NCBI GenBank assembly: GCA_003139095.1
Contig: PLHW01000041.1
Coordinates: forward strand, 62,261-126,260
Length of the DNA: 64,000 nt
Direction: 5' to 3'
Source: Acidobacteriaceae bacterium
GTDB lineage: Bacteria > Acidobacteriota > Terriglobia > Terriglobales > Acidobacteriaceae
In this document: one piece after another, positions 1-64,000 of the stretch
Layout: every line of letters starts with the position of its first letter
Numbering within the stretch: the stretch's first letter is position 1
Made by a program: the position numbers and the translations under genes
The notes under the pieces: generated by a model
Told to the model about the DNA's origin: nothing
The model's database searches: none
Seen by the model: only the letters and a program-made list of their open reading frames with translations

Positions 1-31
1 CTTTTTGCCGGGGATTTGCCCGCGTTCCCCA

Positions 32-60
32 TTGACAAACGCTCGCCGCTAAAACATACT
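32..60 (+). promoter_or_regulatory. Sigma70-type promoter of the first gene
   Basis: TTGACA at 32-37 and CATACT at 55-60 are separated by 17 bp. Transcription would begin near 67. This argues for the ATG at 120 and against a TTG at 60, which would lie before the transcript start. Confidence 0.6.
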
Positions 61-119
61 TGCCAACCCAAAGCGCTTTCGGGGAATCCGTAAGCGTCCA
101 TCTTTTCGGGAGGTATTCC

Positions 120-809
120 ATGAAGTTATGTTTGCTTCCGCTTTTCGTGTGGCTCGCCGTGGTCGCGTTGCTGGTGTGCAGCCAACCAGCGATGGCGCAG
201 AGTCCTCACCACTTGCAGTTTCGGCTCATGCCCGGAAACGGGCATGTTGCCCTGAAGGGTGCCAAGGAGAAGAAGGCTCTTGAGCAGTTGATGTCAGGTT
301 TTGGCGTTCTGCCGCCCGTGGATGGTGGCGGCAACGACGAGTGGCCTTGCTTCCCCGGTTCCAGCAATCCCAATGCGCCCGACTGCGCCAGCATCGCAAC
401 CGGTGGACTGGTTGTAGGTCAGACCGCTTACACTCAATCGCTCTCCGCTTGCGACGGGAATTCCGGTTCCAGTCCGAATTGCGGTCAGGTATTCTGGTTC
501 TACGAAGACGATACCGGCGATACGACCGACGACCTCGTCGTTTCGATTGTGGTGAAGCAAGGAAAGAACTACATCCTGGATACGGGTCCTTTCAACTTCG
601 GTCCCAACCCCTTCGCCGCCGGTTCGGTGGTCGTTATTTATGACGACACCGCTTTCGGCACTCTGGGCCAAACCGGAGTCGGCAACGGATTCTGCGCCGG
701 TAGCACCGAAACCTGCGTGAACCCGGTGGCCGGTGTTGCTTCTGTGACGGTTACCACAACGGTCGGCACCTCCTCCATCAAAAGCTCTTTCAACATGTTC
801 CTCGAGTAG
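120..809 (+). CDS. Secreted protein of unknown function
   Basis: A 229-residue protein with a clear signal peptide: a positively charged start (MK), a hydrophobic core to about residue 22, and a likely cleavage after the AMA of PAMAQ. The start is set by GGGAGG at 108-113, six bases before the ATG, and by the promoter upstream. The mature part is rich in Gly, Asn and Thr and contains several Cys (pairs near WPCF, PDCA, SACDG and PNCG), which suggests disulfides outside the cytoplasm. No family was recognised. A perfect 14-bp hairpin follows the stop, so the gene looks monocistronic. Confidence 0.75.
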   Translation: MKLCLLPLFVWLAVVALLVCSQPAMAQSPHHLQFRLMPGNGHVALKGAKEKKALEQLMSGFGVLPPVDGGGNDEWPCFPGSSNPNAPDCASIATGGLVVGQTAYTQSLSACDGNSGSSPNCGQVFWFYEDDTGDTTDDLVVSIVVKQGKNYILDTGPFNFGPNPFAAGSVVVIYDDTAFGTLGQTGVGNGFCAGSTETCVNPVAGVASVTVTTTVGTSSIKSSFNMFLE

Positions 810-816
810 CAGGGTC

Positions 817-851
817 GTCCCACTCATCGCAGACCTCGCGATGAGTGGGAC
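817..851 (+). terminator. Hairpin after the secreted-protein gene
   Basis: Perfect 14-bp inverted repeat (GTCCCACTCATCGC and its complement) around a 7-nt loop, starting 7 bases after the stop. There is no long T-run, only CTTCTT, so it may be a terminator or an mRNA-stabilising hairpin. From 852 to 1236 I see no convincing gene. Confidence 0.5.
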
Positions 852-1236
852 CTTCTTGCCAAACTGGATCGGCGTGGCCGCTCTTCATCGCCCGCTCCCC
901 ATGCCCCTCTGACCTCGAACCTCCGCCCTCTTTCTGATTTTCCTGTGCGCTTCATGTGGAAAATTGCCCGCGCACGGGCATCACGAATGCTTTGCACATT
1001 TTCGAGCCGACCAAACCCGCGCCCAGGGCGCAATTGCACCTCACTGGCATACAGAGTTCGCCGCGCCCTGCTGCTTCCACTTCGATCCACGAATTCCACC
1101 GTTGCACCAATCATGTGGAATTGACCTCGCCTACTTCTGGGCGTACAGTCGCTCCACCTCAGCAACAATTTGGAACCTCAACCGGCTTCGAATACAGCAA
1201 GACTGCAATCGCAATCTTAGAAATGGTGTGAAAGTC

Positions 1237-1548
1237 ATGAGCAGCAAGACCAGTTGGAACGTCTACCGTACGCGCTTCCTGGTGCGCGCCCGGCAACTCA
1301 CCGAACCGCTCTCATTCACCGACCCGTTTGGCCGCGATCACTTCGGAAGGCCCGGCGATTACCTCATCGAAACTTCCGACGGCATTCGCCGCATCGCAAC
1401 CCGGGCTTTTTTCGAAGACATCTACGTGCCGCTGGCACCCGTGCAGTTCGTACAGCAGAACGCGAATAGCCAGGAACGCCGCGTTTCCGTTTCCGTGACC
1501 GCGCCCGCATCCCATCCCACCGGCGAGCGGCGTCAAGCCATCGCATGA
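1237..1548 (+). CDS. Small conserved-looking hypothetical protein
   Basis: A 103-residue protein beginning MSSKTSW. The central part (FGRPGDYLIETSDG, then a hydrophobic AFFEDIYVPL stretch) resembles small cytosolic acidobacterial proteins in which a PGDYL motif precedes an FF-x-Y segment. I know no function for them. There is no signal peptide or membrane helix. The frame is open upstream to 964, but the ATG at 1237 fits the charged N-terminus better than the low-complexity upstream sequence. The ribosome-binding site is weak (GTGAAAG). Confidence 0.5.
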   Translation: MSSKTSWNVYRTRFLVRARQLTEPLSFTDPFGRDHFGRPGDYLIETSDGIRRIATRAFFEDIYVPLAPVQFVQQNANSQERRVSVSVTAPASHPTGERRQAIA

Positions 1549-1760
1549 AGTTCCTTGCCAGAATTCGCAGGACAGAAGTTCGGGATTCCCCCCTGGGTTT
1601 GCCGAGCACGGAGTACAACCTTGGCGCTGCTTTGCGGAACTCGTTGTATTCAAAATGTGTTTCGAGCCGCCGGTCGCCAAGGCGCGATCCTCGACCGGCA
1701 GGCTGATTCTTATTTCGGTACCCTTAGCACACGCGGGCCACAATATATTGCGATTTTCCC

Positions 1761-1789
1761 TTGACAGACACTACCGGTGGTTGTACGTT
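1761..1789 (+). promoter_or_regulatory. Strong sigma70-like promoter in the gap before nrdJ
   Basis: TTGACA at 1761-1766, a 17-bp spacer, and TACGTT at 1784-1789 preceded by TTG. Transcription would start near 1796, about 730 nt before the nrdJ start codon, and would pass the TTCGAA cluster and the small frame at 2138. Either nrdJ has a very long leader or this promoter serves a short transcript. Confidence 0.5.
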
Positions 1790-1962
1790 AAGCATCCCAA
1801 GGGTAGTTTTCATCCGCCTCGACGCGAGGCTGGAACCCAGAACTTCGGAAGCGCTCCGAGTTGAGGTGACTTTGAGTCTGCTTCTTTTTACGGGAAGCCG
1901 TCCCCCGGCGAGTGGATGGTATTTTGCGGTGGCTCCCTCCCCCCGGGGAGTTCATCAACCAA

Positions 1963-1998
1963 GTTCGAACGTACCAGGTTCGAATGCTCACGTTCGAA
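1963..1998. promoter_or_regulatory. Three GTTCGAA boxes forming an inverted repeat
   Basis: GTTCGAA occurs at 1963-1969, 1978-1984 and 1992-1998 (spacing 15 and 14 bp). The outer copies form a perfect 9-bp inverted repeat (TTCGAACGT ... ACGTTCGAA) around 17 bp. The geometry is that of an operator or a hairpin. It lies about 170 bp after the promoter at 1761, so as RNA it would be in the leader. The rest of 1549-2137 shows nothing else I can name. Confidence 0.35.
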
Positions 1999-2137
1999 TG
2001 TTTAGGACCCAAGGGTTGTAAGGCCGTTTTATGTCATTGTTCGACGATGAGGCTGCTCACTCTGGGTGGCTTCATCTCGAAATGTCATTCGCTGTACGTT
2101 TCTGTTGCGCGATCTCTACTGTTTTGCAGGAGCCCCC

Positions 2138-2326
2138 ATGGAAACTCTAATTCAACTTGTCGCCGCCTCTTTTGCGCGGCACGGCATTGAGTGCCCGGAC
2201 AGCGCCCAGCACCCGGCGCGCATAAGTCCGAACTCGCCTGCCCCGTCGGTCGCGGTTTCGACCGATCTCGCCGCCCTCCCCGAACACGGGTTTCGTAAGA
2301 AATCGGAAGACGATCTCGCTCCGTAA
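2138..2326 (+). CDS. Possible small protein upstream of nrdJ
   Basis: A 62-codon frame starting METLIQLVAASFARHG, with GCAGGAG five bases before the ATG at 2138. The first 20 residues could form an amphipathic helix; the rest is Pro/Ser-rich and looks poorly structured. No family was recognised. It may be a leader peptide of the long nrdJ 5' region or a chance frame; the ribosome-binding site is the only real support. Confidence 0.25.
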   Translation: METLIQLVAASFARHGIECPDSAQHPARISPNSPAPSVAVSTDLAALPEHGFRKKSEDDLAP

Positions 2327-2528
2327 AGCGTCTGCGTCCTCGCCGGGAAACTGGGAGCGTCTTCGGGGGCAAGAATGCAGTTTGCATCTTGCTCGGGTGT
2401 GTCGAACGAGCGCGCCGTGGCGTAAGGACAACGGAGAATCACCCCGGCTCATAGGGGCCACGCAGCCGCCATTTCATGATCCATGCAACATCGATTTCAT
2501 TCCGCCATCATCTAATTAGGAGCACGAT

Positions 2529-5500
2529 ATGCCAGAAGTTCAGCAGAAAATGCAGCAAAAAGACGAAATCAAAACGCCGTCCGCGACCGCCAATAATAAG
2601 AAGAAGGCCCCCGGCCTCACCTTCCGCCGCCTCTTCACCAAGCCCGGCGTCAATCCCTACGACGACGTCGAATGGGAACTGCGCACCGCCGCCATCACCG
2701 ACTCGCAGGGAGGCATAATCTTCGAGCAGAAAAACGTCGAGGTCCCCAAAGACTGGTCCATGACCGCGACCAACATCGTCGCCAGCAAATACCTGCACGG
2801 TCGCATGGATACCGGCGAGCGCGAAACCGGCGTCCGCCAGCTCGTTTCCCGCGTCGCCGAAACCATTCGCGACTGGGGCATGAAGGACGGCTACTTCCGC
2901 ACTAGCGATGATGCCACCGCCTTCCACGACGAGCTCGTCCATCTCCTCATCCGCCAGTACGCCGCCTTCAACTCGCCCGTCTGGTTCAACGTCGGTTGCG
3001 ATCGCATCGAGCCCAACTCCGACGCGACCAACTGGCACTGGAACGCCGCCACCCAGCAAGTCGAATTCGGCGTCACCGGATACACCCGCCCGCAGTGCTC
3101 GGCCTGCTTCATCAACTCGGTCAAAGACTCGCTCGACTCCATCCTCACCTTGGCCAAGACCGAAGGCATGCTCTTTAAATGGGGCAGCGGCACCGGCACG
3201 AATCTCTCCCCGCTGCGCAGCTCCACCGAGACTCTCTCCGGCGGAGGCACCGCCAGCGGCCCGCTCAGCTTCATGAAAGGCTTTGACGCCTTTGCCGGCG
3301 TCATCAAGTCCGGAGGCAAGACCCGCCGCGCCGCCAAGATGGTCATCCTCAACATCGACCATCCCGATGTCGTCGACTTCATCGAGTGCAAGCAGAAAGA
3401 AGAAGCCAAGGCTCACGCCTTAGTCGCCCAGGGTTACGACGGCTCGCATCCCGACTCCGACGCCTACAGCTCCATCTTCTTCCAGAATGCCAATAACTCG
3501 GTGCGAGTAACCGACGACTTCATGGTCAGCGTTCTGCGCGACACGGAATTCTCCACGCGCTCCATCGTCGACGGCCGAGTCATCAACACTTATCCGGCGA
3601 AAGAGCTAATGGCTAAGATCTCCGAAGCCACCTGGCATTGCGGCGATCCCGGCATGCAGTACGACAGCACCATCAATCGCTGGCACACCAGCAAGAACAC
3701 GAGCCGCATCAACGCCTCCAACCCATGCTCCGAGTACATGTTCCTTGACGACTCCGCCTGCAACCTGGCAAGTCTGAACCTGCTGAAGTTCGCTCCCAAC
3801 GGCACGTTTGACGTGGAAGCCTATCGCCATGCCGTCGACGTCGTCATCACCGCGCAGGAAATTCTGGTCGATAACGCCGGCTATCCCACCGAGATGATCG
3901 GCCGCAACTCGCATGATTACCGCCCGCTCGGCCTCGGCTATGCCAACTTAGGCGCGCTGCTTATGGCCGCCGGCCTTCCGTATGACTCCGACGCCGGCCG
4001 CGACTATGCCGCCTGCGTCACCGCCATCATGTGCGGACAAGCCTATTTACAATCCAGCCGCATTGCCGAACTCTGCGAGCCCCTGGCTCCGGCAACCAGC
4101 ACGGTTCAAACCCGCCTCGGCGTCACCACTGCCGACGATATGCCCGGAGCAGCCTGCCCCGGGTACTATCTCAACCGCGAGCCCTTCTTAGACGTAATAA
4201 GAATGCACCGCGCCAGCGTTAACAACATTAATAAGTCGAATGTTCCGGCTTCCATCTACGAGGCCAGCAAGCAATGCTGGGACGAAGCTCTCTCCAGCGG
4301 CGAAAAGCACGGCTACCGCAACAGCCAGGTCACGGTGCTTGCTCCCACCGGCACCATCGGCTTCTTCATGGATTGCGACACCACCGGCATCGAGCCCGAC
4401 CTGGCTCTTATTAAGTACAAGAAGTTAGTCGGCGGCGGCATGATCAAAATCGTCAATAACACGGTCCCCAGCGCTCTCTTCAAGCTCGGCTACACGCACG
4501 AGCAGACCGACGCCATCGTCTCCTACGTCGACGCCACCGGAACCATCGAAGGCGCGCCGCACATCAAGGACGAGCATCTCGCCGTCTTCGATTGTTCCTT
4601 CAAGCCGGCCAAGGGCACGCGCTCCATTCACTACATGGGCCACTTAAAAATGATGGCTGCCGCCCAGCCTTTCATTTCCGGAGCCATTTCGAAAACCGTC
4701 AACCTCCCCAACGCCGCCACGGTCGAAGATATCTCCGAAGCCTACATCCAGGCCTGGAAGCTCGGCCTGAAGGCGGTTGCCGTCTATCGCGATGGCTGCA
4801 AGCAGTCGCAACCGCTCTCCGCCGCCGGCACCAAGACCGCGCAGAGTGGCCCCGGCGTCTCGCCTGCAAATGTGGCGACGGGTGGCTCGCCCGTCCCCGA
4901 CGACGACCTCAACGCTCCGCCCCGCGCCGTCCGTCACCGCCTGCAGGAAGAGCGCATGTCGGTCACGCATAAGTTCAACATCGGAGGCCATGAAGGTTAC
5001 ATCACCGTCGGCCTCTATCCCAACGGAGAGCCGGGCGAGTTATTCATCAAAATGGCCAAGGAAGGTTCCACCGTCTCCGGCCTCATGGACAGCTTCGCCC
5101 TCGCCGTCTCCATCGCTCTCCAGCACGGAGTTCCACTGAAGCTCTTCTGCGATAAATTCGCGCACACCCGTTTCGAGCCGGCTGGCTGGTCCAGCAATTC
5201 CGAAATCGGCTTTGCCAAGTCGATCATGGATTACATCTTCCGCTGGCTCCAACTGCGCTTCCTCACCGGACAGCAGCAGTTCCTCTTCGACAACCTGCGC
5301 CCGAAAAGCATGGGAGACGCGAGCCACGTCGGCCGCGCCCCAGTAGCCGAAGGAATAGAAGAGGACCTAAACGCCGACACAGGGTCTCGAACGACCAACG
5401 ACCAACGACTAACGACCGGAAAAATCCACGCAGCCGACGCACTGGCCGGAATGATCGACCTAGGCGACGCCCCCACCTGCCACGTCTGCGGCAGCATCAT

Positions 5501-5561
5501 GGTCCGCAACGGCAGTTGCTATAAATGCATGAGTTGCGGCAGTACGTCAGGATGCAGCTAA
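2529..5561 (+). CDS. nrdJ: Adenosylcobalamin-dependent ribonucleotide reductase (class II)
   Basis: A 1010-residue class II ribonucleoside-diphosphate reductase, which converts ribonucleotides to deoxyribonucleotides using a B12-generated thiyl radical. Diagnostic motifs are NPCSEYMFLDDSACNLASLN (Cys at about 400 and 411) and APTGTIGF with DCDTTGIEP. After the barrel comes a TSCPD-type domain (about 810-900), then a C-terminal Cys tail from residue 984 (CHVCG, CYKCMSCG) that would relay electrons or bind zinc. The ATG has TAGGAGC just upstream. The linker between the TSCPD domain and the Cys tail contains a 7-bp tandem repeat (5388-5419), read as a Thr/Asn/Arg-rich stretch. No cobalamin riboswitch or NrdR box was seen upstream. 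No nrdAB is present in the window. Confidence 0.95.
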   Translation: MPEVQQKMQQKDEIKTPSATANNKKKAPGLTFRRLFTKPGVNPYDDVEWELRTAAITDSQGGIIFEQKNVEVPKDWSMTATNIVASKYLHGRMDTGERETGVRQLVSRVAETIRDWGMKDGYFRTSDDATAFHDELVHLLIRQYAAFNSPVWFNVGCDRIEPNSDATNWHWNAATQQVEFGVTGYTRPQCSACFINSVKDSLDSILTLAKTEGMLFKWGSGTGTNLSPLRSSTETLSGGGTASGPLSFMKGFDAFAGVIKSGGKTRRAAKMVILNIDHPDVVDFIECKQKEEAKAHALVAQGYDGSHPDSDAYSSIFFQNANNSVRVTDDFMVSVLRDTEFSTRSIVDGRVINTYPAKELMAKISEATWHCGDPGMQYDSTINRWHTSKNTSRINASNPCSEYMFLDDSACNLASLNLLKFAPNGTFDVEAYRHAVDVVITAQEILVDNAGYPTEMIGRNSHDYRPLGLGYANLGALLMAAGLPYDSDAGRDYAACVTAIMCGQAYLQSSRIAELCEPLAPATSTVQTRLGVTTADDMPGAACPGYYLNREPFLDVIRMHRASVNNINKSNVPASIYEASKQCWDEALSSGEKHGYRNSQVTVLAPTGTIGFFMDCDTTGIEPDLALIKYKKLVGGGMIKIVNNTVPSALFKLGYTHEQTDAIVSYVDATGTIEGAPHIKDEHLAVFDCSFKPAKGTRSIHYMGHLKMMAAAQPFISGAISKTVNLPNAATVEDISEAYIQAWKLGLKAVAVYRDGCKQSQPLSAAGTKTAQSGPGVSPANVATGGSPVPDDDLNAPPRAVRHRLQEERMSVTHKFNIGGHEGYITVGLYPNGEPGELFIKMAKEGSTVSGLMDSFALAVSIALQHGVPLKLFCDKFAHTRFEPAGWSSNSEIGFAKSIMDYIFRWLQLRFLTGQQQFLFDNLRPKSMGDASHVGRAPVAEGIEEDLNADTGSRTTNDQRLTTGKIHAADALAGMIDLGDAPTCHVCGSIMVRNGSCYKCMSCGSTSGCS
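5388..5419. repeat. 7-bp tandem repeat inside nrdJ
   Basis: Four and a half units of the form C(G/C/T)AACGA (CGAACGA, CCAACGA, CCAACGA, CTAACGA, CCGG). This is the same unit type as the intergenic repeats at 20196-20230 and 57866-57910. It is translated as part of an RTTNDQRLTT linker, so the frame is maintained. Confidence 0.8.
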
Positions 5562-5573
5562 GAAGGTCGCGAT

Positions 5574-5599
5574 GGGACAGCCGGCCTCTAGGCTGTCCC
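5574..5599. terminator. Hairpin between convergent nrdJ and the rhomboid gene
   Basis: GGGACAGCC and GGCTGTCCC form a perfect 9-bp stem with an 8-nt loop. It sits in the 53-bp gap between two convergent stop codons, so it may end both transcripts. No T-run follows on either strand. Confidence 0.5.
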
Positions 5600-5614
5600 C
5601 TGCGCCTCGGCAGT

Positions 5615-7051
5615 CTATTTCTTCGCGTTCAGCTCCGCGGCTTTCGCTCGCGCCTCATCCGCCTCTTTCTTCATTCCCTTTGTGTCGTAAACGGCGGCAA
5701 GCAGCTTCTCGTTGTCCGCATCGTCCCAGGCCTGCCGCTGCTTTAACAATGCGGCGATGGCATCGTCGGCCTGATTCAGTCGTATCTCCAGTACGCCAAT
5801 GTGGTAGTACACACCGGGGTATACCGAATCGATTTCCGCCACCCTTTGGTATTCCGCCAACGCCTCGGCAGCGCGATGTTCGTAAGCGAAAGCCTCGGCC
5901 ATCCCGGCATGTCCGTCGGCGCTGTCAGGATTGATTTTGAGGAGTTGGGCAAAAACCGTCTCCGCTTTCTGCGGCTGCTTCTGTTCAAGATAGACGAGCC
6001 CAAGCTGACGATAGGCGCGCTCGTCGCGCGGAGTCAGGGCGATCACCTGCCTCAACTCCGCGGCCGCACCGTCGTAGTCGCCCTTCGCAATATAAGCGTC
6101 GGACAGCGCTTCGTGAGCTGGGACGAAGTTCGGGCGCTCCTTGATCGCGTTCTTGAATTCCCGAATTGCCGCATCCGGATCGCCCGCTTTCAGCCGGTAC
6201 ATTCCGCTTTGTCCATGCGCAAGGTACGCGTGCGCGTGCGCCAGCCACAGCCCCCCGCCCCCAACCACCACCACGCCAACCAGCAACACGCCAACCCTGC
6301 GCACGATGGCGTCATGCTGCGGCGCAACGCGCGCAATCAGCGCGCCCAGAAGAAGTCCCATGACCAGGCCGCCGATGTGCGCTGCATTATCGGTGCGCGC
6401 AATGATCGCGCCAAAAAACAAGTTGTACCCCACAAACATCACTACGCTGCGCAACATGCCCGTTACCGCGGCCCGCGGCAGCGAGAACTCCCCCAGATAA
6501 AACGAGGCGATCAGCGCGCCGGCGAGCCCGAAGATGGCGCCCGAAGCGCCCACGCTGAGCACAAGGGGATTCCATACGATGCTCGCAATGCTCGCCGACA
6601 GTCCGCAGAGCAGATAAACGACGGCGAACGTCCAGTGACCATACACCGATTCCGCGAGCCTGCCCAAATCCCAAAGGCACCACATATTGAACGCAATGTG
6701 CAGCAGGCCGCCGTGAATAAACAGGCAGGTCACCAGCCGCCACCATTGCCCACTCACGGTATAAGGCCCATAATTTGCACCCCAGCCCACCAGCGCTAGC
6801 CCGGCCGGATTGCTGAGCATCGATTCGCCCAGCGCAAGCACCATGGCGATGAATACCGCGACGTTGGCGCCAAAGATAACCTGCGTGACGACCATCGAGG
6901 TCGACTGTCGGCGCAGCCACGGCGCTGTCTCCACGCGCTGATATTGAATATCCTCGCCGCGTTGCGCCGCTTCGTGCTGCTGGCACCACTGGCAAGTCTT
7001 CTTCAAGCTGAACGGAGGCAATTGCCGCCCGCACTGTACGCACTGCGCCAT
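5615..7051 (-). CDS. Rhomboid-family intramembrane serine protease with TPR repeats
   Basis: A 478-residue membrane protease. It begins with a zinc-ribbon-like segment (CVQCG ... CQWC, residues 4-25), followed by about six or seven membrane helices. The rhomboid core is visible: the WWRLVTCLFIHGGLLHIAFN segment, the catalytic Ser in GASGAIFGLAGA, and the catalytic His in AHIGG. A cytoplasmic or periplasmic tail of about 180 residues carries TPR repeats (for example PDAAIREFKNAI, and YLEQKQPQKAETVF in a later one), probably for substrate or partner binding. The start is placed at 7051 (MAQCVQCG). The upstream frame to 7084 would overlap glnS, which begins at 7072 on the other strand. Confidence 0.9.
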   Translation of the reverse strand: MAQCVQCGRQLPPFSLKKTCQWCQQHEAAQRGEDIQYQRVETAPWLRRQSTSMVVTQVIFGANVAVFIAMVLALGESMLSNPAGLALVGWGANYGPYTVSGQWWRLVTCLFIHGGLLHIAFNMWCLWDLGRLAESVYGHWTFAVVYLLCGLSASIASIVWNPLVLSVGASGAIFGLAGALIASFYLGEFSLPRAAVTGMLRSVVMFVGYNLFFGAIIARTDNAAHIGGLVMGLLLGALIARVAPQHDAIVRRVGVLLVGVVVVGGGGLWLAHAHAYLAHGQSGMYRLKAGDPDAAIREFKNAIKERPNFVPAHEALSDAYIAKGDYDGAAAELRQVIALTPRDERAYRQLGLVYLEQKQPQKAETVFAQLLKINPDSADGHAGMAEAFAYEHRAAEALAEYQRVAEIDSVYPGVYYHIGVLEIRLNQADDAIAALLKQRQAWDDADNEKLLAAVYDTKGMKKEADEARAKAAELNAKK

Positions 7052-7071
7052 GCATATAGAATAGCAAGAGC

Positions 7072-8814
7072 ATGAGCGCCGCAAATTTATCGAGTCCTCC
7101 GTCGGGCTCTTCGTCGACTAAGTCCGCTGCCAGCGCGGCCGCCGAGCCGCGTCCCTCCAACTTCATCCGCGATGCGATGATCGAGGATTTGAAAACCAAA
7201 AAATACGGCGACGCGGTCATCCAGACGCGCTTTCCGCCGGAGCCGAACGGCTATCTGCACATCGGCCACGCCAAAGCCATCTGCCTCGACTTCGGCCTCG
7301 CCGACGAATTCGGCGGCAAGACCAATCTCCGCTTCGACGACACCAATCCCGAAAAAGAAGAGCAGGAGTACGTCGACTCCATCATGAAAGACGTGCACTG
7401 GCTCGGCTTCGAGTGGGACGATCTCTGCTACGCCTCCGACTACTTTGGCCAACTCTACGAATGGGCGGTCAAGCTGATCAAAGACGGCAAAGCCTACGTC
7501 GACGATCTGAGCGCCGAAGAGATTCGCCAGCATCGCGGCACGCTCACCGAGCCCGGCAAACAGAGTCCTTACCGTAGTCGCACGCCGGAAGAAAATCTCG
7601 ATCTCTTCGAGCGCATGCGAAAGGGCGAGTTTCCCGACGGCACCCGCGTTCTGCGTGCCAAGATTGACATGGCGTCGCCCAATCTCAACATGCGCGATCC
7701 GGTCATGTACCGCATCCTGCACGCCGACCATCACCGCACCGGCAGCAAGTGGTGCATCTACCCGATGTACGACTATGCGCATGGGCAATCGGATTCGATC
7801 GAGCGCGTGACCCACTCCATGTGCACGCTGGAATTCGAGGACCATCGCCCGCTCTACAACTGGTTCGTTCAAAACCTGGGCATTTTCCCGTCGCAGCAAT
7901 ACGAATTTGACCGTCTCAGCCTGACCTATACGCTGCTCAGCAAGCGCCGCCTGCTCAAGTTGGTGCAGGAGAACCTGGTGCGTGGCTGGGACGATCCGCG
8001 CATGCCCACGCTCTCCGGGATTCGCCGGCGCGGATACACCGCCGAAGCGGTACGCAATTTCTGCGCGGCGATCGGAGTTTCAAAAACCAACGGCACGCTG
8101 GAACTGGCGATGCTCGAGCACTTTGTGCGCGAGGATTTGAACAAGCGCGCGCCCCGCGTGATGGCCGTGCTCCGGCCGCTGAAGGTTGTGATCGATAACT
8201 ATCCCGACGGGCAAGTCGAAGAACTCGATGCGGTGAATAATCCGGAAGATGAAACCGCGGGGACGCGCAAGGTTCCGTTCTCCAAAGTGCTCTACATTGA
8301 GCAGGACGATTTTCGCGAAGAGCCGCCGAAAAAGTATTACCGGCTTTCGCCCGGTGTGGAAGTTCGTCTGCGTTACGCGTATTTCATTACCGCGAAAAGT
8401 GTAGTCAAGAACGAGCAGGGAGAAATCGTCGAAGTTCACTGTACCTACGACCCGGCGACGCGAGGCGGCAACGCTCCCGATGCCCGCAAAGTGAAATCGA
8501 CCATCCACTGGGTCTCAGCCGAGCACGCGCTCGACGCCGAGGTTCGGCTCTACGACAAGCTTTTTGCCAAGCCCGATCCGAATGACGTTGAGGAAGGACA
8601 GGAGTTCACTGCGAATCTCGATCCGAACTCGCTGGAAACGATTGCGCACGCGAAGCTGGAGCCGTCGCTGGCCGATGCGCCCGTAGAAAGCCGCTACCAG
8701 TTCGAACGGCTGGGATATTTCTGCGTCGATCCGGATTCCAAGCCCGGCAAACCGGTATTCAACCGCACCGTGGCCCTGAAGGATGCGTGGGCAAAGATTG
8801 AGAAACGCGGCTAA
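7072..8814 (+). CDS. glnS: Glutaminyl-tRNA synthetase
   Basis: A 580-residue class I aminoacyl-tRNA synthetase that charges tRNA-Gln. The HIGH signature lies at residues 63-66 inside [15 protein letters not shown], and the KMSKS-like loop is LLSKRRL. Length and the C-terminal beta-barrel anticodon-binding region match bacterial GlnRS. The first 30 residues are a Ser/Ala-rich extension; a Met at about residue 36 could also start the core. It is divergent from the rhomboid gene, with about 20 bp between the start codons, so both promoters must overlap the coding ends. Confidence 0.95.
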
Positions 8815-8830
8815 GTAGCTGAACGCAAAA

Positions 8831-8914
8831 GTTTCAGGGTTTCAAAGTTTCAGAAACACCAAGACCGGTGCCGCCGGAACCTCGAAACCCTGAAACCTTG
8901 AAACCTTTGAGACC
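8831..8914. repeat. 8-bp tandem repeat with opposed arms
   Basis: Left arm: three 8-bp units of the GTTTCA(A/G)(A/G) type at 8831-8854. Right arm: four complementary units (CGAAACCC, TGAAACCT, TGAAACCT, TTGAGACC) at 8883-8914. The arms can pair to form a long imperfect hairpin between convergent glnS and the cytochrome c gene. Confidence 0.75.
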
Positions 8915-8924
8915 TGTTGTCCCG

Positions 8925-9242
8925 CTACTTTTTCAGCGTGCGAATCCACTTCACCAGCCCGTCGATCTGGTCTTTGGTCAGCTTGCCATCATAGGACGGC
9001 ATCTTCCCTTTGCCCTTGGTGATGATGTCCGTCAGTTCCGCGTCAGACTGCTTCTGCACGTCCGCCGAGCTGAAATCCCGGATCTTCATGTTCTTGCCCA
9101 TCACTGTGTCGCCCGCCCCGCTCGCGCCGTGGCACATCGCGCACTTCGCCTTGTAGTCGGCGCCCGCGTCGGCAAACGAGTACGTTGAAAAAACCAGCGC
9201 CACCATCACTACCGCCAGAGTCGCCCTCAAAATCATCTTCAT
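8925..9242 (-). CDS. Small periplasmic cytochrome c
   Basis: A 105-residue class I c-type cytochrome. A signal peptide (residues 1-24, ending SFA) is followed by one heme site, CAMCH, at residues 34-38, and a distal Met in KGKMPSYDGKL (about 81), as in c5/c6-like electron carriers. AAGGAG lies 9 bases before the ATG at 9242; the open frame continues upstream to 9614 but without signal-peptide character. It probably shuttles electrons to a terminal oxidase; no oxidase gene is adjacent. Confidence 0.9.
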   Translation of the reverse strand: MKMILRATLAVVMVALVFSTYSFADAGADYKAKCAMCHGASGAGDTVMGKNMKIRDFSSADVQKQSDAELTDIITKGKGKMPSYDGKLTKDQIDGLVKWIRTLKK

Positions 9243-9697
9243 CGTTCCATTCTCCTTATTAGTTTTTAAGAGATTAGCGCCCGATACCGAGAGCGCGGCT
9301 TCACCCCGCAACGTGGTTGCGAAAGCCGGGGATTGCGCCAGCCGAGACAATTTTAGCTGCAAAGGTGTGCGGCAGTGACGATACCACAAATCTGTGAGCT
9401 TCGTCATACATTTGTAGGAACCTGCCAGTCCCTTCCCGTCCACGAGTCGTTCCATTTTGGACGATCTCGTTGGTTGGCGCCTCGCATCCGCGGTTACCTC
9501 AACTTCAATGCGGTTACGTGCTAAAACCCCACACGCGGCGTGATAACTCGCACTTAACCAAAAGAAATCGCTGTTGTGAAATGCAACCGACCGGTTAGGC
9601 CTCAAATTTTTCAATCACATACACGGAATCGATCACAGCCCGGTTTTGGCCCCTGCCATGCCTCACAGAAGGTGAATTACTTCGGGGAGCGTGTCGC
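9243..9697. other. 455-bp gap between cytochrome c and hemA
   Basis: A divergent intergenic region. I see no gene, RNA or repeat in it apart from the ribosome-binding sites of the two flanking genes. Confidence 0.5.
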
Positions 9698-10951
9698 TTG
9701 GAACCGGCATTAGTATTGGTCGGCCTGAATCATCGGACGGCACCTGTTGAAGTTCGCGAGCGTTTTTGGATGAGCGGATGCCGGCAGGGCGAAATCCTGT
9801 CCATGCTGGCGCAGGCAGAGGGGATTGAGGAAGCACTGGTCTACTCGACCTGCAATCGCACCGAGTTCGTGGTCTGGGGCGATGCGACGCTGGCTGTCAA
9901 CTCCATCCTCCGCCTCCTGACCGCCGAGTACGATCTAAAACTCCAGGAGTGGAACAGCTTTTATCGCCTGCTCGATGAGCGCGCGCTGGCCCATGCCTTC
10001 CGGGTGAGCTGCGGCCTGGATTCCATGTGCATTGGCGAAGAGCACATTGCCCGGCAGGTCAACATAGCATGGCAGCAGGCCCGCAACGCGGGTTGCACCG
10101 GGCGCTATCTCGATACCATCCTGCGCAAGGCGCTTTCGATTCGCCGGCGGGTTCGGCGCGAGACTTCACTCGGTGCGCACTTTGTTTCCGCTTCTTATGC
10201 CGCAGTTCGGCTAGCGGAACAGATATTTGGCTCGGTCGCGTCACGGAATATCGTTCTGCTGGGCGCGGGCAGCATGGGCGCAACCGCGGTTCAGGCGCTA
10301 CTCACGCGGGGAGCGCAGTCGGTATGCGTCATCAATCGCACCGCGAGCACTGCGATCGAACTTGCGCGGAAGGCAAATGGAACGGGCTCCGCATTCCAAG
10401 CGTGCGCCTTCGAAGATCGTTGGCAACACCTGGCTCAGGCCGATCTCATTATCAGCGCCACCTCCTCTCCGCGATTGGTCTTCACGGCGGACGACATGCG
10501 GCGCGTGGCCGTGGATCGCAAGGGCCGAAAGCTTGTCTTCATCGACCTGGCCCTGCCGCGCGACATCGACCCGGCCGTGCGCGAGTTCGAAGGAGTGCTG
10601 CTCTACGACTTGGAAGATCTCGAGCGGGCGGTCGAGCCTAGAATTATCGCGGGCGCCGTGGAATCGGAAGCGGAAAAAATCGTCCTCGCCGAGGTGCAAG
10701 CCTTCAAGAAAGAGTTGCTGGCGAACGTAGCAGGGCCGGAAGTGACCGCGCTTCGGATTCGCCTCGATGAGATTTGCCGCCAGGAACTGGAATCGTTCCG
10801 CATGGAGCAGGGGCCCTTCCCGAAAGACCAGGACCAGCTGATCGCGACCGTGAGCGCGCGCATCACTCACAAAATCGCAGGATCGCTGGCGCGTGAGCTG
10901 AAAATTGTTCCGGAACTGCGAGGCCGCAGCCGGATGATCGTCGGCGCGTGA
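9698..10951 (+). CDS. hemA: Glutamyl-tRNA reductase
   Basis: A 417-residue enzyme reducing glutamyl-tRNA to glutamate-1-semialdehyde, the first committed step of the C5 tetrapyrrole pathway. The N-terminal GLNHRTAPVEVRE and STCNRTE motifs are present, with the catalytic Cys at residue 52. A Rossmann segment (VLLGAGSMGATAV) binds NADPH, and a helical dimerisation domain follows. The start is TTG at 9698 with GGGGAG eight bases before it. It stands alone here, without hemC or hemD. The product pathway would supply heme for the cytochromes and corrin for NrdJ. Confidence 0.95.
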   Translation: MEPALVLVGLNHRTAPVEVRERFWMSGCRQGEILSMLAQAEGIEEALVYSTCNRTEFVVWGDATLAVNSILRLLTAEYDLKLQEWNSFYRLLDERALAHAFRVSCGLDSMCIGEEHIARQVNIAWQQARNAGCTGRYLDTILRKALSIRRRVRRETSLGAHFVSASYAAVRLAEQIFGSVASRNIVLLGAGSMGATAVQALLTRGAQSVCVINRTASTAIELARKANGTGSAFQACAFEDRWQHLAQADLIISATSSPRLVFTADDMRRVAVDRKGRKLVFIDLALPRDIDPAVREFEGVLLYDLEDLERAVEPRIIAGAVESEAEKIVLAEVQAFKKELLANVAGPEVTALRIRLDEICRQELESFRMEQGPFPKDQDQLIATVSARITHKIAGSLARELKIVPELRGRSRMIVGA

Positions 10952-10974
10952 GGTTAGCGAGTCTCGCCAGTCGA

Positions 10975-11074
10975 CGCCTCCCTAGAAAAGAGCCGTAGCT
11001 CACTGCAACCATGTGGTTGGCGTGCAACCTCTTTTCATGCCTCGTTGTGACCGGATTCCGGTCATGCTGACCTG
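10975..11074. repeat. 100-bp direct repeat, copy A
   Basis: About 92 of 100 bases match copy B at 13291-13390 in the same orientation. Both contain an AAAAGAG ... CTCTTTT stem and a TGACCGGA/TCCGGTCA dyad, so the unit could fold into two hairpins. The two copies bracket the FG-GAP gene. The remaining 200 bp to that gene's stop hold nothing else recognisable apart from a short AGCCGC/GCGGCT stem. Confidence 0.8.
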
Positions 11075-11279
11075 ATAGCAGAAGTTACCGAGCAACCACT
11101 TCCGCGTGCTGCAAAAGAAGAGCCGCCCTGAAATCGAGCGGCTGATCTGAGACATCGAGTTCACTGGTCAGCAGCGCAATGGCCGTCGAAGCTTATTCCG
11201 CCGCCTGACCTCTATCGAGTTGAAGTTCCGCGCCGCGCCTGCAATGCGTTCAGGATGAAAGCGGATGTGACCGTGGTCG

Positions 11280-12908
11280 TCACTGTTCCACGACCTGCTT
11301 CATTGTTCCTGAGCTGGCTCCGAAAAAACCACCTCCGGCATAACTGGCCTTGATGGTGTAAGTCTCCGCTTTGGAGAAAGATGTGTTCAAGCTCGCGACC
11401 CCATTTGTTGTCGTAGCCGTTCCCAGCTTCGTCTTGCCGGTGGAGAACGCAACGATCTGTCCGTCCGGAATGGGTCGAGTCGAACTAACCGTTGCCGTGA
11501 AAGTAACGGTCTGGCCGACCTGCGATGGGTTGGGCGACGAGGTGACCGTGGTAGTCGTGATCGCCCGCGTAGTTTTGTTCAGCAGTACGCCAACTCCACC
11601 ATTGCTGCAATCGCTGAAGCATGCGTCGACCACAACCAGATCGGGCCTGCCGTCGCCGTTCACATCCCCGATCGCGATCGAAGAGGTCGACCACCATTCG
11701 GGGGGTCCGCCACCGGAGCTGTAAAGGACAGCTTTCTGGAAGGTTCCGTTCCCGTTGCCCAGCAAAACCCCAACTTTGCCGTCATCGTCTGCCACGACAA
11801 CGTCGGGCTTGCCATCCCCGTTGACATCCGCGACGGCTACCGAGTAGGCGCCGCCAGCCCCCGAGGAATACGTGACCGCCGGCTGGAAGGTGCCGTCGCC
11901 GTTGCCCAGCAGTACGCCTACTGCGCCATGGGTGAACGGCCACGGCCCCTCGTCGGCCACGACCAGATCTGGATAGCCGTCGCCATTCACGTCCGCGACA
12001 GCAACAGAATTTGCTTCCCAAGAACCGCCTGAGCCCGCGTCGTAGGTCACGGCCGGCTGGAAGGTGCCGTCGCCATTACCCAGCAGCACGCCCACAGAGC
12101 CACAGCACGACACACAGCTATAATCCAAACAACCGTTGGCCACCACTAGGTCCGGTTTGCCGTCATTGTTCACGTCGGCGATCGCGACGGAAAAGGCGAG
12201 GTATCCGGGCACCCCGTAACTGACGGCGGGCTGGAACGTGCCATCGCCGTTGTTCAGCAACACGCTCACTTCGTTAGTGTTGCAACCTTCAGCATAACAG
12301 TACTCGGCCACGACCAGATCTGGATAGCCGTCGCCGTTCAGATCCGCGATGGCGACCGAATCCGCTGCCCAGACGCTGTAGCTGACAGGAGCCTGGAAGG
12401 TGCCGTCGCCGTTGCCCAGCAAGACGCTCACCGAACCCTCGCTGTCGCTCTGACAGCCGTCGACGCAGTTCGCCACAACAATATCGGGCTTGCCATCGCC
12501 GTTCACGTCCCCGATCGCGACCGCATTGGGATCGCCCCCTCCCGTCGAATAGGGCACCGCTGTCTGGAAGGTGCCGTTGCCGTTGCCCAGCAGTACGGCC
12601 ACCGTGCCGAGACCACTGTTGACGACAGCCAAATCCAGTTTGCCGTCGCCGTTCAGGTCCGCGATCGCGACAGAAGCGGCGGAAGGCCCCTCGCCCGGGC
12701 CCGAGCTGTAGGTCACTGCCTTCGCAAAAAGCACCTGCGGCTTTTGCGCATCCGAGGCCAGTTGTGCGGGGCTAACTACATGTTGAGAAAACTCCGGACC
12801 CGCGCCCGGCATTTGCGCCAGGGCGACGAACGCGACCGAGAGGATCAGAATTGCGATGAAGGAAACAACAACACTGAGAGAATGATTACGACTGAACTTG
12901 CGCCTCAT
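11280..12908 (-). CDS. Secreted FG-GAP/VCBS-repeat protein with Ig-like C-terminus
   Basis: A 542-residue exported protein. A signal peptide with a hydrophobic core at about residues 12-31 is followed by seven FG-GAP-type repeats. Each has a calcium-loop motif such as DLNGDGKLD or DVNGDGYPD, then a VLLGNGDGTFQ strand, and together they probably form a seven-bladed propeller. The last 90 residues (TTTTVTSSPNPSQVGQTVTF onward) match a bacterial Ig-like domain. The role is probably surface or extracellular binding. GAAGGAGGT lies seven bases before the ATG. The gene is bracketed by two 100-bp direct repeats, which suggests insertion or duplication of the segment. Confidence 0.9.
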   Translation of the reverse strand: MRRKFSRNHSLSVVVSFIAILILSVAFVALAQMPGAGPEFSQHVVSPAQLASDAQKPQVLFAKAVTYSSGPGEGPSAASVAIADLNGDGKLDLAVVNSGLGTVAVLLGNGNGTFQTAVPYSTGGGDPNAVAIGDVNGDGKPDIVVANCVDGCQSDSEGSVSVLLGNGDGTFQAPVSYSVWAADSVAIADLNGDGYPDLVVAEYCYAEGCNTNEVSVLLNNGDGTFQPAVSYGVPGYLAFSVAIADVNNDGKPDLVVANGCLDYSCVSCCGSVGVLLGNGDGTFQPAVTYDAGSGGSWEANSVAVADVNGDGYPDLVVADEGPWPFTHGAVGVLLGNGDGTFQPAVTYSSGAGGAYSVAVADVNGDGKPDVVVADDDGKVGVLLGNGNGTFQKAVLYSSGGGPPEWWSTSSIAIGDVNGDGRPDLVVVDACFSDCSNGGVGVLLNKTTRAITTTTVTSSPNPSQVGQTVTFTATVSSTRPIPDGQIVAFSTGKTKLGTATTTNGVASLNTSFSKAETYTIKASYAGGGFFGASSGTMKQVVEQ

Positions 12909-13290
12909 ACACTACCTCCTTCACGGATGGAAGCGGGGCCGTGGTCGTGATCGGTCATTCAGCTTCAAGCGTTCCGATCGCGAACTGCCAGGCCCAAACC
13001 TGGGAAACGTAGCCAACACGCCAATTGCTATAGAAGGGGCCCGCGTTCAGCGCTCTCGCCTCAGGGGGTGTGCTCGTGCGGGGAAGTACTCTTCGGAGAG
13101 GCGCAAGATGACGCCGTCACCCATAGAACACGAATGCGCGCGTCTTGTCAGTGAGATGGGTCATAGCTCGATGTGACTGGACGACCTGGAGGCCGCTGCG
13201 CAAAGCCTGGTCCGACCTTAACTGTCGCAAAATCGCGATAGCGCTCATCAACCTTCAGAAAGGCGAAACAAAGGCGCAAGCTTGCGACAT

Positions 13291-13390
13291 CGCCTCCCTA
13301 GAAAAGAGCCGCAACTCACTGCAACCAGGTGGTTGGCGGGGAACCTCTTTTCATCCTTCGTTGTGACCGGACTCCGGTCATGCTGACCTG
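13291..13390. repeat. 100-bp direct repeat, copy B
   Basis: Second copy of the element at 10975-11074, with about 8 substitutions and no indels in 100 bp, same orientation. The dyads are conserved, including the TGACCGGA/TCCGGTCA palindrome, which here carries a central C instead of T. Confidence 0.8.
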
Positions 13391-13698
13391 GCTTAGGCCT
13401 ATCTCAGAAACAGTGCGCAGTAAACGCGCCCCGGCGAAAAATTCCCTATCTCATTGAAAAATAAATATCTTACGTCTACGTCCCTATTTTTCAAAGATCA
13501 AGCCTCGATCCTTGGCTAAGTTATTGATTCTAAAGTATTTTACTAAATCCTTATTCCTCAAAGATCTAGCCGGAATTTCTCCCTAACCAACTGATTCTAA
13601 AAGATCGACTTATGTGCTAAATGTTACTAAATGGTATATAGCAGTCTCATCGCCGCAATCTCGCAATCGGCGATAGGCCGACTCTCGCCGCCCGGAAC
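13391..13698. other. AT-rich gap with repeated GATTCTAAA motif
   Basis: Clearly more AT-rich than the surroundings. Contains TTGATTCTAAAG at 13524-13535 and CTGATTCTAAAAG at 13591-13603, plus two TCAAAGATC-like words. The same TTGATTCTAAAG occurs at 32731-32742. No gene is visible. Confidence 0.5.
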
Positions 13699-14592
13699 TT
13701 ACTTGCTCGTCTGCCACTCGCGGTAGGCTTCGCTTTTGCCGATTCCGCGCTCCTTGGCGACTTTCTTGAGCGCGGCCTTCTCGTCCAGCTTCTCCACCGT
13801 CATCACCTCGTGAACACGCTGGGCCAACGTCTGCTCCGGGCTGGCAGCGCGCGGCTCGGAGCTGTCTGGCTTCCCGATCATCAGCGTGATCTCACCTTTA
13901 ACGTCCCCGCGCTTGCGTAGCTCGTCAAGCACATCCGCTGCCCGGCCACGAAGGAATTCCTCATGCAGCTTCGTCACCTCGCGTGCAACCACCACGTGGC
14001 GGCCTTCTCCCAGAACCTCGCAAACATCCGCCAGGGCATCAAGCAGGCGATGCGGGGCTTCATAGAAGACCTGCGTTCGGGGCGATTCGCGAACGCTTTC
14101 GAGCAGCTTGCGGCGCTGGCCCGATTTTGCGGGGAGAAATCCGCTGAAGCGGAAGGAATCCGTGGGAAGCCCGCTGGCCACGAGCGCGGCCAGATACGCC
14201 GATGCGCCCGGAATGGGAACAACCGGAACGTGATGGCGGATGGCGAGCGTGATCAGGCGGAAACCAGGATCAGAGATGCCGGGCATCCCGGCGTCGGTGA
14301 CGAGCGCGATTTTGGCGCCCGACTCGAGATCGACGACGAGCTCGGCCGCCTTCGTCATCTCGTTGTGCTCGTGATAGCTGACGGTGCGGGTGTGAATCCC
14401 GTAATGGGTAAGGAGCTTCTGCGTCTGCCGCGTGTCTTCGCACGCGATGAGGTCAACCTCTTTGAGCACGCGCAGGGCGCGGAGGGTAATGTCTTCGAGA
14501 TTGCCGATGGGCGTGGCAACCAGGTAGAGCGCGGAGCCGGGGCCAAGCGTGCCGCGGGCATCGTTGGTCTGCGGTTGGGTTTCCGTCGGCAT
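13699..14592 (-). CDS. rsmI: 16S rRNA (cytidine-1402-2'-O)-methyltransferase
   Basis: A 297-residue SAM-dependent methyltransferase of the tetrapyrrole-methylase fold. RsmI motifs are clear: LYLVATPIGNLEDIT, CEDTRQTQKLL, DAGMPGISDPGF and IPGASA. It 2'-O-methylates C1402 in the decoding centre of 16S rRNA. About 20 residues precede the core; the C-terminal 50 residues are a helical extension. It is divergent from recA. Confidence 0.95.
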   Translation of the reverse strand: MPTETQPQTNDARGTLGPGSALYLVATPIGNLEDITLRALRVLKEVDLIACEDTRQTQKLLTHYGIHTRTVSYHEHNEMTKAAELVVDLESGAKIALVTDAGMPGISDPGFRLITLAIRHHVPVVPIPGASAYLAALVASGLPTDSFRFSGFLPAKSGQRRKLLESVRESPRTQVFYEAPHRLLDALADVCEVLGEGRHVVVAREVTKLHEEFLRGRAADVLDELRKRGDVKGEITLMIGKPDSSEPRAASPEQTLAQRVHEVMTVEKLDEKAALKKVAKERGIGKSEAYREWQTSK

Positions 14593-14620
14593 AGGGAAAG
14601 TCTAACAAGAACTGAGGCAC

Positions 14621-14660
14621 GAGGTTGCGAGGTTTCAAAGTTTCAGGGGTTCAAGGTTGT
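14621..14660. repeat. 8-bp tandem repeat upstream of rsmI
   Basis: Five degenerate 8-bp units (GAGGTTGC, GAGGTTTC, AAAGTTTC, AGGGGTTC, AAGGTTGT). The unit resembles the one at 8831. Only one arm is evident. Confidence 0.6.
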
Positions 14661-14833
14661 GAACAGCGCGCCGTGAACCATTCCGATCAACGCCATGCTT
14701 CGCTTTTCATTCTCCTCGTGCTAAACTGAACGAAATCGATGTGACAGCCAACACTTCTCGCTCCAGCCCGCGGGTGTAGGCTACGAAACACGTGATACCC
14801 GCAATCTAGAATCGAAAATCAGGAGCAGCCACC

Positions 14834-15958
14834 ATGGCGGACGATCGCAGCAGAACAGACGAGCGCAACAAGGCAATCGATCTCGCGTTTTCGCAGATTG
14901 AAAAGCAGTTTGGCAAAGGTTCGATCATGCGGTTGGGATCGAAGGAAGCGATTGTTCCCATCGCTGTAATTTCGACGGGTGCGATTTCGTTTGACGCCGC
15001 GCTCGGAGTAGGCGGAGTGCCGCGCGGGCGCGTGATTGAGATTTTCGGGCCGGAGTCTTCGGGCAAAACGACGATTGCGCTCCAGGTGATTGCCGAGGCT
15101 CAGAAAAACGGCGGCATGGCGGCGTTTGTCGACGCGGAGCACGCTCTCGATCCCGGCTACGCGAAAAAACTCGGCGTGGACGTGGACAACCTGCTGGTTT
15201 CGCAGCCCGACTACGGCGAGCAGGCGCTGGAGATCACCGAGGCGCTGGTGCGGTCGAACGCGATTGACGTGCTGGTCGTGGACTCGGTGGCCGCGCTCGT
15301 GCCCAAGGCCGAACTCGATGGCGAAATGGGCGACAGCCACATGGGCCTGCAGGCGCGGCTGATGTCGCAAGCGCTGCGCAAACTGACGGGCACGGTGTCG
15401 AAGTCGCGCACGAGCCTGATCTTCATCAACCAGATCCGCGAGAAAATTGGCGTAATGTTCGGCAATCCCGAAACGACGACGGGCGGGCGCGCGCTGAAAT
15501 TTTACTCGTCGGTGCGTATCGATATCCGGCGCATTGCCGCCATTAAGGAAGGCGACGTGGTCACCGGCTCGCGCACGCGCGTCAAGGTGGTGAAAAACAA
15601 GGTGGCGGCGCCATTCCGCGAGGCCGAGTTCGACATTCTTTACGGCGAGGGCATTTCGCGTGAGGGCGACCTGCTCGATCTGGCGGTGAACAACAACATC
15701 GTTGAGAAATCCGGGTCGTGGTTCAGCTATAAGGGCGAACGCATTGGCCAGGGCCGCGAGAATGCGCGCGCATTTCTGAAAGAAAATAAAGATGTGCTGG
15801 CCAAGCTCGATACCGAAGTGCGCAAAGCGCTGGGACTGATTCCGGCAGCGGCTCCGGTTGCGGCGGCGCAGGCATCAGCAGCGCCCGCCAGCGGCAAGGT
15901 AGCGACGATGCCAGCCGCTGCACCGGAAGCTTCGAAAGTGCCGGCAGCGAGGCGATAG
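14834..15958 (+). CDS. recA: Recombinase RecA
   Basis: A 374-residue RecA that forms the ATP-dependent strand-exchange filament and triggers LexA-type cleavage. Walker A is GPESSGKT (72-79). The MAW region (RGRVIEIFG), loop L1/L2 residues, and [20 protein letters not shown] are intact. The last 40 residues are an Ala/Pro-rich extension rather than the usual acidic tail. No SOS box of the E. coli or Bacillus type was seen upstream. recX is in the same window at 29960 but not adjacent. A GC-rich 8-bp hairpin lies at 15972-15995 after the stop; its T-run is on the wrong side for a standard terminator. Confidence 0.98.
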
Positions 15959-16093
15959 CGTTTTTTTCTCAGAGCGGCGGGCGTGCTCGCCGCTCATCCC
16001 CTCTCCCGCGCAACCTCACTCGTTTCTCCGCAATGTGATTGCCATTCCTGTTTCCCCACCGATACAATCTAGGCTTTCCCCGCCGAGGGCCCC

Positions 16094-16699
16094 GTGAAAC
16101 GTGTGAAAGCCATTTATCCCGGTTCGTTCGATCCGCCGACCAACGGGCATCTCGACCTGATTGAACGCGGCAGCAAGATTTTTGACGAATTGGTGGTTGC
16201 CATCCTTCGCAACCCCGAAAAAGATCCGCTCTTCAGCGTGAATGACCGGCGGCAAATGCTCGAGTCGATGACCGCCGGGTTCGAGAATGTTTCCGTCGAT
16301 ACATTCCACGGGCTGACGGTTGACTATGCCCTACGCGTTGACGCGCGCGCGATTTTGCGCGGCATCCGCGCCATCAGCGACTATGAATATGAACTGCAAA
16401 TGGCGCTGATGAATCGCAAGCTTCAGCCGGGACTCGAAACCGTATTCATGATGCCGGCGGAAAAGTATTCGTATCTGAGTTCGCGGCTGGTGCGGGAGGT
16501 GGCGCAATTGGGCGGTCCCGTGAATTGCCTGGTGCCGGCGCTGGTGGTGCAAAAACTGCGCGAGAAAATGGATGTCGCGCACAAGTTCAACATCGACGAC
16601 GACGGCGGCGGCCCAGAAGCGGCGCCGGAAGCGGCACAGCGCATGTCACCGGAAAAGGCAATCGACGCAAAACCAAAATCCAGGAAAAGGAAATCATGA
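16094..16699 (+). CDS. coaD: Phosphopantetheine adenylyltransferase
   Basis: A 201-residue protein; the first 160 residues are a complete CoaD, which makes dephospho-CoA from 4'-phosphopantetheine and ATP. The nucleotidyltransferase motif TNGHLDLI (the T/HxGH site), the RGIRAISDYEYE segment and KYSYLSSRLVRE are present. A tail of about 40 charged and Pro/Ala residues is longer than usual. The start is GTG at 16094. The stop overlaps the next gene's start (ATGA), so the two are translationally coupled. Confidence 0.95.
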   Translation: MKRVKAIYPGSFDPPTNGHLDLIERGSKIFDELVVAILRNPEKDPLFSVNDRRQMLESMTAGFENVSVDTFHGLTVDYALRVDARAILRGIRAISDYEYELQMALMNRKLQPGLETVFMMPAEKYSYLSSRLVREVAQLGGPVNCLVPALVVQKLREKMDVAHKFNIDDDGGGPEAAPEAAQRMSPEKAIDAKPKSRKRKS

Positions 16700-17901
16700 C
16701 GACAGCCACTGGGACGGTGACCCATCCCATTCAACTGACGGAGCGCATCAACCGGATTGAGCCTTCGGCCACGATGGCCGCGGTCGCGGAAGCGGAGAAG
16801 TTGCGGCAGTCGGGATTCGACGTGGTGGACATGACTGCGGGCGAGCCACACTTTATGACGCCGGAGCATATCAAAGAGGCGGCGATCGCAGCCGTCCGCG
16901 CCAATTTTTCGCGATACACGCCCGTGGGCGGAACAACGGAATTAAAAGATGCGATCATCCAGCGCCACGCGACCGATTTCGGCTCACACTACAAGCGCGA
17001 AGAAACGTGCGCCTCGGTGGGCGGCAAACACGCGCTGTTCAATGTGATTTCCGTATTGGTGGATCACGGCGATGAAGTGATTCTTCCCGTGCCGTACTGG
17101 GTTTCTTTCAAGGATATGGTGCGCTACGTCGGCGGGACGTGCGTCCTGCTGAAGGCGGACGAGACGCAGGGCTTCCGCGTAACGGCACAGATGATCGAGC
17201 GGCTGATCACGCCAAAAACGAAGCTCATCATTTTGAATTCGCCGTCGAATCCGTCGGGCGCGGTGATGAGCCCTGCGGACATGACCGAGGTTGTGCGCCT
17301 GGCGCATGAGCGCGGCATCTGGGTGATTTCGGACGAATGCTACGTTTACCTGAACTACACCGGGCACGATTTTTCCGTGGGGTCGCTCAATGAATACCGC
17401 GACCGTTTTCTGGTGGTGGGATCGCTTTCGAAGACGTATGCCATGACCGGATGGCGGCTAGGCTACACGCTTGGGCCGACGGCGGTGGTGGGCGCGGTGC
17501 AGAAGCTTCAGAGCCAGCAAACGTCCAATCCCACGTCGATTGTGCAGAAAGCCGGCACAGCGGCGCTTTCGGGCTCGCAGCAATGTTTGTGGGAAATGAA
17601 AGAGGAATACCGCAGGCTGCGCGATCATATCGTGAACGGCTTGCGCACGATTCCGGGCGTGGCCTGCACGATGCCGCAGGGCGCGTTTTATGCGTTTCCG
17701 AATGTCTCGACGTTTATTGGCAAGAGCGGAATCAAATGCAGCGCCGATATTGCTCATGGCTTGCTGCACAAGGCGCACGTTGCCACCGTGGCAGGTGAGG
17801 GATTCGGAACGACCGAGCATGTCCGGCTGTCGTACGCGACGGCGGCGGAAAATATCGATAAGGCACTGGAGCGCATGCGGGGTTATTTTGCGGCGCTCTG
17901 A
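16696..17901 (+). CDS. Class I PLP-dependent aminotransferase (aspartate aminotransferase-like)
   Basis: A 401-residue fold-type I aminotransferase of the AspC/AspB I-gamma group. The PLP lysine is in GSLSKTYAMTGWRLGY. The substrate-binding segments TAGEPHFMTP, NSPSNPSGAV (Asn contacting PLP) and SDECYVYLNY are typical. The C-terminal Arg of RLSYATAAENI would bind the substrate carboxylate. ATGA overlap with coaD gives coupling; AAAAGGA supplies the ribosome-binding site. The likely reaction is aspartate/2-oxoglutarate transamination, but aromatic or prephenate substrates cannot be ruled out. Confidence 0.9.
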   Translation: MTTATGTVTHPIQLTERINRIEPSATMAAVAEAEKLRQSGFDVVDMTAGEPHFMTPEHIKEAAIAAVRANFSRYTPVGGTTELKDAIIQRHATDFGSHYKREETCASVGGKHALFNVISVLVDHGDEVILPVPYWVSFKDMVRYVGGTCVLLKADETQGFRVTAQMIERLITPKTKLIILNSPSNPSGAVMSPADMTEVVRLAHERGIWVISDECYVYLNYTGHDFSVGSLNEYRDRFLVVGSLSKTYAMTGWRLGYTLGPTAVVGAVQKLQSQQTSNPTSIVQKAGTAALSGSQQCLWEMKEEYRRLRDHIVNGLRTIPGVACTMPQGAFYAFPNVSTFIGKSGIKCSADIAHGLLHKAHVATVAGEGFGTTEHVRLSYATAAENIDKALERMRGYFAAL

Positions 17902-17972
17902 GAAATATTCTTGCCGTTTTTCGTGCTCTACGAGTATCAACCTCTTCTTGTGATTCATATCGCCGGCGCCCG

Positions 17973-18974
17973 ATGACCCAACTTTACCCATTCCTCATGT
18001 CGCCCATGTTCGACCCACGCCCCTGGGGCACGCTGGACCTTGCGCCGATTTATCCCAATGCCAAATTCAACGAGAAGATTGGCGAGGCCTGGCTTACCGG
18101 CGACAACTGCGTGGTGACGAACGGGTCGCTGGCCCGGCGCACGCTTGCCGACTTGAGCAAGGAATTCGGGCCGGAGCTCGTGGGCACGGCGGCGCGGGAT
18201 CCGCAGCGCTTTCCGCTGCTGATGAAATTTCTGTTTCCGGCGGAGAAGCTTTCGGTGCAGGTGCATCCCGATGATGCGACCGCGCAGCAATTTGGCGAGC
18301 CTTGGGGCAAGACTGAATGCTGGTATGTGGCCCACGCGAGGTCGGGAGCACAGATTGCGCTCGGGCTGAAATCCGGCGTCAAGCGCGCGGAGTTCGCGCA
18401 GGCGATCCAGGAAAATCGCGCCGAGGAATTGCTGAACTGGGTGAATGTCTATCAGGGCGAGATGATCTACGTCGCCGGTGGCACGGTGCACACGCTCGGT
18501 CCGGGCTCGGTAATTGTCGAGACGCAGCAGCAGTCGGACACTACATATCGGCTCTATGACTACGGACGGCCGCGGCCGTTGCATCTGGAGCGCGGCCTCG
18601 CCTCCGTGAAAGAGCAGGTCGCGTCGGGAAAGGTGATCCGGCCAGCGCCGGTCGAAATTGCAGATGGGGCGGGCCGGATGTCGGAAATGATCCGTGCCCC
18701 GTATTTCTCTGTGGACTTGTGCGAGTTGAAAAAGCCGCACGAATTTTCTACGCGCGACGGGTCGGGTAAAGATTCGGTCCAGATTCTGGTCGCGGTCAAC
18801 GGCTGCGGGATCGTGGAAGTCGCGGGACAGGCTCCCGTCACGTTGGCCAAGGGAGACGCCGTGGTGATTCCCGCGGCATTAGGTCAGTTCACGTTGCGCC
18901 CGCAGTGGGCGGTAGAGTTTCTACGGGCCGGCGTGCCAGGCAGCGATGTGCTGGAACCGCGGACACGGTTCTAG
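17973..18974 (+). CDS. manA: Mannose-6-phosphate isomerase, class I
   Basis: A 333-residue zinc-dependent cupin isomerase that interconverts fructose-6-P and mannose-6-P. Metal and substrate motifs are visible: LSVQVHPDD (His/Glu metal ligands nearby in WGKTECWYV), GTVHTLGPG and ETQQQSDTTYRLYDYGRP. The following two genes continue the route to GDP-mannose. No strong ribosome-binding site precedes the ATG. Confidence 0.9.
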   Translation: MTQLYPFLMSPMFDPRPWGTLDLAPIYPNAKFNEKIGEAWLTGDNCVVTNGSLARRTLADLSKEFGPELVGTAARDPQRFPLLMKFLFPAEKLSVQVHPDDATAQQFGEPWGKTECWYVAHARSGAQIALGLKSGVKRAEFAQAIQENRAEELLNWVNVYQGEMIYVAGGTVHTLGPGSVIVETQQQSDTTYRLYDYGRPRPLHLERGLASVKEQVASGKVIRPAPVEIADGAGRMSEMIRAPYFSVDLCELKKPHEFSTRDGSGKDSVQILVAVNGCGIVEVAGQAPVTLAKGDAVVIPAALGQFTLRPQWAVEFLRAGVPGSDVLEPRTRF

Positions 18975-19032
18975 CGATCGCAATCTGCAATGATTTTCAG
19001 AATCGGTCCGCAACCAACTACAATCTCAAGCG

Positions 19033-20142
19033 GTGGCGAAGAAATCCCATTTCTACCCTGTGATCCTGGCTGGAGGCCGCGGCACGCGCTTCTGGCCGCT
19101 AAGCCGTAAGCGCCGCGCCAAGCAACTGCTGGCGCTCGACGGCAAGCAGACGATGATCCAGCAGACGGTGGCGCGCCTCTTGCCGCTCGCGCCGGCCAAA
19201 TGCTTTTGGGTTATCACAAATAACGACCTGCGGCCGGCAATGCTCCGGCAACTTCGGAAAATTCCGCCGCTGCAGATTGTCGCCGAACCCGCCGGCAGAA
19301 ACACCGCGCCGGCGATTGGGCTGGCGGCGTTTCTGCTGCTGCGGGAAAATCCCGATGCCGTGCTGGGACTTTTTCCCTCCGACCATGTGATCGCGCAGCC
19401 CCATCAGTTCCGCGCCACTCTAAAAAAAGGAATCGCGCTTGCCGCCGCGGGAGAAAATATTATCGTCCTCGGAATCAAGCCGACGCGGCCCGAGACTGGC
19501 TATGGATACATTGAAGCCGGGGAGAACGCGGCGGGTGGCGCCCAGCGCGTGCGCCGCTTCACTGAAAAACCCGACGCCGCCCGGGCAAGGCAGTTCGTGG
19601 AAGCGGGCAATTACTTCTGGAACAGCGGCATGTTTTTGTGGCGGGCCGACACGCTCGCCAACGCGTTGCTCGAGCACCTGCCGAAGACCGCCGCAATATT
19701 GGAGAAGATTGCGGCCGATTATGGTACGCGGAAGTTTGCCGCGACGTTTCGCAAGCTCTATCCAAAGTGCGAAAACATCAGCGTGGACTATGCGGTGCTT
19801 GAGCCGCGGTCGGCCCGGGGCGAAGAGCAGTCGCGGATCTTCTGTCTGCCCGCGAATTTTGGCTGGAATGATCTTGGATCCTGGGCGGCCCTGCACGAAC
19901 ACCAGGTCGCGAAAAGCAATCCAGCGAATGGCAATAAGTTGAGCGCGTCGGGAAGTTTTGCGCTGAATGGCAAAAATAATTACGTATATGCGCCAGGCAA
20001 ATTTGTTGCCGTGGTGGGCGTCAGCAACCTGGTCGTCGTCGAAACCGAAGATGCGTTGCTCATCACAGCGCTCGACCAGTCGCAGGATGTGGGCAAAGTG
20101 GTGAAGTATCTGGACGAGAAGAAGTTGAATAAATTAGTTTAA
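19033..20142 (+). CDS. manC: Mannose-1-phosphate guanylyltransferase
   Basis: A 369-residue enzyme making GDP-mannose from mannose-1-P and GTP. The N-terminal nucleotide-binding motif is LAGGRGTRFWPLSR. FPSDHVI, PETGYGYIEAG, FTEKPD and NFGWNDLGSW are characteristic. There is no fused isomerase domain, in line with manA being separate. The GTG start at 19033 leads straight into VAKKSHFYPVILAGG. It lies 58 bp after manA, so it is probably co-transcribed. GDP-mannose would feed exopolysaccharide or LPS. Confidence 0.92.
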   Translation: MAKKSHFYPVILAGGRGTRFWPLSRKRRAKQLLALDGKQTMIQQTVARLLPLAPAKCFWVITNNDLRPAMLRQLRKIPPLQIVAEPAGRNTAPAIGLAAFLLLRENPDAVLGLFPSDHVIAQPHQFRATLKKGIALAAAGENIIVLGIKPTRPETGYGYIEAGENAAGGAQRVRRFTEKPDAARARQFVEAGNYFWNSGMFLWRADTLANALLEHLPKTAAILEKIAADYGTRKFAATFRKLYPKCENISVDYAVLEPRSARGEEQSRIFCLPANFGWNDLGSWAALHEHQVAKSNPANGNKLSASGSFALNGKNNYVYAPGKFVAVVGVSNLVVVETEDALLITALDQSQDVGKVVKYLDEKKLNKLV

Positions 20143-20153
20143 GGTGCCCTCGT

Positions 20154-20230
20154 CATTCGTCCTTGGCAGACAATCGACGAACCACCACAGCCCAGCGAAC
20201 GACGAAGGACGAACGACTGACGACCAACGA
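20154..20230. repeat. 7-bp tandem repeat with opposed arms before the phosphomannomutase gene
   Basis: Right arm at 20196-20230 has five 7-bp units (CGAACGA, CGAAGGA, CGAACGA, CTGACGA, CCAACGA). The left arm at 20154-20166 pairs with 20206-20218 with one mismatch. The right arm ends six bases before the next ATG and occupies the Shine-Dalgarno position. Confidence 0.8.
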
Positions 20231-20236
20231 CCATAA

Positions 20237-21652
20237 ATGACTGACATTAAATTCGGCACCGACGGCTGGCGCGGCATTATTGCCGACGATTTTACCTTCG
20301 AGAACGTTCGACGCGTGGCGGGCGCCATTGCGTCTTATGTTCTAAATCATGAAAATCCGGCGAACGGCGTGATTATCGGATATGACACGCGCTTTGCCTC
20401 CGATCGCGGGGCGCGAATTGTCGCCGAAGTCATCGCCAGCGCCGGAATCCCGGTTCTCCTCTCCAACGATTACCTTCCCACGCCAACCGTTTCCTACAAC
20501 GTGAAAAACCTGGGCGCGGCGGGCGGCGTTATGGTGACGTCGAGTCACAATCCCTGGAATTGGAATGGGGTGAAATTCAAAGCCGGGTTTGGCGGCTCGG
20601 CGACGCCCGCAATCATGAAAGCGATTGAAGACGAACTTGGCGCGGGCGCGATGCCGAGCGGGCAACCGGCGCAAATCGAAACAGTCGATCTCAAGTCAGC
20701 CTACATCAAAGGCGTGTGCAAGTTCGCGGACCTCACCCTCATCCGCAAGGCCAACTTCAAATTCGCGATCGATTCCATGTACGGTTCCGGACGCGGCGTA
20801 CTGCCGGGAATCTTCGACAAGAATGGAATTCGGTACGTTGCGATTCGGCAAGAGGTCAATCCGCTCTTTCCCGGAATCAATCCCGAGCCCATTCTGCCGC
20901 ACGTTGCGCTGCTGCAGGAAACTGTGGTGAAGGAGAAGTGCCACGCCGGCCTCGTGACCGATGGCGACGCCGACCGCATTGGCGCAGTTGCGGAAGACGG
21001 CAGCTTCGTCGATGCGCACAAGTGCTTTGCGGTTTTGCTGAACTGGCTGCTGGTGCGGAAAAAATGGCCGGGCGACGTGGTGCGCGCGTTCAACACGACC
21101 GGCATGCTCGATCGCATCGCCGCCAAGCACGGACGAAAGCTGCACGAAGTGTCGATTGGATTTAAATACGCCGCGGACCTGATGATGGAACGGGAAATCC
21201 TGATCGCGGGCGAAGAGTCGGGTGGCATCGGATACGGGCGCTTTTTGCCGGAGCGAGACGGAATCCTGAACGCGTTGCTGCTGGCCAATGTGATGGCGGA
21301 AGAAGGAAAGCCGCTTGGGCAGTTGGTGGCCGACCTGCAAAAGGAATACGGGACACATTATTATGGTCGCCGCGATTTGCATATTTCCGATGAGTTGAAG
21401 AACGGCGCTGTGCGGCGCGCGGGCGATCCCGGGACCTCGAAGCTTGGCCCTTACACCGTGCTGCGCAAAGAGAATCGCGACGGCGTAAAACTGTTTCTAG
21501 ACGCGCCGAAAAACGGCAATGGCGCCGACGCCTGGGTGCTGTTTCGCGCTTCCGGCACCGAACGATTATTGCGCGTGTATGTCGAGGCGGCGACGCCCGA
21601 ACTGGTAAACGAGATTCTTGAAAACTCCGAGCAATTCGTGCAGCAAGGCTAA
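20237..21652 (+). CDS. Phosphomannomutase/phosphoglucomutase
   Basis: A 471-residue alpha-D-phosphohexomutase. The phosphoserine site is VMVTSSHNPWNWNG, the metal loop is TDGDADRIG, the sugar-binding loop is GEESGGIGYG and the phosphate-binding loop is RASGTERLLRVY. With manA and manC it completes mannose-6-P to mannose-1-P to GDP-mannose, but glucose-phosphate activity is also possible in this family. The ATG at 20237 directly follows a 7-bp repeat tract and lacks a normal Shine-Dalgarno. Confidence 0.9.
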   Translation: MTDIKFGTDGWRGIIADDFTFENVRRVAGAIASYVLNHENPANGVIIGYDTRFASDRGARIVAEVIASAGIPVLLSNDYLPTPTVSYNVKNLGAAGGVMVTSSHNPWNWNGVKFKAGFGGSATPAIMKAIEDELGAGAMPSGQPAQIETVDLKSAYIKGVCKFADLTLIRKANFKFAIDSMYGSGRGVLPGIFDKNGIRYVAIRQEVNPLFPGINPEPILPHVALLQETVVKEKCHAGLVTDGDADRIGAVAEDGSFVDAHKCFAVLLNWLLVRKKWPGDVVRAFNTTGMLDRIAAKHGRKLHEVSIGFKYAADLMMEREILIAGEESGGIGYGRFLPERDGILNALLLANVMAEEGKPLGQLVADLQKEYGTHYYGRRDLHISDELKNGAVRRAGDPGTSKLGPYTVLRKENRDGVKLFLDAPKNGNGADAWVLFRASGTERLLRVYVEAATPELVNEILENSEQFVQQG

Positions 21653-21807
21653 GGCCGGCGTTTGCTTTGGTAGAGTCGAGGCTGCAGGGCTCGCGAGGGA
21701 CAGGCCCCGTTTCTGTGGACTGGGTAAGTAAAACGCGCGTAGGCCCAGCACTTTCGTGGTCCGGCGCGTCGGCGCAACCGCGATAAGATAGAAGGAATCT
21801 CGGGGTC

Positions 21808-22947
21808 ATGAGCACAACGCAAACCATTACGCCACCAGCCGACTCGACCAAGGCGCACCGCTACAACACCATAAAGCGCTGGCTGGGCGTTGCCGACTTT
21901 GTGATCGGCTTCGGCCTGCTGGTGGTTTTGCTGGCGACGGGTTGGACGGCCGTTCTCCGCGATCTCGCGTATCGCGGCGGTGGCCAGAACTACACCTTGG
22001 CCGTTTTCTTTTACGTGCTCATGCTGATGGTGATCGGCAAAATCATTGGGCTGCCCCTGGATTACTATGGCTTTCGGCTGGAACATCGTTTTGAGCTTTC
22101 AAACCAGCGGCTGCGATCGTGGATATGGGATGAAGTCAAAGGTCTGCTGATTGGTTTGCTGCTCGGCACCGTCGTCGTTGAATTGATCTATCTTCTCTTG
22201 CGGCAGAATCCGCAGTATTGGTGGCTGATTGCCTGGGCCGTGTTCATGGGGCTTTTCGTACTCATGGCGCAACTGGCCCCGGTCATTTTGTTCCCGATTT
22301 TCTACAAGTTTGAGCCTCTCGACAATGAAGAGCTGAAGCGCCGGCTGGTTTTGCTGAGCGAGCGGGCCGGAACGCGGGTTCGCGGAGTTTATAAATGGAA
22401 TCTCTCGGAGAAGAGTAAGAAGGCAAACGCCGCGCTGACCGGCCTCGGCGCGACGCGGCGCATCATTCTGGCCGATACCTTGCTGAACTCATATTCGGAC
22501 GATGAGATTGAGGCGGTGCTGGCCCACGAACTCGGCCATCACGTGCATCGGCACATCTTAAAAAGCATTTTCGTGCAGGCTGGAATCACGCTGCTCGGTT
22601 TCTGGCTGGCCAATTCGGTTCTGCACTATGCCGTCGAAAGACGAAACATGTTCGACAGCATGTCGGATTTCGCAAATCTTCCGCTCCTGATCCTGGTTTC
22701 GACTGTGCTGTCGCTGCTCTTAATGCCGGCATTGAACGCATATTCGCGTTTCAACGAGCGTCAGGCGGACCGCTATTGCTTCCAGTCCGTTGCCAGCGTG
22801 GGCGCGTTCATCTCATCGATGAACAAACTTGCCGAGCAGAATCTTGCCGAGCGAACTCCTTCGCGATGGGTGGAATGCCTCTTCCATTCTCATCCTGCAA
22901 TCGCCAAGCGAGTTGCGGCCGCCGAGGGTTGGGCACGTGCGCACTAA
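21808..22947 (+). CDS. M48 family (Ste24-like) membrane metalloprotease
   Basis: A 379-residue membrane protein with about six to seven helices and the zinc motif AHELGHHVHRH (HExxH). The downstream NERQADRYCF segment supplies the third ligand Glu. The topology and the SNQRLRSWIWDEVKG segment match CAAX-prenyl-protease/Ste24 homologues, which in bacteria act in membrane protein quality control. It is a full-length member. It is convergent with kdsB. Confidence 0.92.
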   Translation: MSTTQTITPPADSTKAHRYNTIKRWLGVADFVIGFGLLVVLLATGWTAVLRDLAYRGGGQNYTLAVFFYVLMLMVIGKIIGLPLDYYGFRLEHRFELSNQRLRSWIWDEVKGLLIGLLLGTVVVELIYLLLRQNPQYWWLIAWAVFMGLFVLMAQLAPVILFPIFYKFEPLDNEELKRRLVLLSERAGTRVRGVYKWNLSEKSKKANAALTGLGATRRIILADTLLNSYSDDEIEAVLAHELGHHVHRHILKSIFVQAGITLLGFWLANSVLHYAVERRNMFDSMSDFANLPLLILVSTVLSLLLMPALNAYSRFNERQADRYCFQSVASVGAFISSMNKLAEQNLAERTPSRWVECLFHSHPAIAKRVAAAEGWARAH

Positions 22948-22988
22948 CAAATGCTCAGTTGAGCGCGCAGATTGGCAGAAGTACAACC

Positions 22989-23708
22989 CTACCGTTTTTG
23001 CAGGATTTTCTCGACTCGCCGCAAATCGTCTTCTGTATCTACCCCCACAGTGTCAAACGGCGTTTCGGCCACATAGATCTGCACTCCGTTTTCCAGAAAT
23101 CGCAATTGTTCCAGCCGCTCGCTCTGCTCGAGGGCCGATTCCGGCCAACCTACAAATTTCTCAAGCGCGGCTTTGCGATATCCGTAGAAGCCGAGGTGCT
23201 TAAAGTACGCCGGGCGTATGCCGTCGCGATCATGCGGAATCGTAGCTCGGGAAAAATAGAGCGCGCGCCCGGAACTGTCCGTCACGACCTTTACCGCGCT
23301 CGGATTATTCACGTCCTCATCCGCCGCCAACGTTTTCAGAGTTCCAACTTCGACCCTCGCATCGCGCATTACGCCAAGCAGGCTCTCAACGTGCTCGGGA
23401 CGAGTGAGCGGCTCGTCGCCTTGGATGTTGAGATATACGTCGGCCGGGATGGCAGTCGAGATCTCATGCACGCGCTCGGTGCCCGAGCGGTGCGTCGCCG
23501 AGGTCATTTGCACGTTGAAGCCCTGGGCTTCGCAAAATTCCTGTATCTCTTGGGAGTCAGTCGCCACGACCACTTCGTGCAGCGCCGGCGCGCGTCGCAC
23601 CGCGCGATACACCCATGACAACAGCGGCGTGCCGCCAATTTCACGTAACATTTTGCGAGGAAGGCGAGTCGAAGCCAACCGCGCCGGGATTACAGCGACG
23701 ACTTTCAT
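22989..23708 (-). CDS. kdsB: 3-deoxy-manno-octulosonate cytidylyltransferase
   Basis: A 239-residue enzyme activating Kdo as CMP-Kdo for lipid A-core assembly. Motifs: VIPARLASTRLPRKML at the N-terminus, VATDSQEI, INIQGDEPL-like (LNIQGDEPLTRPEHVE) and the Kdo-binding HLGFYGYRKAALEKF. The start is set at 23708, where the protein begins MKVVAVIPAR with CTGGAG five bases before. Its presence implies a Gram-negative outer membrane with Kdo-containing LPS. Confidence 0.95.
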   Translation of the reverse strand: MKVVAVIPARLASTRLPRKMLREIGGTPLLSWVYRAVRRAPALHEVVVATDSQEIQEFCEAQGFNVQMTSATHRSGTERVHEISTAIPADVYLNIQGDEPLTRPEHVESLLGVMRDARVEVGTLKTLAADEDVNNPSAVKVVTDSSGRALYFSRATIPHDRDGIRPAYFKHLGFYGYRKAALEKFVGWPESALEQSERLEQLRFLENGVQIYVAETPFDTVGVDTEDDLRRVEKILQKR

Positions 23709-23752
23709 CGAACTCCAGTTTCGCACGCCCATGGGCAACTTGGCATGGAAAC

Positions 23753-23786
23753 AAAAAAAGCCGCCATCAAGAAAGCGGATGGCGGC
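23753..23786 (-). terminator. Rho-independent terminator of the PEP-CTERM gene
   Basis: On the minus strand, GCCGCCATC and GATGGCGGC form a 9-bp stem followed by seven T residues. It lies 30 bp after the stop of the PEP-CTERM gene and just before the kdsB ribosome-binding site. Confidence 0.85.
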
Positions 23787-23815
23787 TGTCAGAAAAGGAG
23801 CGAGGAAATTATGCG

Positions 23816-24439
23816 TTACGGGTGAACCAACTTCCGGCGAACAACTACGGCGATGCAGATCAGGCCAGTGGAAAGCAGGAGCAGACTCTCAGGTTCGGGA
23901 GTTGACGCAGTACCGCGTCCGATAAACTCCTGTGGCCCCACACCAGGCTTCGAACCGACCGCCGTATACAGAACAAGCCCTTTGAAATAACGATCTCCCG
24001 TGTGCTTGGCCAGGAATAGTTCTTGTTTGTCCAAAGCCAAAACCTGCGGGTTCGTCGTGATTCCGGACGTGAATAGATTCCACAGCGCCCAGTTGCCAAT
24101 GTTGGCGTCGATCGCACCACTCGTGACGCCAAGAAAAATCAGCCCGGCAGCCTTGTAGTCGAGAACGTTCTTGCCGAACATACCCTTGCCGGCGAGTAGT
24201 CCAGTCACGTTCGCAGTCCAACTCTCTCCTTGCGTGATGCGATTGTTGAACGCGTCGCACATCATCGCCGTCGGCTGGCCGCCGTTGATTGAGAAGTAGT
24301 ACGGATACGTGTAGAAGCCGCCCATATTATTCGAGCCGGGGTAGAGAAACGTCATGCTGACCGTCATCGGATCGGCAAAAGCAAACGCGGAGAGCGATAG
24401 TGCCACGACCAGCAGAAGAATTGAGCGGCGAATCAGCAC
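23816..24439 (-). CDS. PEP-CTERM-anchored secreted protein
   Basis: A 207-residue exported protein. It has an N-terminal signal peptide (residues 1-22, ending FAFA) and a C-terminal PEP-CTERM sorting signal: TPEPES, a hydrophobic helix, then RRK. This is the tripartite signal cleaved by exosortase in EPS-producing Gram-negatives; no exosortase gene is in the window. The mature region is unrecognised and contains a single Cys. The start is GTG at 24439 with TAGGAGG seven bases upstream. The gene ends in a terminator. Confidence 0.85.
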   Translation of the reverse strand: MLIRRSILLLVVALSLSAFAFADPMTVSMTFLYPGSNNMGGFYTYPYYFSINGGQPTAMMCDAFNNRITQGESWTANVTGLLAGKGMFGKNVLDYKAAGLIFLGVTSGAIDANIGNWALWNLFTSGITTNPQVLALDKQELFLAKHTGDRYFKGLVLYTAVGSKPGVGPQEFIGRGTASTPEPESLLLLSTGLICIAVVVRRKLVHP

Positions 24440-24718
24440 GTATATGCCTCCTAGTCGAATCTGGTTACTGTCGAAAATCTGTTCAGGGGAGACACTGTGA
24501 AAAGGTGCAATGCAGCTGCCACGCTGCGTGGGCGAGTTTCTCTTTCGTCGCAAGCACTTGCCGAGGGCGAGAAGCGGAAGATGAAAACTTTTTCACTAGT
24601 AGGGCATCGGGCTGTGGAATTCAGCGGGTGGAAGTAATCGGAAGATGGTAACCACTGGGCGAAAGCATGAGGCCGTGCCTCGAAAACCCGTGCCGGACGC
24701 GCCTTTCCGTGGGCTTCC

Positions 24719-25306
24719 CTACTGCGTGCTGCCTGCGGCGTGAAATTTCACGTCTACCATGTTGGCGACTCGCAAAAACAGCACGCTCGGATTTTTCATT
24801 CCCCACTTCGCGTAAGGAACCTGAAAGTCCGCTTTGGCGCCCCAGTCGTGCCCCTCAATATGAACCGTGACCGGGATCGTGATTTCATGATCCGCGCCGT
24901 GAATAGAGAATATGCCATGCACCTGGAGGGTGGAATCACCGGATTCCGCAAGCGTTCCATCGGCGCGATCGGGACGAAAAGAAATTTCCGGAAAACGGCC
25001 GCTCTCGATCACGTCCTTGTGCATCTTCTTGTCGCGCGCATCGCTGCCTGTCTTGCCGCTCGTGGCATCGAAGACAATTTCTCCACTCGCCTTCCCCGTC
25101 GCAGGTTCGTAGTCAATGCCGCCGCGTTTCATCGCGAATGAACCTTCCACGGTGTGAAAGTTGCCATTGAGAAGAATTTCCGCACCGCTGCGGGTGGGAT
25201 CGACTTGCAAATGCAGTTTGGGTTTGGCCAACGCCCCTTGCGCACCCAGCAATTGCGCCGACAACAGCAGTACCACGAGCGAAAGAACAATTCTGTATTT
25301 CGTCAT
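24719..25306 (-). CDS. YceI-family periplasmic lipid-binding protein
   Basis: A 195-residue protein: signal peptide (1-26), then a YceI lipocalin-like barrel of about 165 residues. Family features include DPTRSGAEILLNGNFHTVEGSF, the FPEISFRPD strand, IHGADHEITIPVTV and the closing PSVLFLRVANMVDVKF. YceI proteins bind polyisoprenoid or other amphiphilic chains in the periplasm. It lies 20 bp after the FAD oxidoreductase gene and the type III PKS on the same strand, so its cargo may be the product of that locus (inference). Confidence 0.9.
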   Translation of the reverse strand: MTKYRIVLSLVVLLLSAQLLGAQGALAKPKLHLQVDPTRSGAEILLNGNFHTVEGSFAMKRGGIDYEPATGKASGEIVFDATSGKTGSDARDKKMHKDVIESGRFPEISFRPDRADGTLAESGDSTLQVHGIFSIHGADHEITIPVTVHIEGHDWGAKADFQVPYAKWGMKNPSVLFLRVANMVDVKFHAAGSTQ

Positions 25307-25326
25307 GAAAGTTGGATTATTCAATT

Positions 25327-26442
25327 TCAGGCAGTAAGAATTTGCCAGCCGAGCGAGATCCCATTTGTAACGAAATCGCGGACGGAGCCTTCGCCGACAT
25401 GCATAGCGAGCATTCCCGCAAACGAGCGCGGTTTCGATTCGAAAGCCCGCATCGTGCGCTCGCGAAGGCTGTCGTGCTTTCCCATCAGCAGCATCATTCG
25501 AGCCATGAGCGACGGGCGGCGAATCAAGCGGCGATGCTCAATCTCGTAGCGGGCAAGGTCGCCCTCCGCCAGACAGTCGGCCAGCAGCGCGGCCTGCCGA
25601 AATGCGAGGCACAGCCCTTCTCCCGTAATAGCGTCCACCCCGCCGGAGGCGTCGCCGACCAGCGCCGTACGCTCGCGATATACGCGCCGCAATTTCCGGC
25701 TCACCGTAATTGCACCACGTTCGCTGGATGTATGCTCTGCGCCCTTGAGACGCGCCGCCAGGTCCGGAAACTGCGCGAGCGCATCATCGACCCGCAAGTG
25801 CGAATCCGAACTGATCGACGCCAAACAGATTTCCTTGCGGCCGAGGGGCGTAAGGTACAATTGGCACTCGTCGCCCCAGTACAGTTCCATGAAATCACTC
25901 CAGGGCTCGATGCGATAGTGCCGCCGGAATCCGAATCGAGTACCCTCCCTCCGCTGACGATCCAGCCCGGCCCAGCGCCGGACGCGCGAATTCGATCCAT
26001 CGGCGCCCACAATCCAGCGCGCGCGAATCAAATCGCGCGACGTACGGATGCCGTCCGCATGCAGTCCCGTAACCGACGTCTGCCAAAGCATGGAAACACC
26101 GCATGCGTCCGCGTGCTCGGTGAGAACGCGATGCAGCGCGGTGCGGCGCATGCCAAACGCATGGCCGTGAGGAAATAGCGCCTCCGCTTTTTTCCCGCCG
26201 CTCAAAAACCGAATCCCGCGAAACGCAAAGTACTCCGCGGGAGGCACCACGATCCCCAACTCACGCAGGGACTCAATGCCATCCGGCATCAGGCCTTCGC
26301 CACAAGCCTTATCGATAGGCGGAGTCCCGCTGTCGACAACAACGACGCTCAGCCCGCGGCGGCGCACTGCAATTGCCGTCGCCAGGCCGGCGGGCCCTCC
26401 ACCCGCGACCACCACGTCAACTGGACTTGAAAAAGCGTTCAC
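25327..26442 (-). CDS. FAD-dependent oxidoreductase/monooxygenase of the geranylgeranyl-reductase type
   Basis: A 371-residue flavoprotein. The N-terminal dinucleotide fold is VVVAGGGPAGLATAIAVRRRG. The middle RWIVGADGSNSRVRRWAGL (GD-type motif) and the C-terminal ALVGDASGGVDAITGEGLCLAF complete the FAD site. This is the group-A hydroxylase/geranylgeranyl reductase superfamily. Members beside type III PKS genes commonly hydroxylate, oxidise or reduce the phenolic lipid product. The start is GTG at 26442 with only a weak ribosome-binding site, 54 bp after the PKS stop, so coupling is likely. Confidence 0.85.
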   Translation of the reverse strand: MNAFSSPVDVVVAGGGPAGLATAIAVRRRGLSVVVVDSGTPPIDKACGEGLMPDGIESLRELGIVVPPAEYFAFRGIRFLSGGKKAEALFPHGHAFGMRRTALHRVLTEHADACGVSMLWQTSVTGLHADGIRTSRDLIRARWIVGADGSNSRVRRWAGLDRQRREGTRFGFRRHYRIEPWSDFMELYWGDECQLYLTPLGRKEICLASISSDSHLRVDDALAQFPDLAARLKGAEHTSSERGAITVSRKLRRVYRERTALVGDASGGVDAITGEGLCLAFRQAALLADCLAEGDLARYEIEHRRLIRRPSLMARMMLLMGKHDSLRERTMRAFESKPRSFAGMLAMHVGEGSVRDFVTNGISLGWQILTA

Positions 26443-26496
26443 GATTATGAATTCCGTAAATGTTTTGCACTCGCCCGCGAGCTACGTTCACTCTCG

Positions 26497-27555
26497 CTAC
26501 CACTGCAGCAGCACAAATTCCGAACAAAAACCGGGGCCCATGGCCGCCAGCATCCCGAGCGTGCCCCGCTCCGGCCGCCGGTTCTTCATGACCTCATCGA
26601 GCACTACCAGCACCGACGCGGACGACAAATTGCCGGTCCGGCGCAAACAATCCCACGATGCGTCCAGTTGTCCATTGCTGAGCGCCAGCGCCTCGGCCGT
26701 CGCTTCCAGAATCTTCGGACCGCCCGTGTGCAGAACCCAGCTGCCAATATCGGCGCGTGTCAGGCCGCGTGAAGAAAGAAAGTCATCGACATCGTGTCCC
26801 AGGTTCTTCCGCACCAGGTTCGGCACGTCGCGCGAAAGCACGATGCGGAAGCCCTTTTCCGATATGGCCCAGCCCATCATCTCTTCCGTATTCGGATAGA
26901 AAACCGAGCGCGTAGCGAGAATCGTTGGCCCCGCAACACCGGGGAGCACACAATCCGCGCCGGCCACAATCACAGCGGCCGCGCCATCGCCGAAAAGTCC
27001 CGCCGAAATTAGATTCGCCATCGAAAGATCTTCGCGCTGCAATGTAAGCGAGCAGAGTTCGACTGAGAGTAAAACCGCAATCTGGCCGGGATTGGCCTTC
27101 ACGTAATCGGCGGCCTGCGAAATTCCGGCAGCGCCCGCTACGCAGCCCAATCCGAAAATCGGCACGCGCCGGATGTGGCGGCACAGGCCCATTTTGTTGA
27201 CCAGCAGCGCGTCGATGGACGGGCTCGAGATCCCAGTGACCGACGTAAAAAAGAAAGCGCCCAGTTCGCCTGCCTTCAGTCCGGCTCCGGCCAGAGCGTC
27301 ACTAACAGCTCGTTCTCCCAATTCGGTTGCCGTGCGAATCCAATGGCCGTTGGCCTCGCCCCATGTCCGCATGGTCAGATACTCTTCTTTTGGAACAGCC
27401 AGAAAACGCCCGGCCACGCCGACGTGCCGATGCAGTCGCCGCAGCACAGTCGGGTTGTCGATCCGGTCGCCCCAGTATTGCTGCAACGCGGCAAGCAATT
27501 CGTCCTGCGAGTAGTAGTGCTTGGGAAATGCGCTGGCTGTGCTGACGATTTGCAT
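26497..27555 (-). CDS. Type III polyketide synthase (chalcone/stilbene synthase family)
   Basis: A 352-residue thiolase-fold synthase. The catalytic triad is visible: Cys138 in FGLGCVAGAAG, His276 in LHTGGPK and Asn309 in RTGNLSSASV. Such enzymes extend an acyl-CoA starter with malonyl-CoA and cyclise it to resorcinols, pyrones or phloroglucinols; the starter cannot be read from sequence. Length is typical for the bacterial family. The upstream gap shares an unusual 21-23 bp motif with the aminotransferase promoter region. Confidence 0.92.
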   Translation of the reverse strand: MQIVSTASAFPKHYYSQDELLAALQQYWGDRIDNPTVLRRLHRHVGVAGRFLAVPKEEYLTMRTWGEANGHWIRTATELGERAVSDALAGAGLKAGELGAFFFTSVTGISSPSIDALLVNKMGLCRHIRRVPIFGLGCVAGAAGISQAADYVKANPGQIAVLLSVELCSLTLQREDLSMANLISAGLFGDGAAAVIVAGADCVLPGVAGPTILATRSVFYPNTEEMMGWAISEKGFRIVLSRDVPNLVRKNLGHDVDDFLSSRGLTRADIGSWVLHTGGPKILEATAEALALSNGQLDASWDCLRRTGNLSSASVLVVLDEVMKNRRPERGTLGMLAAMGPGFCSEFVLLQW

Positions 27556-27693
27556 AGTCGATGCGAATCCTTATCGGCGCTGTACCTGTCATGACGATAC
27601 AGAAAGTGCAAGCATCGCGCGCCCTGCCCCACTGTGGGACACTCATCGTTCTCGGCTCTTCCGGCTTGAAGAAAGTTACGCGGCAGAGTATCC

Positions 27694-27714
27694 AATCTTA
27701 GATGCGCGCTAAAG
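27694..27714 (-). promoter_or_regulatory. Shared motif upstream of the type III PKS
   Basis: AATCT, two variable bases, then GATGCGCGC and TAAAG. A near-identical copy lies at 29138-29160 upstream of the aminotransferase. This copy is about 138 bp before the PKS start and overlaps the aminotransferase stop codon. Confidence 0.4.
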
Positions 27715-29067
27715 ATTAACGGCTCGGCGTGCCAGGCCAAGCGCTTCAGCCCAGAATGATACCGACGAATGCGCCAGTTCCACCACCTCGCGCACTGCGT
27801 CCACAAATTCCCGGATTTGCTCTTCCGTCACTACCAGCGGCGGCGCGGCCTTGAGCACCATAAAGTTATTTCCGCAAATCTGCGTCAGGATTCCATGGTC
27901 GCGGAACAGCCGCATCACGACGATCTGCCCGAACATCGCCGGATGAATTTTCATGAACGCTTCAAACGCGATCCGCAGCCGCAACTGGTGCGGCGCGCGG
28001 AACTCGATTCCTGACAGCAAGCCCTCGCCTCGAACCGCCTTCACCATCTCGTATCCTGCCAGTTCGTCGGAAAGCATCTGCCGCAACTGCTCTCCTGCGC
28101 CGGTGGCGCGCACTCCCAGCCGTTCGGACTCCAGCACATCGAGCGTCGCCAATCCCGCCCGCATGGCTAGGCCGTTCTCGCTGTACGTTGAGGTATGAAT
28201 GATCGCGCGTTTGAGCGAGCTGTACACCGAGGAATAAATCTCATTGGTCATGATCACGGCACTCACCGGAACCAGCCCGCCGCTGAGCGCCTTGGCAAGA
28301 ACGACCATGTCAGGCTGAACGTCGTAGAGGTGCGAGGCGAGGAATGGTCCGGTGCGATGCAGCCCCGTTTGAACTTCGTCAAGAACCAGGAGCGTGCCGT
28401 AGCGCGCGCACAGAGATTGCACGCTTCGCCAATAGTCCGCCGCCGGCAACTTGATTCCGCCCTCGGCCTGAATGGGTTCGCATATAAATGCCGCGAATTT
28501 TCGCGTCGCGAGCTGCTGCTCCAGCGCGGCGAGATCGTTAAAAGGCACCGCCACAGTGTCAGCCAGCAGCGGCCCAAAATTTCCGCGCCAGAATGGATCG
28601 TCCATCAATGACAGCGCGCCGCAGGTCAATCCGTGGAATGCGGATTTGGCATAGAGCATGCCATTGCGGCCGGTGCGTGCGCGAGAGAACTTGATGGCCG
28701 CTTCGACGCCCTCGCTGCCAGAACTGGCAAAGAACACCTTGGATAGATTGCCGCCCGCTGCCTTGCAAAGGCGTTCGGCCAACTCACCGGCCAACTTCGG
28801 AACATGCGACTGGATCATCGCCGGGCCGCACGATTCCAGTTCCTCGCCGAGCGCCGCAATGACTGCGGGATGATTGTGCCCGATGTTGTGCACGCAATAG
28901 CCGGAGAGAAAGTCGAGAATTCGCCGGCCATCGGAGGTGAAAAGTTCGCTGCCTACACACCGTTCATACTCGACGTTCATTTCCAGCAGGTCCAGAAGCC
29001 GTACCCACTGCGGGTTTACATGGGTGGAGTACGACGATGCGCCGGTTTCAACCGCGGTCAGAGTCAT
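27709..29067 (-). CDS. Class III PLP-dependent aminotransferase
   Basis: A 452-residue omega-aminotransferase (acetylornithine/ornithine/GABA type). Motifs: SSGSEGVEAAIKFSR (phosphate cup), YAKSAFHG, CEPIQAEGG, DEVQTGLHRTG, and the PLP lysine K259 in VLAKALSGG. The start is the ATG at 29067 with AAGGAAG six bases before. Position upstream of a type III PKS on the same strand suggests it either supplies an amino or aldehyde building block or aminates the product (inference). A lysine- or putrescine-type substrate would also fit the family. Confidence 0.88.
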   Translation of the reverse strand: MTLTAVETGASSYSTHVNPQWVRLLDLLEMNVEYERCVGSELFTSDGRRILDFLSGYCVHNIGHNHPAVIAALGEELESCGPAMIQSHVPKLAGELAERLCKAAGGNLSKVFFASSGSEGVEAAIKFSRARTGRNGMLYAKSAFHGLTCGALSLMDDPFWRGNFGPLLADTVAVPFNDLAALEQQLATRKFAAFICEPIQAEGGIKLPAADYWRSVQSLCARYGTLLVLDEVQTGLHRTGPFLASHLYDVQPDMVVLAKALSGGLVPVSAVIMTNEIYSSVYSSLKRAIIHTSTYSENGLAMRAGLATLDVLESERLGVRATGAGEQLRQMLSDELAGYEMVKAVRGEGLLSGIEFRAPHQLRLRIAFEAFMKIHPAMFGQIVVMRLFRDHGILTQICGNNFMVLKAAPPLVVTEEQIREFVDAVREVVELAHSSVSFWAEALGLARRAVNL

Positions 29068-29137
29068 TAGTGCTTCCTTGTAAAACGAATATCCGAGCAA
29101 CGGCACCGGCGCTGGGCGCCGCAAGAGATGTGGTTTT

Positions 29138-29160
29138 AATCTCGGATGCGCGCGCTAAAG
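29138..29160 (-). promoter_or_regulatory. Shared motif upstream of the aminotransferase
   Basis: Second copy of the 27694 motif, here with an extra GC (GATGCGCGCGC). It lies about 72 bp before the aminotransferase start. Candidate operator linking it to the PKS. Confidence 0.4.
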
Positions 29161-29330
29161 CATTTCGTTGCCTGCCAACTGGCCGGAAGGCAGCGGATCG
29201 CGAAATATGGCGAACTCTCCGGCCGTCGGACGTGTGACCATTGCCGCCACCATTACAATCATCGCTCACGCTTTGTGCATCACATCCGGCTAAATGCTAA
29301 ATTAATCGAGTCGTAGGAAATGAGGGAAGC

Positions 29331-29903
29331 TTGAAATTTCTGGCAGGCCTGATTCTGGGAATTTTAGTGGTTCCGGCGATTCTCTACATTTATTTCGCGA
29401 GTGGAATGGCCCCCGTGGCGACGACCGATCCGGACATGCCCTTCGAAACTTATTTCGCGCGCAAAGCACAAAACGTGCGCATCGCAAAAGATATGCCGAA
29501 GAGTGTCCCCATACAGCCGAGCGAGGCGAACTATATGGCCGGCGCCGAACTCTACAAGCAGCATTGCGCGGTTTGTCACGGTCTGCCCGACTCGCAGAAG
29601 ACCGCGATCGCCACTGGAATGTTTCCACATCCGCCGCAACTTTTCCAGGGCAAAGGCGTCACCGATGACGAGCCCGGCGAGACCTATTGGAAAATATTCA
29701 ATGGCTTTCGCCTGACTGGCATGCCCGGCTTCAGTAAGTCGCTCAACCAAACACAGATGTGGCAAATGGCGCTCCTGTTAGCCAATGCCGACAAAATTCC
29801 GCAATCGGTGAAGGCAATACTGAGCGCGCAGCCTTCGGAAACGCCGGCGCCCGCGAACCAGCCCCCGAGCGCGGCCGCCGCGCCGCAAACGCCGCCTCGA
29901 TAA
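29331..29903 (+). CDS. Membrane-anchored monoheme cytochrome c
   Basis: A 190-residue protein with an uncleaved N-terminal helix (residues 3-24), one heme site CAVCH (about residues 81-85), a Met ligand in LTGMPGFS, and a Pro/Ala-rich C-terminal tail. The layout matches small anchored c-type electron carriers. The start is TTG at 29331 after TGAGGGAA; an in-frame ATG lies only at Met26, inside the mature part. It is divergent from the aminotransferase-PKS run. Confidence 0.82.
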   Translation: MKFLAGLILGILVVPAILYIYFASGMAPVATTDPDMPFETYFARKAQNVRIAKDMPKSVPIQPSEANYMAGAELYKQHCAVCHGLPDSQKTAIATGMFPHPPQLFQGKGVTDDEPGETYWKIFNGFRLTGMPGFSKSLNQTQMWQMALLLANADKIPQSVKAILSAQPSETPAPANQPPSAAAAPQTPPR

Positions 29904-29959
29904 CTGTCTGACTCCGCGAATTCGCAGACAACCACCGCGCGCGGCGTTATCGTAGGAGC

Positions 29960-30496
29960 ATGGCATTCGCGCGCCCCAGAAAGCTCTTCACCGAGGCCGA
30001 GCTGTATGAGTACGCCATCGGCGCGCTGGCTCGGCGCAGCCGTTCGGTTGCGGAATTGAAGCGTCTCCTTCGCAATCGCGTCGAAGCCGAAACCGAATTC
30101 GGCAAGACTCTCGTCGAGCTGATCATCGTTCGGCTGAAGGACCAGGGCTATCTCAACGACGCGCGCTACGCCGCTGCATATTCCTCCTACCGTCGCGACA
30201 CGGAAAAGTTCGGACGCATGCGCGTGATCAGCGACCTGAAAACGAAAGGTGTACACAGCCAGGTAATCGAGAAGGCCGTCGCTTCGGTCTATGACGAAGT
30301 GAAGGAAGAAGAACTGGCGCGCGCCTATCTCAAGCGCAAGCGTCTGCAAAAACCGAAAGACCAAAAAGAAACCGCGCGCATCTTCCGGAATCTGATGCGC
30401 GCGGGCTTTGGATCAAAAACAATCTTCACAATTTTAAAAAAATGGGATGTCGACGACGAGACGCTTGGCGCGCTCGAAGAGACCATCCCGGATTGA
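29960..30496 (+). CDS. recX: Regulatory protein RecX
   Basis: A 178-residue all-helical RecX, which binds the RecA filament and limits strand exchange. It shows the three tandem three-helix repeats: AIGALARRSRSVAELKRLL, then LKDQGYLNDARYAAAY, then the Arg/Lys-rich FGRMRVISDLKTKGV. Usually recX follows recA; here it is about 14 kb away. It ends 4 bp from the stop of the convergent FecR gene. Confidence 0.9.
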   Translation: MAFARPRKLFTEAELYEYAIGALARRSRSVAELKRLLRNRVEAETEFGKTLVELIIVRLKDQGYLNDARYAAAYSSYRRDTEKFGRMRVISDLKTKGVHSQVIEKAVASVYDEVKEEELARAYLKRKRLQKPKDQKETARIFRNLMRAGFGSKTIFTILKKWDVDDETLGALEETIPD

Positions 30497-30499
30497 CCA

Positions 30500-32479
30500 C
30501 TACCGCGGCGGCTTCTCCTCCTTCTTGCGCTCCTCATCTTTCTTTTGAGGAGGTGCCTCTTTCTTTGGTGGTGGTGCCGGACGCGCCGCAGGCTCGTTCC
30601 GCTGCGGTGGCGGGGTGGGACGGTTTGCCTCAGGCCGCGGCGGAGCCGGCTTCTGTTCCGCCTTTGGCGGCTCCGGTCGATTCGCCGGTTTGGTCTCCTG
30701 CGGCTGCTCAGCTCGCGCCGGAGGCGGCACTGGACGGTTGTTTTGCTGCGCAGTGGGCGGCCGGAGAGGCGGCGGTGCCTGAGATTTACTCGGCGCCGGC
30801 TGAGTTGCTGGCGCTGCCTTCTGGTTCGCGGCCGGTGCGCCCGGACGATTTCCCGGCGCTCCCGGTGGATGCGCACCAGGCTTCACCACTGCTGTGGCTG
30901 GCCGGGCCGGTGGCGCCTGCTTGATCTGCGGGCGAGCGGCGGGGGTAGCATTCGCGGGACGAATCGCGGCGACTTCCTTCCGCGGCAGCGCCTGTCCTGG
31001 ATTCGCGGCCATCGCCTTCTCACGCGAGGCAAACGAAACCGGCGGAGGAGGAGGCGTCTTCTTGGCTACGATAGCGCGGCTGGCAATGGCGGCCGGTGGC
31101 GCGGCCACGTGATTCGCCGTATTCGCGCGGGCCCCGAGCACGCTGTTGGCGGTAGGCGCAACCGCGGCCCTCGTCGCAACCGGCATCGATGCGATCTCCC
31201 GGGCGTTCACCGCGACCGCGGCTCTCCCGACCGGCTGTGCGCTTACGAAGGCGCGTTGCGGAACCGCTGTCACCGCACCCGCGACGTTCCGGTTCGCGTA
31301 CGTGACATTGGTGATGCTCGTCTCGTTGCGGATGATGGTTGTGTTGTACACATTCGTGATGTTGGTCGTCGTAACGGTTGTGTTGCTGACATTGATGCTC
31401 GAGAAGTATCCGCGGCTTACCCGATACGACGGCACGTACACTTCACGCGGCCCGAGTGGGAACCAGCCAACGTTGCCGCCAAAACCAGCCGGTCCTCCGC
31501 CTATGAAGACCACCAGCGCGGGCGCGTAAACCGGCGCGACTTCTCTCGGCCCGGGAATCCATCCCCATCGTCCGCCCACCGAAACCCAGCGGCCATAGTG
31601 GAATGGCGCATAGCCCCAAGGCGCGTCGTCGACCCAGGTCCATCCCCAGGGATCGACCCACGCCCAATGTCCCTCGTGATAAGGCGCCCAACCGGCGGCA
31701 ACGTGCGGGAACCAGACCGTGCCATAGCCCATCGCGGGTTGCCAGTCGCCACTCGAATCCAGGTCGGCATAGCCCACCATTTCATCGGAGACATAGCGCG
31801 CCGACATCGAGTTCTCGTAACGCTGGTAGCGGTTATAGGCCCAGTTGTCGAAGTCGTCCGGCCCGTAGATATCTTCCGTCTGCGCGTTCAGCTGGTCGGT
31901 GCCTTCGAGCGTGACGCGCTGGCCGCCGTAAATGGTATAGGTCGAGCCGTTGCCGGTGGACGCGCCTTCGCCGTCAAAGACGCTGACCACGGTATAGCTT
32001 CCGTCTGGACTCGCCTCGATGCGGTACCGACCTGCCTCGTTGATGGTGAAGGCCTGGTTGGGCGTATCGATCTCGATGTCATCGTCGCGCCGCATACGGC
32101 GCACTCGCACTTCGATCACGCCTGAACTGAGCTGCACCTGAATCGTATCGTTGTCGAGGTTAAGTAACGAAACTCCCGTGTTACTGCTGAGATCGATGAT
32201 GGTTGTTCCGAGCCCCAGCTCGGCGCGAGAATCTCTATCGGTCCACAGTTGATCGCCCGTGGTCATCGGGCGGTTCAACACGGCATCCACCCAATCGGAT
32301 TCTCCGGCGGGCTGGAAGGAAACGGCTCCTTGCAAATAGCTAAGCCGCGCGACGCGAGTCGGCGGGTCATCCTGGTCAGGTTGATCTTGCGCGGCCAGAC
32401 GCTCGCTGACGGTAATGCTCAGCAGCGCAGCCAGGGAGAAGGCAATGGTCCAACGTCGTAATGCGATAAAAGTTCTCAT
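30500..32479 (-). CDS. Exported FecR-domain / DUF6600 protein with Pro-rich tail
   Basis: A 659-residue exported protein. Signal peptide (1-30, ending RLAAQ), then a FecR-like domain (about 40-180: RVARLSYLQGAVSFQPAG, DSRAELGLGTTIIDLSSNTG, NQAFTINEAGRYRIE). A Trp/Pro-rich DUF6600 region follows (GHWAWVDPWGWTWVDDAPW; WIPGPREVAPVYAP). Next come a Thr/Asn/Val linker and about 200 residues rich in Pro, Ala, Lys and Arg that look disordered and could cross or bind the cell wall. The protein is typical of Acidobacteriota; its function is unknown. The start at 32479 is chosen because the signal peptide begins there. Confidence 0.82.
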   Translation of the reverse strand: MRTFIALRRWTIAFSLAALLSITVSERLAAQDQPDQDDPPTRVARLSYLQGAVSFQPAGESDWVDAVLNRPMTTGDQLWTDRDSRAELGLGTTIIDLSSNTGVSLLNLDNDTIQVQLSSGVIEVRVRRMRRDDDIEIDTPNQAFTINEAGRYRIEASPDGSYTVVSVFDGEGASTGNGSTYTIYGGQRVTLEGTDQLNAQTEDIYGPDDFDNWAYNRYQRYENSMSARYVSDEMVGYADLDSSGDWQPAMGYGTVWFPHVAAGWAPYHEGHWAWVDPWGWTWVDDAPWGYAPFHYGRWVSVGGRWGWIPGPREVAPVYAPALVVFIGGGPAGFGGNVGWFPLGPREVYVPSYRVSRGYFSSINVSNTTVTTTNITNVYNTTIIRNETSITNVTYANRNVAGAVTAVPQRAFVSAQPVGRAAVAVNAREIASMPVATRAAVAPTANSVLGARANTANHVAAPPAAIASRAIVAKKTPPPPPVSFASREKAMAANPGQALPRKEVAAIRPANATPAARPQIKQAPPARPATAVVKPGAHPPGAPGNRPGAPAANQKAAPATQPAPSKSQAPPPLRPPTAQQNNRPVPPPARAEQPQETKPANRPEPPKAEQKPAPPRPEANRPTPPPQRNEPAARPAPPPKKEAPPQKKDEERKKEEKPPR

Positions 32480-33192
32480 AGGGTCATCTCGATTTGATGT
32501 GCGACAAATTGGCGTGAAGGTCCCCTCATTCAACTAAGTTCCAAGTCGGCGGGACCGAATCCGCTCGGAGATACACGAAACCTCGGAGTACACGAAATCA
32601 CGAAATAAAGATAAGAGCAATGTAAAGATGTGTAAAGCGGGAACGAGGATACCTTGTACATGGTTTCTTCGACCCCCCTCTAGGCGGTCTTTAAAACTCA
32701 AAGACTTAGCGCCTTTTTTCGCAATGGTCTTTGATTCTAAAGCACTTACCTGTAAAGTCTTTATAAAACAATAACTTGCATCGTACCTATCCGCTTTGAG
32801 GGCCAGTTCTGTTCTCGCCCGTCTATACTTAGATTTTATTGTTCCGGCGGAAATCGATCTAAGCTCGGCTGCGCCGCCTTGAGCGCCATGGCGCGGTAAG
32901 ATGCAGAAGACATTTGAAATCCCGCCCCTATGCGCCCCACTTTTTCGCGAAGTCGAATTAGTAAACACCCGTCGCGCGATTTTGTTGCGATCTGGCGAGT
33001 TGACTGAACGTTACTTCACACAAGAGTCACTGGGCCACAGAGAAAATCTTGACTTGCAGAACTGAGTCAGGGATTTACCAGCTTCGACTCTTTCTGCGTC
33101 GTGACGCAAAAAACTGCAGTCGAAAAAGCGCACTATCGTCCCTGCACGGCGAACGTTGGAACTCCTTAATCTCGGTACAATGGATGCGACTT
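32480..33192. other. Long intergenic region before osmC
   Basis: About 700 bp without a convincing gene. It contains two CGGAG-(A)TACACGAAA words near 32567-32590, and an AT-rich block at 32690-32770 with TTGATTCTAAAG (32731-32742), as at 13524. A frame on the minus strand at 32534-32968 looks like noise. Confidence 0.5.
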
Positions 33193-33253
33193 GGTTTCGA
33201 TGCATCTCGATTTCAATGCACGTGATTTCGATGCATCCGGTTTCGGTACATGG
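33193..33253. repeat. Four 15-16-bp tandem repeats upstream of osmC
   Basis: Four imperfect direct units, each built on TTTCGATGCATC, at 33193-33208, 33209-33223, 33224-33238 and 33239-33253. The array ends 43 bp before the osmC ATG. Candidate operator array, or a relative of the short tandem repeats elsewhere in the window. Confidence 0.7.
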
Positions 33254-33296
33254 TTTTTGCTCTTACAATTCATTTCGGCAGTCACAGGAGATTCGA

Positions 33297-33719
33297 ATGG
33301 AACGCAAAGCAAGTGCAGTTTGGAAGGGTGGGCTGAAAGACGGCAAGGGAACGATTTCCTCCACCAGCGGAGTTTTGTCGAACACGCCGTATTCGTTCAC
33401 CACGCGGTTTGAAGGCACTCCGGGAACGAACCCGGAAGAACTGATTGCGGCCGCGCATGCCGCGTGTTTTTCGATGGCGCTCTCGGCGCAGCTTGGGGGC
33501 GCGAACCTGGCGCCGGAGAGCATCAGCACATCGGCGACGCTGACGATGGAAAAGCTCGAGGCCGGATGGACGATCACGGCGGTGCATCTGGATGTGGCGG
33601 CGAAGGTCCCGGGCGCGAGCGCGGAGGCGTTCAACAAGGCGGCGCAGGACGCGAAGGCGGGATGCCCGGTGTCGAAGGTGCTAAACGCGAAGATTACGAT
33701 GAACGCTCGCCTGGAGTAG
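33297..33719 (+). CDS. osmC: OsmC-family peroxiredoxin
   Basis: A 140-residue organic-hydroperoxide reductase. The two redox cysteines are C57 in AAHAACFSMAL and C123 in AGCPVSKVLNA. The E. coli OsmC-like start (KASAVWKGGLKDGKGTIS) and NPEELIAAAHA are present. AGGAG lies six bases before the ATG at 33297; the upstream open frame is the repeat region and not coding. The repeat array suggests stress control at the promoter. Confidence 0.92.
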   Translation: MERKASAVWKGGLKDGKGTISSTSGVLSNTPYSFTTRFEGTPGTNPEELIAAAHAACFSMALSAQLGGANLAPESISTSATLTMEKLEAGWTITAVHLDVAAKVPGASAEAFNKAAQDAKAGCPVSKVLNAKITMNARLE

Positions 33720-33772
33720 CGCAGAACTGGAGTAGCGCAGAATAAGAACTGATCGATTGGCAGCCGCGCCCA

Positions 33773-34000
33773 TCAGCTGTGCTTGCGCAGGATTTCGCGC
33801 AGCTTGTTATTGATGCCGACCGCATCCTGCGAGGCTTGGTCGATCAGCTTCACCCAGCGCCGCGAGTGCTCGGGCGGCCCGGCCTGCGAAATCAGGTAGG
33901 TGGCTTGCACGATCGTCTCCAGAGCGTTGCTGAGATCGTGCGCCAGCGCGCGCAGCTCGGGAAGAATCTCGGCGGGAATCTTTTCTTCGCGGTTGGCCAT
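33773..34000 (-). CDS. Small H-box protein resembling a histidine-kinase dimerisation domain
   Basis: A 75-residue protein starting MANREEKIPAEILPELRALAHDLSNALE. The ALAHDLSNALETI stretch resembles the HisKA H-box (H-D/E-L-x-N), and the rest could form the second helix of a helical hairpin. There is no ATPase domain, so it could be a phosphotransfer or adaptor protein. The ATG at 34000 is preferred; the longer frame runs over the tRNA promoter region. Confidence 0.55.
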   Translation of the reverse strand: MANREEKIPAEILPELRALAHDLSNALETIVQATYLISQAGPPEHSRRWVKLIDQASQDAVGINNKLREILRKHS

Positions 34001-34091
34001 TTGGTCGTTGGGCGATCGTTGTTGGGCGGTCGCGGGCGCCGGCCGCGGGACTCCACGCAATTGAGCGGGCCCGCCATGCGCCCGGCGTTCG

Positions 34092-34120
34092 TTGACAGGC
34101 GGGCGGCGCACAGTAGATAT
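34092..34120 (+). promoter_or_regulatory. Promoter of the tRNA-Leu gene
   Basis: TTGACA at 34092-34097 and TAGATA at 34114-34119 with a 16-bp spacer; transcription would begin near 34127, about 35 bp before the mature tRNA. Confidence 0.55.
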
Positions 34121-34160
34121 TAGATGTGGTCCTCGTAAAAAAGGCCTGCCGATTTCTTTT

Positions 34161-34247
34161 GCGGATATGGCGGAACTGGCAGACGCGCTAGGTTCAGGTC
34201 CTAGTGATCGCAAGGTCGTGGAGGTTCGAGTCCTCTTATCCGCACCA
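34161..34247 (+). tRNA. tRNA-Leu (anticodon CAG)
   Basis: An 87-nt class II tRNA. The acceptor GCGGATA pairs with TATCCGC; the D-arm contains GGCGGAACTGGCAGACGC; the anticodon stem CTAGG/CCTAG encloses TTCAGGT, giving CAG. It has a long variable arm (TGATCGCAAGGTCGT), and the T-arm loop is GGTTCGAGTCC. Discriminator A and an encoded CCA close the gene. It reads CUG leucine codons, among the commonest here. Confidence 0.95.
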
Positions 34248-34251
34248 AAAG

Positions 34252-34420
34252 CAGTTGCCAGTTGCCAGCTCCCAGTTGCCAGTGGAAACCAGCCTCTCTC
34301 GCCGAGACCCCGAAGACTTGTTTACCTCACATTTTCAGGACGCTCGCGCGTACGTACACAAGGATTCGTAGTGGGTTTTGATTGAGTGCCAGAATTTTGG
34401 CCGGGTTTCCACTGGCAACT
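34252..34420. repeat. 7-bp tandem repeat with distant inverted arm, after tRNA-Leu
   Basis: Five 7-bp units of the CAGTTGC type at 34252-34286. A 17-bp perfect inverted copy of the last part (34274-34290) lies at 34404-34420, 113 bp away. The arms could pair around the intervening sequence, between the tRNA and the convergent regulator gene. Confidence 0.75.
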
Positions 34421-34431
34421 GGCGACTATTT

Positions 34432-35856
34432 TTACGCGCCGGCTGACAGCCTGTGCGTGCTGCGGGTTTGGGCGATTCCGTACTGGCGGATCTTGTAGAG
34501 CAGCGCTTTGTAGCTGATCTTCAGGATTACAGCGGCTTGCTTCCGGTTCCAGTTGGTCTCTTCGAGAGCGCGCGCGATGGCCTCGGCTTCCGCGCCGTCT
34601 TTGGCGGTACGCGCCAGCGACTTCAATCCCCCCGCTCCGTCCGCGCTTGCGGCCGCGGCTTTTCCATCCACATCGTTCTGCGATCCGCCTCCACCATCGG
34701 GGCGGGGCTGAAGCTCGGACGTGGCGAGATTCTCGTCTCCCAACACCAGGTAGCGCTTGACGAAATTGCTGAGCTCGCGCAAATTACCCGGCCAGGGGTG
34801 GCGCATACAGGCTTCCATCAAGGCGGGGCCAAGCGGCAACGGCGACCGCGCATATGACTCCGACATGCGCGACATGAAATGCTTGAGCAGGATCGGAATT
34901 TCTTCCTTGCGATCGCGCAGTGGCGGCAGCGAAAGCGTGAACGCGTTCAAACGATAGTAAAGATCTTCGCGCAGGCGCTTGGTGGCGAGGGCTTCGGGGA
35001 TATCGATGTTGGTGGCGGCCAGGATGCGCACGTCAACTTTGATAACGTTGCGGCTGCCCAGGCGCGAGAAAGTCTGGTCCTGAAGCACGTGCAGAAGTTT
35101 CGCCTGGAGGAGCGGCGGCATCTCGCCGATTTCGTCGAGCAGGATCGTGCCTTTGTTGCACAGTTCGAACTTGCCGGGCTTCGCGTGATTGGCGCCCGTA
35201 AAGGCTCCCGCTTCGTAACCGAACAACTCGCTTTCCAGCAGGTCGGCCGGCACGGCGGCGCAATTCACTTTAAGAAACGTACGATGCGCACGTGGAGAAA
35301 GCTTATGAATCAGGCGCGCCAGAACTTCCTTGCCGGTGCCGCTTTCGCCGAGCAGCAGCACGGGGATGTCGACATTGGCGACGAGCGCGGCCTGCGAGCG
35401 AATCTTTTTCATCGCCGGGCTGGCGGCAATGAAAAACACGTCGTCGCACAACTCTTCGACCTCGCCGGCATACGATTCGCCCTTGGCGGCGCCGACGCAT
35501 TGACCAATCACGGAATCGAGTTCGGCTTTTTGAAACGGCTTGGTCAGATAATCGATGGCGCCGAGGCGCATCGCCTGCACCACCTTGCGCGTGTCGCTGA
35601 CGCAGGAAAGCATGACCACCCGCAGGCCGGGCCGCATTTGGCGCAATTGTTCGAGCGTTTGCAGACCGTCGATGCCGGGCATGAGCAGGTCAAGCAGCAC
35701 GAGGTCGGGTTGCAATCCTTTTTGAACTTGCTCAAGAGCCTCTTCGCCGCAGGTCGCGGTTTGAACTTTGTGTTCATCCACCTCAAGCAACGTGCGGATG
35801 TAGCGCAGCATGCCCGGTTCGTCGTCGACGAGCAGGATATTGGCGGGTTGGGTCAT
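34432..35856 (-). CDS. NtrC-family response regulator (sigma54 activator)
   Basis: A 474-residue protein with three parts. A receiver domain (1-120) has phosphoacceptor D56 in DLVLLDLLMPG and a Lys in DYLTKPF. A sigma54 AAA+ domain (about 140-380) has GESGTGKE, GAFTGA and GTILLDEIGEM. A Fis-type helix-turn-helix closes it (NWNRKQAAVILKISYKALLYKI). GAFTGA is intact, so it can contact sigma54. The start overlaps the stop of the upstream kinase gene by 4 bp (ATGA). Its C-terminal helix-turn-helix is very like that of the activator at 37666. Confidence 0.95.
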   Translation of the reverse strand: MTQPANILLVDDEPGMLRYIRTLLEVDEHKVQTATCGEEALEQVQKGLQPDLVLLDLLMPGIDGLQTLEQLRQMRPGLRVVMLSCVSDTRKVVQAMRLGAIDYLTKPFQKAELDSVIGQCVGAAKGESYAGEVEELCDDVFFIAASPAMKKIRSQAALVANVDIPVLLLGESGTGKEVLARLIHKLSPRAHRTFLKVNCAAVPADLLESELFGYEAGAFTGANHAKPGKFELCNKGTILLDEIGEMPPLLQAKLLHVLQDQTFSRLGSRNVIKVDVRILAATNIDIPEALATKRLREDLYYRLNAFTLSLPPLRDRKEEIPILLKHFMSRMSESYARSPLPLGPALMEACMRHPWPGNLRELSNFVKRYLVLGDENLATSELQPRPDGGGGSQNDVDGKAAAASADGAGGLKSLARTAKDGAEAEAIARALEETNWNRKQAAVILKISYKALLYKIRQYGIAQTRSTHRLSAGA

Positions 35857-36776
35857 TGGCCGGTCCCCCGGTTCGGAGTGTTCAAGGCTGGTTTCAGGGG
35901 GACGATAAAGGAAAACTTGCTGCCGGCGCCGAGTTCGCTCTCCACCCAGATCTTGCCGCCCATGGCTTGCAGAAGCCGGCGCGCGATGGCCAGACCGAGG
36001 CCCATGCCTTCGGTTGCCTCGTTGCCGGGTAGACGGAAGAACTCGTCGAAAATTTCCTGATGGAACTCGGGGCGGATTCCGGGCCCGGTGTCGGAGACGC
36101 TGACTTTCATCGCATTCGGCGCGGTGACGGCCTGACGCCGCCGTTCGCTCTTGCCGGGGGATTTGGCCAGGGCGCGCCGCTCCCACATGTGCGGCTCCGC
36201 ATGAATCCAAACCGTGCCGCCCTCGGGCGTGTACTTGCACGCGTTCTCGAGCAGGTTTGAAATAACGCGCTGAACTTTCGGCCCGTCGAAGGGGAACGGT
36301 GTGACTTTGTCGTTGGCGAGAAAGTAGAGCGCCAGGCCCCGCTCCTGAAAGCGGTTTGACCAGATGCGGCAAACCTCGGAGAGGCACGCGTTCATGTCGC
36401 CTTCCGCAAACTGCATACGTAGCTCGCCGGTTTCAAGCACGGCGTAGGTCAGGAAATCCTGAATCAGATGCTGCAGGCGCTGCCCGTTCGACGACATGTC
36501 GCCCATGATCTCTTGCTGGCGCTCGTTGAGCGGACCGAGCTTCTGGCTTTGCAGCAGCTCAATGTATCCATTCATGATGGCCAAAGGAGTCTTCAGGTCG
36601 TGAGCGGCGGAGGCGAGCGCGTTCGTCGTTTTGCGAAAGCGATCGCGCAACTGTTCCAGTTCCAGCGCGATACCACTGGCCGGATCTTGACCCTTATCGC
36701 GGGCAGGCGTCGGCGGGATCCCCTTCATTGAACTCGCGCCCGTGGACATAGCTGGTGTTCCTTCGTGCGAAGTCAT
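35853..36776 (-). CDS. Soluble sensor histidine kinase
   Basis: A 307-residue kinase without membrane helices. HisKA with the phosphorylated H59 in ASAAHDLKTPLA; the ATPase domain shows NLLENACKYTPEGG (N box), DTGPGIRPE (G1) and GMGLGLAIARRLL (G2). The first 40 residues carry no recognisable sensor domain, so the input may come from a partner protein. It is coupled (ATGA) to the NtrC-type regulator, so they form a two-component pair. Confidence 0.93.
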   Translation of the reverse strand: MTSHEGTPAMSTGASSMKGIPPTPARDKGQDPASGIALELEQLRDRFRKTTNALASAAHDLKTPLAIMNGYIELLQSQKLGPLNERQQEIMGDMSSNGQRLQHLIQDFLTYAVLETGELRMQFAEGDMNACLSEVCRIWSNRFQERGLALYFLANDKVTPFPFDGPKVQRVISNLLENACKYTPEGGTVWIHAEPHMWERRALAKSPGKSERRRQAVTAPNAMKVSVSDTGPGIRPEFHQEIFDEFFRLPGNEATEGMGLGLAIARRLLQAMGGKIWVESELGAGSKFSFIVPLKPALNTPNRGTGQ

Positions 36777-37043
36777 TAAGGCTCAACCAAATACACTTAG
36801 GGGGAGATTACCATCTACCGCTGAACGAGGGATGGATTAATGCTAAGACAGGTGCAACAGACTGTCAATCGGAATAAGCGGAAGTACAGGCAAAAGCGCA
36901 AACTTTTGCAGCTCTTTGGATTGGCCTATAGTCACTCATACATCCCCAAGTCCGGTGCCGGATTGTCTGGGATTCCCCACACAGCGCGGCATTTATGGAG
37001 ATCGTCGGGGATCGTGCCGAGAACTTCGTGTTTGGCCCCTAAG

Positions 37044-37460
37044 ATGCGACTATTAAGAGGGTTAAGGGTGTCAAACGCATTGAAGAGACGGGTCCCAAGT
37101 AAGGATGAACGGAAGTGGGCACGATTGCAGCTTTCCATTCCCATTTTCGTCCGTTCCCGAAACGCAAATGGCAAGGATTCGCTGGAATTCGCCACAGCGC
37201 TGAACATCTCCGCAGGCGGCGCGCTGGTGATAGTGCGGCGGTCGGTGCCCAAGTCGGCATTGATTTCATTGGAGATTCCGATCGTTCCCATTGAACCGGC
37301 GAATGGCCTGCCGACTTCGTCGAGAGTCATTCGGGCCAAGACGGTCTGGGTCGCTCACCTCGATGACCGTCACCTTCTTGGGTTGAAATTCGCGCGTCCT
37401 TTACCCACGAACGCGGAGGCTTTGCCCAGGGAATTGAGAAAAGCGGTCTCCGCGGTGTGA
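37044..37460 (+). CDS. PilZ-domain protein
   Basis: A 138-residue protein. KDERKWARLQLSIP (RxxxR-like) and the ALNISAGGALVIV motif ([D/N]xSxxG) mark a PilZ domain, the common c-di-GMP receptor in bacteria. The frame stays open to 36840, but the 68-residue upstream part is not PilZ-like and the ATG at 37044 gives a compact domain protein. It sits between a two-component pair and a sigma54 activator, which suggests motility, adhesion or polysaccharide control. Confidence 0.72.
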   Translation: MRLLRGLRVSNALKRRVPSKDERKWARLQLSIPIFVRSRNANGKDSLEFATALNISAGGALVIVRRSVPKSALISLEIPIVPIEPANGLPTSSRVIRAKTVWVAHLDDRHLLGLKFARPLPTNAEALPRELRKAVSAV

Positions 37461-37618
37461 AATGTTTTTCCCTCCCGGACCCCCCGCCGGTATGGCACTT
37501 TCGCGCCATAGGCCGGTTCTTGACTATGGTAATATTGTGGCTGTAAGTCGATAGTACGTTTCGCGTTACCGGCCCCGACTAGGCCGGTTCTCCTCTCCTC
37601 CCCTGTTTGGTGCTTCAG

Positions 37619-37635
37619 ATGCACTTTTAGTGCAT
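37619..37635. promoter_or_regulatory. Perfect dyad before the receiver-less activator gene
   Basis: ATGCACT and AGTGCAT around TTT, ending 30 bp before the ATG at 37666. Candidate operator, perhaps for autoregulation. The leader before it (37461-37618) has a GGCC-rich inverted repeat but no gene. Confidence 0.35.
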
Positions 37636-37665
37636 GCAGAGTGACATTCACCCCCAAGGGGTCTT

Positions 37666-38733
37666 ATGACAACAGTGCCAGTAACTTCTTTTCAGCAATC
37701 GCTAGGCGAGCTACCTCCCGATAACATTATTTTTGGGCATTCGGAGGCCGTGCAGGCCATCCGAGCACAGCTCGCCAGGGTTGCCGCGGCAAACGTGCCG
37801 GTGCTGATCACCGGGGAGAGCGGAACCGGAAAAGACATTATCGCGCGGCTCATCCACGGCCTTTCGCCGTGGAAAGTTGGGCCGTTCGTGAAAGTGAATT
37901 GTCCGGCGATTCCGGGAACGCTGCTGGAGAGCGAATTGTTCGGATACGAAAAGGGCGCTTTCACCGGCGCTTTTGGCGCGAAGCCGGGCCGGGTCGAAAT
38001 GGCGCACCGCGGCACGCTCTTTCTCGACGAAATCTCCGAACTCGATCATTCCCTGCAATCCAAGCTTTTGCAGCTCTTGCAGGACGGGCAGTTCTGCCGC
38101 ATCGGCGCACAGGAAGACAAAAAAGTAGAAGTGCGCGTGGTGTGCGCCACCAATCGCGATCTGCAAACCGAGATTGAAAACGGAACCTTCCGCCAGGATC
38201 TCTTCTATCGAATTAACGTCGTCAACCTGCGCATGCCCGCCCTGCGCGAGCGGCGCACCGATATCGAAGATCTTTGCCGCTATTTCCTCGAGTACTACAA
38301 TCGCAAGTTCAACTGCCGCGCCCGTCCGCTTTCGGCGGAAGTGCTGGCCGTGCTCCACAAGTATCACTGGCCGGGAAATATTCGCGAGCTGGAGAATCTG
38401 ATCAAGCGCTACGTCATCCTCGGACACGAGGACGCGCTCACCAGCGACCTCGTCCACCGCGAGCCGGACTTCCTGAATCCGGACATCTCATTCGATGGCC
38501 CGGTTTCGCTCAAAAAGCTGACTCGGCAGGCGGTGCGCGAACTGGAGCGCAAGGTCATTCTGAAGGTGCTACAACAGCATCATTGGAATCGGAAGCAGTC
38601 GGCGCGCACGCTCGGAATCAGTTACCGTGCGCTGCTCTACAAGATTCGCGATGCCGGGTTGCCTTCGAATCGCGCGCTGCGTCTGCGCCAGGCCGAAGAA
38701 GCAATGCCAAAAACCGGCGCCGCCGCGGATTAG
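37666..38733 (+). CDS. Receiver-less sigma54-dependent activator (Fis family)
   Basis: A 355-residue protein made of a sigma54 AAA+ domain plus helix-turn-helix, without the N-terminal receiver. Walker A GESGTGKD at 50-57, GAFTGA at 97-102, GTLFLDEISELD, the sensor-II region RELENLIKRY, and a C-terminal HHWNRKQSARTLGISYRALLYKI helix-turn-helix. With no regulatory domain it should be constitutively active or controlled by level or by a partner. Its target motif is probably shared with the NtrC-type regulator at 34432. Confidence 0.93.
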   Translation: MTTVPVTSFQQSLGELPPDNIIFGHSEAVQAIRAQLARVAAANVPVLITGESGTGKDIIARLIHGLSPWKVGPFVKVNCPAIPGTLLESELFGYEKGAFTGAFGAKPGRVEMAHRGTLFLDEISELDHSLQSKLLQLLQDGQFCRIGAQEDKKVEVRVVCATNRDLQTEIENGTFRQDLFYRINVVNLRMPALRERRTDIEDLCRYFLEYYNRKFNCRARPLSAEVLAVLHKYHWPGNIRELENLIKRYVILGHEDALTSDLVHREPDFLNPDISFDGPVSLKKLTRQAVRELERKVILKVLQQHHWNRKQSARTLGISYRALLYKIRDAGLPSNRALRLRQAEEAMPKTGAAAD

Positions 38734-38841
38734 AATTTTATTCTGAGATCTACCGCCGAGACGCAGAGATCGCCGAGAGGACCTATGGTCTTCTCGGCTT
38801 TCTTTTTACGGTGGCGGATCGGCGCTTTTCACTTCTGCAAT

Positions 38842-38862
38842 CTGACCTCTTACCTCTGACCT
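38842..38862. repeat. 7-bp tandem repeat between convergent genes
   Basis: Three units CTGACCT, CTTACCT, CTGACCT just before the yifB stop codon. A CCGCCGAGACGCAGAGA-type stretch at 38752-38778 lies upstream of it. Confidence 0.65.
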
Positions 38863-38866
38863 CTCT

Positions 38867-40414
38867 TCACGCCCAAAACGTCCGGTCCAGCGTCCGGTAC
38901 TGAATCGCCTCCGCGATGTGCTTGGGCTCCAGTTCCGCCGTCCCATCCAGGTCGGCAATCGTGCGCGCCACCTTCAAAATGCGGTCGTGGGCGCGGGCGC
39001 TCAGTCCCTGCTGCGTCATCGCACGCTCCAGCAGCCGCTCGCAATCGGCCGAGAGCGTGCAGAACTTGCGTATGTTCTGCGATGACATCTGGGCATTGCA
39101 ATACAGCCGCGCCTTCGACGACGAAAAGCGCTCCAATTGAGTGCCGCGCGCACGAATCACGCGCTCCAGAATCTTCGAAGAACTCTCCGGCTCGTTGGTG
39201 CTGCGCATCTCCTTATAATTCACCGCCGGCACATCGATGTGAATGTCGATGCGGTCAAGCAGCGGCCCGGAAATTTTCGAAATATACCGCTGAATCATCG
39301 GCGGCGTGCAATGGCATTCGCGCTTCGAGTCATTGTGAAATCCGCAAGGGCATGGGTTCATGGCCGCAGTCAGCATGAAGCGCGCCGGAAAGCTCAGAGA
39401 CATGGCGGCCCGCGCGATGCAAACCGTGCCGTCTTCCAAAGGCTGCCGCATCACTTCCAGCACGGTGCGCGGGAATTCCGGCAGCTCGTCCAGAAACAGC
39501 ACGCCATTGTGCGCCAGCGAAACTTCTCCCGGCCGCGGAATCGCGCCCCCGCCAATCAGGCCGGCATCTGAAATCGTATGATGCGGCGAGCGAAACGGCC
39601 GCACCCCCACCAGTCCCGCCTGCGCGTCGAGCACTCCCGCCACGCTATGAATTCGCGTCGTCTCCAGCGCCTCCTCGAACGTGAGCGGCGGCAGAATCGT
39701 CGGCATGCGCTTGGCCAGCATTGTCTTGCCCGACCCCGGCGGCCCGATCATCAGAATGTTATGCCCGCCCGCGCATGCCACTTCGAGCGCCCGCTTGGCG
39801 GTCTGCTGCCCGCGCACGTCTTTGAAGTCCAGGTAAGAATGCTGCGACTCGCTGAGCAACTTCTCGCGATCCACCTGCAAGCGCGGCACACCGTTGCCGG
39901 AATTGATGTAGTGGATGACATCGATGAGCGACTTGAGAGGATAAACTTCCACGTCCTCTACCATCGCCGCCTCGCGCGCATTCACCTCCGGCACAATCAG
40001 CCGCTTCACCTTGCGCGACCGCGCCTCCAGCGCGATGGGCAGTGCCCCTCGCACCCCGCGCAACCCGCCGTCGAGCGAAAGTTCGCCCACAAACAGCGCG
40101 TCGGGTATCTCTTTTTTATTTAGCCCGCCATACGCGCCCAGAATGCCGAGCGCCATGGGCAAGTCAAAGCCCGAGCCTTCCTTGCGAATGTCGGCGGGTG
40201 CCAGGTTGATGGTGATATCGGTGGGCGGAATATCGTAGCCGCAATTCTTCAGCGCGGCGCGCACCCGATCGCGGCTCTCGCGCACCGCGGCGTCAGGCAA
40301 GCCAACCGTATGAAAACGGTCTTCATTCTGCTTGATGCCAGAGACGTCGACTTCCACCTCGATGATATTGGCGTTCACGCCGTAGACAGCGGCACTTAGA
40401 GTTTTATAGAGCAT
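38867..40414 (-). CDS. YifB/ComM family Mg-chelatase-like AAA+ ATPase
   Basis: A 515-residue protein. The N-terminal ChlI-like subdomain ([36 protein letters not shown]) precedes the AAA+ core with Walker [11 protein letters not shown] and Walker [10 protein letters not shown], then a C-terminal Mg-chelatase domain. ComM/RadD-like helicases of this family promote branch migration during natural transformation. Many bacteria carry it without obvious competence. The start is the ATG at 40414 ([14 protein letters not shown]), the usual N-terminus. Confidence 0.93.
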
Positions 40415-40690
40415 AAGAACCAGCGGCTCTCGGAGCGTCCATGCTCGGAGCACGTGCATCCCGGATCGACAACAATCTCAAAAGACACGAGGAGGACAAA
40501 GCGGATGGGAGATCGCTGGAGCCATCCTAAACGCCGGCGGCCTTTCTTTCTGTGATGGTGGTCACCCCGTTACCGTGATGGAACTTCCGTGCCTCGAAAA
40601 TGCGGGTTACACGGCGGCGTTCGGTGCTACGCTAGGGCTTTATAGCGGGAAAGCCAGGGACTTGGTGGCCAGTTTTTCCGCGATTGGTAG

Positions 40691-42829
40691 ATGCCCATGC
40701 CGCAATCGACCGTCACGCCGAAACGTTCCAATGCCACTCCAAGTGGCCTCGAACGCGAAGAGAGCCAGCTTTGGCGATGGGCGCTCGGACTGATCGTGCT
40801 CCTGGCCGTCACTGTGGCGTACTTTTCATGGGAGCAGCTTAAAGACCTTCCTTACCGCCTGTGGGCAGTCCCGGCCGGGATCTTCCTTCTGTCCTTCTTA
40901 TTCGCGGCGTACGCCTTCGGGCGCAAGCGGGAAGTTTCCGATCTTAGGCAGCTTTTGCGTGGCCTCGAAGAGCGCTCCAGCATCGCTCCGACCGAAGAAC
41001 AACTCGATCAGCTCGGGCAACTCATCTCGCGTTCACAACGCAACTTCAAAGAGTTAATCGACTCTCTCGACGATGTCGCCCTGGCGGTCTCGCTCGATGG
41101 TTCGCTGCGCACCGTCAACAAGCGCGTCACCGAAATGCTCGCCACGCCTTACTCCACGCTGATCGGCCATAAGCTTGCCGATTTCCTCGGCGGCCCGCTC
41201 GTCACCGAGACGCCCTTTGACCTGGCTCGGTTCCTCGAGAAACGCACCTGGGCCGGAGTCGTCTCGGTCCAACTCGCGGGCAATTCGCGCCGCCTTTACT
41301 ACGACTGCGTGGCCAACGCCATCGTCAAAGGAGACGATGTGGTCGGAGCGAGCGTGCTCGCCCGCAACATCACCGATCAGCGCGATAAGGAGCAGCGCTT
41401 CACCCAGCTCTTCGAAACGCTTCGCGAGGGCGTCTACATGTGCAGCCCGGAAGGTCAGTTGCTCGAGGTGAATCCGGCCCTGGTTGCGATTCTGGGTTAC
41501 GCGAGCAAAGAGGAATTGCTGGGCCTGCCGCCCGACGCGCTCAAAGTCGACGCCAACCTCGAACCGGTTTTAGGCCGCGCCGGCAGCCAGAGCGGCCGCA
41601 CTCGCACCCGCGAGGTGCGGCTCCGCCGCAAAGACGGCGGCATCGCCGTATGTCAGGACGTTTCGACCGGCGTCATCGAGGATGGAAAAGTCGTCCGCTA
41701 CCAGGGCACGCTCGTCGACATCACCGAGAAGCGCGTGCTCGAGCGCCAGTTGCGCCAGGAGGAAGAGTTCCGCCGGCGCTTGCTCGAAAGTTTCCCCGAC
41801 TTGATTCTCGTGCTGAATTTGAAGGGGCAATACACGTTTGTCAGTCCGTGCATTCGCGAACTGCTGGGCTGCGACCCGGAACAGCTGCTCGGCAAGGCCG
41901 TCGACGAAGCCGACGATAACTGGAGCGAGATTGCGAAGCTGTATCGGTCAGTCGCGGCGGGAGAAACGTCGCGCGCCTCCTGCGAATACGCCGCGCAGCA
42001 CCGCAGCGGCGAGTGGCGCACCATGCTCGGCATTGCCAGCCCGCTTCTCAACGCGGAAGCAAAACCGGCGGGCGTCATCATCTCCGTGCGCGACGTGACC
42101 ACCGAGAAAAAGCTCGAGCGCCAGATCATTCAGAGCGAGCGCCTCGCCGCCATGGGCCAGATGATCGGCGGATTCGCCCACGAACTCAACAACCCACTCA
42201 CCAGCATCCTCGGCATGTCTGAGCTCCTTCAGGAAGGCCCGGTCAGCGAAACCACGCGCAAGCAGGCGACGATCCTGCACCAGCAGGCGCGGCGCGCCGC
42301 TGAGATCGTGCAGAACCTGCAATTCTTCGCGCGTCCGCCCGCCCCCGGCCACAGCCAGGTCGACCTGAACGAACTCGTGCAGCGCATTCTGCATATGCAA
42401 ACCTACCCGCTGCGCAAGAGCAACGTCACCGTCGATTTTCAGCCCGAGCCAACGCTGCCTCCCATGGTCGTCGACCCCAATCAGCTCATGCAGGTATTTT
42501 TGAACCTGCTGTTGAACGCCGAGCAGGCGATTCGCGAGACCCGCGAAAAAGGAACCATTCGCGTGCGCCTCGGCCGCAACTCCGATTCCGTCTGGATCGT
42601 CTTTCAGGACGACGGCCCCGGCATTGCTCCCGAAAACCTGACGCACATCTTCGATCCCTTCTTCACCACCAAACGCCCCGGCCGTGGCACCGGCCTTGGC
42701 CTCAGCATTTGCAAGGCGGTTCTGCGCGAGCACGGCGGAAATATTGAAGTTGCCTCGGCCCCCGGCGGCGGCGCCGTCTTCACCATCACTCTGCCGCTAG
42801 GTGCCAGCGCGGGCGCCGCGGCGGGGTAA
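40691..42829 (+). CDS. Membrane sensor histidine kinase with PAS domains
   Basis: A 712-residue kinase. Two helices near residues 28-47 and 57-77 anchor it, with no large periplasmic loop. Three PAS-like domains follow (about 110-230, 235-355, 360-480; the second and third show the FTQLFETLREGVYMC and LLESFPDLILVLNLKG starts). HisKA H497 lies in GGFAHELNNPLTSILG; the ATPase has NLLLNAEQAI, DDGPGIAPENL and GRGTGLGLSICKAVL. No adjacent response regulator, so it is an orphan kinase here. It ends 5 bp from the convergent galT-like gene. Confidence 0.94.
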   Translation: MPMPQSTVTPKRSNATPSGLEREESQLWRWALGLIVLLAVTVAYFSWEQLKDLPYRLWAVPAGIFLLSFLFAAYAFGRKREVSDLRQLLRGLEERSSIAPTEEQLDQLGQLISRSQRNFKELIDSLDDVALAVSLDGSLRTVNKRVTEMLATPYSTLIGHKLADFLGGPLVTETPFDLARFLEKRTWAGVVSVQLAGNSRRLYYDCVANAIVKGDDVVGASVLARNITDQRDKEQRFTQLFETLREGVYMCSPEGQLLEVNPALVAILGYASKEELLGLPPDALKVDANLEPVLGRAGSQSGRTRTREVRLRRKDGGIAVCQDVSTGVIEDGKVVRYQGTLVDITEKRVLERQLRQEEEFRRRLLESFPDLILVLNLKGQYTFVSPCIRELLGCDPEQLLGKAVDEADDNWSEIAKLYRSVAAGETSRASCEYAAQHRSGEWRTMLGIASPLLNAEAKPAGVIISVRDVTTEKKLERQIIQSERLAAMGQMIGGFAHELNNPLTSILGMSELLQEGPVSETTRKQATILHQQARRAAEIVQNLQFFARPPAPGHSQVDLNELVQRILHMQTYPLRKSNVTVDFQPEPTLPPMVVDPNQLMQVFLNLLLNAEQAIRETREKGTIRVRLGRNSDSVWIVFQDDGPGIAPENLTHIFDPFFTTKRPGRGTGLGLSICKAVLREHGGNIEVASAPGGGAVFTITLPLGASAGAAAG

Positions 42830-42834
42830 GGCTG

Positions 42835-43860
42835 TCATTCGTAGCTGCGGTTGCGCAGTTCGGCAGCGATCGTTTCTGGCGCGCGGTCAACGGCCGCTTC
42901 CCAATGCAAGCGCTCCAGGTGCATCGAATCGCTTCGGTAGTACGGAAGCATTGCGCTTCGCGTCACCATCACCAGGTTCACCCGGTACCATGGTGCGCCT
43001 TCAAGCGGACCGGAAAACAAACTGGCATTGAAGCTGTCGTATCCCTGGGCGGAGTACCATAGCAGCACTCGCGATATACCGGCCGCCAACGCGGCAATAT
43101 CCGCATCGTTCAGTTGCAGGAGGGTCTCGCGGTCTCGCACCACGGCGCGCACTTCATTGAAACCGATGGGGGCGAAAGCGGTCATCCAGGCAGTCGAGCC
43201 GGCGTCCCATACAAAGCGTTCGTTTCTCTCGCGTTCCTCTTTCGCCAGATCTTCCCAAAAGTTCGTGCCATTCTCCTGCCAGTAGGTTTCGCCTGCTTCG
43301 AACTGAAGCCGCATCATGGTGGTGGGAAACGGGTCGAGGAAGACCTGGGCATGTGGGTGGGGCAGCGATCCGCCGGATGGAAACAAATAATTGACGTTCC
43401 AGGCTGCGTAGCGTGCCCGCGAATCGGACGCGTGCACGGCTCGAATGTAGCGAATGCAGGCGGTCAGGTTGTCGGCAATCAACTTCGGAGAGAACTCGCG
43501 CAGGCTGAGCCAGTGCCTCGGCGTGAATACCGCGACGGCCGCGTGTTGCGAATAGGGCACGAGATTTGGGAACAGTACCGTTTCGCCGACCCGGATGCGG
43601 GGTTGATCGCTCACCTTCGGATCGATACGCGGCGTGACCTGCTCGATCCGTTCCGCGCAGAAGGGGCACCATTCATCCGGCGTCTGAAATCGTTGCAGGG
43701 CCGCGGCGTCGGCTGTCTGCAGTTTTACGCCCTCGGCAATTCTCGAAGTGGTGCCGAGCAGAGGATCGAAGCGAACCTCGACCGACCGGACATTGGCGCC
43801 CGACCCGTCCGGAGTCGCAGATCGCGCCTCAAGTCTCTCGCTGCGGAATCGAATCGGCAC
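42835..43860 (-). CDS. Galactose-1-phosphate uridylyltransferase-like HIT-superfamily protein
   Basis: A 341-residue protein of the GalT family. CPFC at the start of the core is the zinc pair; the nucleophile motif is PHPHAQ. Between them is NLVPYSQHAAVAVF, typical of GalT. Some relatives use ADP- or other sugar-nucleotide substrates, so the exact sugar is not certain. The start is GTG at 43860 with GGGAGG five bases before. It might take part in galactose (Leloir) metabolism, but no galK or galE is in the window. Confidence 0.78.
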   Translation of the reverse strand: MPIRFRSERLEARSATPDGSGANVRSVEVRFDPLLGTTSRIAEGVKLQTADAAALQRFQTPDEWCPFCAERIEQVTPRIDPKVSDQPRIRVGETVLFPNLVPYSQHAAVAVFTPRHWLSLREFSPKLIADNLTACIRYIRAVHASDSRARYAAWNVNYLFPSGGSLPHPHAQVFLDPFPTTMMRLQFEAGETYWQENGTNFWEDLAKEERERNERFVWDAGSTAWMTAFAPIGFNEVRAVVRDRETLLQLNDADIAALAAGISRVLLWYSAQGYDSFNASLFSGPLEGAPWYRVNLVMVTRSAMLPYYRSDSMHLERLHWEAAVDRAPETIAAELRNRSYE

Positions 43861-44072
43861 AGGTTCCTCCCGACAAGTTCGTCAGCCTATCAGTTCCGCC
43901 CGAGGATTTCCGGTGAGATCTTGGAGAACACCCTGGGTCCACGCGTTTCTCTCTTCGCTCATGTCATTCCAGCGGGTGAAACGGTTAGCCAGCGGATCCC
44001 GATTCGCCCCCTTGAGGACGATTCAGGTTGCGCTTGAATCATTGTTAGCGGTCTTTTTCGTTTGGAATCGTC

Positions 44073-45266
44073 CTACCGCTCTACCGCCATCGCAACCGCA
44101 TTTCCCCCGCCCAGACACAGCGCCGCAATCCCGCGGTGCACATCGCGGCGAATCATTTCGTAAATCAGCGTCACCAGCACGCGCGCCCCGCTGGCCCCAA
44201 TCGGATGCCCCAGCGCCACCGCGCCTCCATTCACGTTCACGCGCTCCATGTCGAGCCCGAGTTCGCGGATCACTCCGAGCGCCTGCACCGAGAACGCTTC
44301 ATTCAGTTCGTAGAGATCGACTTCGTCTTTTTTCCATCCCGTCTTCTGCCAGATTTTCTGCACCGCCCCGACCGGCGCCATCATGACCCACTTCGGCTCG
44401 ACTCCGCTCGTCGCCTGCGCCACAATTCTCACCATCGGCGTGGCGCCCAGTTCGCTCGCGCGCGCCGCGCTCGTCACCACCACCGCCGCCGCTCCATCGT
44501 TCACTCCCGGAGCGTTCCCCGCCGTCACCGTCCCGTCTTTTTTAAACGCCGGCTTCAGCGCGCGCAGTGTTTCCATTGTCGTGCCCTCGCGGGGCCCTTC
44601 GTCTTTGTCGAAGATCACCGGCGGCTGGCCCTTCTTCTTCGCTGGCAACTCCACGGGAACGATCTGCGCCTTGAAGCGGCACTCCTTCTGCGCCGCAATC
44701 GCTTTGCGATGCGAGTTCACCGCAAACTCATCCTGCTCCTCGCGCGTGATCCCGTATTTCTCCGCCACGTTCTCGCCCGTGATCCCCATGTGGTAGTCGT
44801 TGTAAATATCCCACAGGCCGTCGTGCACCATCGAATCGACAAGTTGCTGATTGCCCAGCCGGTATCCTTTGCGCGCACCCGCCAGCAGGTATGGCGTGTT
44901 CGTCATCGACTCCATGCCGCCCGCGACCATGATCGAACTGTTGCCCGTCTCAATCGCCTGCGCCCCGAGCGCCACTGCTTTCAATCCCGAGCCGCAAACT
45001 TTGTTGATTGTCATGGCACCTGTTTCCGGTGCGAGTCCTCCGTGAATCGCCGCCTGCCGCGCCGGATTCTGCCCGAGCCCCGCCGAGACGACGTTGCCCA
45101 TGATGCACTCGTCGACCAGCTTCGCGTCGATGCCCGCGCGCTTCACCGCCTCCCGCACCGCGATCGCACCGAGCTGCGGCGCCGTCAGATCGCTCAGGCT
45201 TCCCTGAAATTTTCCAATCGGTGTACGGCAACCCGAAATGATCACAACATCGCTTGAACCCGGCAT
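44073..45266 (-). CDS. Acetyl-CoA acetyltransferase (thiolase)
   Basis: A 397-residue thiolase II. The active site is complete: Cys in [11 protein letters not shown], His in [14 protein letters not shown], and the second Cys in CLGGGNAVA. The [12 protein letters not shown] start and [13 protein letters not shown] confirm the family. It condenses two acetyl-CoA or cleaves acetoacetyl-CoA. GAGGAG lies eight bases before the ATG at 45266; the frame is open much further upstream but this start gives the family N-terminus. Confidence 0.94.
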
Positions 45267-45546
45267 AAATGCGCTCCTCAGAATCGTCTCTCGCTCACAA
45301 AATCGCTCATCATTATAGATCGCGGCCCGCAGCGGAAGGATTCCGTGGCGGCGAACTCCGCCGCCGAAATGCGCGCGACGAATTTCGCAGCCGCGCGCGT
45401 CGCCAGTCACCCCGCGGACGAGGGGCGAGCGACATTTTTCCGCCCCGCCGACGTCACTCGCACGCGCGCGCAACATTTTTTCTCTGGCGAATTGCGTATG
45501 TGACTTTGGTGCCTCGTTGCGCGCCTCCGATGCGCGCATTTTTTTC

Positions 45547-45575
45547 TTGACTTCATTCTTCATTGACTCTATACA
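45547..45575 (+). promoter_or_regulatory. Near-consensus sigma70 promoter of the small-peptide unit
   Basis: TTGACT at 45547-45552, exactly 17 bp, then TATACA at 45570-45575. One of the best promoters in the window. A start near 45583 is expected. The preceding 280 bp after the thiolase start show no gene. Confidence 0.7.
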
Positions 45576-45640
45576 TCAATCAGTTGCAACAAAGCACCGT
45601 TGCGAAAATTCCATGAAGAATGGAAAGGGAGAATAGATCC

Positions 45641-45688
45641 ATGGCAACCAAAAAGAAAGCAAAGAAGAAAAGCGCCAAGAAGCACTAA
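45641..45688 (+). CDS. 15-residue lysine-rich peptide
   Basis: An ATG frame encoding MATKKKAKKKSAKKH, followed by TAA. AAGGGAG lies 9 bases before the ATG; a strong promoter sits 58 bp upstream of the expected start codon region and a Rho-independent terminator 24 bp after the stop. Eight of 15 residues are Lys, as in tails of nucleic-acid-binding proteins. It could be a translated peptide or simply part of a small RNA of about 160 nt; the arrangement of signals favours translation. Confidence 0.5.
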   Translation: MATKKKAKKKSAKKH

Positions 45689-45711
45689 GTCAGTCGCAGT
45701 AAGGCAACCAT

Positions 45712-45741
45712 GGGGACGCGATGAGCGTCCCCAAAGTTTTT
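45712..45741 (+). terminator. Rho-independent terminator of the small-peptide unit
   Basis: GGGGACGC and GCGTCCCC form an 8-bp stem with a 5-nt loop; AAAG and TTTTT follow. It lies 40 bp before the stop of the convergent helicase gene. Confidence 0.8.
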
Positions 45742-45782
45742 GGTGCAGAAAATCTTTCCGCTACCACGCGCTCCCGTCATTC

Positions 45783-48758
45783 TCAATTCACCTGCCGCGC
45801 AACCTTCTTCTGTGGAACGGCAATCGGCTTCTCGGTCGCCGGACACAAATTGCGGTACGGGCAAAAGCCGCAATGGTGGCCGGGTTTCGCCGCAAACTTT
45901 CCTGCCGCAATGGCTTCCGCCGTCTTGCGCACCTTGATCTTCGCGGCCTCAAGATCGCCTTCGTTGCGCGTTGTCACCACCGCCGTATTGTCTTCCAGGT
46001 TGTGAAAGACGAGACGGTCGGCGCGCATGCCCCACACTTCTTTCGCGGCCAGCGCATACAACGACAACTGTAGGCTCTCGTCGGCGTCCTTCTGGTTTTT
46101 TGGTTTGCCGGTTTTGTAGTCGATGATGGCGACGCCATCGGAGCCCACCCGATCCACGCGGTCAACTCGCCCGCTCACCTTGGTACCCTCGACTAGCAAA
46201 TCAAATTTTTGCTCCGTTTCTAGCACCTCGGGTGGAACTCCGGCTCGCGCCCACTCCAGAAATTGCACGAGCTGTTCCTTCCCCTGGCGGAGGTACAGAT
46301 CATACTGGTAGCGGTCGGCGATGCCGGCGCTGGCGAGGTCATCGCGAAAACTTCCCAGCAACTGCTCGTCGCTGATCTCCCGCCCGTAACGCTGCGCCTG
46401 GTAAAACGTGAACAATACGCGGTGCATCGCGGCGCCATAATGCAGCGAAGCCGGAACGTCACGCGGCAGGTTCCAGTCGCGCTCCAGCTTGAATCGCAGC
46501 GGACACTGCTGGTAGGTATCGATGGCGCTGGCGCTCAGCCCCTTCACAAAATCTCCGGTCGTGCCGGCCAGCAGCCACGCGGCCACGTTCGAGCGCTCGA
46601 TTGCAACCCGCTCTTCTTCCGCCTCGCCGAATAACCGGTCCTGCACCGCCTGTGCCGCGTGCATGCGCCAAAACTTCCTGTACGGCAGCTCGTCAATCAT
46701 CTCCCGTAGAAATTTTGTCGGCCGCTTGTCTTTCCCCGTTCCTTCCTTGGCGAGGATGGTCAGGGTATCTTCCGCGCGCGTCATGGCCACATAAAAAAGC
46801 CGCCGCTCTTCCTGCTCGTGAAGCAGTTTGTCATCCTGGGTCGACGGCGAGCGCCGCAGTTCGTGCGGAAATTCCACCAGAGGCTCCCGGTAGGCGCACG
46901 GAAAGGAGGTTGACGATCCACGAACTATTGCGACGTGTCCGAACTCCAGCCCCTTCGCCGCGTGCACCGTCATCAGCCGCACGCCATCCTCTTTGCTCGC
47001 CGGCAGTGGAATGCTGCTGCCCCTGGCCTGCCGAAAATAACCCAGGTACTCCAGAAACTCGGGCGCGCGGGCCGTCTCCGTGGTCACACTCTTTTGCCAG
47101 CGCTCAATGAATTCCACGAAAGTGCTGACTGCTGGATTCCGCCTGAGAGAGAACTGGCGAATCACCACGTGCACCGAATTCAGTGCCGTCGTTTCTTCCT
47201 GCTCGACCTCGCCGTGGACGTTCGCTACGTCCGCCAGCACCCTCGCGCCGCCCGGCAAATTTTCCAGCACCCTCGGCAGTTCAAGTTCGTCGCGCTTCAC
47301 CGCTCGCATCGCAGCCTTCAGCTCTTTCGGATTAATGCCGTACTGCGGCAGCGCCGCCACGCGGAACAAGTTCGCCGCGTCCTTCGGATTTACGGCCACG
47401 CTCAGGCACGCCACCACATCGCGCACCTCGGGCGTATCCAGCACGTCGAGCCCCTCGATGGAAAACGGGATTCCACGTTCCGCGAGTTCGTTGACAAGTT
47501 CCTCGCGGTGGCTGTGCTGGCGGTACAGCACCGCAAACCGCTTCCACTCGCAGTGCAGTTCCTTGCGCTTCTTTTGGATGCGCCGGGCAATGTCGGCTGC
47601 TTCCACTTCCTTGTCGCCCCACGTCACGATCTCGACGGGCTGGCCGGGGGACTCGCCGCCTCCATCGGAATTCGCTGAGCTTTCCCGCCACGATTCGAGC
47701 GGCGATCGCTGGTACCGGATCGGGCTCCCTTTGTCGGCAAACACGGCCGGGTTCTCATTCACGATCCCGAAAGCGCACCCAAGAATCGGCGCCAGCGACC
47801 TGCGATTTTTTTCCAACACAATCATCTTCGCCTTCGGAAAGTGGCGGATGAAGAGCATGAAGGCCTCGCTCGACGCCCCGCGAAACTGATAGATCGCCTG
47901 GTCGGGATCGCCGACGATGAAAATGTTGGCCGCCGGCCCCGCAAGCATGGAAAGAATTTCAACCTGCGCAAAGTTGGCGTCCTGGAATTCATCCACCAGG
48001 AGAAACTTGATGCGAGCGCGCTCCTCTTCAAGCAGCGCAGAGTTGTTTTTCAGCAAGGCGTGAGCGCCGGAGATCATGTGGCCGAAGGTGCCGAGATTCT
48101 TCTCGCAAAGCATTCCCTCAACCGTGGTGAACGCCCGCGAAATTTCCCGGCAGCGGTCAAGTATTTCGGCCCTATCGAGTTCGGCCTGCTTTTTCGCCTT
48201 GGCAACGCGCGGCAGCGGAACCTCGCCACGCTCCAGACGCGAGACATACTCCGCGTACTGTTCCGGTCCCACCAGTTCGTCCTGGCAACGCCGCATGAAG
48301 TCGAGCAGGTCATCAAAAAACTGGCTGACGTTGGCCGCGCGCACAAAATATTTCAGCTTCAATTCCCGAATGCGCCGGCGCAGATAAACCCACAGGTCTT
48401 TTTCGTCGAGCAACTGAAACGCCGCCCCTTGCTGGTGAAGCAGATTATTGCACCAGGCATGAAACGTGCAGGTTTCGAGGCCGTCAATGTTTGTGCCCTC
48501 AAGTTCCGCGCGCACCCGCTGCTGCATTTCCGCCGCCGCGTTTTCGGTGTAGGTGAGCGCCAGAATTTCCTCGGGACGCGCGTGCCCTTCGCGGATCAGG
48601 CGCGCAATGCGTTGAATGAGGACGGTAGTCTTCCCGGTCCCGGCGCCGGCCAGCACCACCATCGGACCATGAACGTGTTCGATCGCCTCGCGCTGGCGTT
48701 CGTCGGGCAGAATGCTCTTCACCGAAGTTTCGACGGCGCGGCTCACTTGCCGGAGCAT
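45783..48758 (-). CDS. UvrD/AddA-type helicase fused to a RecB-like nuclease
   Basis: A 991-residue protein. UvrD-like ATPase motifs: LAGAGTGKTTVL (Walker A), LLVDEFQDANFAQ (motif II), GDPDQAIYQFRGA (III), VRLMTVHAAKGLEF and FYVAMTRAEDTL (V-VI). From about residue 720 a PD-(D/E)XK nuclease follows, with GVAIIDYKTG. Cysteines in TYQQCPLRF and HHCGFCPYRNLCPAT fit an AddB/Cas4-type iron-sulfur staple. Expected role: double-strand-break or single-strand end processing. The start is the ATG at 48758; it follows rsmE on the same strand by about 80 bp. Confidence 0.92.
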   Translation of the reverse strand: MLRQVSRAVETSVKSILPDERQREAIEHVHGPMVVLAGAGTGKTTVLIQRIARLIREGHARPEEILALTYTENAAAEMQQRVRAELEGTNIDGLETCTFHAWCNNLLHQQGAAFQLLDEKDLWVYLRRRIRELKLKYFVRAANVSQFFDDLLDFMRRCQDELVGPEQYAEYVSRLERGEVPLPRVAKAKKQAELDRAEILDRCREISRAFTTVEGMLCEKNLGTFGHMISGAHALLKNNSALLEEERARIKFLLVDEFQDANFAQVEILSMLAGPAANIFIVGDPDQAIYQFRGASSEAFMLFIRHFPKAKMIVLEKNRRSLAPILGCAFGIVNENPAVFADKGSPIRYQRSPLESWRESSANSDGGGESPGQPVEIVTWGDKEVEAADIARRIQKKRKELHCEWKRFAVLYRQHSHREELVNELAERGIPFSIEGLDVLDTPEVRDVVACLSVAVNPKDAANLFRVAALPQYGINPKELKAAMRAVKRDELELPRVLENLPGGARVLADVANVHGEVEQEETTALNSVHVVIRQFSLRRNPAVSTFVEFIERWQKSVTTETARAPEFLEYLGYFRQARGSSIPLPASKEDGVRLMTVHAAKGLEFGHVAIVRGSSTSFPCAYREPLVEFPHELRRSPSTQDDKLLHEQEERRLFYVAMTRAEDTLTILAKEGTGKDKRPTKFLREMIDELPYRKFWRMHAAQAVQDRLFGEAEEERVAIERSNVAAWLLAGTTGDFVKGLSASAIDTYQQCPLRFKLERDWNLPRDVPASLHYGAAMHRVLFTFYQAQRYGREISDEQLLGSFRDDLASAGIADRYQYDLYLRQGKEQLVQFLEWARAGVPPEVLETEQKFDLLVEGTKVSGRVDRVDRVGSDGVAIIDYKTGKPKNQKDADESLQLSLYALAAKEVWGMRADRLVFHNLEDNTAVVTTRNEGDLEAAKIKVRKTAEAIAAGKFAAKPGHHCGFCPYRNLCPATEKPIAVPQKKVARQVN

Positions 48759-48841
48759 ACCAGAGGAGGGTGTGGAAGGTCTGTGCAGGCGGCGAAAGTC
48801 AGATTCATGCGGGCGTCGGGCGAACTGAGGGTGCCCGCACC

Positions 48842-49570
48842 TTACCGCATTGCGTCGAGCGCAAGCGCCGACGCAACAATCGCCGCCGTCTCGGCACGCA
48901 GGATCGTTTGCCCGAGCGACGCCGCCGTCCATCCCGACTCGCGAAACCAGGCGAGTTCATCGTCCGTCCAACCGCCTTCAGGTCCGACCGCGAGCCATGC
49001 CTCGCTCGCGGATGGCGGCACAACCTCGCGCAGGCTCACGTTCGCTTCGGATTCTGCGAGGACGACGCGTGGCATCCGAGCGTTGGGAGCCGGCCCGACA
49101 CCGGCGTTACCCAATTCCTTCAGCTTGATCGGGGCCAGAATTTCCGGCGGCGCAGTGCGTCGCGACTGCTCGGCCGCCGAGCGCGCAATCCGCAGCCAGC
49201 GCTCATGCCGCTTCGCTGCGGCCCCCGCCAGGTGCGCATCCGTGCGTCGCGCAATCACTGGAATCATCCGCGCCACGCCAATCTCCGTGCACTTCTCAAT
49301 CGCCCACTCCATGCGGTCGAATTTGAAGACGGCGAGGACAAGAGTGACCTCCGCGGACGGCTTCACGGCCACTTCCTCGCCCAGCGCAAACTCCACACGC
49401 GTGTCTGCGATTGAGATGATCGTTCCGAGCCGCACAGCATCACCGGTAGCAATATCGAATTCCTGTCCGATTTGGGCGCGCAGGACGCGGCTCAAATGTG
49501 CCGCATGTTCGCCCGTAAGCGCAGCGACGTTTCCATTCACTTCGTCGGCAATCCAGCGGCGGCGAGTCAA
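48842..49570 (-). CDS. rsmE: 16S rRNA (uracil-1498-N3)-methyltransferase
   Basis: A 242-residue SPOUT methyltransferase. FKFDRMEWAIEKCTEIGVARM, RWLRIARSAAEQSRR, AVGPEGGWTDDEL and LGQTILRAETAAI are RsmE signatures, the last two forming the SAM-binding knot. It follows dnaJ, a common order (hrcA-grpE-dnaJ-rsmE). The start is TTG at 49570 with a poor ribosome-binding site; the upstream base run belongs to a 7-bp tandem repeat. Confidence 0.9.
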   Translation of the reverse strand: MTRRRWIADEVNGNVAALTGEHAAHLSRVLRAQIGQEFDIATGDAVRLGTIISIADTRVEFALGEEVAVKPSAEVTLVLAVFKFDRMEWAIEKCTEIGVARMIPVIARRTDAHLAGAAAKRHERWLRIARSAAEQSRRTAPPEILAPIKLKELGNAGVGPAPNARMPRVVLAESEANVSLREVVPPSASEAWLAVGPEGGWTDDELAWFRESGWTAASLGQTILRAETAAIVASALALDAMR

Positions 49571-49575
49571 AGGGG

Positions 49576-49674
49576 CAGCTCTCAGCTTTCAGCTTTCAGC
49601 TTTCAGCCGTCAGCTCTCAGTCAAAGCCAGCGGCAGGGTTCATCAACGAAGGGTTTCCTGAGAGCTGAGAGCTT
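49576..49674. repeat. 7-bp tandem repeat with opposed arms between dnaJ and rsmE
   Basis: Six to seven units of CAGCTTT/CAGCTCT at 49576-49621, and a shorter inverted arm (CTGAGAG, CTGAGAG) at 49658-49674. Possible long hairpin in the dnaJ-rsmE mRNA. Confidence 0.8.
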
Positions 49675-49675
49675 T

Positions 49676-50806
49676 CTAAACAAACATATCCTTCACTCGC
49701 CCCAGCAGCGAGCGCCGTTGCGGCTTGTTCTCCACCGGCGTCAGTTCTCCCAGTTCGGCCAGCAGTTCGCGCTGCCGCTTCGAGAGTTTCGCGGGCGTTT
49801 GAATCCGCACCTCGACAAACAAGTCGCCTTTGCCATGGCTGTTCAGCACCGGCACGCCTTTGCCGCGAATCCGGAACGACGTTCCCGACTGCGTGCCTTC
49901 GGGCACTTTCAATTTGTGCTCGCCTTCCAGCGTCGGCACCATAATCTCCGTGCCCAGCGCGGCTTGCGAAAACGAAATCGGCACCACGCATTGCAGGTCG
50001 TTCCCCTCACGCTCGAAAAACGAATGCTCTTTCACGTGCAGTACAACGTACAAATCTCCGGCCTGCCCGCCGAACGCGCCCGCCTCACCCAACCCGGAAA
50101 AGCGAATCCGCGTGCCGTCCTCCACTCCCGCCGGCACCTGCGCTTCCACCACGCGCTCGCGCAACACGCGGCCCTCGCCCCTGCACTTCGAGCACGGATC
50201 GGTGATCACCGTCCCCGAGCCGTGGCACGACGAGCAGGTGCGCGCAATGCTGAAAAATCCCTGCTGATACCGCACCTGTCCCCGCCCATCGCACGTGCGG
50301 CACGGCACCGCAGCTTTGCCCGGCGCGGCGCCCGTGCCACGGCAGCCTTCGCACACTTCATGCCGGCGAACCTTCACCTGCTTTTCCGTGCCAAACACCG
50401 CTTCCTCAAACTCCAGGTGCAAATCCTCGCGCAGGTCCGCGCCCCGTTGCGCGCGGCTTCGGCGTCGGCCCGCGCCGCCAAACAAATCTCCCATGCCGAA
50501 GAACTCGCCAAAAATGTCGCCGAAATCCTGAAAAATCGCCGGATCGAATCCCGCCGACGCCGCCGGCCCACCGCTCACGCCCGCATGCCCAAAGCGGTCA
50601 TACAGAGAGCGCTTTTCACCGTCCGCCAGTATCGCGTACGCCTCCGTAATCTCCTTGAACTTATCTTCCGCGTCCGGGTTATTCGGATTCCGGTCAGGAT
50701 GATACGTCATCGCCAGCTTGCGATACGCGCTCTTGATCTCGACCTCGGTGGCCGTGCGCGTCACGCCCAGCACTTCGTAATAATCTCGTTTTGTATTCGC
50801 CGCCAG
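49676..50806 (-). CDS. dnaJ: Chaperone DnaJ, with a probable CTG start
   Basis: A 376-residue type I DnaJ, the co-chaperone that stimulates DnaK. J-domain with YHPDRN, a Gly-rich segment, four CxxCxGxG zinc repeats (CEGCRGTGA, CRTCDGRGQ, CSSCHGSGT, CSKCRGEGR) and C-terminal substrate-binding domains are complete. A GTG at 50773 would cut off helix I of the J-domain. In the same frame upstream, CTG at 50806 gives LAANTKRDYYEVLGV, the family N-terminus; a TAG stop lies four codons before it, and no ATG, GTG or TTG is available between. TAGGGGGAA precedes it. A base-call change of ATG to CTG is the alternative. Confidence 0.92.
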   Translation of the reverse strand: MAANTKRDYYEVLGVTRTATEVEIKSAYRKLAMTYHPDRNPNNPDAEDKFKEITEAYAILADGEKRSLYDRFGHAGVSGGPAASAGFDPAIFQDFGDIFGEFFGMGDLFGGAGRRRSRAQRGADLREDLHLEFEEAVFGTEKQVKVRRHEVCEGCRGTGAAPGKAAVPCRTCDGRGQVRYQQGFFSIARTCSSCHGSGTVITDPCSKCRGEGRVLRERVVEAQVPAGVEDGTRIRFSGLGEAGAFGGQAGDLYVVLHVKEHSFFEREGNDLQCVVPISFSQAALGTEIMVPTLEGEHKLKVPEGTQSGTSFRIRGKGVPVLNSHGKGDLFVEVRIQTPAKLSKRQRELLAELGELTPVENKPQRRSLLGRVKDMFV

Positions 50807-50844
50807 AAATTCCCCCTACCGGTCCCCGATCCTCACCTTCACTT

Positions 50845-50885
50845 TGTCATTCCGACCCTGAGTTTGCCGAAGGGGAGGAATCTCC
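50845..50885. repeat. TGTCATTCCGA / GAGGAATCTC dispersed-repeat-like sequence
   Basis: TGTCATTCCGACCCTGAG followed by GCCGAAGGGGAGGAATCTCC, between grpE and dnaJ. It resembles a dispersed intergenic repeat that I know from acidobacterial and other genomes (core TGTCATTCCGA ... GAGGAATCT). Only one copy was seen in this window. Confidence 0.5.
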
Positions 50886-50926
50886 CGCTCCCCGAACGCT
50901 TCCCCGCGCACAAATCCCCGCCCGCC

Positions 50927-51505
50927 TTACTTCCCGCCGTTCCGCGCCACTCGCACCATCGCCGGCCGCAGCAGCCGATCCTTGTACTTGTACCCGCGCT
51001 GCAACTCGTCGAGCACATGCTGATCCGGCACTTCCGCCGTATCCACCATTTCAATCGCCTCATGCACCCGCGGATCGAACGGCTCTCCCACCGCCGCAAT
51101 CGGCTGCACGCCCGCTTTTTGCAACGCATCCTGAAGCTGCCGGTAAATCAACTCCACTCCGCCGCGAAAGTCACTCGCATCGCTGCGTGCCTTCAGCGCC
51201 CGCTCAAAGCTGTCCAGCGCCGGCAACAGCCCTTTGATCACATCCGCCGCCGCATAGTCGCGAAACTCCACCTGCTCCCGCGCCGTCCGTTTGCGCGCAT
51301 TGTCGAACTCCGCCTGCTGTCGCGCCAGCCGATCCAGCAGCACATCGCGCTCCGCCTTCAGCTTCTCCAGTTCCGAGCCGTCACCATCCGCCGAAGCCGG
51401 CGCACTCGCGCTCGCCGCAGTCGTTTCCTCGCCCGCTTCCGCGGCAGGAAGTTCGCGCTCTAAATCCAGCTTCGTCGCCTCGGTCTTGCCATTGCCTTTG
51501 CTCAT
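50927..51505 (-). CDS. grpE: Nucleotide exchange factor GrpE
   Basis: A 192-residue GrpE, nucleotide exchange factor of DnaK. The long coiled-coil region (residues 45-100, LEKLKAERDVLLDRLARQQAEFDNARKR), then DVIKGLLPALDSFERAL and the C-terminal beta-wing VGEPFDPRVHEAIEMV are typical. The start may be ATG 51505 or the GTG at 51514, which directly abuts the hrcA stop; either way it is coupled to hrcA. The N-terminal 40 residues are acidic and Ala-rich. Confidence 0.93.
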   Translation of the reverse strand: MSKGNGKTEATKLDLERELPAAEAGEETTAASASAPASADGDGSELEKLKAERDVLLDRLARQQAEFDNARKRTAREQVEFRDYAAADVIKGLLPALDSFERALKARSDASDFRGGVELIYRQLQDALQKAGVQPIAAVGEPFDPRVHEAIEMVDTAEVPDQHVLDELQRGYKYKDRLLRPAMVRVARNGGK

Positions 51506-51514
51506 AACTGCCAC

Positions 51515-52579
51515 TTACTCCGATTCATTCAATAGTCTGTCAAACAGCCGCGCAATGTACGACACCGCCGACATCGTATGCTGATAATCCAACCGCGTCG
51601 GCCCAATCACCGCCAGCGATCCCCTCACCTCGCCGCCCACTCGCGCCGGCGCCCCAATCAGCACAAAGTTCTGCATCGACGGCAGCGCCTCATCCAGCCC
51701 AATCACCACCCGCACCGCTTCCTGTCGCGTGTCCAGATACGCGCTCAGCAGCTTCACCACTTTTTCTTTCTCGTCGAGCGTGCGCAGCATCTCCTGGAGC
51801 CTCTGCCGGTCGCTCTCGCTCGCCACTGGTTCACTCGCCACCAAGTTGGCCGCGCCTTCCACAAACACCACATTCGCGCCCTCGTGCGCCGCCAGCGCTC
51901 CCTGCTGGTACAGCCGCTCAATCGACTTCATCAGCTCCCGATATTCTCCGCGCTCGGTTTCGATGCGCCGCTCCAGCTCCGCGCGCATATCTTCCATCGT
52001 CCAGCCGCGAAAATTGTCGTTCAGGTAGCGCGCCGCCAGATCCAACTCCGCCTGCGGAATATCCAGCCGCAGCACGCGATCGCGCACCACGCCCCCGCGC
52101 GTCACCACCACCGCCAGCACCTTCTGATCGCCGAGCCGCGAAAAATACACATGCTCCAGCGCATTCCGCGGCCCGCTCATACTGGCAACCCCGGCCACCG
52201 TCACGCCCACCCCATGCGATACCAGCGACAGCACGTGCGACGTGCGCTCCATAAACTCCTGCACATCGCTCACGCCCGCCAGCGAATCCTGAATGATGGC
52301 CTGGTTCTCCTGCGAAAGATGCGCCTCGCCGCTCAGCTGCTCGACGTAATAGCGATACGCCTCTGCCGTCGGCACTCGCCCCGCCGAAGTATGGGGCTGC
52401 TCCAAAAAGCCGGCGTCGGTCAGGTCCGCCATCACATTGCGAATCGTGGCCGCACTCAATCCCTCGCGGCTGGCGCGCGCAATCGTGCGCGATCCCACCG
52501 GCTCCCCGCTGGCAATAAACGTCTCGACAATCGCGGTCAGGATTTCGCGTTCCCGTCCGCCGGCCGGTCCTGGTGGCAT
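51515..52579 (-). CDS. hrcA: Heat-inducible transcription repressor HrcA
   Basis: A 354-residue HrcA, the repressor of class I heat-shock operons that binds CIRCE. Winged-helix N-terminus (REILTAIVETFIASGEPVGSRTIA, GLSAATIRNVMADLTDAGFLEQPHTSAGRVPTAEAYRYYV) and the effector domain are complete. The start is the ATG at 52579; the frame continues upstream to 52636 but without family similarity. It leads the hrcA-grpE-dnaJ-rsmE series. No CIRCE (TTAGCACTC-N9-GAGTGCTAA) was found upstream. Confidence 0.95.
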   Translation of the reverse strand: MPPGPAGGREREILTAIVETFIASGEPVGSRTIARASREGLSAATIRNVMADLTDAGFLEQPHTSAGRVPTAEAYRYYVEQLSGEAHLSQENQAIIQDSLAGVSDVQEFMERTSHVLSLVSHGVGVTVAGVASMSGPRNALEHVYFSRLGDQKVLAVVVTRGGVVRDRVLRLDIPQAELDLAARYLNDNFRGWTMEDMRAELERRIETERGEYRELMKSIERLYQQGALAAHEGANVVFVEGAANLVASEPVASESDRQRLQEMLRTLDEKEKVVKLLSAYLDTRQEAVRVVIGLDEALPSMQNFVLIGAPARVGGEVRGSLAVIGPTRLDYQHTMSAVSYIARLFDRLLNESE

Positions 52580-52630
52580 AAGCGACACAAATAAGGAGCT
52601 GTGCCCGAAGGTACCCACGCTCTGAGGGTG

Positions 52631-52671
52631 CCCCATTCTAACGTCGCGCTTTTTGCGACGTTAGAGTGGGG
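52631..52671. promoter_or_regulatory. 17-bp inverted repeat upstream of hrcA
   Basis: Arms at 52631-52647 and 52655-52671 with one mismatch and a 7-nt loop (GCTTTTT). It is about 52 bp before the hrcA start and differs from CIRCE. It may be a hairpin of the same kind as at 817-851, or an operator. Downstream, 52672-53003 is a gap with only the HAF gene's ribosome-binding site. Confidence 0.5.
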
Positions 52672-53003
52672 ACGTTCCTTTCCCTCAAAACGGGGCAGTA
52701 GCCCCCATAAATTCTTTAGATGCAGTGGCTTAGATTAAGATTCCACTACGCCTACTGTGAATTCTAGGGAGCCCAGCCAAGGGTGTCAAGGATGGGATTG
52801 GGATGCAGCGCAGGTAGCCGCATTCTGCCGATTCCAATCTGCCGATTCCAATCATCCTTCCAAAATCCATGACCCCAAATCTCCCCGAACATCGCGCTTA
52901 CTAATGAAGGCGGTACTAATCGGTCGGTAGGCGGCAGACGCTGACCTCCGAAGGCTGGTCAGTCTTCTATTCCTTACGAAAGCAATCACCTTTAGGAGGC
53001 AGC

Positions 53004-54050
53004 ATGTCAATTTGCAGAGCGCAGTCCACGCAGCCATCGATGTCTCACACGATCACGGAACCCTTCACCGCCGCGAAACTTCTCACCCTCACCATCATGG
53101 TTCTGATGTGCATAGCCAGCTCGCACGCGCAACAATTGGGGGTCCGTCCACAGGCGGTGACCTTCCAGTTCCAGGACGTCAGCGTTCCGGGCGCCCTCGA
53201 AACCGACGCCTACGCCATCAACGACAAAAATGTAATCGCGGGCAGTTACATCAATAAAGCCGGGCTCGAGCAGGGCATGCTCATTAGCGGTCAAACCGTT
53301 ACGCCAGCCCCCTGCCCCGATGGATCCACCATCTACGGCTTGGACTCAACTGGGAGCGGCGTCGGGCTTTGCAGTACCAGCGTCGCGGCGCCTCCAAAGG
53401 GCGGCGTCCAGCCCCCTGGGTTTGTCGGCGACGGTTGGTTCTGGGTGTACACACCCGGAGCGCCTTGGGGGAACTGGCTGCACATTACTATCTCGGGTTG
53501 CTGGCCTTGCAACCACACTCCCCTTGGCGTCGCCCCACACACCAAGACAGGCGTCGGCACGTACACGGACGCGAACGGGCTGATTCATGGCTCCGTCGTC
53601 ACTCTTGCTACAGGCGCTTTTCAATCCCTGGATGTGCCCGGAGTAGATTCCGGCACGATCGCTTGGGGGATTAACGACAGCGGCTTGATTACGTTGGAGG
53701 CTCCGGATGATTCTGGCAACGTCCACTCCTACCTCTTCGACGGTAACTCCTACACGCAGATTGATGTTCCCGGAGCCGTGCAGTCCTTCGCTCACGGCAT
53801 CAATAACAACGGAGACGTCGTCTACACGTACGTCGACGAGGCCAACAACAGCCATGCAGCGCTCTATCTCGCTAGCACGGGAACCTTCGTGACTGTCGAC
53901 GATCCGAAGGGCGTCGGCGCAACGCGCGGCTATGGCATTAATGACGAAGTCACCGGCAAAAATGGCAACATCCTGGAGATTGTCGGCGAGTATTCGCCAA
54001 ATCAGGGGTCCCAGAACAACGCCTTCGAGGCAACCGCTACCATCAACTAA
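53004..54050 (+). CDS. Exported HAF-repeat protein
   Basis: A 348-residue exported protein. A signal peptide (hydrophobic core at residues 24-38, ending SSHAQ) follows an extended N-terminus. Repeats with the HAF signature (AYAINDKNVIAGSY, AWGINDSGLITLE, AHGINNNGDVVYT, GYGINDEVTG) make a beta-propeller-like extracellular protein. Function unknown; typical of Acidobacteriota. TTTAGGAGG lies just before the ATG at 53004. Confidence 0.85.
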   Translation: MSICRAQSTQPSMSHTITEPFTAAKLLTLTIMVLMCIASSHAQQLGVRPQAVTFQFQDVSVPGALETDAYAINDKNVIAGSYINKAGLEQGMLISGQTVTPAPCPDGSTIYGLDSTGSGVGLCSTSVAAPPKGGVQPPGFVGDGWFWVYTPGAPWGNWLHITISGCWPCNHTPLGVAPHTKTGVGTYTDANGLIHGSVVTLATGAFQSLDVPGVDSGTIAWGINDSGLITLEAPDDSGNVHSYLFDGNSYTQIDVPGAVQSFAHGINNNGDVVYTYVDEANNSHAALYLASTGTFVTVDDPKGVGATRGYGINDEVTGKNGNILEIVGEYSPNQGSQNNAFEATATIN

Positions 54051-54073
54051 CCCTCAAAGCTGGCTCGCAATGT

Positions 54074-54103
54074 CCCAGGTCTCGCGCTTTTTCGAGACCT
54101 GGG
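54074..54103 (+). terminator. Terminator of the HAF-protein gene
   Basis: CCCAGGTCTCG and CGAGACCTGGG form an 11-bp stem with an 8-nt loop, followed by CTTTC. It lies 23 bp after the stop. Confidence 0.7.
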
Positions 54104-54331
54104 CTTTCACGCGAGTCACTCCTTGAGACGAAATTACACAGCGTAAACCGCACCCAAGAGAATCCCCACAAAATCCCTTGACTTAGCCCCAAACAAAAGA
54201 AGATAGAAGATAGGAGGGCGCACAAAGCGCTCCGCTCGATTTTGCTCTTTCACAAAACGGCGGAAACTGAATGGATTAAAACCGCAGACGCAGTTTGGGC
54301 TGGCCCGATCTCGCGTGTAATTCTATATTTA

Positions 54332-54464
54332 TCAATACTTTACGTTCAAGTGTCTTATTTTGAATACTTTGCGGGCAAGAGCCGCGCAGAGACTGTCGTT
54401 TCGCCCAACTTAAGTCTAATTTTTTGAATACTTTGCCTATAAGTCATCTCGATTGAATACTTTG
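54332..54464. repeat. Repeated TTGAATACTTTG words next to the mobile element
   Basis: Exact 12-bp copies at 54360-54371, 54424-54435 and 54453-54464, plus a related TCAATACTTTAC at 54332-54343. The last copy ends 12 bp before the target-site duplication. The rest of the AT-rich 54104-54475 gap has no gene. Confidence 0.7.
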
Positions 54465-54483
54465 GAAGGAAATTCCTCCTAAC

Positions 54484-54509
54484 GGTAATAAACTAGTTGA
54501 CACACATGT
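54484..54509 (+). repeat. Left inverted end of the IS1595 element
   Basis: Begins GGTAATAAACTAGTTGAC and pairs with the complement of 57672-57697. It contains the transposase -35 box. The preceding 8 bp (54476-54483) are the left target duplication. Confidence 0.92.
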
Positions 54510-54525
54510 GCGCTTGTGGTATCGT
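54497..54525 (+). promoter_or_regulatory. Transposase promoter within the inverted end
   Basis: TTGACA at 54497-54502 and TATCGT at 54520-54525 with a 17-bp spacer; transcription would start at about 54532-54533, on the transposase ATG itself, giving a leaderless message. Confidence 0.55.
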
Positions 54526-54532
54526 TTTGGTT

Positions 54533-55552
54533 ATGGAAACGAAAGCGATGCCCGAGCCGAAAACGCTGCAAGGGGCGATTGTCTATTTCTCCGACCCTGA
54601 CCGTTGCTTTGCCTATGCCGTCAAGCTGCGCTGGCCGGATGGCGTAATTGTGTGCCCACGCTGCGGAGCGGCAAAGAACTCGTTTATCAAGACGCGCAAG
54701 CTCTGGTTCTGCTACGGCTGCAAAAAGCAATTCACGGTCAAGGTCAAGACGATCATGGAAGACTCCCCGATAACTCTTGACAAGTGGATGGTTGCGTTTT
54801 GGATGCTGGCGAACTGCAAGAACGGAATCAGTAGCTATGAACTTGGAAAAGCAATTGGAGTTACGCAGACGACGGCATGGTTTATGCTCCAGCGCATCCG
54901 TGAAGTGATGAAGGGGCGCACGTGGGCCAGCAAGATCGGCGGCGAAGGCAATGAGCTGGAAGCGGACGAAACGTTTGTTGGCGGAGTCACAAAGAACATG
55001 CACAAGGGCCGTCGCGCAGAAGTCGAAGGCAAAGGCCCGTATAAGAACAAAACGATTGTGCAAGGTATCCTTGACCGCAATCTCCGCAAGGTCCGCGCTA
55101 CTGTCGTTCCGAATGTGACCCGCGAGACTTTGCAGAATCAGATTCTCAAGAACGTGAAGTTCGGCAGCACCGTTTACACGGATAGCGCGGTTGGATACGA
55201 CAATGGATTGCAGAGCCGTTTCGTGCATGATTTCGTCAACAAGACTGAGGCTTATGTAAAGGGCCGCGTACACGTCAACGGCATGGAGAATTTCTGGTCG
55301 CTGCTTAAGCGATCTCTGCGCGGAACCTACGTCGCTGTGGAGCCTTTTCATCTGTCTCGCTATGTTGACGAACAAGTATTCCGTTACAACCACCGCAAAG
55401 ACGGCGACCGCAAGCTAAACGACTCCGACCGCTTTGCCGCTGTAATGGCTCAAGTCCTCGGTCACCGTCTCACCTACAGCGATCTAACGGGCAAGAGTGA
55501 TTCGCCACATCACGCGCCGACAGGGGCGGGGGAAACGGCAGTCCCGTTCTAA
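54533..55552 (+). CDS. IS1595-family (ISXO2-like) transposase
   Basis: A 339-residue DDE-type transposase. A zinc ribbon (CPRCG at 41-45 and FCYGCKKQF) comes first, then helices for end recognition, and the catalytic core: D145 in LEADETFVGG, D217 in VYTDSAVGYD, and E252/N253 in GMENFWSLLKRSLRGTY. The C-terminal RYVDEQVFRYNHR is typical of the family. It looks complete. The ATG at 54533 is preferred over an upstream start because the family begins near the zinc ribbon and the promoter ends here. Confidence 0.95.
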   Translation: METKAMPEPKTLQGAIVYFSDPDRCFAYAVKLRWPDGVIVCPRCGAAKNSFIKTRKLWFCYGCKKQFTVKVKTIMEDSPITLDKWMVAFWMLANCKNGISSYELGKAIGVTQTTAWFMLQRIREVMKGRTWASKIGGEGNELEADETFVGGVTKNMHKGRRAEVEGKGPYKNKTIVQGILDRNLRKVRATVVPNVTRETLQNQILKNVKFGSTVYTDSAVGYDNGLQSRFVHDFVNKTEAYVKGRVHVNGMENFWSLLKRSLRGTYVAVEPFHLSRYVDEQVFRYNHRKDGDRKLNDSDRFAAVMAQVLGHRLTYSDLTGKSDSPHHAPTGAGETAVPF

Positions 55553-55704
55553 TCGCCCTTGTCGGATTTCGGCGGCTTCTCTTGAGAAGCGGTTTTCTTA
55601 GGCCGCTTCTTTTTCTTTTGCACCGGAGCCTGTAGAATTGTGGCCGCAAATCGTTCGAAGTTTGCAAACGCCTCCGGCCCTTCGATGTATTCAGGTTGTT
55701 TCAT
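55549..55704 (-). CDS. 51-residue basic small protein of the IS1595 element
   Basis: A short minus-strand frame starting MKQPEYIEGPEAFANFERF, with a Lys/Arg/Pro-rich tail (KKKKRPKKTASQ). Its stop overlaps the transposase stop by 2 bp, and its ATG abuts the next gene's ATG within a single CATATG. Similar short acidic-then-basic frames accompany IS1595-type transposases in other bacteria, to my recollection. It could help regulate transposition or bind DNA; the function is unknown. Confidence 0.7.
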   Translation of the reverse strand: MKQPEYIEGPEAFANFERFAATILQAPVQKKKKRPKKTASQEKPPKSDKGD

Positions 55705-56505
55705 ATGGACTATGTTACTCGCCAGTTCATTAACCTCACGAAGAAATTTCGCAGAGAATTGCCAAAGCTAGTTAATCTTCTGCATCACGCTATCCAGAAG
55801 CACACCGAAGCCATACATTCCGCAAAGAAAAGCACCGAACAGAAATGGGATGTTCAACCAAGATGGCTCGACCCAGTTCTTTCCAAGTACCAAGAGACGG
55901 TGGAAGAAAAGAAGGCTAGCGATGAGCGACATTATGCCGTACAGAATTCGATTCGATGGGCTACGTGGTCTGCTGTTATCGCCGCCATCATATACGGCAC
56001 TATAGCCGGATTCCAATGGCGTGATGCGAACAGAAACTTTGCCATCGATGAACGAGCCTGGGTCGGAATGACCGGCCAAACTATCGTAGCGATGAATAAT
56101 GAAGTCGTTGATGCCAGAATAGTGTTTACCAATACCGGCAAGACTCCGGCTCATCGGATACAGAAGTCTATGAGTGTAAAAATCGCCCCGCCGCCATTGA
56201 TTGATAAGCCTTCCGATAGCGACATAAGCGCACTCACTTTCATAGGCAGTTCTGTACTCAGCCCACAATCCAGCATGACTCTCAGTAGTCTTTCCAGCCC
56301 AGAACAAATGCTTGTCATGAAAAAGACTATGGCCAACTACTTGCCATTGATTGAGGCTGGAACGGAAATACTCTACTTCTTTGGGGAAATTAAATACGAC
56401 GATTCCTCTGCCCACTCTCGGCTCACAAAATACTGCGTCTTTGCTTACAAGACTGAAAAGGGATGGGGACTGGCAGAATGCAACGGGTTTAACGAAATGG
56501 ATTAG
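55705..56505 (+). CDS. Cargo: single-helix membrane protein of unknown function
   Basis: A 266-residue protein. The N-terminal 80 residues are charged and helical (possible coiled coil), then one membrane helix (about 83-103, WATWSAVIAAIIYGTIAGF). The rest carries DERAWVG ... and a FTNTGKTPAH motif. That pattern recurs in many bacterial membrane hypotheticals with no known function. The ATG at 55705 is taken because it directly follows the CATATG shared with the minus-strand small gene. The gene lies inside the IS element. Confidence 0.75.
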   Translation: MDYVTRQFINLTKKFRRELPKLVNLLHHAIQKHTEAIHSAKKSTEQKWDVQPRWLDPVLSKYQETVEEKKASDERHYAVQNSIRWATWSAVIAAIIYGTIAGFQWRDANRNFAIDERAWVGMTGQTIVAMNNEVVDARIVFTNTGKTPAHRIQKSMSVKIAPPPLIDKPSDSDISALTFIGSSVLSPQSSMTLSSLSSPEQMLVMKKTMANYLPLIEAGTEILYFFGEIKYDDSSAHSRLTKYCVFAYKTEKGWGLAECNGFNEMD

Positions 56506-56658
56506 CAGTCCTGTCACGGCAGGACGATTAGACCCTTGACGCACAGCTAGTTCGTTCCACTTGAGTCCGTCACGGCTAATTAGCAGCCTGACCATAGAAA
56601 CATCTATACCATTATGAGACACAAGACCGCGAGAAACAGAGGAGAAAAGAATTTTCAG

Positions 56659-57483
56659 ATGAACCTTGTCGTTGCTGTCATATTTACCTCCCTCTGCCCC
56701 TTGATGGCAGTCGCGCAAGATGGAAGTGTCGTCGTTGCCAGCTGGTATCAAGACGAGATCGCGATTGCTGCGGACAGTCGGGGAAGCGGCCCGCATTCTT
56801 ATTCTGACACTAGCTGTAAAATCGCCGCATTCGGCAATAAATTGATATTCGGCGCGGCTGGGCGGAGCAAACCTCCGGACGAGTCCACGTCTTTCTGGGA
56901 CATCTATACAGCGGCTTTCAACCACTTTGTCTGGATTACCCGCGAAGGTGCAACGGATCATCTTGCGGAAAGAGTTGCGAGCGCGTGGGGAGAAGACGTA
57001 AAAATCAAGTTTGAACTGGCTGGCTTGTCCTCGATCCAAGGGCTTGACGAGGACGGTATTGCTAGCGGAATTTTTGCTGACTTCGAAAAGGACGGGACGC
57101 TTCTTATCGTGGTCACGTCTGTTGATTTTAAGGAGAGCTTCGTCTATCCCCGAATCACTGTGAACACAGTTCCCCTTCATCCGGGGGATGGGGACGCATT
57201 CTTTGTCGGAAAAGGGGAAGTGATTACCGAAACAAATGCCGCCAAAACGCCGCGTGGCAGCGAATGGTTCAAGGAACTTCACCGAAGAAGTGATGGGCCT
57301 AACACCGATAGAGCAACGGAAGAGGCTATTGCTTTCGTCGATCTGACCATCAGGAATCTCCCAAAGATGAGAACTGATTTTGATGGGGTTCCATTCTCCG
57401 TTGTTGGGCCGCCGATCTCTGCTGTTCGACTGGTGCGCGGCAAGGGCACTAGATGGATTGCAAAGGGCATTTGCCAACCCTGA
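56659..57483 (+). CDS. Cargo: secreted protein with proteasome/Ntn-hydrolase-like N-terminus
   Basis: A 274-residue protein. A signal peptide (residues 1-20, ending AVAQ) is followed by GSVVVASWYQDEIAIAADSR and CKIAAFGNKLIFGAAG. That strand pattern (VVVAxxxxDxIxIAADSR ... KIxxxxxxLIFGxAG) looks like the first strands of proteasome beta-type and HslV Ntn hydrolases, though an N-terminal Thr is not seen. A frame extension upstream to 56614 is possible. AGGAG lies about 15 bases before the ATG. Function unproven. Confidence 0.7.
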   Translation: MNLVVAVIFTSLCPLMAVAQDGSVVVASWYQDEIAIAADSRGSGPHSYSDTSCKIAAFGNKLIFGAAGRSKPPDESTSFWDIYTAAFNHFVWITREGATDHLAERVASAWGEDVKIKFELAGLSSIQGLDEDGIASGIFADFEKDGTLLIVVTSVDFKESFVYPRITVNTVPLHPGDGDAFFVGKGEVITETNAAKTPRGSEWFKELHRRSDGPNTDRATEEAIAFVDLTIRNLPKMRTDFDGVPFSVVGPPISAVRLVRGKGTRWIAKGICQP

Positions 57484-57671
57484 CAGTAGAAGCAGATGTC
57501 TCGAAGCAGCCAGTTGACTATCGGCGGCAGAATCACGATGATGATCAGGTCGTGCATCAAGTGTATTAGCGTGTTCATGGCGCTCTCCATGAACATGGCT
57601 AGAGAGCACGACTGAATTAGGAATTGATGCGGAAACGCTGCCCTGTCGGGTCCCATTATGACCCGTAGGCA
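57484..57671. other. 3' part of the element before the right end
   Basis: No convincing gene. A perfect 8-bp inverted repeat (GTTCATGG ... CCATGAAC, 57573-57594) could end the cargo transcript. A minus-strand frame with a hydrophobic stretch (MNTLIHLMHDLIIIVILPP) exists here but has little else to support it. Confidence 0.4.
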
Positions 57672-57697
57672 ACATGTGCGTCAACTGTGTTATTGCC
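57672..57697 (-). repeat. Right inverted end of the IS1595 element
   Basis: On the minus strand it begins GGCAATAACACAGTTGAC, matching the left end at about 21 of 26 positions. The following 8 bp (57698-57705) repeat the left target duplication exactly. It also has a TTGACG/CATAAT pair with an 18-bp spacer that could fire inward. Confidence 0.92.
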
Positions 57698-57865
57698 CTC
57701 CTAACCCAATGATTCCAATAGACCGGTAGGGGAGGGGGGTAGGGGGTACGGACCGGTGCAGACCGGGGTAAAGTCCGGGCACATCCATGGCAGCTCAAAA
57801 CCAAGACGCACTGATGACAGTTCGGGTAGGAAAGCAAAATTGGGTCTAGGGAAAGAACGAGCTCC

Positions 57866-57990
57866 CGAACGACTAAGGACGAACGACCAACGACCGCCGA
57901 CCGACAACGAGCGACTCTATAGCTTGATCGGCTCGAAGCTCGAGGCTCGAAGCTCGTAGCTCGAAGCTCGAAGCTCGAAACTCGAAGCTC
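57866..57990. repeat. Two adjacent 7-bp tandem repeat arrays before the flavoenzyme gene
   Basis: First array (57866-57910): six units of CGAACGA/CCAACGA type, like 20196-20230. Second array (57931-57990): eight and a half units of GCTCGAA, running to 3 bp before the next ATG. The second array fills the place of a Shine-Dalgarno. The gap from 57706 to 57865 holds nothing else clear. Confidence 0.85.
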
Positions 57991-57993
57991 ACC

Positions 57994-59133
57994 ATGCCCA
58001 AACCGCACATCGCCGTAATCGGAGCCGGCGCCTTCGGCGGATGGACTGCGCTTTATCTTCTCCGTGGGGGCGCCCGCGTTACCCTCATCGACGCCTGGGG
58101 GCCGGGCAATTCGCGCTCGTCTTCCGGCGGAGAGACCCGTGTCATCCGCGGCGCCTACGGGCCCGGTCAGCCTTACACCTCTCTCGCCGCTCGCTCCATG
58201 GAGCTTTGGCGAGAGCACGAGTTTCGCTGGCAGCAAAAATTCTTCTTCCCCATCGGCGTCTTATGGATGGTCGAAGGCTCGGGCGAATTCGAACGCGGTT
58301 CACTGCCTCTGCTGAAGGATGCGGGCATTCCATTCGAGCAGCTCTCCCCGCCCGAGCTGGCACGCCGCTGGCCCCAGATCAACTTCGAAAAAATCGAATG
58401 GGGCATCTACGAGCCGCACAGCGGATACCTGTTAGCCCGCGCCTCCGCGCAAGCCGTAGTCGAGCACTTCAAAGCCGAAGGCGGAGAGTATCGGCAAGCA
58501 GCAGTAATGGGCAGCGAAGAATTCCTGGAAAATGGAAAATTCAGCGAACTCCGACTCTCCGATGGCTCGCATCTCACTGCCGACTTCTACGTTTTCGCCT
58601 GCGGTCCGTGGCTCGGCAGTTTGTTTCCGCGAACTATCGGCCCGCACTTCATCGACACCAAGCAAGATGTGTTTTTCTTCGGAACCCCCGCCAGCGACCC
58701 GCGCTACGACGAAGGCAGCATCCCAGTCTGGGCCGATCACGGCGAGCACTTCATGTACGGAATTCCCGGGAATCAGGCACGAGGCTTCAAGTTGGCCGAT
58801 GACACGCGCGGTCCGGAATTTGATCCCACCAACGGAGAGCGCTTGATCAGCGAAGATCGCCTAGCCGAAGCACGACGTTATCTCGCCTATCGTTTTCCGG
58901 GAATGAAGGACGCGCCACTCGTCGAGACGCGCGTCTGCCAATACGAGGACACGACCGACCACAACTTCATCGTCGATCGCCATCCCTCCAACGAATATAT
59001 CTGGATCGTCGGCGGCGGCTCCGGCCACGGCTTCAAGCACGGCCCCGCCCTAGGTGAGATGGTCGCAAACTTAGTCCTGCGCGATGAATCCGCAGACCCG
59101 CTGTACCGGTTGCAACGGTTCAAAAAAATCTAG
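57994..59133 (+). CDS. Sarcosine-oxidase-like FAD-dependent amine oxidase (DAO family)
   Basis: A 379-residue flavoprotein. The FAD fold starts VIGAGAFGGWTALYLLRGGARV; a C-terminal WIVGGGSGHGFKHGPALG binds the flavin. RVCQYEDTTDHNFIVD resembles the covalent-FAD Cys segment of monomeric sarcosine oxidase and N-methyltryptophan oxidase, so covalent flavin is likely. It would oxidise an N-methyl amino acid to the amino acid, formaldehyde and peroxide; the substrate is not evident. A GCTCGAA array abuts its ATG without a normal ribosome-binding site. Confidence 0.87.
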   Translation: MPKPHIAVIGAGAFGGWTALYLLRGGARVTLIDAWGPGNSRSSSGGETRVIRGAYGPGQPYTSLAARSMELWREHEFRWQQKFFFPIGVLWMVEGSGEFERGSLPLLKDAGIPFEQLSPPELARRWPQINFEKIEWGIYEPHSGYLLARASAQAVVEHFKAEGGEYRQAAVMGSEEFLENGKFSELRLSDGSHLTADFYVFACGPWLGSLFPRTIGPHFIDTKQDVFFFGTPASDPRYDEGSIPVWADHGEHFMYGIPGNQARGFKLADDTRGPEFDPTNGERLISEDRLAEARRYLAYRFPGMKDAPLVETRVCQYEDTTDHNFIVDRHPSNEYIWIVGGGSGHGFKHGPALGEMVANLVLRDESADPLYRLQRFKKI

Positions 59134-59186
59134 CGAAGATCCGCCGAATCAATCTCCGCGAACTCGACATTCTCCGCGGTTGAGGC

Positions 59187-60035
59187 TTACTGAATCTGAA
59201 TCACGCCTTCGGAACTGCTCGATTTAATCTCTTCCACTCGCGCCACAACTTTCTTCGCGAACGCAAACAGCGACTTCGCATGCGGAGAATCTTCGCCCTT
59301 CAGCACCGCAGGTTCACCGCTGTCGCCCGATCGGCGAATCTCGGGATCGAGCTCGATGCCGCCGAGAAACGCAACGTCAAATTGCTTGGCGGTCTTCTCC
59401 GCGCCGCCACGCGAGAAGATATCGACCTCGTGATTGCAATGCGGACACAAGAAGTAGCTCATGTTCTCGACCATTCCAACAATGTCAACCTTCATCTGCC
59501 GGAACATCTCAATTGCCTTGCGCGCATCTTGCAGCGCCACATCACTCGGCGTTGAAACCACGATCGCGCCCGTCAGCGGAACCGTCTGAATCAGCGAGAG
59601 CGCAACATCGCCCGTTCCCGGAGGAAGATCGACGATCAAATAGTCGAGTTGTCCCCAATCCACCGATCCCAGAAACTGCCGGATGATCGAGTGCAGCATC
59701 GGACCGCGCCAGATCAGCGGCTTGTCTCCCGGATTGAGGAAGCCAACCGAAATCACCTTCAGTCCGTGCGCGCTAATCGGCGAGATTCGGCCTTCCTCCT
59801 GCACTTTGGGCTGCTCGTTGGTCCCAAGCATGAGCGGAACGTTCGGCCCGTAAACGTCGCCATCGAGCAGGCCAACGCGATATCCCATCTTGTTGAGCGC
59901 GAGCGCCAGATTCACGGCGAGCGTGGTCTTGCCGACTCCGCCTTTGCCGGAACCAACGGCAACGATCGCGTTAACGCCAGGTAAAGGTTGTGGAGTTGGT
60001 TGTTGCTGGCCGGGAGAATGCGAGTGAGCGCTCAT
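59187..60035 (-). CDS. Mrp/NBP35 family iron-sulfur cluster carrier ATPase
   Basis: A 282-residue P-loop ATPase. GSGKGGVGKTT (about 28-38) is the deviant Walker A; LLDGDVYGPNVPLMLG and YLIVDLPPGTGD are characteristic, and CPHC (about 193-196) can bridge a 4Fe-4S cluster in the dimer. It delivers clusters to apo-proteins (ApbC role). The N-terminal 20 residues are a Gln/Pro-rich tail; no DUF59 domain is fused. It is convergent with the flavoenzyme and upstream of cydAB's end. Confidence 0.93.
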   Translation of the reverse strand: MSAHSHSPGQQQPTPQPLPGVNAIVAVGSGKGGVGKTTLAVNLALALNKMGYRVGLLDGDVYGPNVPLMLGTNEQPKVQEEGRISPISAHGLKVISVGFLNPGDKPLIWRGPMLHSIIRQFLGSVDWGQLDYLIVDLPPGTGDVALSLIQTVPLTGAIVVSTPSDVALQDARKAIEMFRQMKVDIVGMVENMSYFLCPHCNHEVDIFSRGGAEKTAKQFDVAFLGGIELDPEIRRSGDSGEPAVLKGEDSPHAKSLFAFAKKVVARVEEIKSSSSEGVIQIQ

Positions 60036-60072
60036 CTTGTGATTATAAGGGAGGACGAAAATATGTATCTGG

Positions 60073-60165
60073 ATCGGGCCATCGGATCATAGGGCCATCA
60101 GATCATCGGCCATCTCAACTGGGATCGATTCTAGATCACCAGATGACCCGATCACCCGATTCTTA
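60073..60165. repeat. 8-bp tandem repeat with opposed arms downstream of cydB
   Basis: Left arm 60073-60111 (ATCGGGCC, ATCGGATC, ATAGGGCC, ATCAGATC, ATCGGCC) and right arm 60134-60165 (GATCACCA, GATGACCC, GATCACCC, GATTCTTA). They can pair to form a hairpin between mrp and cydB. The last unit overlaps the cydB stop codon. Confidence 0.7.
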
Positions 60166-61206
60166 GTAGTGTCCTTCGCCCACCTGCACTTTGCCCCGGA
60201 ACATGCGATAGACGAAGGCGAAGTACGCCAGCGCCAGGATCGCGCCCAGCGTCCACCAGATCAGGCCCACGCTTAAGCCGTGAACGCCCGCGCTCGTGCT
60301 CGCGATGGTGAGGTCATATTGACGATCGCGCGCCGGCAGCACGACTGGGTACAGCGCAAACGCCGCGCCCACCAGCATTCCCGCGATATAAAGGCTCGAT
60401 GCCACAAAGGCGATCTTCTCTTTGCCCTTGGGAGTTGCCCAGAGCATCACAGCGAGACTCGAGAACACCACGATGGGAACGAGCAGGCCGATTTTATGCC
60501 GCGAATAGTTCTCCATCACTTCGGGGCGAATGAAGTAAGTTGCCACCAGAGAAATGCAGGTGAAGAAGAATTGCAGCGGCCAGCAGAGCAGGGCGAACCC
60601 GCGCGCGCGGCGTCCGAGGTCCTCGTCGGTCTTGAGCGCGATGTAGTGCGATCCGTGCGCCGCCAGCGTGACGAGCGCCACCACGCCGATCAGAACCGTA
60701 TACCAATCGAGGATTCCCACCTGGTCGCCGAGTCGGAAGTTGGTCCAGAGCGGCTCGAAGAAGTAGCCGGTCGAATCGAGCGGAACCCCGCGCACCACAT
60801 TGCCCAGAGCCGCGCCGAAAAATACGCACAGCAGAATGCTGGAGACGGCGAATACCGCGTCGAAGAAGCTTTGCCAGATGGGGTTATCGATGTGAGCGCG
60901 GAATTCGATGCCGATGGCACGCAGCATCAGCAGCCAAAGCACCATCATCAGTGGCAGATAAAATCCGCTGAAGCTCGATGCATAAAGTTGCGGGAAGGCG
61001 AAGTACAGCGTGCCCCCCGCGGCCAGCAGCCAGACTTCATTGCCGTCCCACACCGGACCGATGGCGCGAAGCACGCGCCGCCGCTCGTCGCCGGTCTTGG
61101 CCGCGATCAGATAGATGGCCCCAGCGCCAAGGTCGAAGCCATCGAGCACCACATAGACGGTCACCATCACGGCAACAATCCAAAACCAGAGCGCCCCTAG
61201 CGTCAT
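60163..61206 (-). CDS. cydB: Cytochrome bd ubiquinol oxidase subunit II
   Basis: A 347-residue integral membrane protein with about nine helices, the CydB/CioB partner of CydA. The start MTLGALWFWIVAVMVTVYVVLDGFDLGAGAI is typical, with WDGNEVWLLAAGGTLYFAFP and a C-terminal WWTLGAILALAYFAFVYRMF. Its start overlaps the cydA stop by ATGA. No cydX-like small frame is seen after it. Confidence 0.93.
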   Translation of the reverse strand: MTLGALWFWIVAVMVTVYVVLDGFDLGAGAIYLIAAKTGDERRRVLRAIGPVWDGNEVWLLAAGGTLYFAFPQLYASSFSGFYLPLMMVLWLLMLRAIGIEFRAHIDNPIWQSFFDAVFAVSSILLCVFFGAALGNVVRGVPLDSTGYFFEPLWTNFRLGDQVGILDWYTVLIGVVALVTLAAHGSHYIALKTDEDLGRRARGFALLCWPLQFFFTCISLVATYFIRPEVMENYSRHKIGLLVPIVVFSSLAVMLWATPKGKEKIAFVASSLYIAGMLVGAAFALYPVVLPARDRQYDLTIASTSAGVHGLSVGLIWWTLGAILALAYFAFVYRMFRGKVQVGEGHY

Positions 61207-62564
61207 TTCGCCTCCGTGGCCGCCAAGAACGGCGATGCAGCTTCCGGCCCCGCGGGACCATGCTCGATCTCACGCCGGATCAGGAACAGCCCCAGAATTC
61301 CAAGCACCATATACATTCCCATAAAGCCCAGCAGAGTAAACATGCCGTTTCCCGCCGAAACGACTTTCGAGTAGCCCTCTTCGGTCCGCATCAACCCATA
61401 CACCAGCCAGGGCTGCCGTCCAAGCTCGGCGGTCATCCATCCCGCCGTGTTCGCAATATATGGAAATGGCGCGGAGAGCATCAGTATCCACAGCATCCAC
61501 CGCGCGGAATATAATCTCCCGCTCCACAACAACAACAGAGCGATCCCCATCACCGCGATGAAGAACGTTCCGAGTCCCACCATGATGTGATAGCTGTAAT
61601 AGAGCAGCGGAATATTTCCCGGCCAGTCTTCTTTCGGGAACGCGTCGAGGCCGCGAACTTGCGCGTTCCAGCGGCGGTAAGTCAGCATGCTCAACATGCC
61701 GGGAACTTCCAGCGGGTTGTCGATCTTGCCCCGCTCCTCGTTGGGCTGACCGAGGATGAGCAGAGGCGCTTCCGACTGTCCGCGGAACAGTCCTTCCATG
61801 GCAGCAAGAGTTACGGGTTGATAGTCGGAAACCAGCTTGCCCTGCTTGTCTCCGGTCGGAAACACTTGCAGGATGCTGAAGATGCAGCCCGCGATTACTC
61901 CGACTTTAACGTAGATACGGCCGTGCTCAATCCACTTGCCGGAGAGCAAATAAAATGCGCCGACGGCGGTCATCACAAACGCGCCCGTAACCACCGCTCC
62001 ACTCATGTTGTGCGCATATTGCCAGAGTGCCCAGCGGTTCAGCACAAACTTCCAGAAACTGGCGAGTTGCAGGCTGCCATCGGCCGCCTTGTAATAGCCC
62101 ACCGGATACTGCATGAATGCGTCGGTCGCGATGATGAAGTAGCCGGAGACCCACGCGCCCACGCAAACCGCCACCGCTGAAAGCCAATGCGCGCGCGGGC
62201 TGAGCCGCTTCTCTCCGAAGAGAAATAAACCGAGGAACGACGATTCCAGGAAAAAGGCAAACATGCCTTCCATGGCCAGCGTCTGCCCAATCACGCCGCC
62301 CGCATAGCGCGAAAACACCGACCAGTTCGTGCCGAACTGAAATTCCATCGGAATGCCGGTCACCACGCCGAGCACGAAATTGATGCCAAAGATTTTCGCC
62401 CAGAAGCGCGCCGCGTCGTTATACACCTTGTCGTTTCTGCGCAGAGCAATCGTTTTGAGCACCACGATGAGCAGCGCCAGTCCCATCGTGAGCTGCGGAA
62501 ACAGGTAATGAAAGGTCGCGGTAAACGCGAAGTGCAGGCGATGTATTAAAAGCGCACTGTCCAT
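61203..62564 (-). CDS. cydA: Cytochrome bd ubiquinol oxidase subunit I
   Basis: A 453-residue subunit carrying hemes b558, b595 and d. Heme-ligand and quinol-loop features: the His in RLHFAFTATFHYLFPQLTMG, the GIPMEFQFGTNWSVFSRYAGGVIGQTLAMEG block, the AHNMSGAVV His segment, and the DKQGKLVSDYQPVTLAAMEG quinol loop. It gives high-affinity oxygen reduction, independent of cytochrome c. The start is the ATG at 62564, with GGAGAG seven bases upstream; the longer frame is not CydA-like. Confidence 0.94.
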   Translation of the reverse strand: MDSALLIHRLHFAFTATFHYLFPQLTMGLALLIVVLKTIALRRNDKVYNDAARFWAKIFGINFVLGVVTGIPMEFQFGTNWSVFSRYAGGVIGQTLAMEGMFAFFLESSFLGLFLFGEKRLSPRAHWLSAVAVCVGAWVSGYFIIATDAFMQYPVGYYKAADGSLQLASFWKFVLNRWALWQYAHNMSGAVVTGAFVMTAVGAFYLLSGKWIEHGRIYVKVGVIAGCIFSILQVFPTGDKQGKLVSDYQPVTLAAMEGLFRGQSEAPLLILGQPNEERGKIDNPLEVPGMLSMLTYRRWNAQVRGLDAFPKEDWPGNIPLLYYSYHIMVGLGTFFIAVMGIALLLLWSGRLYSARWMLWILMLSAPFPYIANTAGWMTAELGRQPWLVYGLMRTEEGYSKVVSAGNGMFTLLGFMGMYMVLGILGLFLIRREIEHGPAGPEAASPFLAATEAK

Positions 62565-62586
62565 AAATCGGCTCTCCGCTATCGGC

Positions 62587-63117
62587 TCAAGTTCGGTTCC
62601 GATGCTTGCTCTCGGCCCTTCGAATCTCGCGGCGGCGCGCGGCGTCTTCATAGCGCCGCTTCTCGTCGGCCGTTTCTGGAATCACGGGCGCAACCAGCAC
62701 GCGGTTTCCCGCCGCGTCGATCGTGACAAAGGTCAAGTACGCGGAGCTGACATGGCGTTTCTCGTCCGAACGATAGTTCTCGACCCAGACCTTGACCCCG
62801 ACTTCCATGGAAGTGCGGAATACGCGGTTCACCGAGGAGCGCAGAATCACCAGATCGCCGACGCGCACCGGCACTAGAAAATCCATGTGGTCAATCGACG
62901 CCGTCACCACCCACTGCCGCGAATGGCGGTGCGCCGCCAACGCCCCCGCCAGATCGATCCAATGCATCAGGCGCCCGCCCAGCAGAGCGTTGAGCGGGTT
63001 CGCGTCGTTCGGCAAAACAATTTCGGCCATCTCCGAGACCGAAGCCTGCACCGGCCGCGGGATTAACTTTTCTGCGCCGTGGTTCACGTTCGGGCTCGTG
63101 AGTTGAGTCTTCATCAT
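62587..63117 (-). CDS. Acyl-CoA thioesterase of the hotdog fold
   Basis: A 176-residue thioesterase (YciA/BACH type). Catalytic region DANPLNALLGGRLMHWIDLAGALAA (the N-x-x-G-x-L-M-W pattern), then VTASIDHMDFLVPVRVGDLV and VYRSMEV-like VFRTSMEVGVKVWVEN. It hydrolyses acyl-CoAs; length and motif suggest a single hotdog domain that hexamerises. The C-terminal 30 residues are highly charged. It lies 23 bp upstream of cydA and may share its transcript. GAGG precedes the ATG. Confidence 0.9.
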   Translation of the reverse strand: MMKTQLTSPNVNHGAEKLIPRPVQASVSEMAEIVLPNDANPLNALLGGRLMHWIDLAGALAAHRHSRQWVVTASIDHMDFLVPVRVGDLVILRSSVNRVFRTSMEVGVKVWVENYRSDEKRHVSSAYLTFVTIDAAGNRVLVAPVIPETADEKRRYEDAARRREIRRAESKHRNRT

Positions 63118-63194
63118 CGATCCTCGATCCGATTCTTCCCCAATCCCGTAGTTCCCTGGTCTAACACACCTTTGATCCGACTGTTCCTCGGGCC

Positions 63195-63674
63195 TTAGAT
63201 GAGAGCGCCCCTTTGCCGGACTCGATAGGCCTGCACATAACTTGCCGCCAGTCGTGTAATACGCGGATCGCCCGGCCGCTCGCGCCAGGCTTCGCTCCGA
63301 AGATCATAGGTCATCGTCCCATGATCAATCGGGGCATAGTCGCGTTCGCACGCGTACGCGAGCGTGATTTGCTCGGCGACTGCGCTCGTCACACAGAAGC
63401 GCACGGCGTCCCAGTCGCGATCCCGCGGAAGATGCGGACAATTTGTGGCGTAGCCCAAATTGCAGAAATCCCGAATCAACGTGAGGACGGGCACTGTCGC
63501 CAGTCCCGCCGGAACCGGCGACGATGGCGTCCCGCCCATTGCGATGTCCTGCGGCGCTTCATGCTCAGGCGCGCAGCATTCGCCCGTCCATCCCGCCCCC
63601 AGGGGCAATCGCGCCGGATGAGGCCAGGAGCCGTCATTCAATATCTCGCGCGGCACAAAATAAGGGCACGCCAA
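63195..63674 (-). CDS. Cys-rich conserved-looking hypothetical protein
   Basis: A 159-residue protein with seven Cys in a patterned order: MACPYF, GECCAP, FCNLGYATNCPHLP, and single Cys in RFCVTS and YACERD. The spacing could bind a metal or an iron-sulfur cluster. No signal peptide or helix is visible. The start is TTG at 63674 with GAGGAAAG upstream. I do not recognise the family, though the CNLGYA ... CP pattern seems to recur in Acidobacteriota. Confidence 0.55.
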   Translation of the reverse strand: MACPYFVPREILNDGSWPHPARLPLGAGWTGECCAPEHEAPQDIAMGGTPSSPVPAGLATVPVLTLIRDFCNLGYATNCPHLPRDRDWDAVRFCVTSAVAEQITLAYACERDYAPIDHGTMTYDLRSEAWRERPGDPRITRLAASYVQAYRVRQRGALI

Positions 63675-63723
63675 AGCTGCTTTCCTCGGATCACGCTATT
63701 GTAAACTGCGAGGACGTATAGAC

Positions 63724-63842
63724 CAGCTCTCAGTCGTCAGCTCTCAGTCGTGAGTTCTCAACTCCCCATTTTCCCGGCGTAAACTCCCGCCAGGAAGCTT
63801 TGGGTTTCTAACCGAGAACTGAAGACTGACAACTGAGGACGT
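63724..63842. repeat. 7-bp tandem repeat with opposed arms before the TPR gene
   Basis: Left arm 63724-63765 (CAGCTCT, CAGTCGT, CAGCTCT, CAGTCGT, GAGTTCT, CAACTCC). Right arm 63815-63842 (GAGAACT, GAAGACT, GACAACT, GAGGACG). The arms are roughly inverted copies, and the last unit, GAGGACG, sits at the Shine-Dalgarno distance from the next ATG. Confidence 0.8.
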
Positions 63843-63846
63843 TCTT

Positions 63847-64000
63847 ATGGACCGTATTGCCGCATTGACCGAAATTCTCGCCGCCAATCCTGAAGATGCA
63901 TTCGCACGCTACGGGCTGGCGATGGAATACTCCAAGACCGGCGACATCGACCGCGCGCTCGCGGAATTCAAGACGTTGCTCGAAAAAAATCCCGACTATA
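63847..64000 (+). CDS. TPR-repeat protein, cut by the window end
   Basis: The first 51 residues of a TPR protein (MDRIAALTEILAANPEDAFA start; ALEYSKTGDIDRAL-like GLAMEYSKTGDIDRALAEFK). TPR residues at positions 8, 20 and 27 of each unit are recognisable. No stop codon within the window; the gene continues beyond 64000. Its GAGGACG ribosome-binding site is part of a 7-bp tandem repeat. Confidence 0.75.
   Translation, partial: MDRIAALTEILAANPEDAFARYGLAMEYSKTGDIDRALAEFKTLLEKNPDY

Follow-up and report, generated by a model that had tools for sequence, protein, structure and literature searches.

Results

An IS1595-family element with two cargo genes

Direct reading of the window, by which we mean the whole 64-kb stretch of DNA analysed here, places an intact IS1595-family element at 54484-57697. 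The features of the locus are the following.

54426..54483, plus strand: left part of a dispersed intergenic repeat split by the insertion (related genomes have copies whose alignment runs across this point)
54476..54483: left 8-bp copy of the target duplication, CTCCTAAC (read directly)
54484..54509, plus strand: left terminal inverted repeat, GGTAATAAACTAGTTGACACACATGT (direct reading, end comparison, end profile)
54536..55552, plus strand: IS1595/ISXO2-type DDE transposase, 338 aa (Pfam, NCBIfam)
55549..55704, minus strand: small basic protein, 51 aa, conserved core gene (profile and stop overlap in sister elements)
55705..56505, plus strand: cargo gene 1, single-pass membrane protein, 266 aa (direct reading, recurrence in sister elements)
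56659..57483, plus strand: cargo gene 2, predicted exported proteasome-beta-like Ntn hydrolase (profiles, active-site pattern)
57672..57697, minus strand: right terminal inverted repeat, GGCAATAACACAGTTGACGCACATGT as reverse complement (direct reading, end comparison, end profile)
57698..57705: right 8-bp copy of the target duplication, CTCCTAAC (read directly, a perfect repeat)
57706..57746, plus strand: right part of the dispersed repeat, with a G-rich run (from the same alignment of copies as the left part)

The terminal inverted repeats are imperfect (21/26 positions identical by direct comparison) and lie inside the 8-bp target duplication. Inverted ends next to a perfect 8-bp repeat reached 19/24 here, against a best of 15/24 when the region was shuffled 60 times (first order), and an end profile made from the other 32 elements of the same group gave the two ends 28.8 and 27.2 bits, against 17.7 for the best of 200 shuffles. 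The transposase, of the IS1595/ISXO2 DDE type with an N-terminal zinc ribbon, matches PF12762 (1.4e-34) and PF12760 (2.2e-13) in Pfam and the IS1595 model of NCBIfam (1e-47). The intact IS1595 element of the initial annotation is borne out by the ends, the perfect duplication and the transposase match, and the three further genes that it had placed within the ends were all located (one of 51 aa on the minus strand, one of 266 aa counted from the ATG, and a frame of 289 aa). With genes unrelated to transposition between its ends, the element is, by its content, a transporter IS (tIS), an already known kind. Its own genome gave one match to the whole element. Plasmid records gave no DNA match for the whole element, and the 86 records with transposases were all below 60% identity to that of the window.

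In order to find related elements, 60 transposase loci were examined (40 from one search list and 20 from a second, mostly the best-scoring). Both ends and the duplication were recognized in 24 of the 40 and in 17 of the 20, giving 41 further elements, or 42 with that of the window, and the related cargo-bearing elements that had been expected elsewhere thus exist. The duplication was 8/8 in all 41 except L171 (7/8). The other 19 loci were left out for want of a convincing second end, often at the end of a contig.

A fixed engine and an exchangeable cassette

The stop codon of the small basic gene overlaps that of the transposase by 4 nt (CTAA) in the window, and its start abuts the ATG of gene 1 (CATATG). 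A profile finds the small gene in 32 of the 42 elements, a figure in which drift is possible because the profile was iterated on short basic sequences; the exact 4-nt overlap of the two stops, present in 22/42, is the firmer count. In L177 and L179 the same overlap was seen by eye and had been missed in the count of 22. Since 22 of the 42 elements keep this exact arrangement, the small basic peptide is, as judged by its conservation, part of the element core and not cargo, which corrects its listing beside the passenger genes in the initial annotation. Convergent with the transposase, it might act as its regulator or partner.

The start codon of the small gene is also the point at which DNA similarity ends (within 9 bases) among the four nearest elements. 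Between base 1 and base 1221-1256 the DNA of the window element, L060, L167 and L168 is 74-77% similar, and past this point the four share only the terminal repeats of about 26 bp (BLAST at 1e-3). The left end, transposase and small basic gene form a module whose parts are fixed together, read here as an engine, and the stretch from the small-gene start codon through the right end would be a cassette slot that is swapped between elements. Cargo is indeed found across distant lineages: L083/L084 and L090 have two cargo genes in common at 79-86% DNA identity, despite the transposases of L083 and L090 being 36% identical. Cargo labels are also clustered in part on the transposase tree (27 changes against a shuffled mean of 31.7, with none of 200 shuffles as low), so that exchange is not free; these labels were assigned partly by eye, and "RusA?" and "HNH?" among them are guesses.

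Cargo of the sister elements

The cargo proteins were compared with the PADLOC models, 45 proteins being scanned with gene 2 of the window included and one DUF3800 protein of L177 left out. At 0.01 seven of them match. The matching sister-element proteins include those of L183 (2.3e-93), L090 (2e-14), L097 (2.5e-13), L093 (1.2e-12) and L069 (4.6e-5), and the models are of defence or defence-candidate genes (PDC-S33, PDC-S45, RT-Protease_XI, PycTM). The matches are to single proteins and not to whole systems, and genes 1 and 2 of the window match none. Trypsin-like and ClpP-like proteases are found in related elements too, as are a RelA/SpoT-type protein, a PIN domain and DUF3800 proteins. DUF3800-like cargo was labelled in 8/42 elements, with a Pfam match at 0.01 in four of these eight and none in L080, L085, L086 and L182.

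The diversity of the cargo could also be explained if this were a transporter IS of the usual sort whose passengers are there by chance, the slot taking up whatever neighbouring DNA precedes a usable right end and the genes having no selected function. The cargo is very diverse across elements, 38 of the 45 proteins have no PADLOC match at 0.01 and some frames are short or broken (L073), all as this explanation would have it. We nevertheless consider it unlikely, because cargo families recur (the gene-1 family as well as the DUF3800-like one), the same cargo genes accompany distant transposase lineages and PADLOC matches below 1e-11 were obtained for four cargo proteins.

A dispersed repeat as preferred target

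The element interrupts a dispersed repeat that was matched at 17 of the 41 other insertion sites and at only 5 of 2564 control stretches (Fisher 1.2e-28); among intergenic-like controls the figure was 4/459. The repeat profile was built from 18 sequences that included the flanks of the window element itself. In the window element and six others the duplication occupies positions 51-58 of the repeat, and at 5 of the 17 matching sites the repeat lies on one side only and is absent across the insertion point. Mirror-image positions in L094, L183 and L170 come from weaker alignments and were not counted as the same site. Rfam recognized only a tRNA in the window, and nothing in 20 intact copies of the repeat.

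The initial annotation had suggested looking in related strains for an empty site with one copy of the duplicated octamer. Uninterrupted copies of the repeat do exist in related genomes, 19 of the 20 fetched spanning the insertion point and 5 of the 20 containing CTCCTAAC itself; these are copies elsewhere, and an orthologous empty site was not found among the matches listed (at most 15 candidates scored per genome). Taken together, the element shows a strong preference for a dispersed intergenic repeat of about 95 bp, often at one position, and insertion there should spare host genes.

Gene 1 and its relation to gene 2

The family of gene 1 is present in 7/42 elements, the window included. 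In L167 the frame scorer had picked the opposite strand, and the plus frame was used because it bears the gene-1 motif. Matches to PF21938 (0.0059) and HpsJ (0.081) were below the cut-offs and are not believed. The AlphaFold2 model of gene 1 is poor (mean pLDDT 39.0). Gene 1 has no match in PADLOC, no relative in IMG/VR by a scan that detects close relatives only, and one weak match in plasmid records.

The description of the mobile cargo as a membrane protein with a single helix beside an exported protein holds, export being predicted from a signal-peptide-like start. Genes 1 and 2 could be a single system in which the membrane protein anchors, inhibits or receives the exported hydrolase. They lie on the same strand, 108 nt apart by longest frame, and both are predicted to act in the envelope; at L214, from another genus of the family, a weak relative of gene 1 (E 3e-4 among 2307 frames) and a gene-2 homolog lie tail to tail with 18 nt between them. 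Against this, the gene-1 relatives in the six other elements all stand without a relative of gene 2, and among 37 other places matched by the gene-2 profile (our own count over 65 loci, many of them overlapping, with flanks mostly from 1.5 kb) the L214 case is the only one with a gene-1 relative, in an orientation that differs from the window. Co-occurrence of the two genes was not seen between the ends of the other elements and is limited to this one weak association, and we judge a dedicated pair improbable.

Gene 2, a predicted exported relative of the proteasome beta subunit

The open frame of gene 2 begins at 56614 (289 aa), with the start at 56659 (274 aa) judged by eye to be likelier, and the predicted nucleophile is Ser38 of the 289-aa frame. 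By itself gene 2 has no Pfam, NCBIfam, PHROG or PADLOC match at the thresholds used, and when nine homologs were scanned singly, PF00227 was matched by four, in each case below its cut-off, and not by the other five. Profiles of the group reveal a detectable relation to known proteasome-like proteins: with two overlapping profiles the best 60 PDB sequences of each consisted entirely of proteasome subunits, BPH or HslV (lowest E 1.6e-4 and 2.8e-5), and comparison with HslV gave an hhalign probability of 78 (E 1.8e-5). Because the AlphaFold2 model is poor (mean pLDDT 38.9), the fold assignment rests on these sequence profiles and on a weak Foldseek ranking, in which the first 12 hits of the poor model were all proteasome or Anbu, none with E below 0.001.

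The active-site residues Thr1, Asp17, Lys33 and Gly47 are in register in the homologs. In an alignment of 25 chosen homologs the Thr/Ser1 nucleophile, Asp17 and Lys33 are each kept in 25/25 and the oxyanion Gly in 24/25, as is each Cys of a cysteine pair. A signal-peptide-like stretch precedes the active-site pattern in all 25, partly as a result of the choice, which was restricted to exported-type proteins. Those left out (L007, L008/L225, L009, L016, L021, L027, L227, L228, the second frame of L226, L019, L022-L024 and L026) were broken, cut, had no clear signal-like start or belonged to other proteasome-like types; of these, L016 and L027 show the active-site pattern but lack a clear signal peptide. 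Gene 2 hence appears to be a member of a predicted exported proteasome-beta-like group. That its product is exported but has a different fold, the motif being a coincidence, would fit the empty single-sequence searches and the poor models, and is made very improbable by the best 60 PDB chains of each profile, all of them proteasome-like, and by the four residues in register.

The exported proteasome-like type is the cargo of 1/42 elements by profile. The genomes counted as holding gene-2 homologs include that of the window itself, and some matches among them are weak or of other types. With the window transposase as query, no IS1595 transposase was found next to other gene-2 homologs in 23 loci nor in L187-L228, and the best inverted ends with duplication around such homologs were 15/24 with 7/8 (11 loci, unshuffled). 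One homolog (L006/L187) lies inside a prophage tail gene cluster on the opposite strand. Scans of IMG/VR, which detect close relatives only, gave no relative of gene 2 or its homologs, gene 2 has no match in plasmid records, and the homolog L017 gave none in phages or plasmids. We give almost no credence to the arrival of gene 2 in a smaller nested mobile unit bounded by an end-like sequence at 56523, which resembles the right end at 19/28 positions and is accompanied by a 25-nt inverted repeat (I1), since that sequence scores 6.5 bits on the end profile, under the 95% level of shuffles (9.5), and no matching second end with a duplication was seen.

Discussion

We consider it fairly probable that the element is a transporter IS with an engine and a cassette slot, preferring a dispersed repeat and carrying a membrane protein together with a predicted exported proteasome-like hydrolase. 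Its family, boundaries, modularity, target, active-site pattern and signal-peptide-like starts are evident from the sequence. A simple insertion sequence would serve as a vehicle for gene cassettes, its engine being fixed, its cargo sharply bounded and swapped across lineages, and its landing site extragenic. Insertion would proceed by DDE transposition, leaving the 8-bp duplication. The gene-2 product would be exported by Sec and its signal peptide then removed; a cut between Gly and Ser would free the N-terminal serine, and Asp17 and Lys33 would assist catalysis, in the periplasm or beyond the cell, with peptides or amides as substrates. The cargo of the window may have a role in envelope conflict or defence, and as a trait of conflict or exclusion at the envelope it would repay the host for keeping the element. 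Several sister cargo proteins are close to defence candidates, and these elements are therefore a place to seek new acidobacterial conflict genes.

Proteasome homologs are commonly viewed as cytoplasmic machines. If the group that combines export signals with an intact active-site pattern is real, its members would be at work in a new location and in a new manner, and the signal peptide suggests how the enzyme stays off until it is outside the cytoplasm, an idea that can be tested. A wider and quite tentative proposal is that Acidobacteriota harbour a large, sporadic group of exported proteasome homologs in which a signal peptide replaces the propeptide. In one branch, with Ala before Thr, signal peptidase would unmask the threonine; in the other, with Gly before Thr/Ser, a short propeptide would be cut as in proteasome beta. 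They might be ATPase-free envelope hydrolases deployed against phages or rivals, in some cases together with a membrane partner, and both prophages and repeat-homing IS1595 cassette elements would move them. The homolog within the prophage tail cluster is presumably comparable to prophage morons; the gene-2 copy of the window differs from these in riding a transposon and not a prophage.

The window element shares the family DDE transposase, 8-bp duplication, imperfect ends and passenger genes with the tIS of the IS1595 family (Siguier, Gagnevin and Chandler, 2009, as related in PMC3129680 and PMC7986276), and differs from the tIS related there in its conserved convergent small gene, sharp cassette boundary and dispersed-repeat target. 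The insertion sequences that target REP repeats, among them IS1397, ISKpn1, IS621, ISPpu9/10 and ISRm22 (PMC1525189), likewise go into dispersed intergenic repeats at a set position. The families named for them in that source are IS3, IS110, IS4, IS256 and IS5, unlike the IS1595 of the window; its table has IS1016 (given as an IS1595 subgroup in PMC11092175) with 2/17 and IS1016C2 with 1/3, and the word "passenger" is absent from its main text. Known proteasome-like homologs comprise HslV, BPH, Anbu, connectase and 22 new groups (Fuchs et al., 2021, PMC8665760). The main text of that paper contains no word that starts with signal peptide, periplasm, secret, export, extracellular or membrane, and we found no published description of an exported kind of proteasome relative. 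The gene-2 group resembles the homologs described there in Thr/Ser1, Asp17, Lys33 and Gly47 and in a profile near proteasome beta, BPH and HslV, and is set apart from them by its signal-peptide-like start and its cysteine pair.

The element and its family

The reading of this region as an intact IS1595-family insertion, proposed in the initial annotation, was confirmed. Read directly from the sequence, the element is complete, its inverted ends are alike at 21/26 positions and the two copies of its 8-bp target duplication, CTCCTAAC, are identical; Pfam and NCBIfam models assign its transposase to the IS1595/ISXO2 type. Ends beside a perfect duplication reached 19/24 versus a best of 15/24 in 60 shuffles of the region. 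The whole element is present in one copy in its own genome and comprises the following:

54484-57697: the element
54536-55552, forward: transposase
55549-55704, reverse: small gene (small basic protein, 51 aa), convergent with the transposase
55705-56505, forward: gene 1, cargo, predicted single-pass membrane protein, 266 aa
56659-57483, forward: gene 2, cargo, predicted exported proteasome-beta-like protein

IS1595 elements with passenger genes are already known as transporter ISs (tIS), according to passages of two papers (PMC3129680, PMC7986276), and the element is filed as a tIS of this family. The initial interpretation, which saw here the best candidate for an undescribed system, stands in part. 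The vehicle belongs to a known kind; three of its features merit description, namely the core small gene, the cassette border and the repeat target.

A conserved module and an exchangeable cassette

Transposase relatives are common, appearing in 19/24 genomes of the genus (E 0.001) and 98/399 of the class (1e-60), own genome counted in both. Sixty transposase loci were examined, 41 of them with both ends and a duplication. With that of the window, the set comes to 42 elements, whose median length is 2434 bp (range 1702-4274). In 40/42, one or more frames of at least 100 aa besides the transposase were called, the exceptions being L072 and L073. One element (L177, 1426-5127) has an internal right end that scores well (33 bits) and two DUF3800 genes, which suggests two overlapping or tandem elements.

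An iterated profile found the small basic peptide in 32/42 elements, and in 22/42 the end of its gene overlaps the transposase stop by exactly 4 nt (CTAA, CTAG, TTAG or TTAA). It is thus part of the transposition module, where it could act as a regulator or partner of the transposase.

The elements nearest to that of the window (L060, L167 and L168) have transposases 75-82% identical to its own. All four show 74-77% DNA similarity from base 1 to the homologous start codon of the small gene, or at most 9 bases past it; farther on they match only in the terminal repeats of about 26 bp (BLAST, 1e-3). In the window this cassette border is a CATATG, where the ATGs of the small gene and gene 1 abut. 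Two elements from different genomes, L083 and L084, are 92% alike and lie in different target sequences. Two cargo genes are common to L083 and L090 (79 and 86% DNA identity, rearranged) despite transposases only 36% identical, which amounts to cargo exchange between lineages. The exchange is not free, since the cargo labels, which were assigned partly by eye, cluster on the transposase tree beyond what shuffling gives (27 changes versus a shuffled mean of 31.7, 0/200 shuffles being as low). An unassigned cargo family recurs in L089, L178 and L180, across two distant transposase clades; by eye, L094, in the window's own genome, carries the same family.

The cargo genes

The surprising part is gene 2, a putative exported proteasome-like cargo. 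Its N terminus is signal-peptide-like (MNLVVAVIFTSLCPLMAVA); next come QDG and SVVVASWYQDEIAIAADSRG, the latter with the Ser1-Asp17 spacing of proteasome subunits. Two profiles with members in common, built from 14 and 25 homologs, each had only proteasome subunits, BPH and HslV among the 60 PDB sequences listed; against HslV of these genomes, the gene-2 group gave a probability of 78 (E 1.8e-5). Among 25 chosen proteins of this type the nucleophile is Thr (22) or Ser (3), Asp17 and Lys33 are invariant, and two cysteines are each kept in 24. The nucleophile is preceded by Gly (14) or Ala (11) and lies 3 to 13 residues past the end of a hydrophobic stretch. With Ala before Thr, signal peptidase would free the nucleophile directly; with Gly before Thr or Ser, a short propeptide would be removed. 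AlphaFold2 gave a poor model (pLDDT 38.9), whose top twelve Foldseek matches, none below E 0.001, are proteasome or Anbu chains. By active-site pattern and profile, gene 2 is a predicted proteasome-like protein. The main text of a paper on proteasome homologs (PMC8665760) has none of the export words searched, and our literature search of open-licence papers found no description of a periplasmic or exported proteasome.

Homologs of gene 2 are sporadic (7/61 relatives, 13/396 genomes of the phylum and, by a wider profile, 30/298 of the order, own genome always counted). In the loci searched, no IS1595 transposase adjoins the other homologs. One of them (L187:7074-7934, L006/L187) lies in the tail cluster of a prophage, on the strand opposite to the tape measure and tail assembly genes that flank it.

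Gene 1 was accepted by no family model searched (Pfam, NCBIfam, PADLOC and others). Its family comprises eight proteins in 7/42 elements, with a predicted membrane helix; in most, this is followed by R-[AP]-W/Y and by an N-x-G-K-T-P-A-like motif. In a leave-one-out search among 61 proteins, 7/8 members were recovered at E <0.001 (window 1.3e-17; L168 0.046). A member is the sole large cargo in five elements, L063 has two copies, and only in the window, among these seven elements, does it accompany gene 2. In another genus (L214), the gene for a gene-1-type membrane protein (5096-6016, forward; 306 aa, E 3e-4 among 2307 frames) converges on that for a predicted exported proteasome-like protein (6035-6841, reverse), with 18 nt between their ends, so that the two genes may at times work together. 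Among about 37 other places matched by the gene-2 profile, many with short flanks, a gene-1 relative was found only there.

Sister elements carry varied cargo. Pfam identified DUF3800 (five proteins in four elements), PIN (L088), RelA_SpoT (L183, 5734-6867; 1.7e-16), Trypsin_2 (L093; below cut-off in L090) and CLP_protease (L097; 1e-17). At 0.01, PADLOC matched 7/45 cargo proteins scanned: PDC-S33 (L183, 2.3e-93), RT-Protease_XI (L093, 1.2e-12), PDC-S45 (L090, 2e-14; L097, 2.5e-13), PycTM (L069, 4.6e-5), Cas2g (L068, 0.0016) and a weak seventh (0.0023); it matched neither gene 1 nor gene 2 of the window. We take the PDC names to denote defence candidates, not tested systems. In L097 (1417-4096) the ClpP-like protease gene is convergent with one whose long product shares 40% identity with L090's trypsin-like cargo, and L099 (1342-3478) has a proteasome-like cargo below cut-off (0.028), without a signal-like start (MTIGIGFTTGDAVILCADTQ...). 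By association only, the defence-type genes of sister elements make it plausible that the cargo of the window acts in conflicts.

The target repeat

Joining the flanks of the element revealed that the insertion had split a dispersed repeat with many copies in the genus:

54426-54483 and 57706-57746: the two parts of an intergenic repeat about 95 bp long, which has a G-rich run, GGTAGGGGAGGGGGGTAGGGGG, and a short palindrome at its centre

The G-rich run could possibly form a quadruplex. The insertion point is spanned by 19/20 copies fetched from genus genomes, with CTCCTAAC in five of the 19; such copies are natural empty sites, none being the orthologous one. The repeat profile reached at least 12 bits at 17/41 other insertion sites (five with the repeat on one side only) versus 5/2564 control stretches from the same loci and 4/459 stretches without long frames. 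The element of the window shares with L060, L061, L068, L069, L072 and L180 a duplication at repeat positions 51-58, in one orientation or the other; in L168 it is one base off. A second dispersed, tandem-like repeat (GCTCGAAGCTCGAAG...) lies at about 57930-57990 and occurs at several places in genus genomes.

No Rfam match was obtained for 20 intact copies of the split repeat. The central palindrome (12/20 pairs) makes this repeat resemble REP elements, which five other IS families are known to target, as recounted in part of an earlier paper (PMC1525189); in inserting into a dispersed repeat, the element described here is like these REP-targeting ISs of other families.
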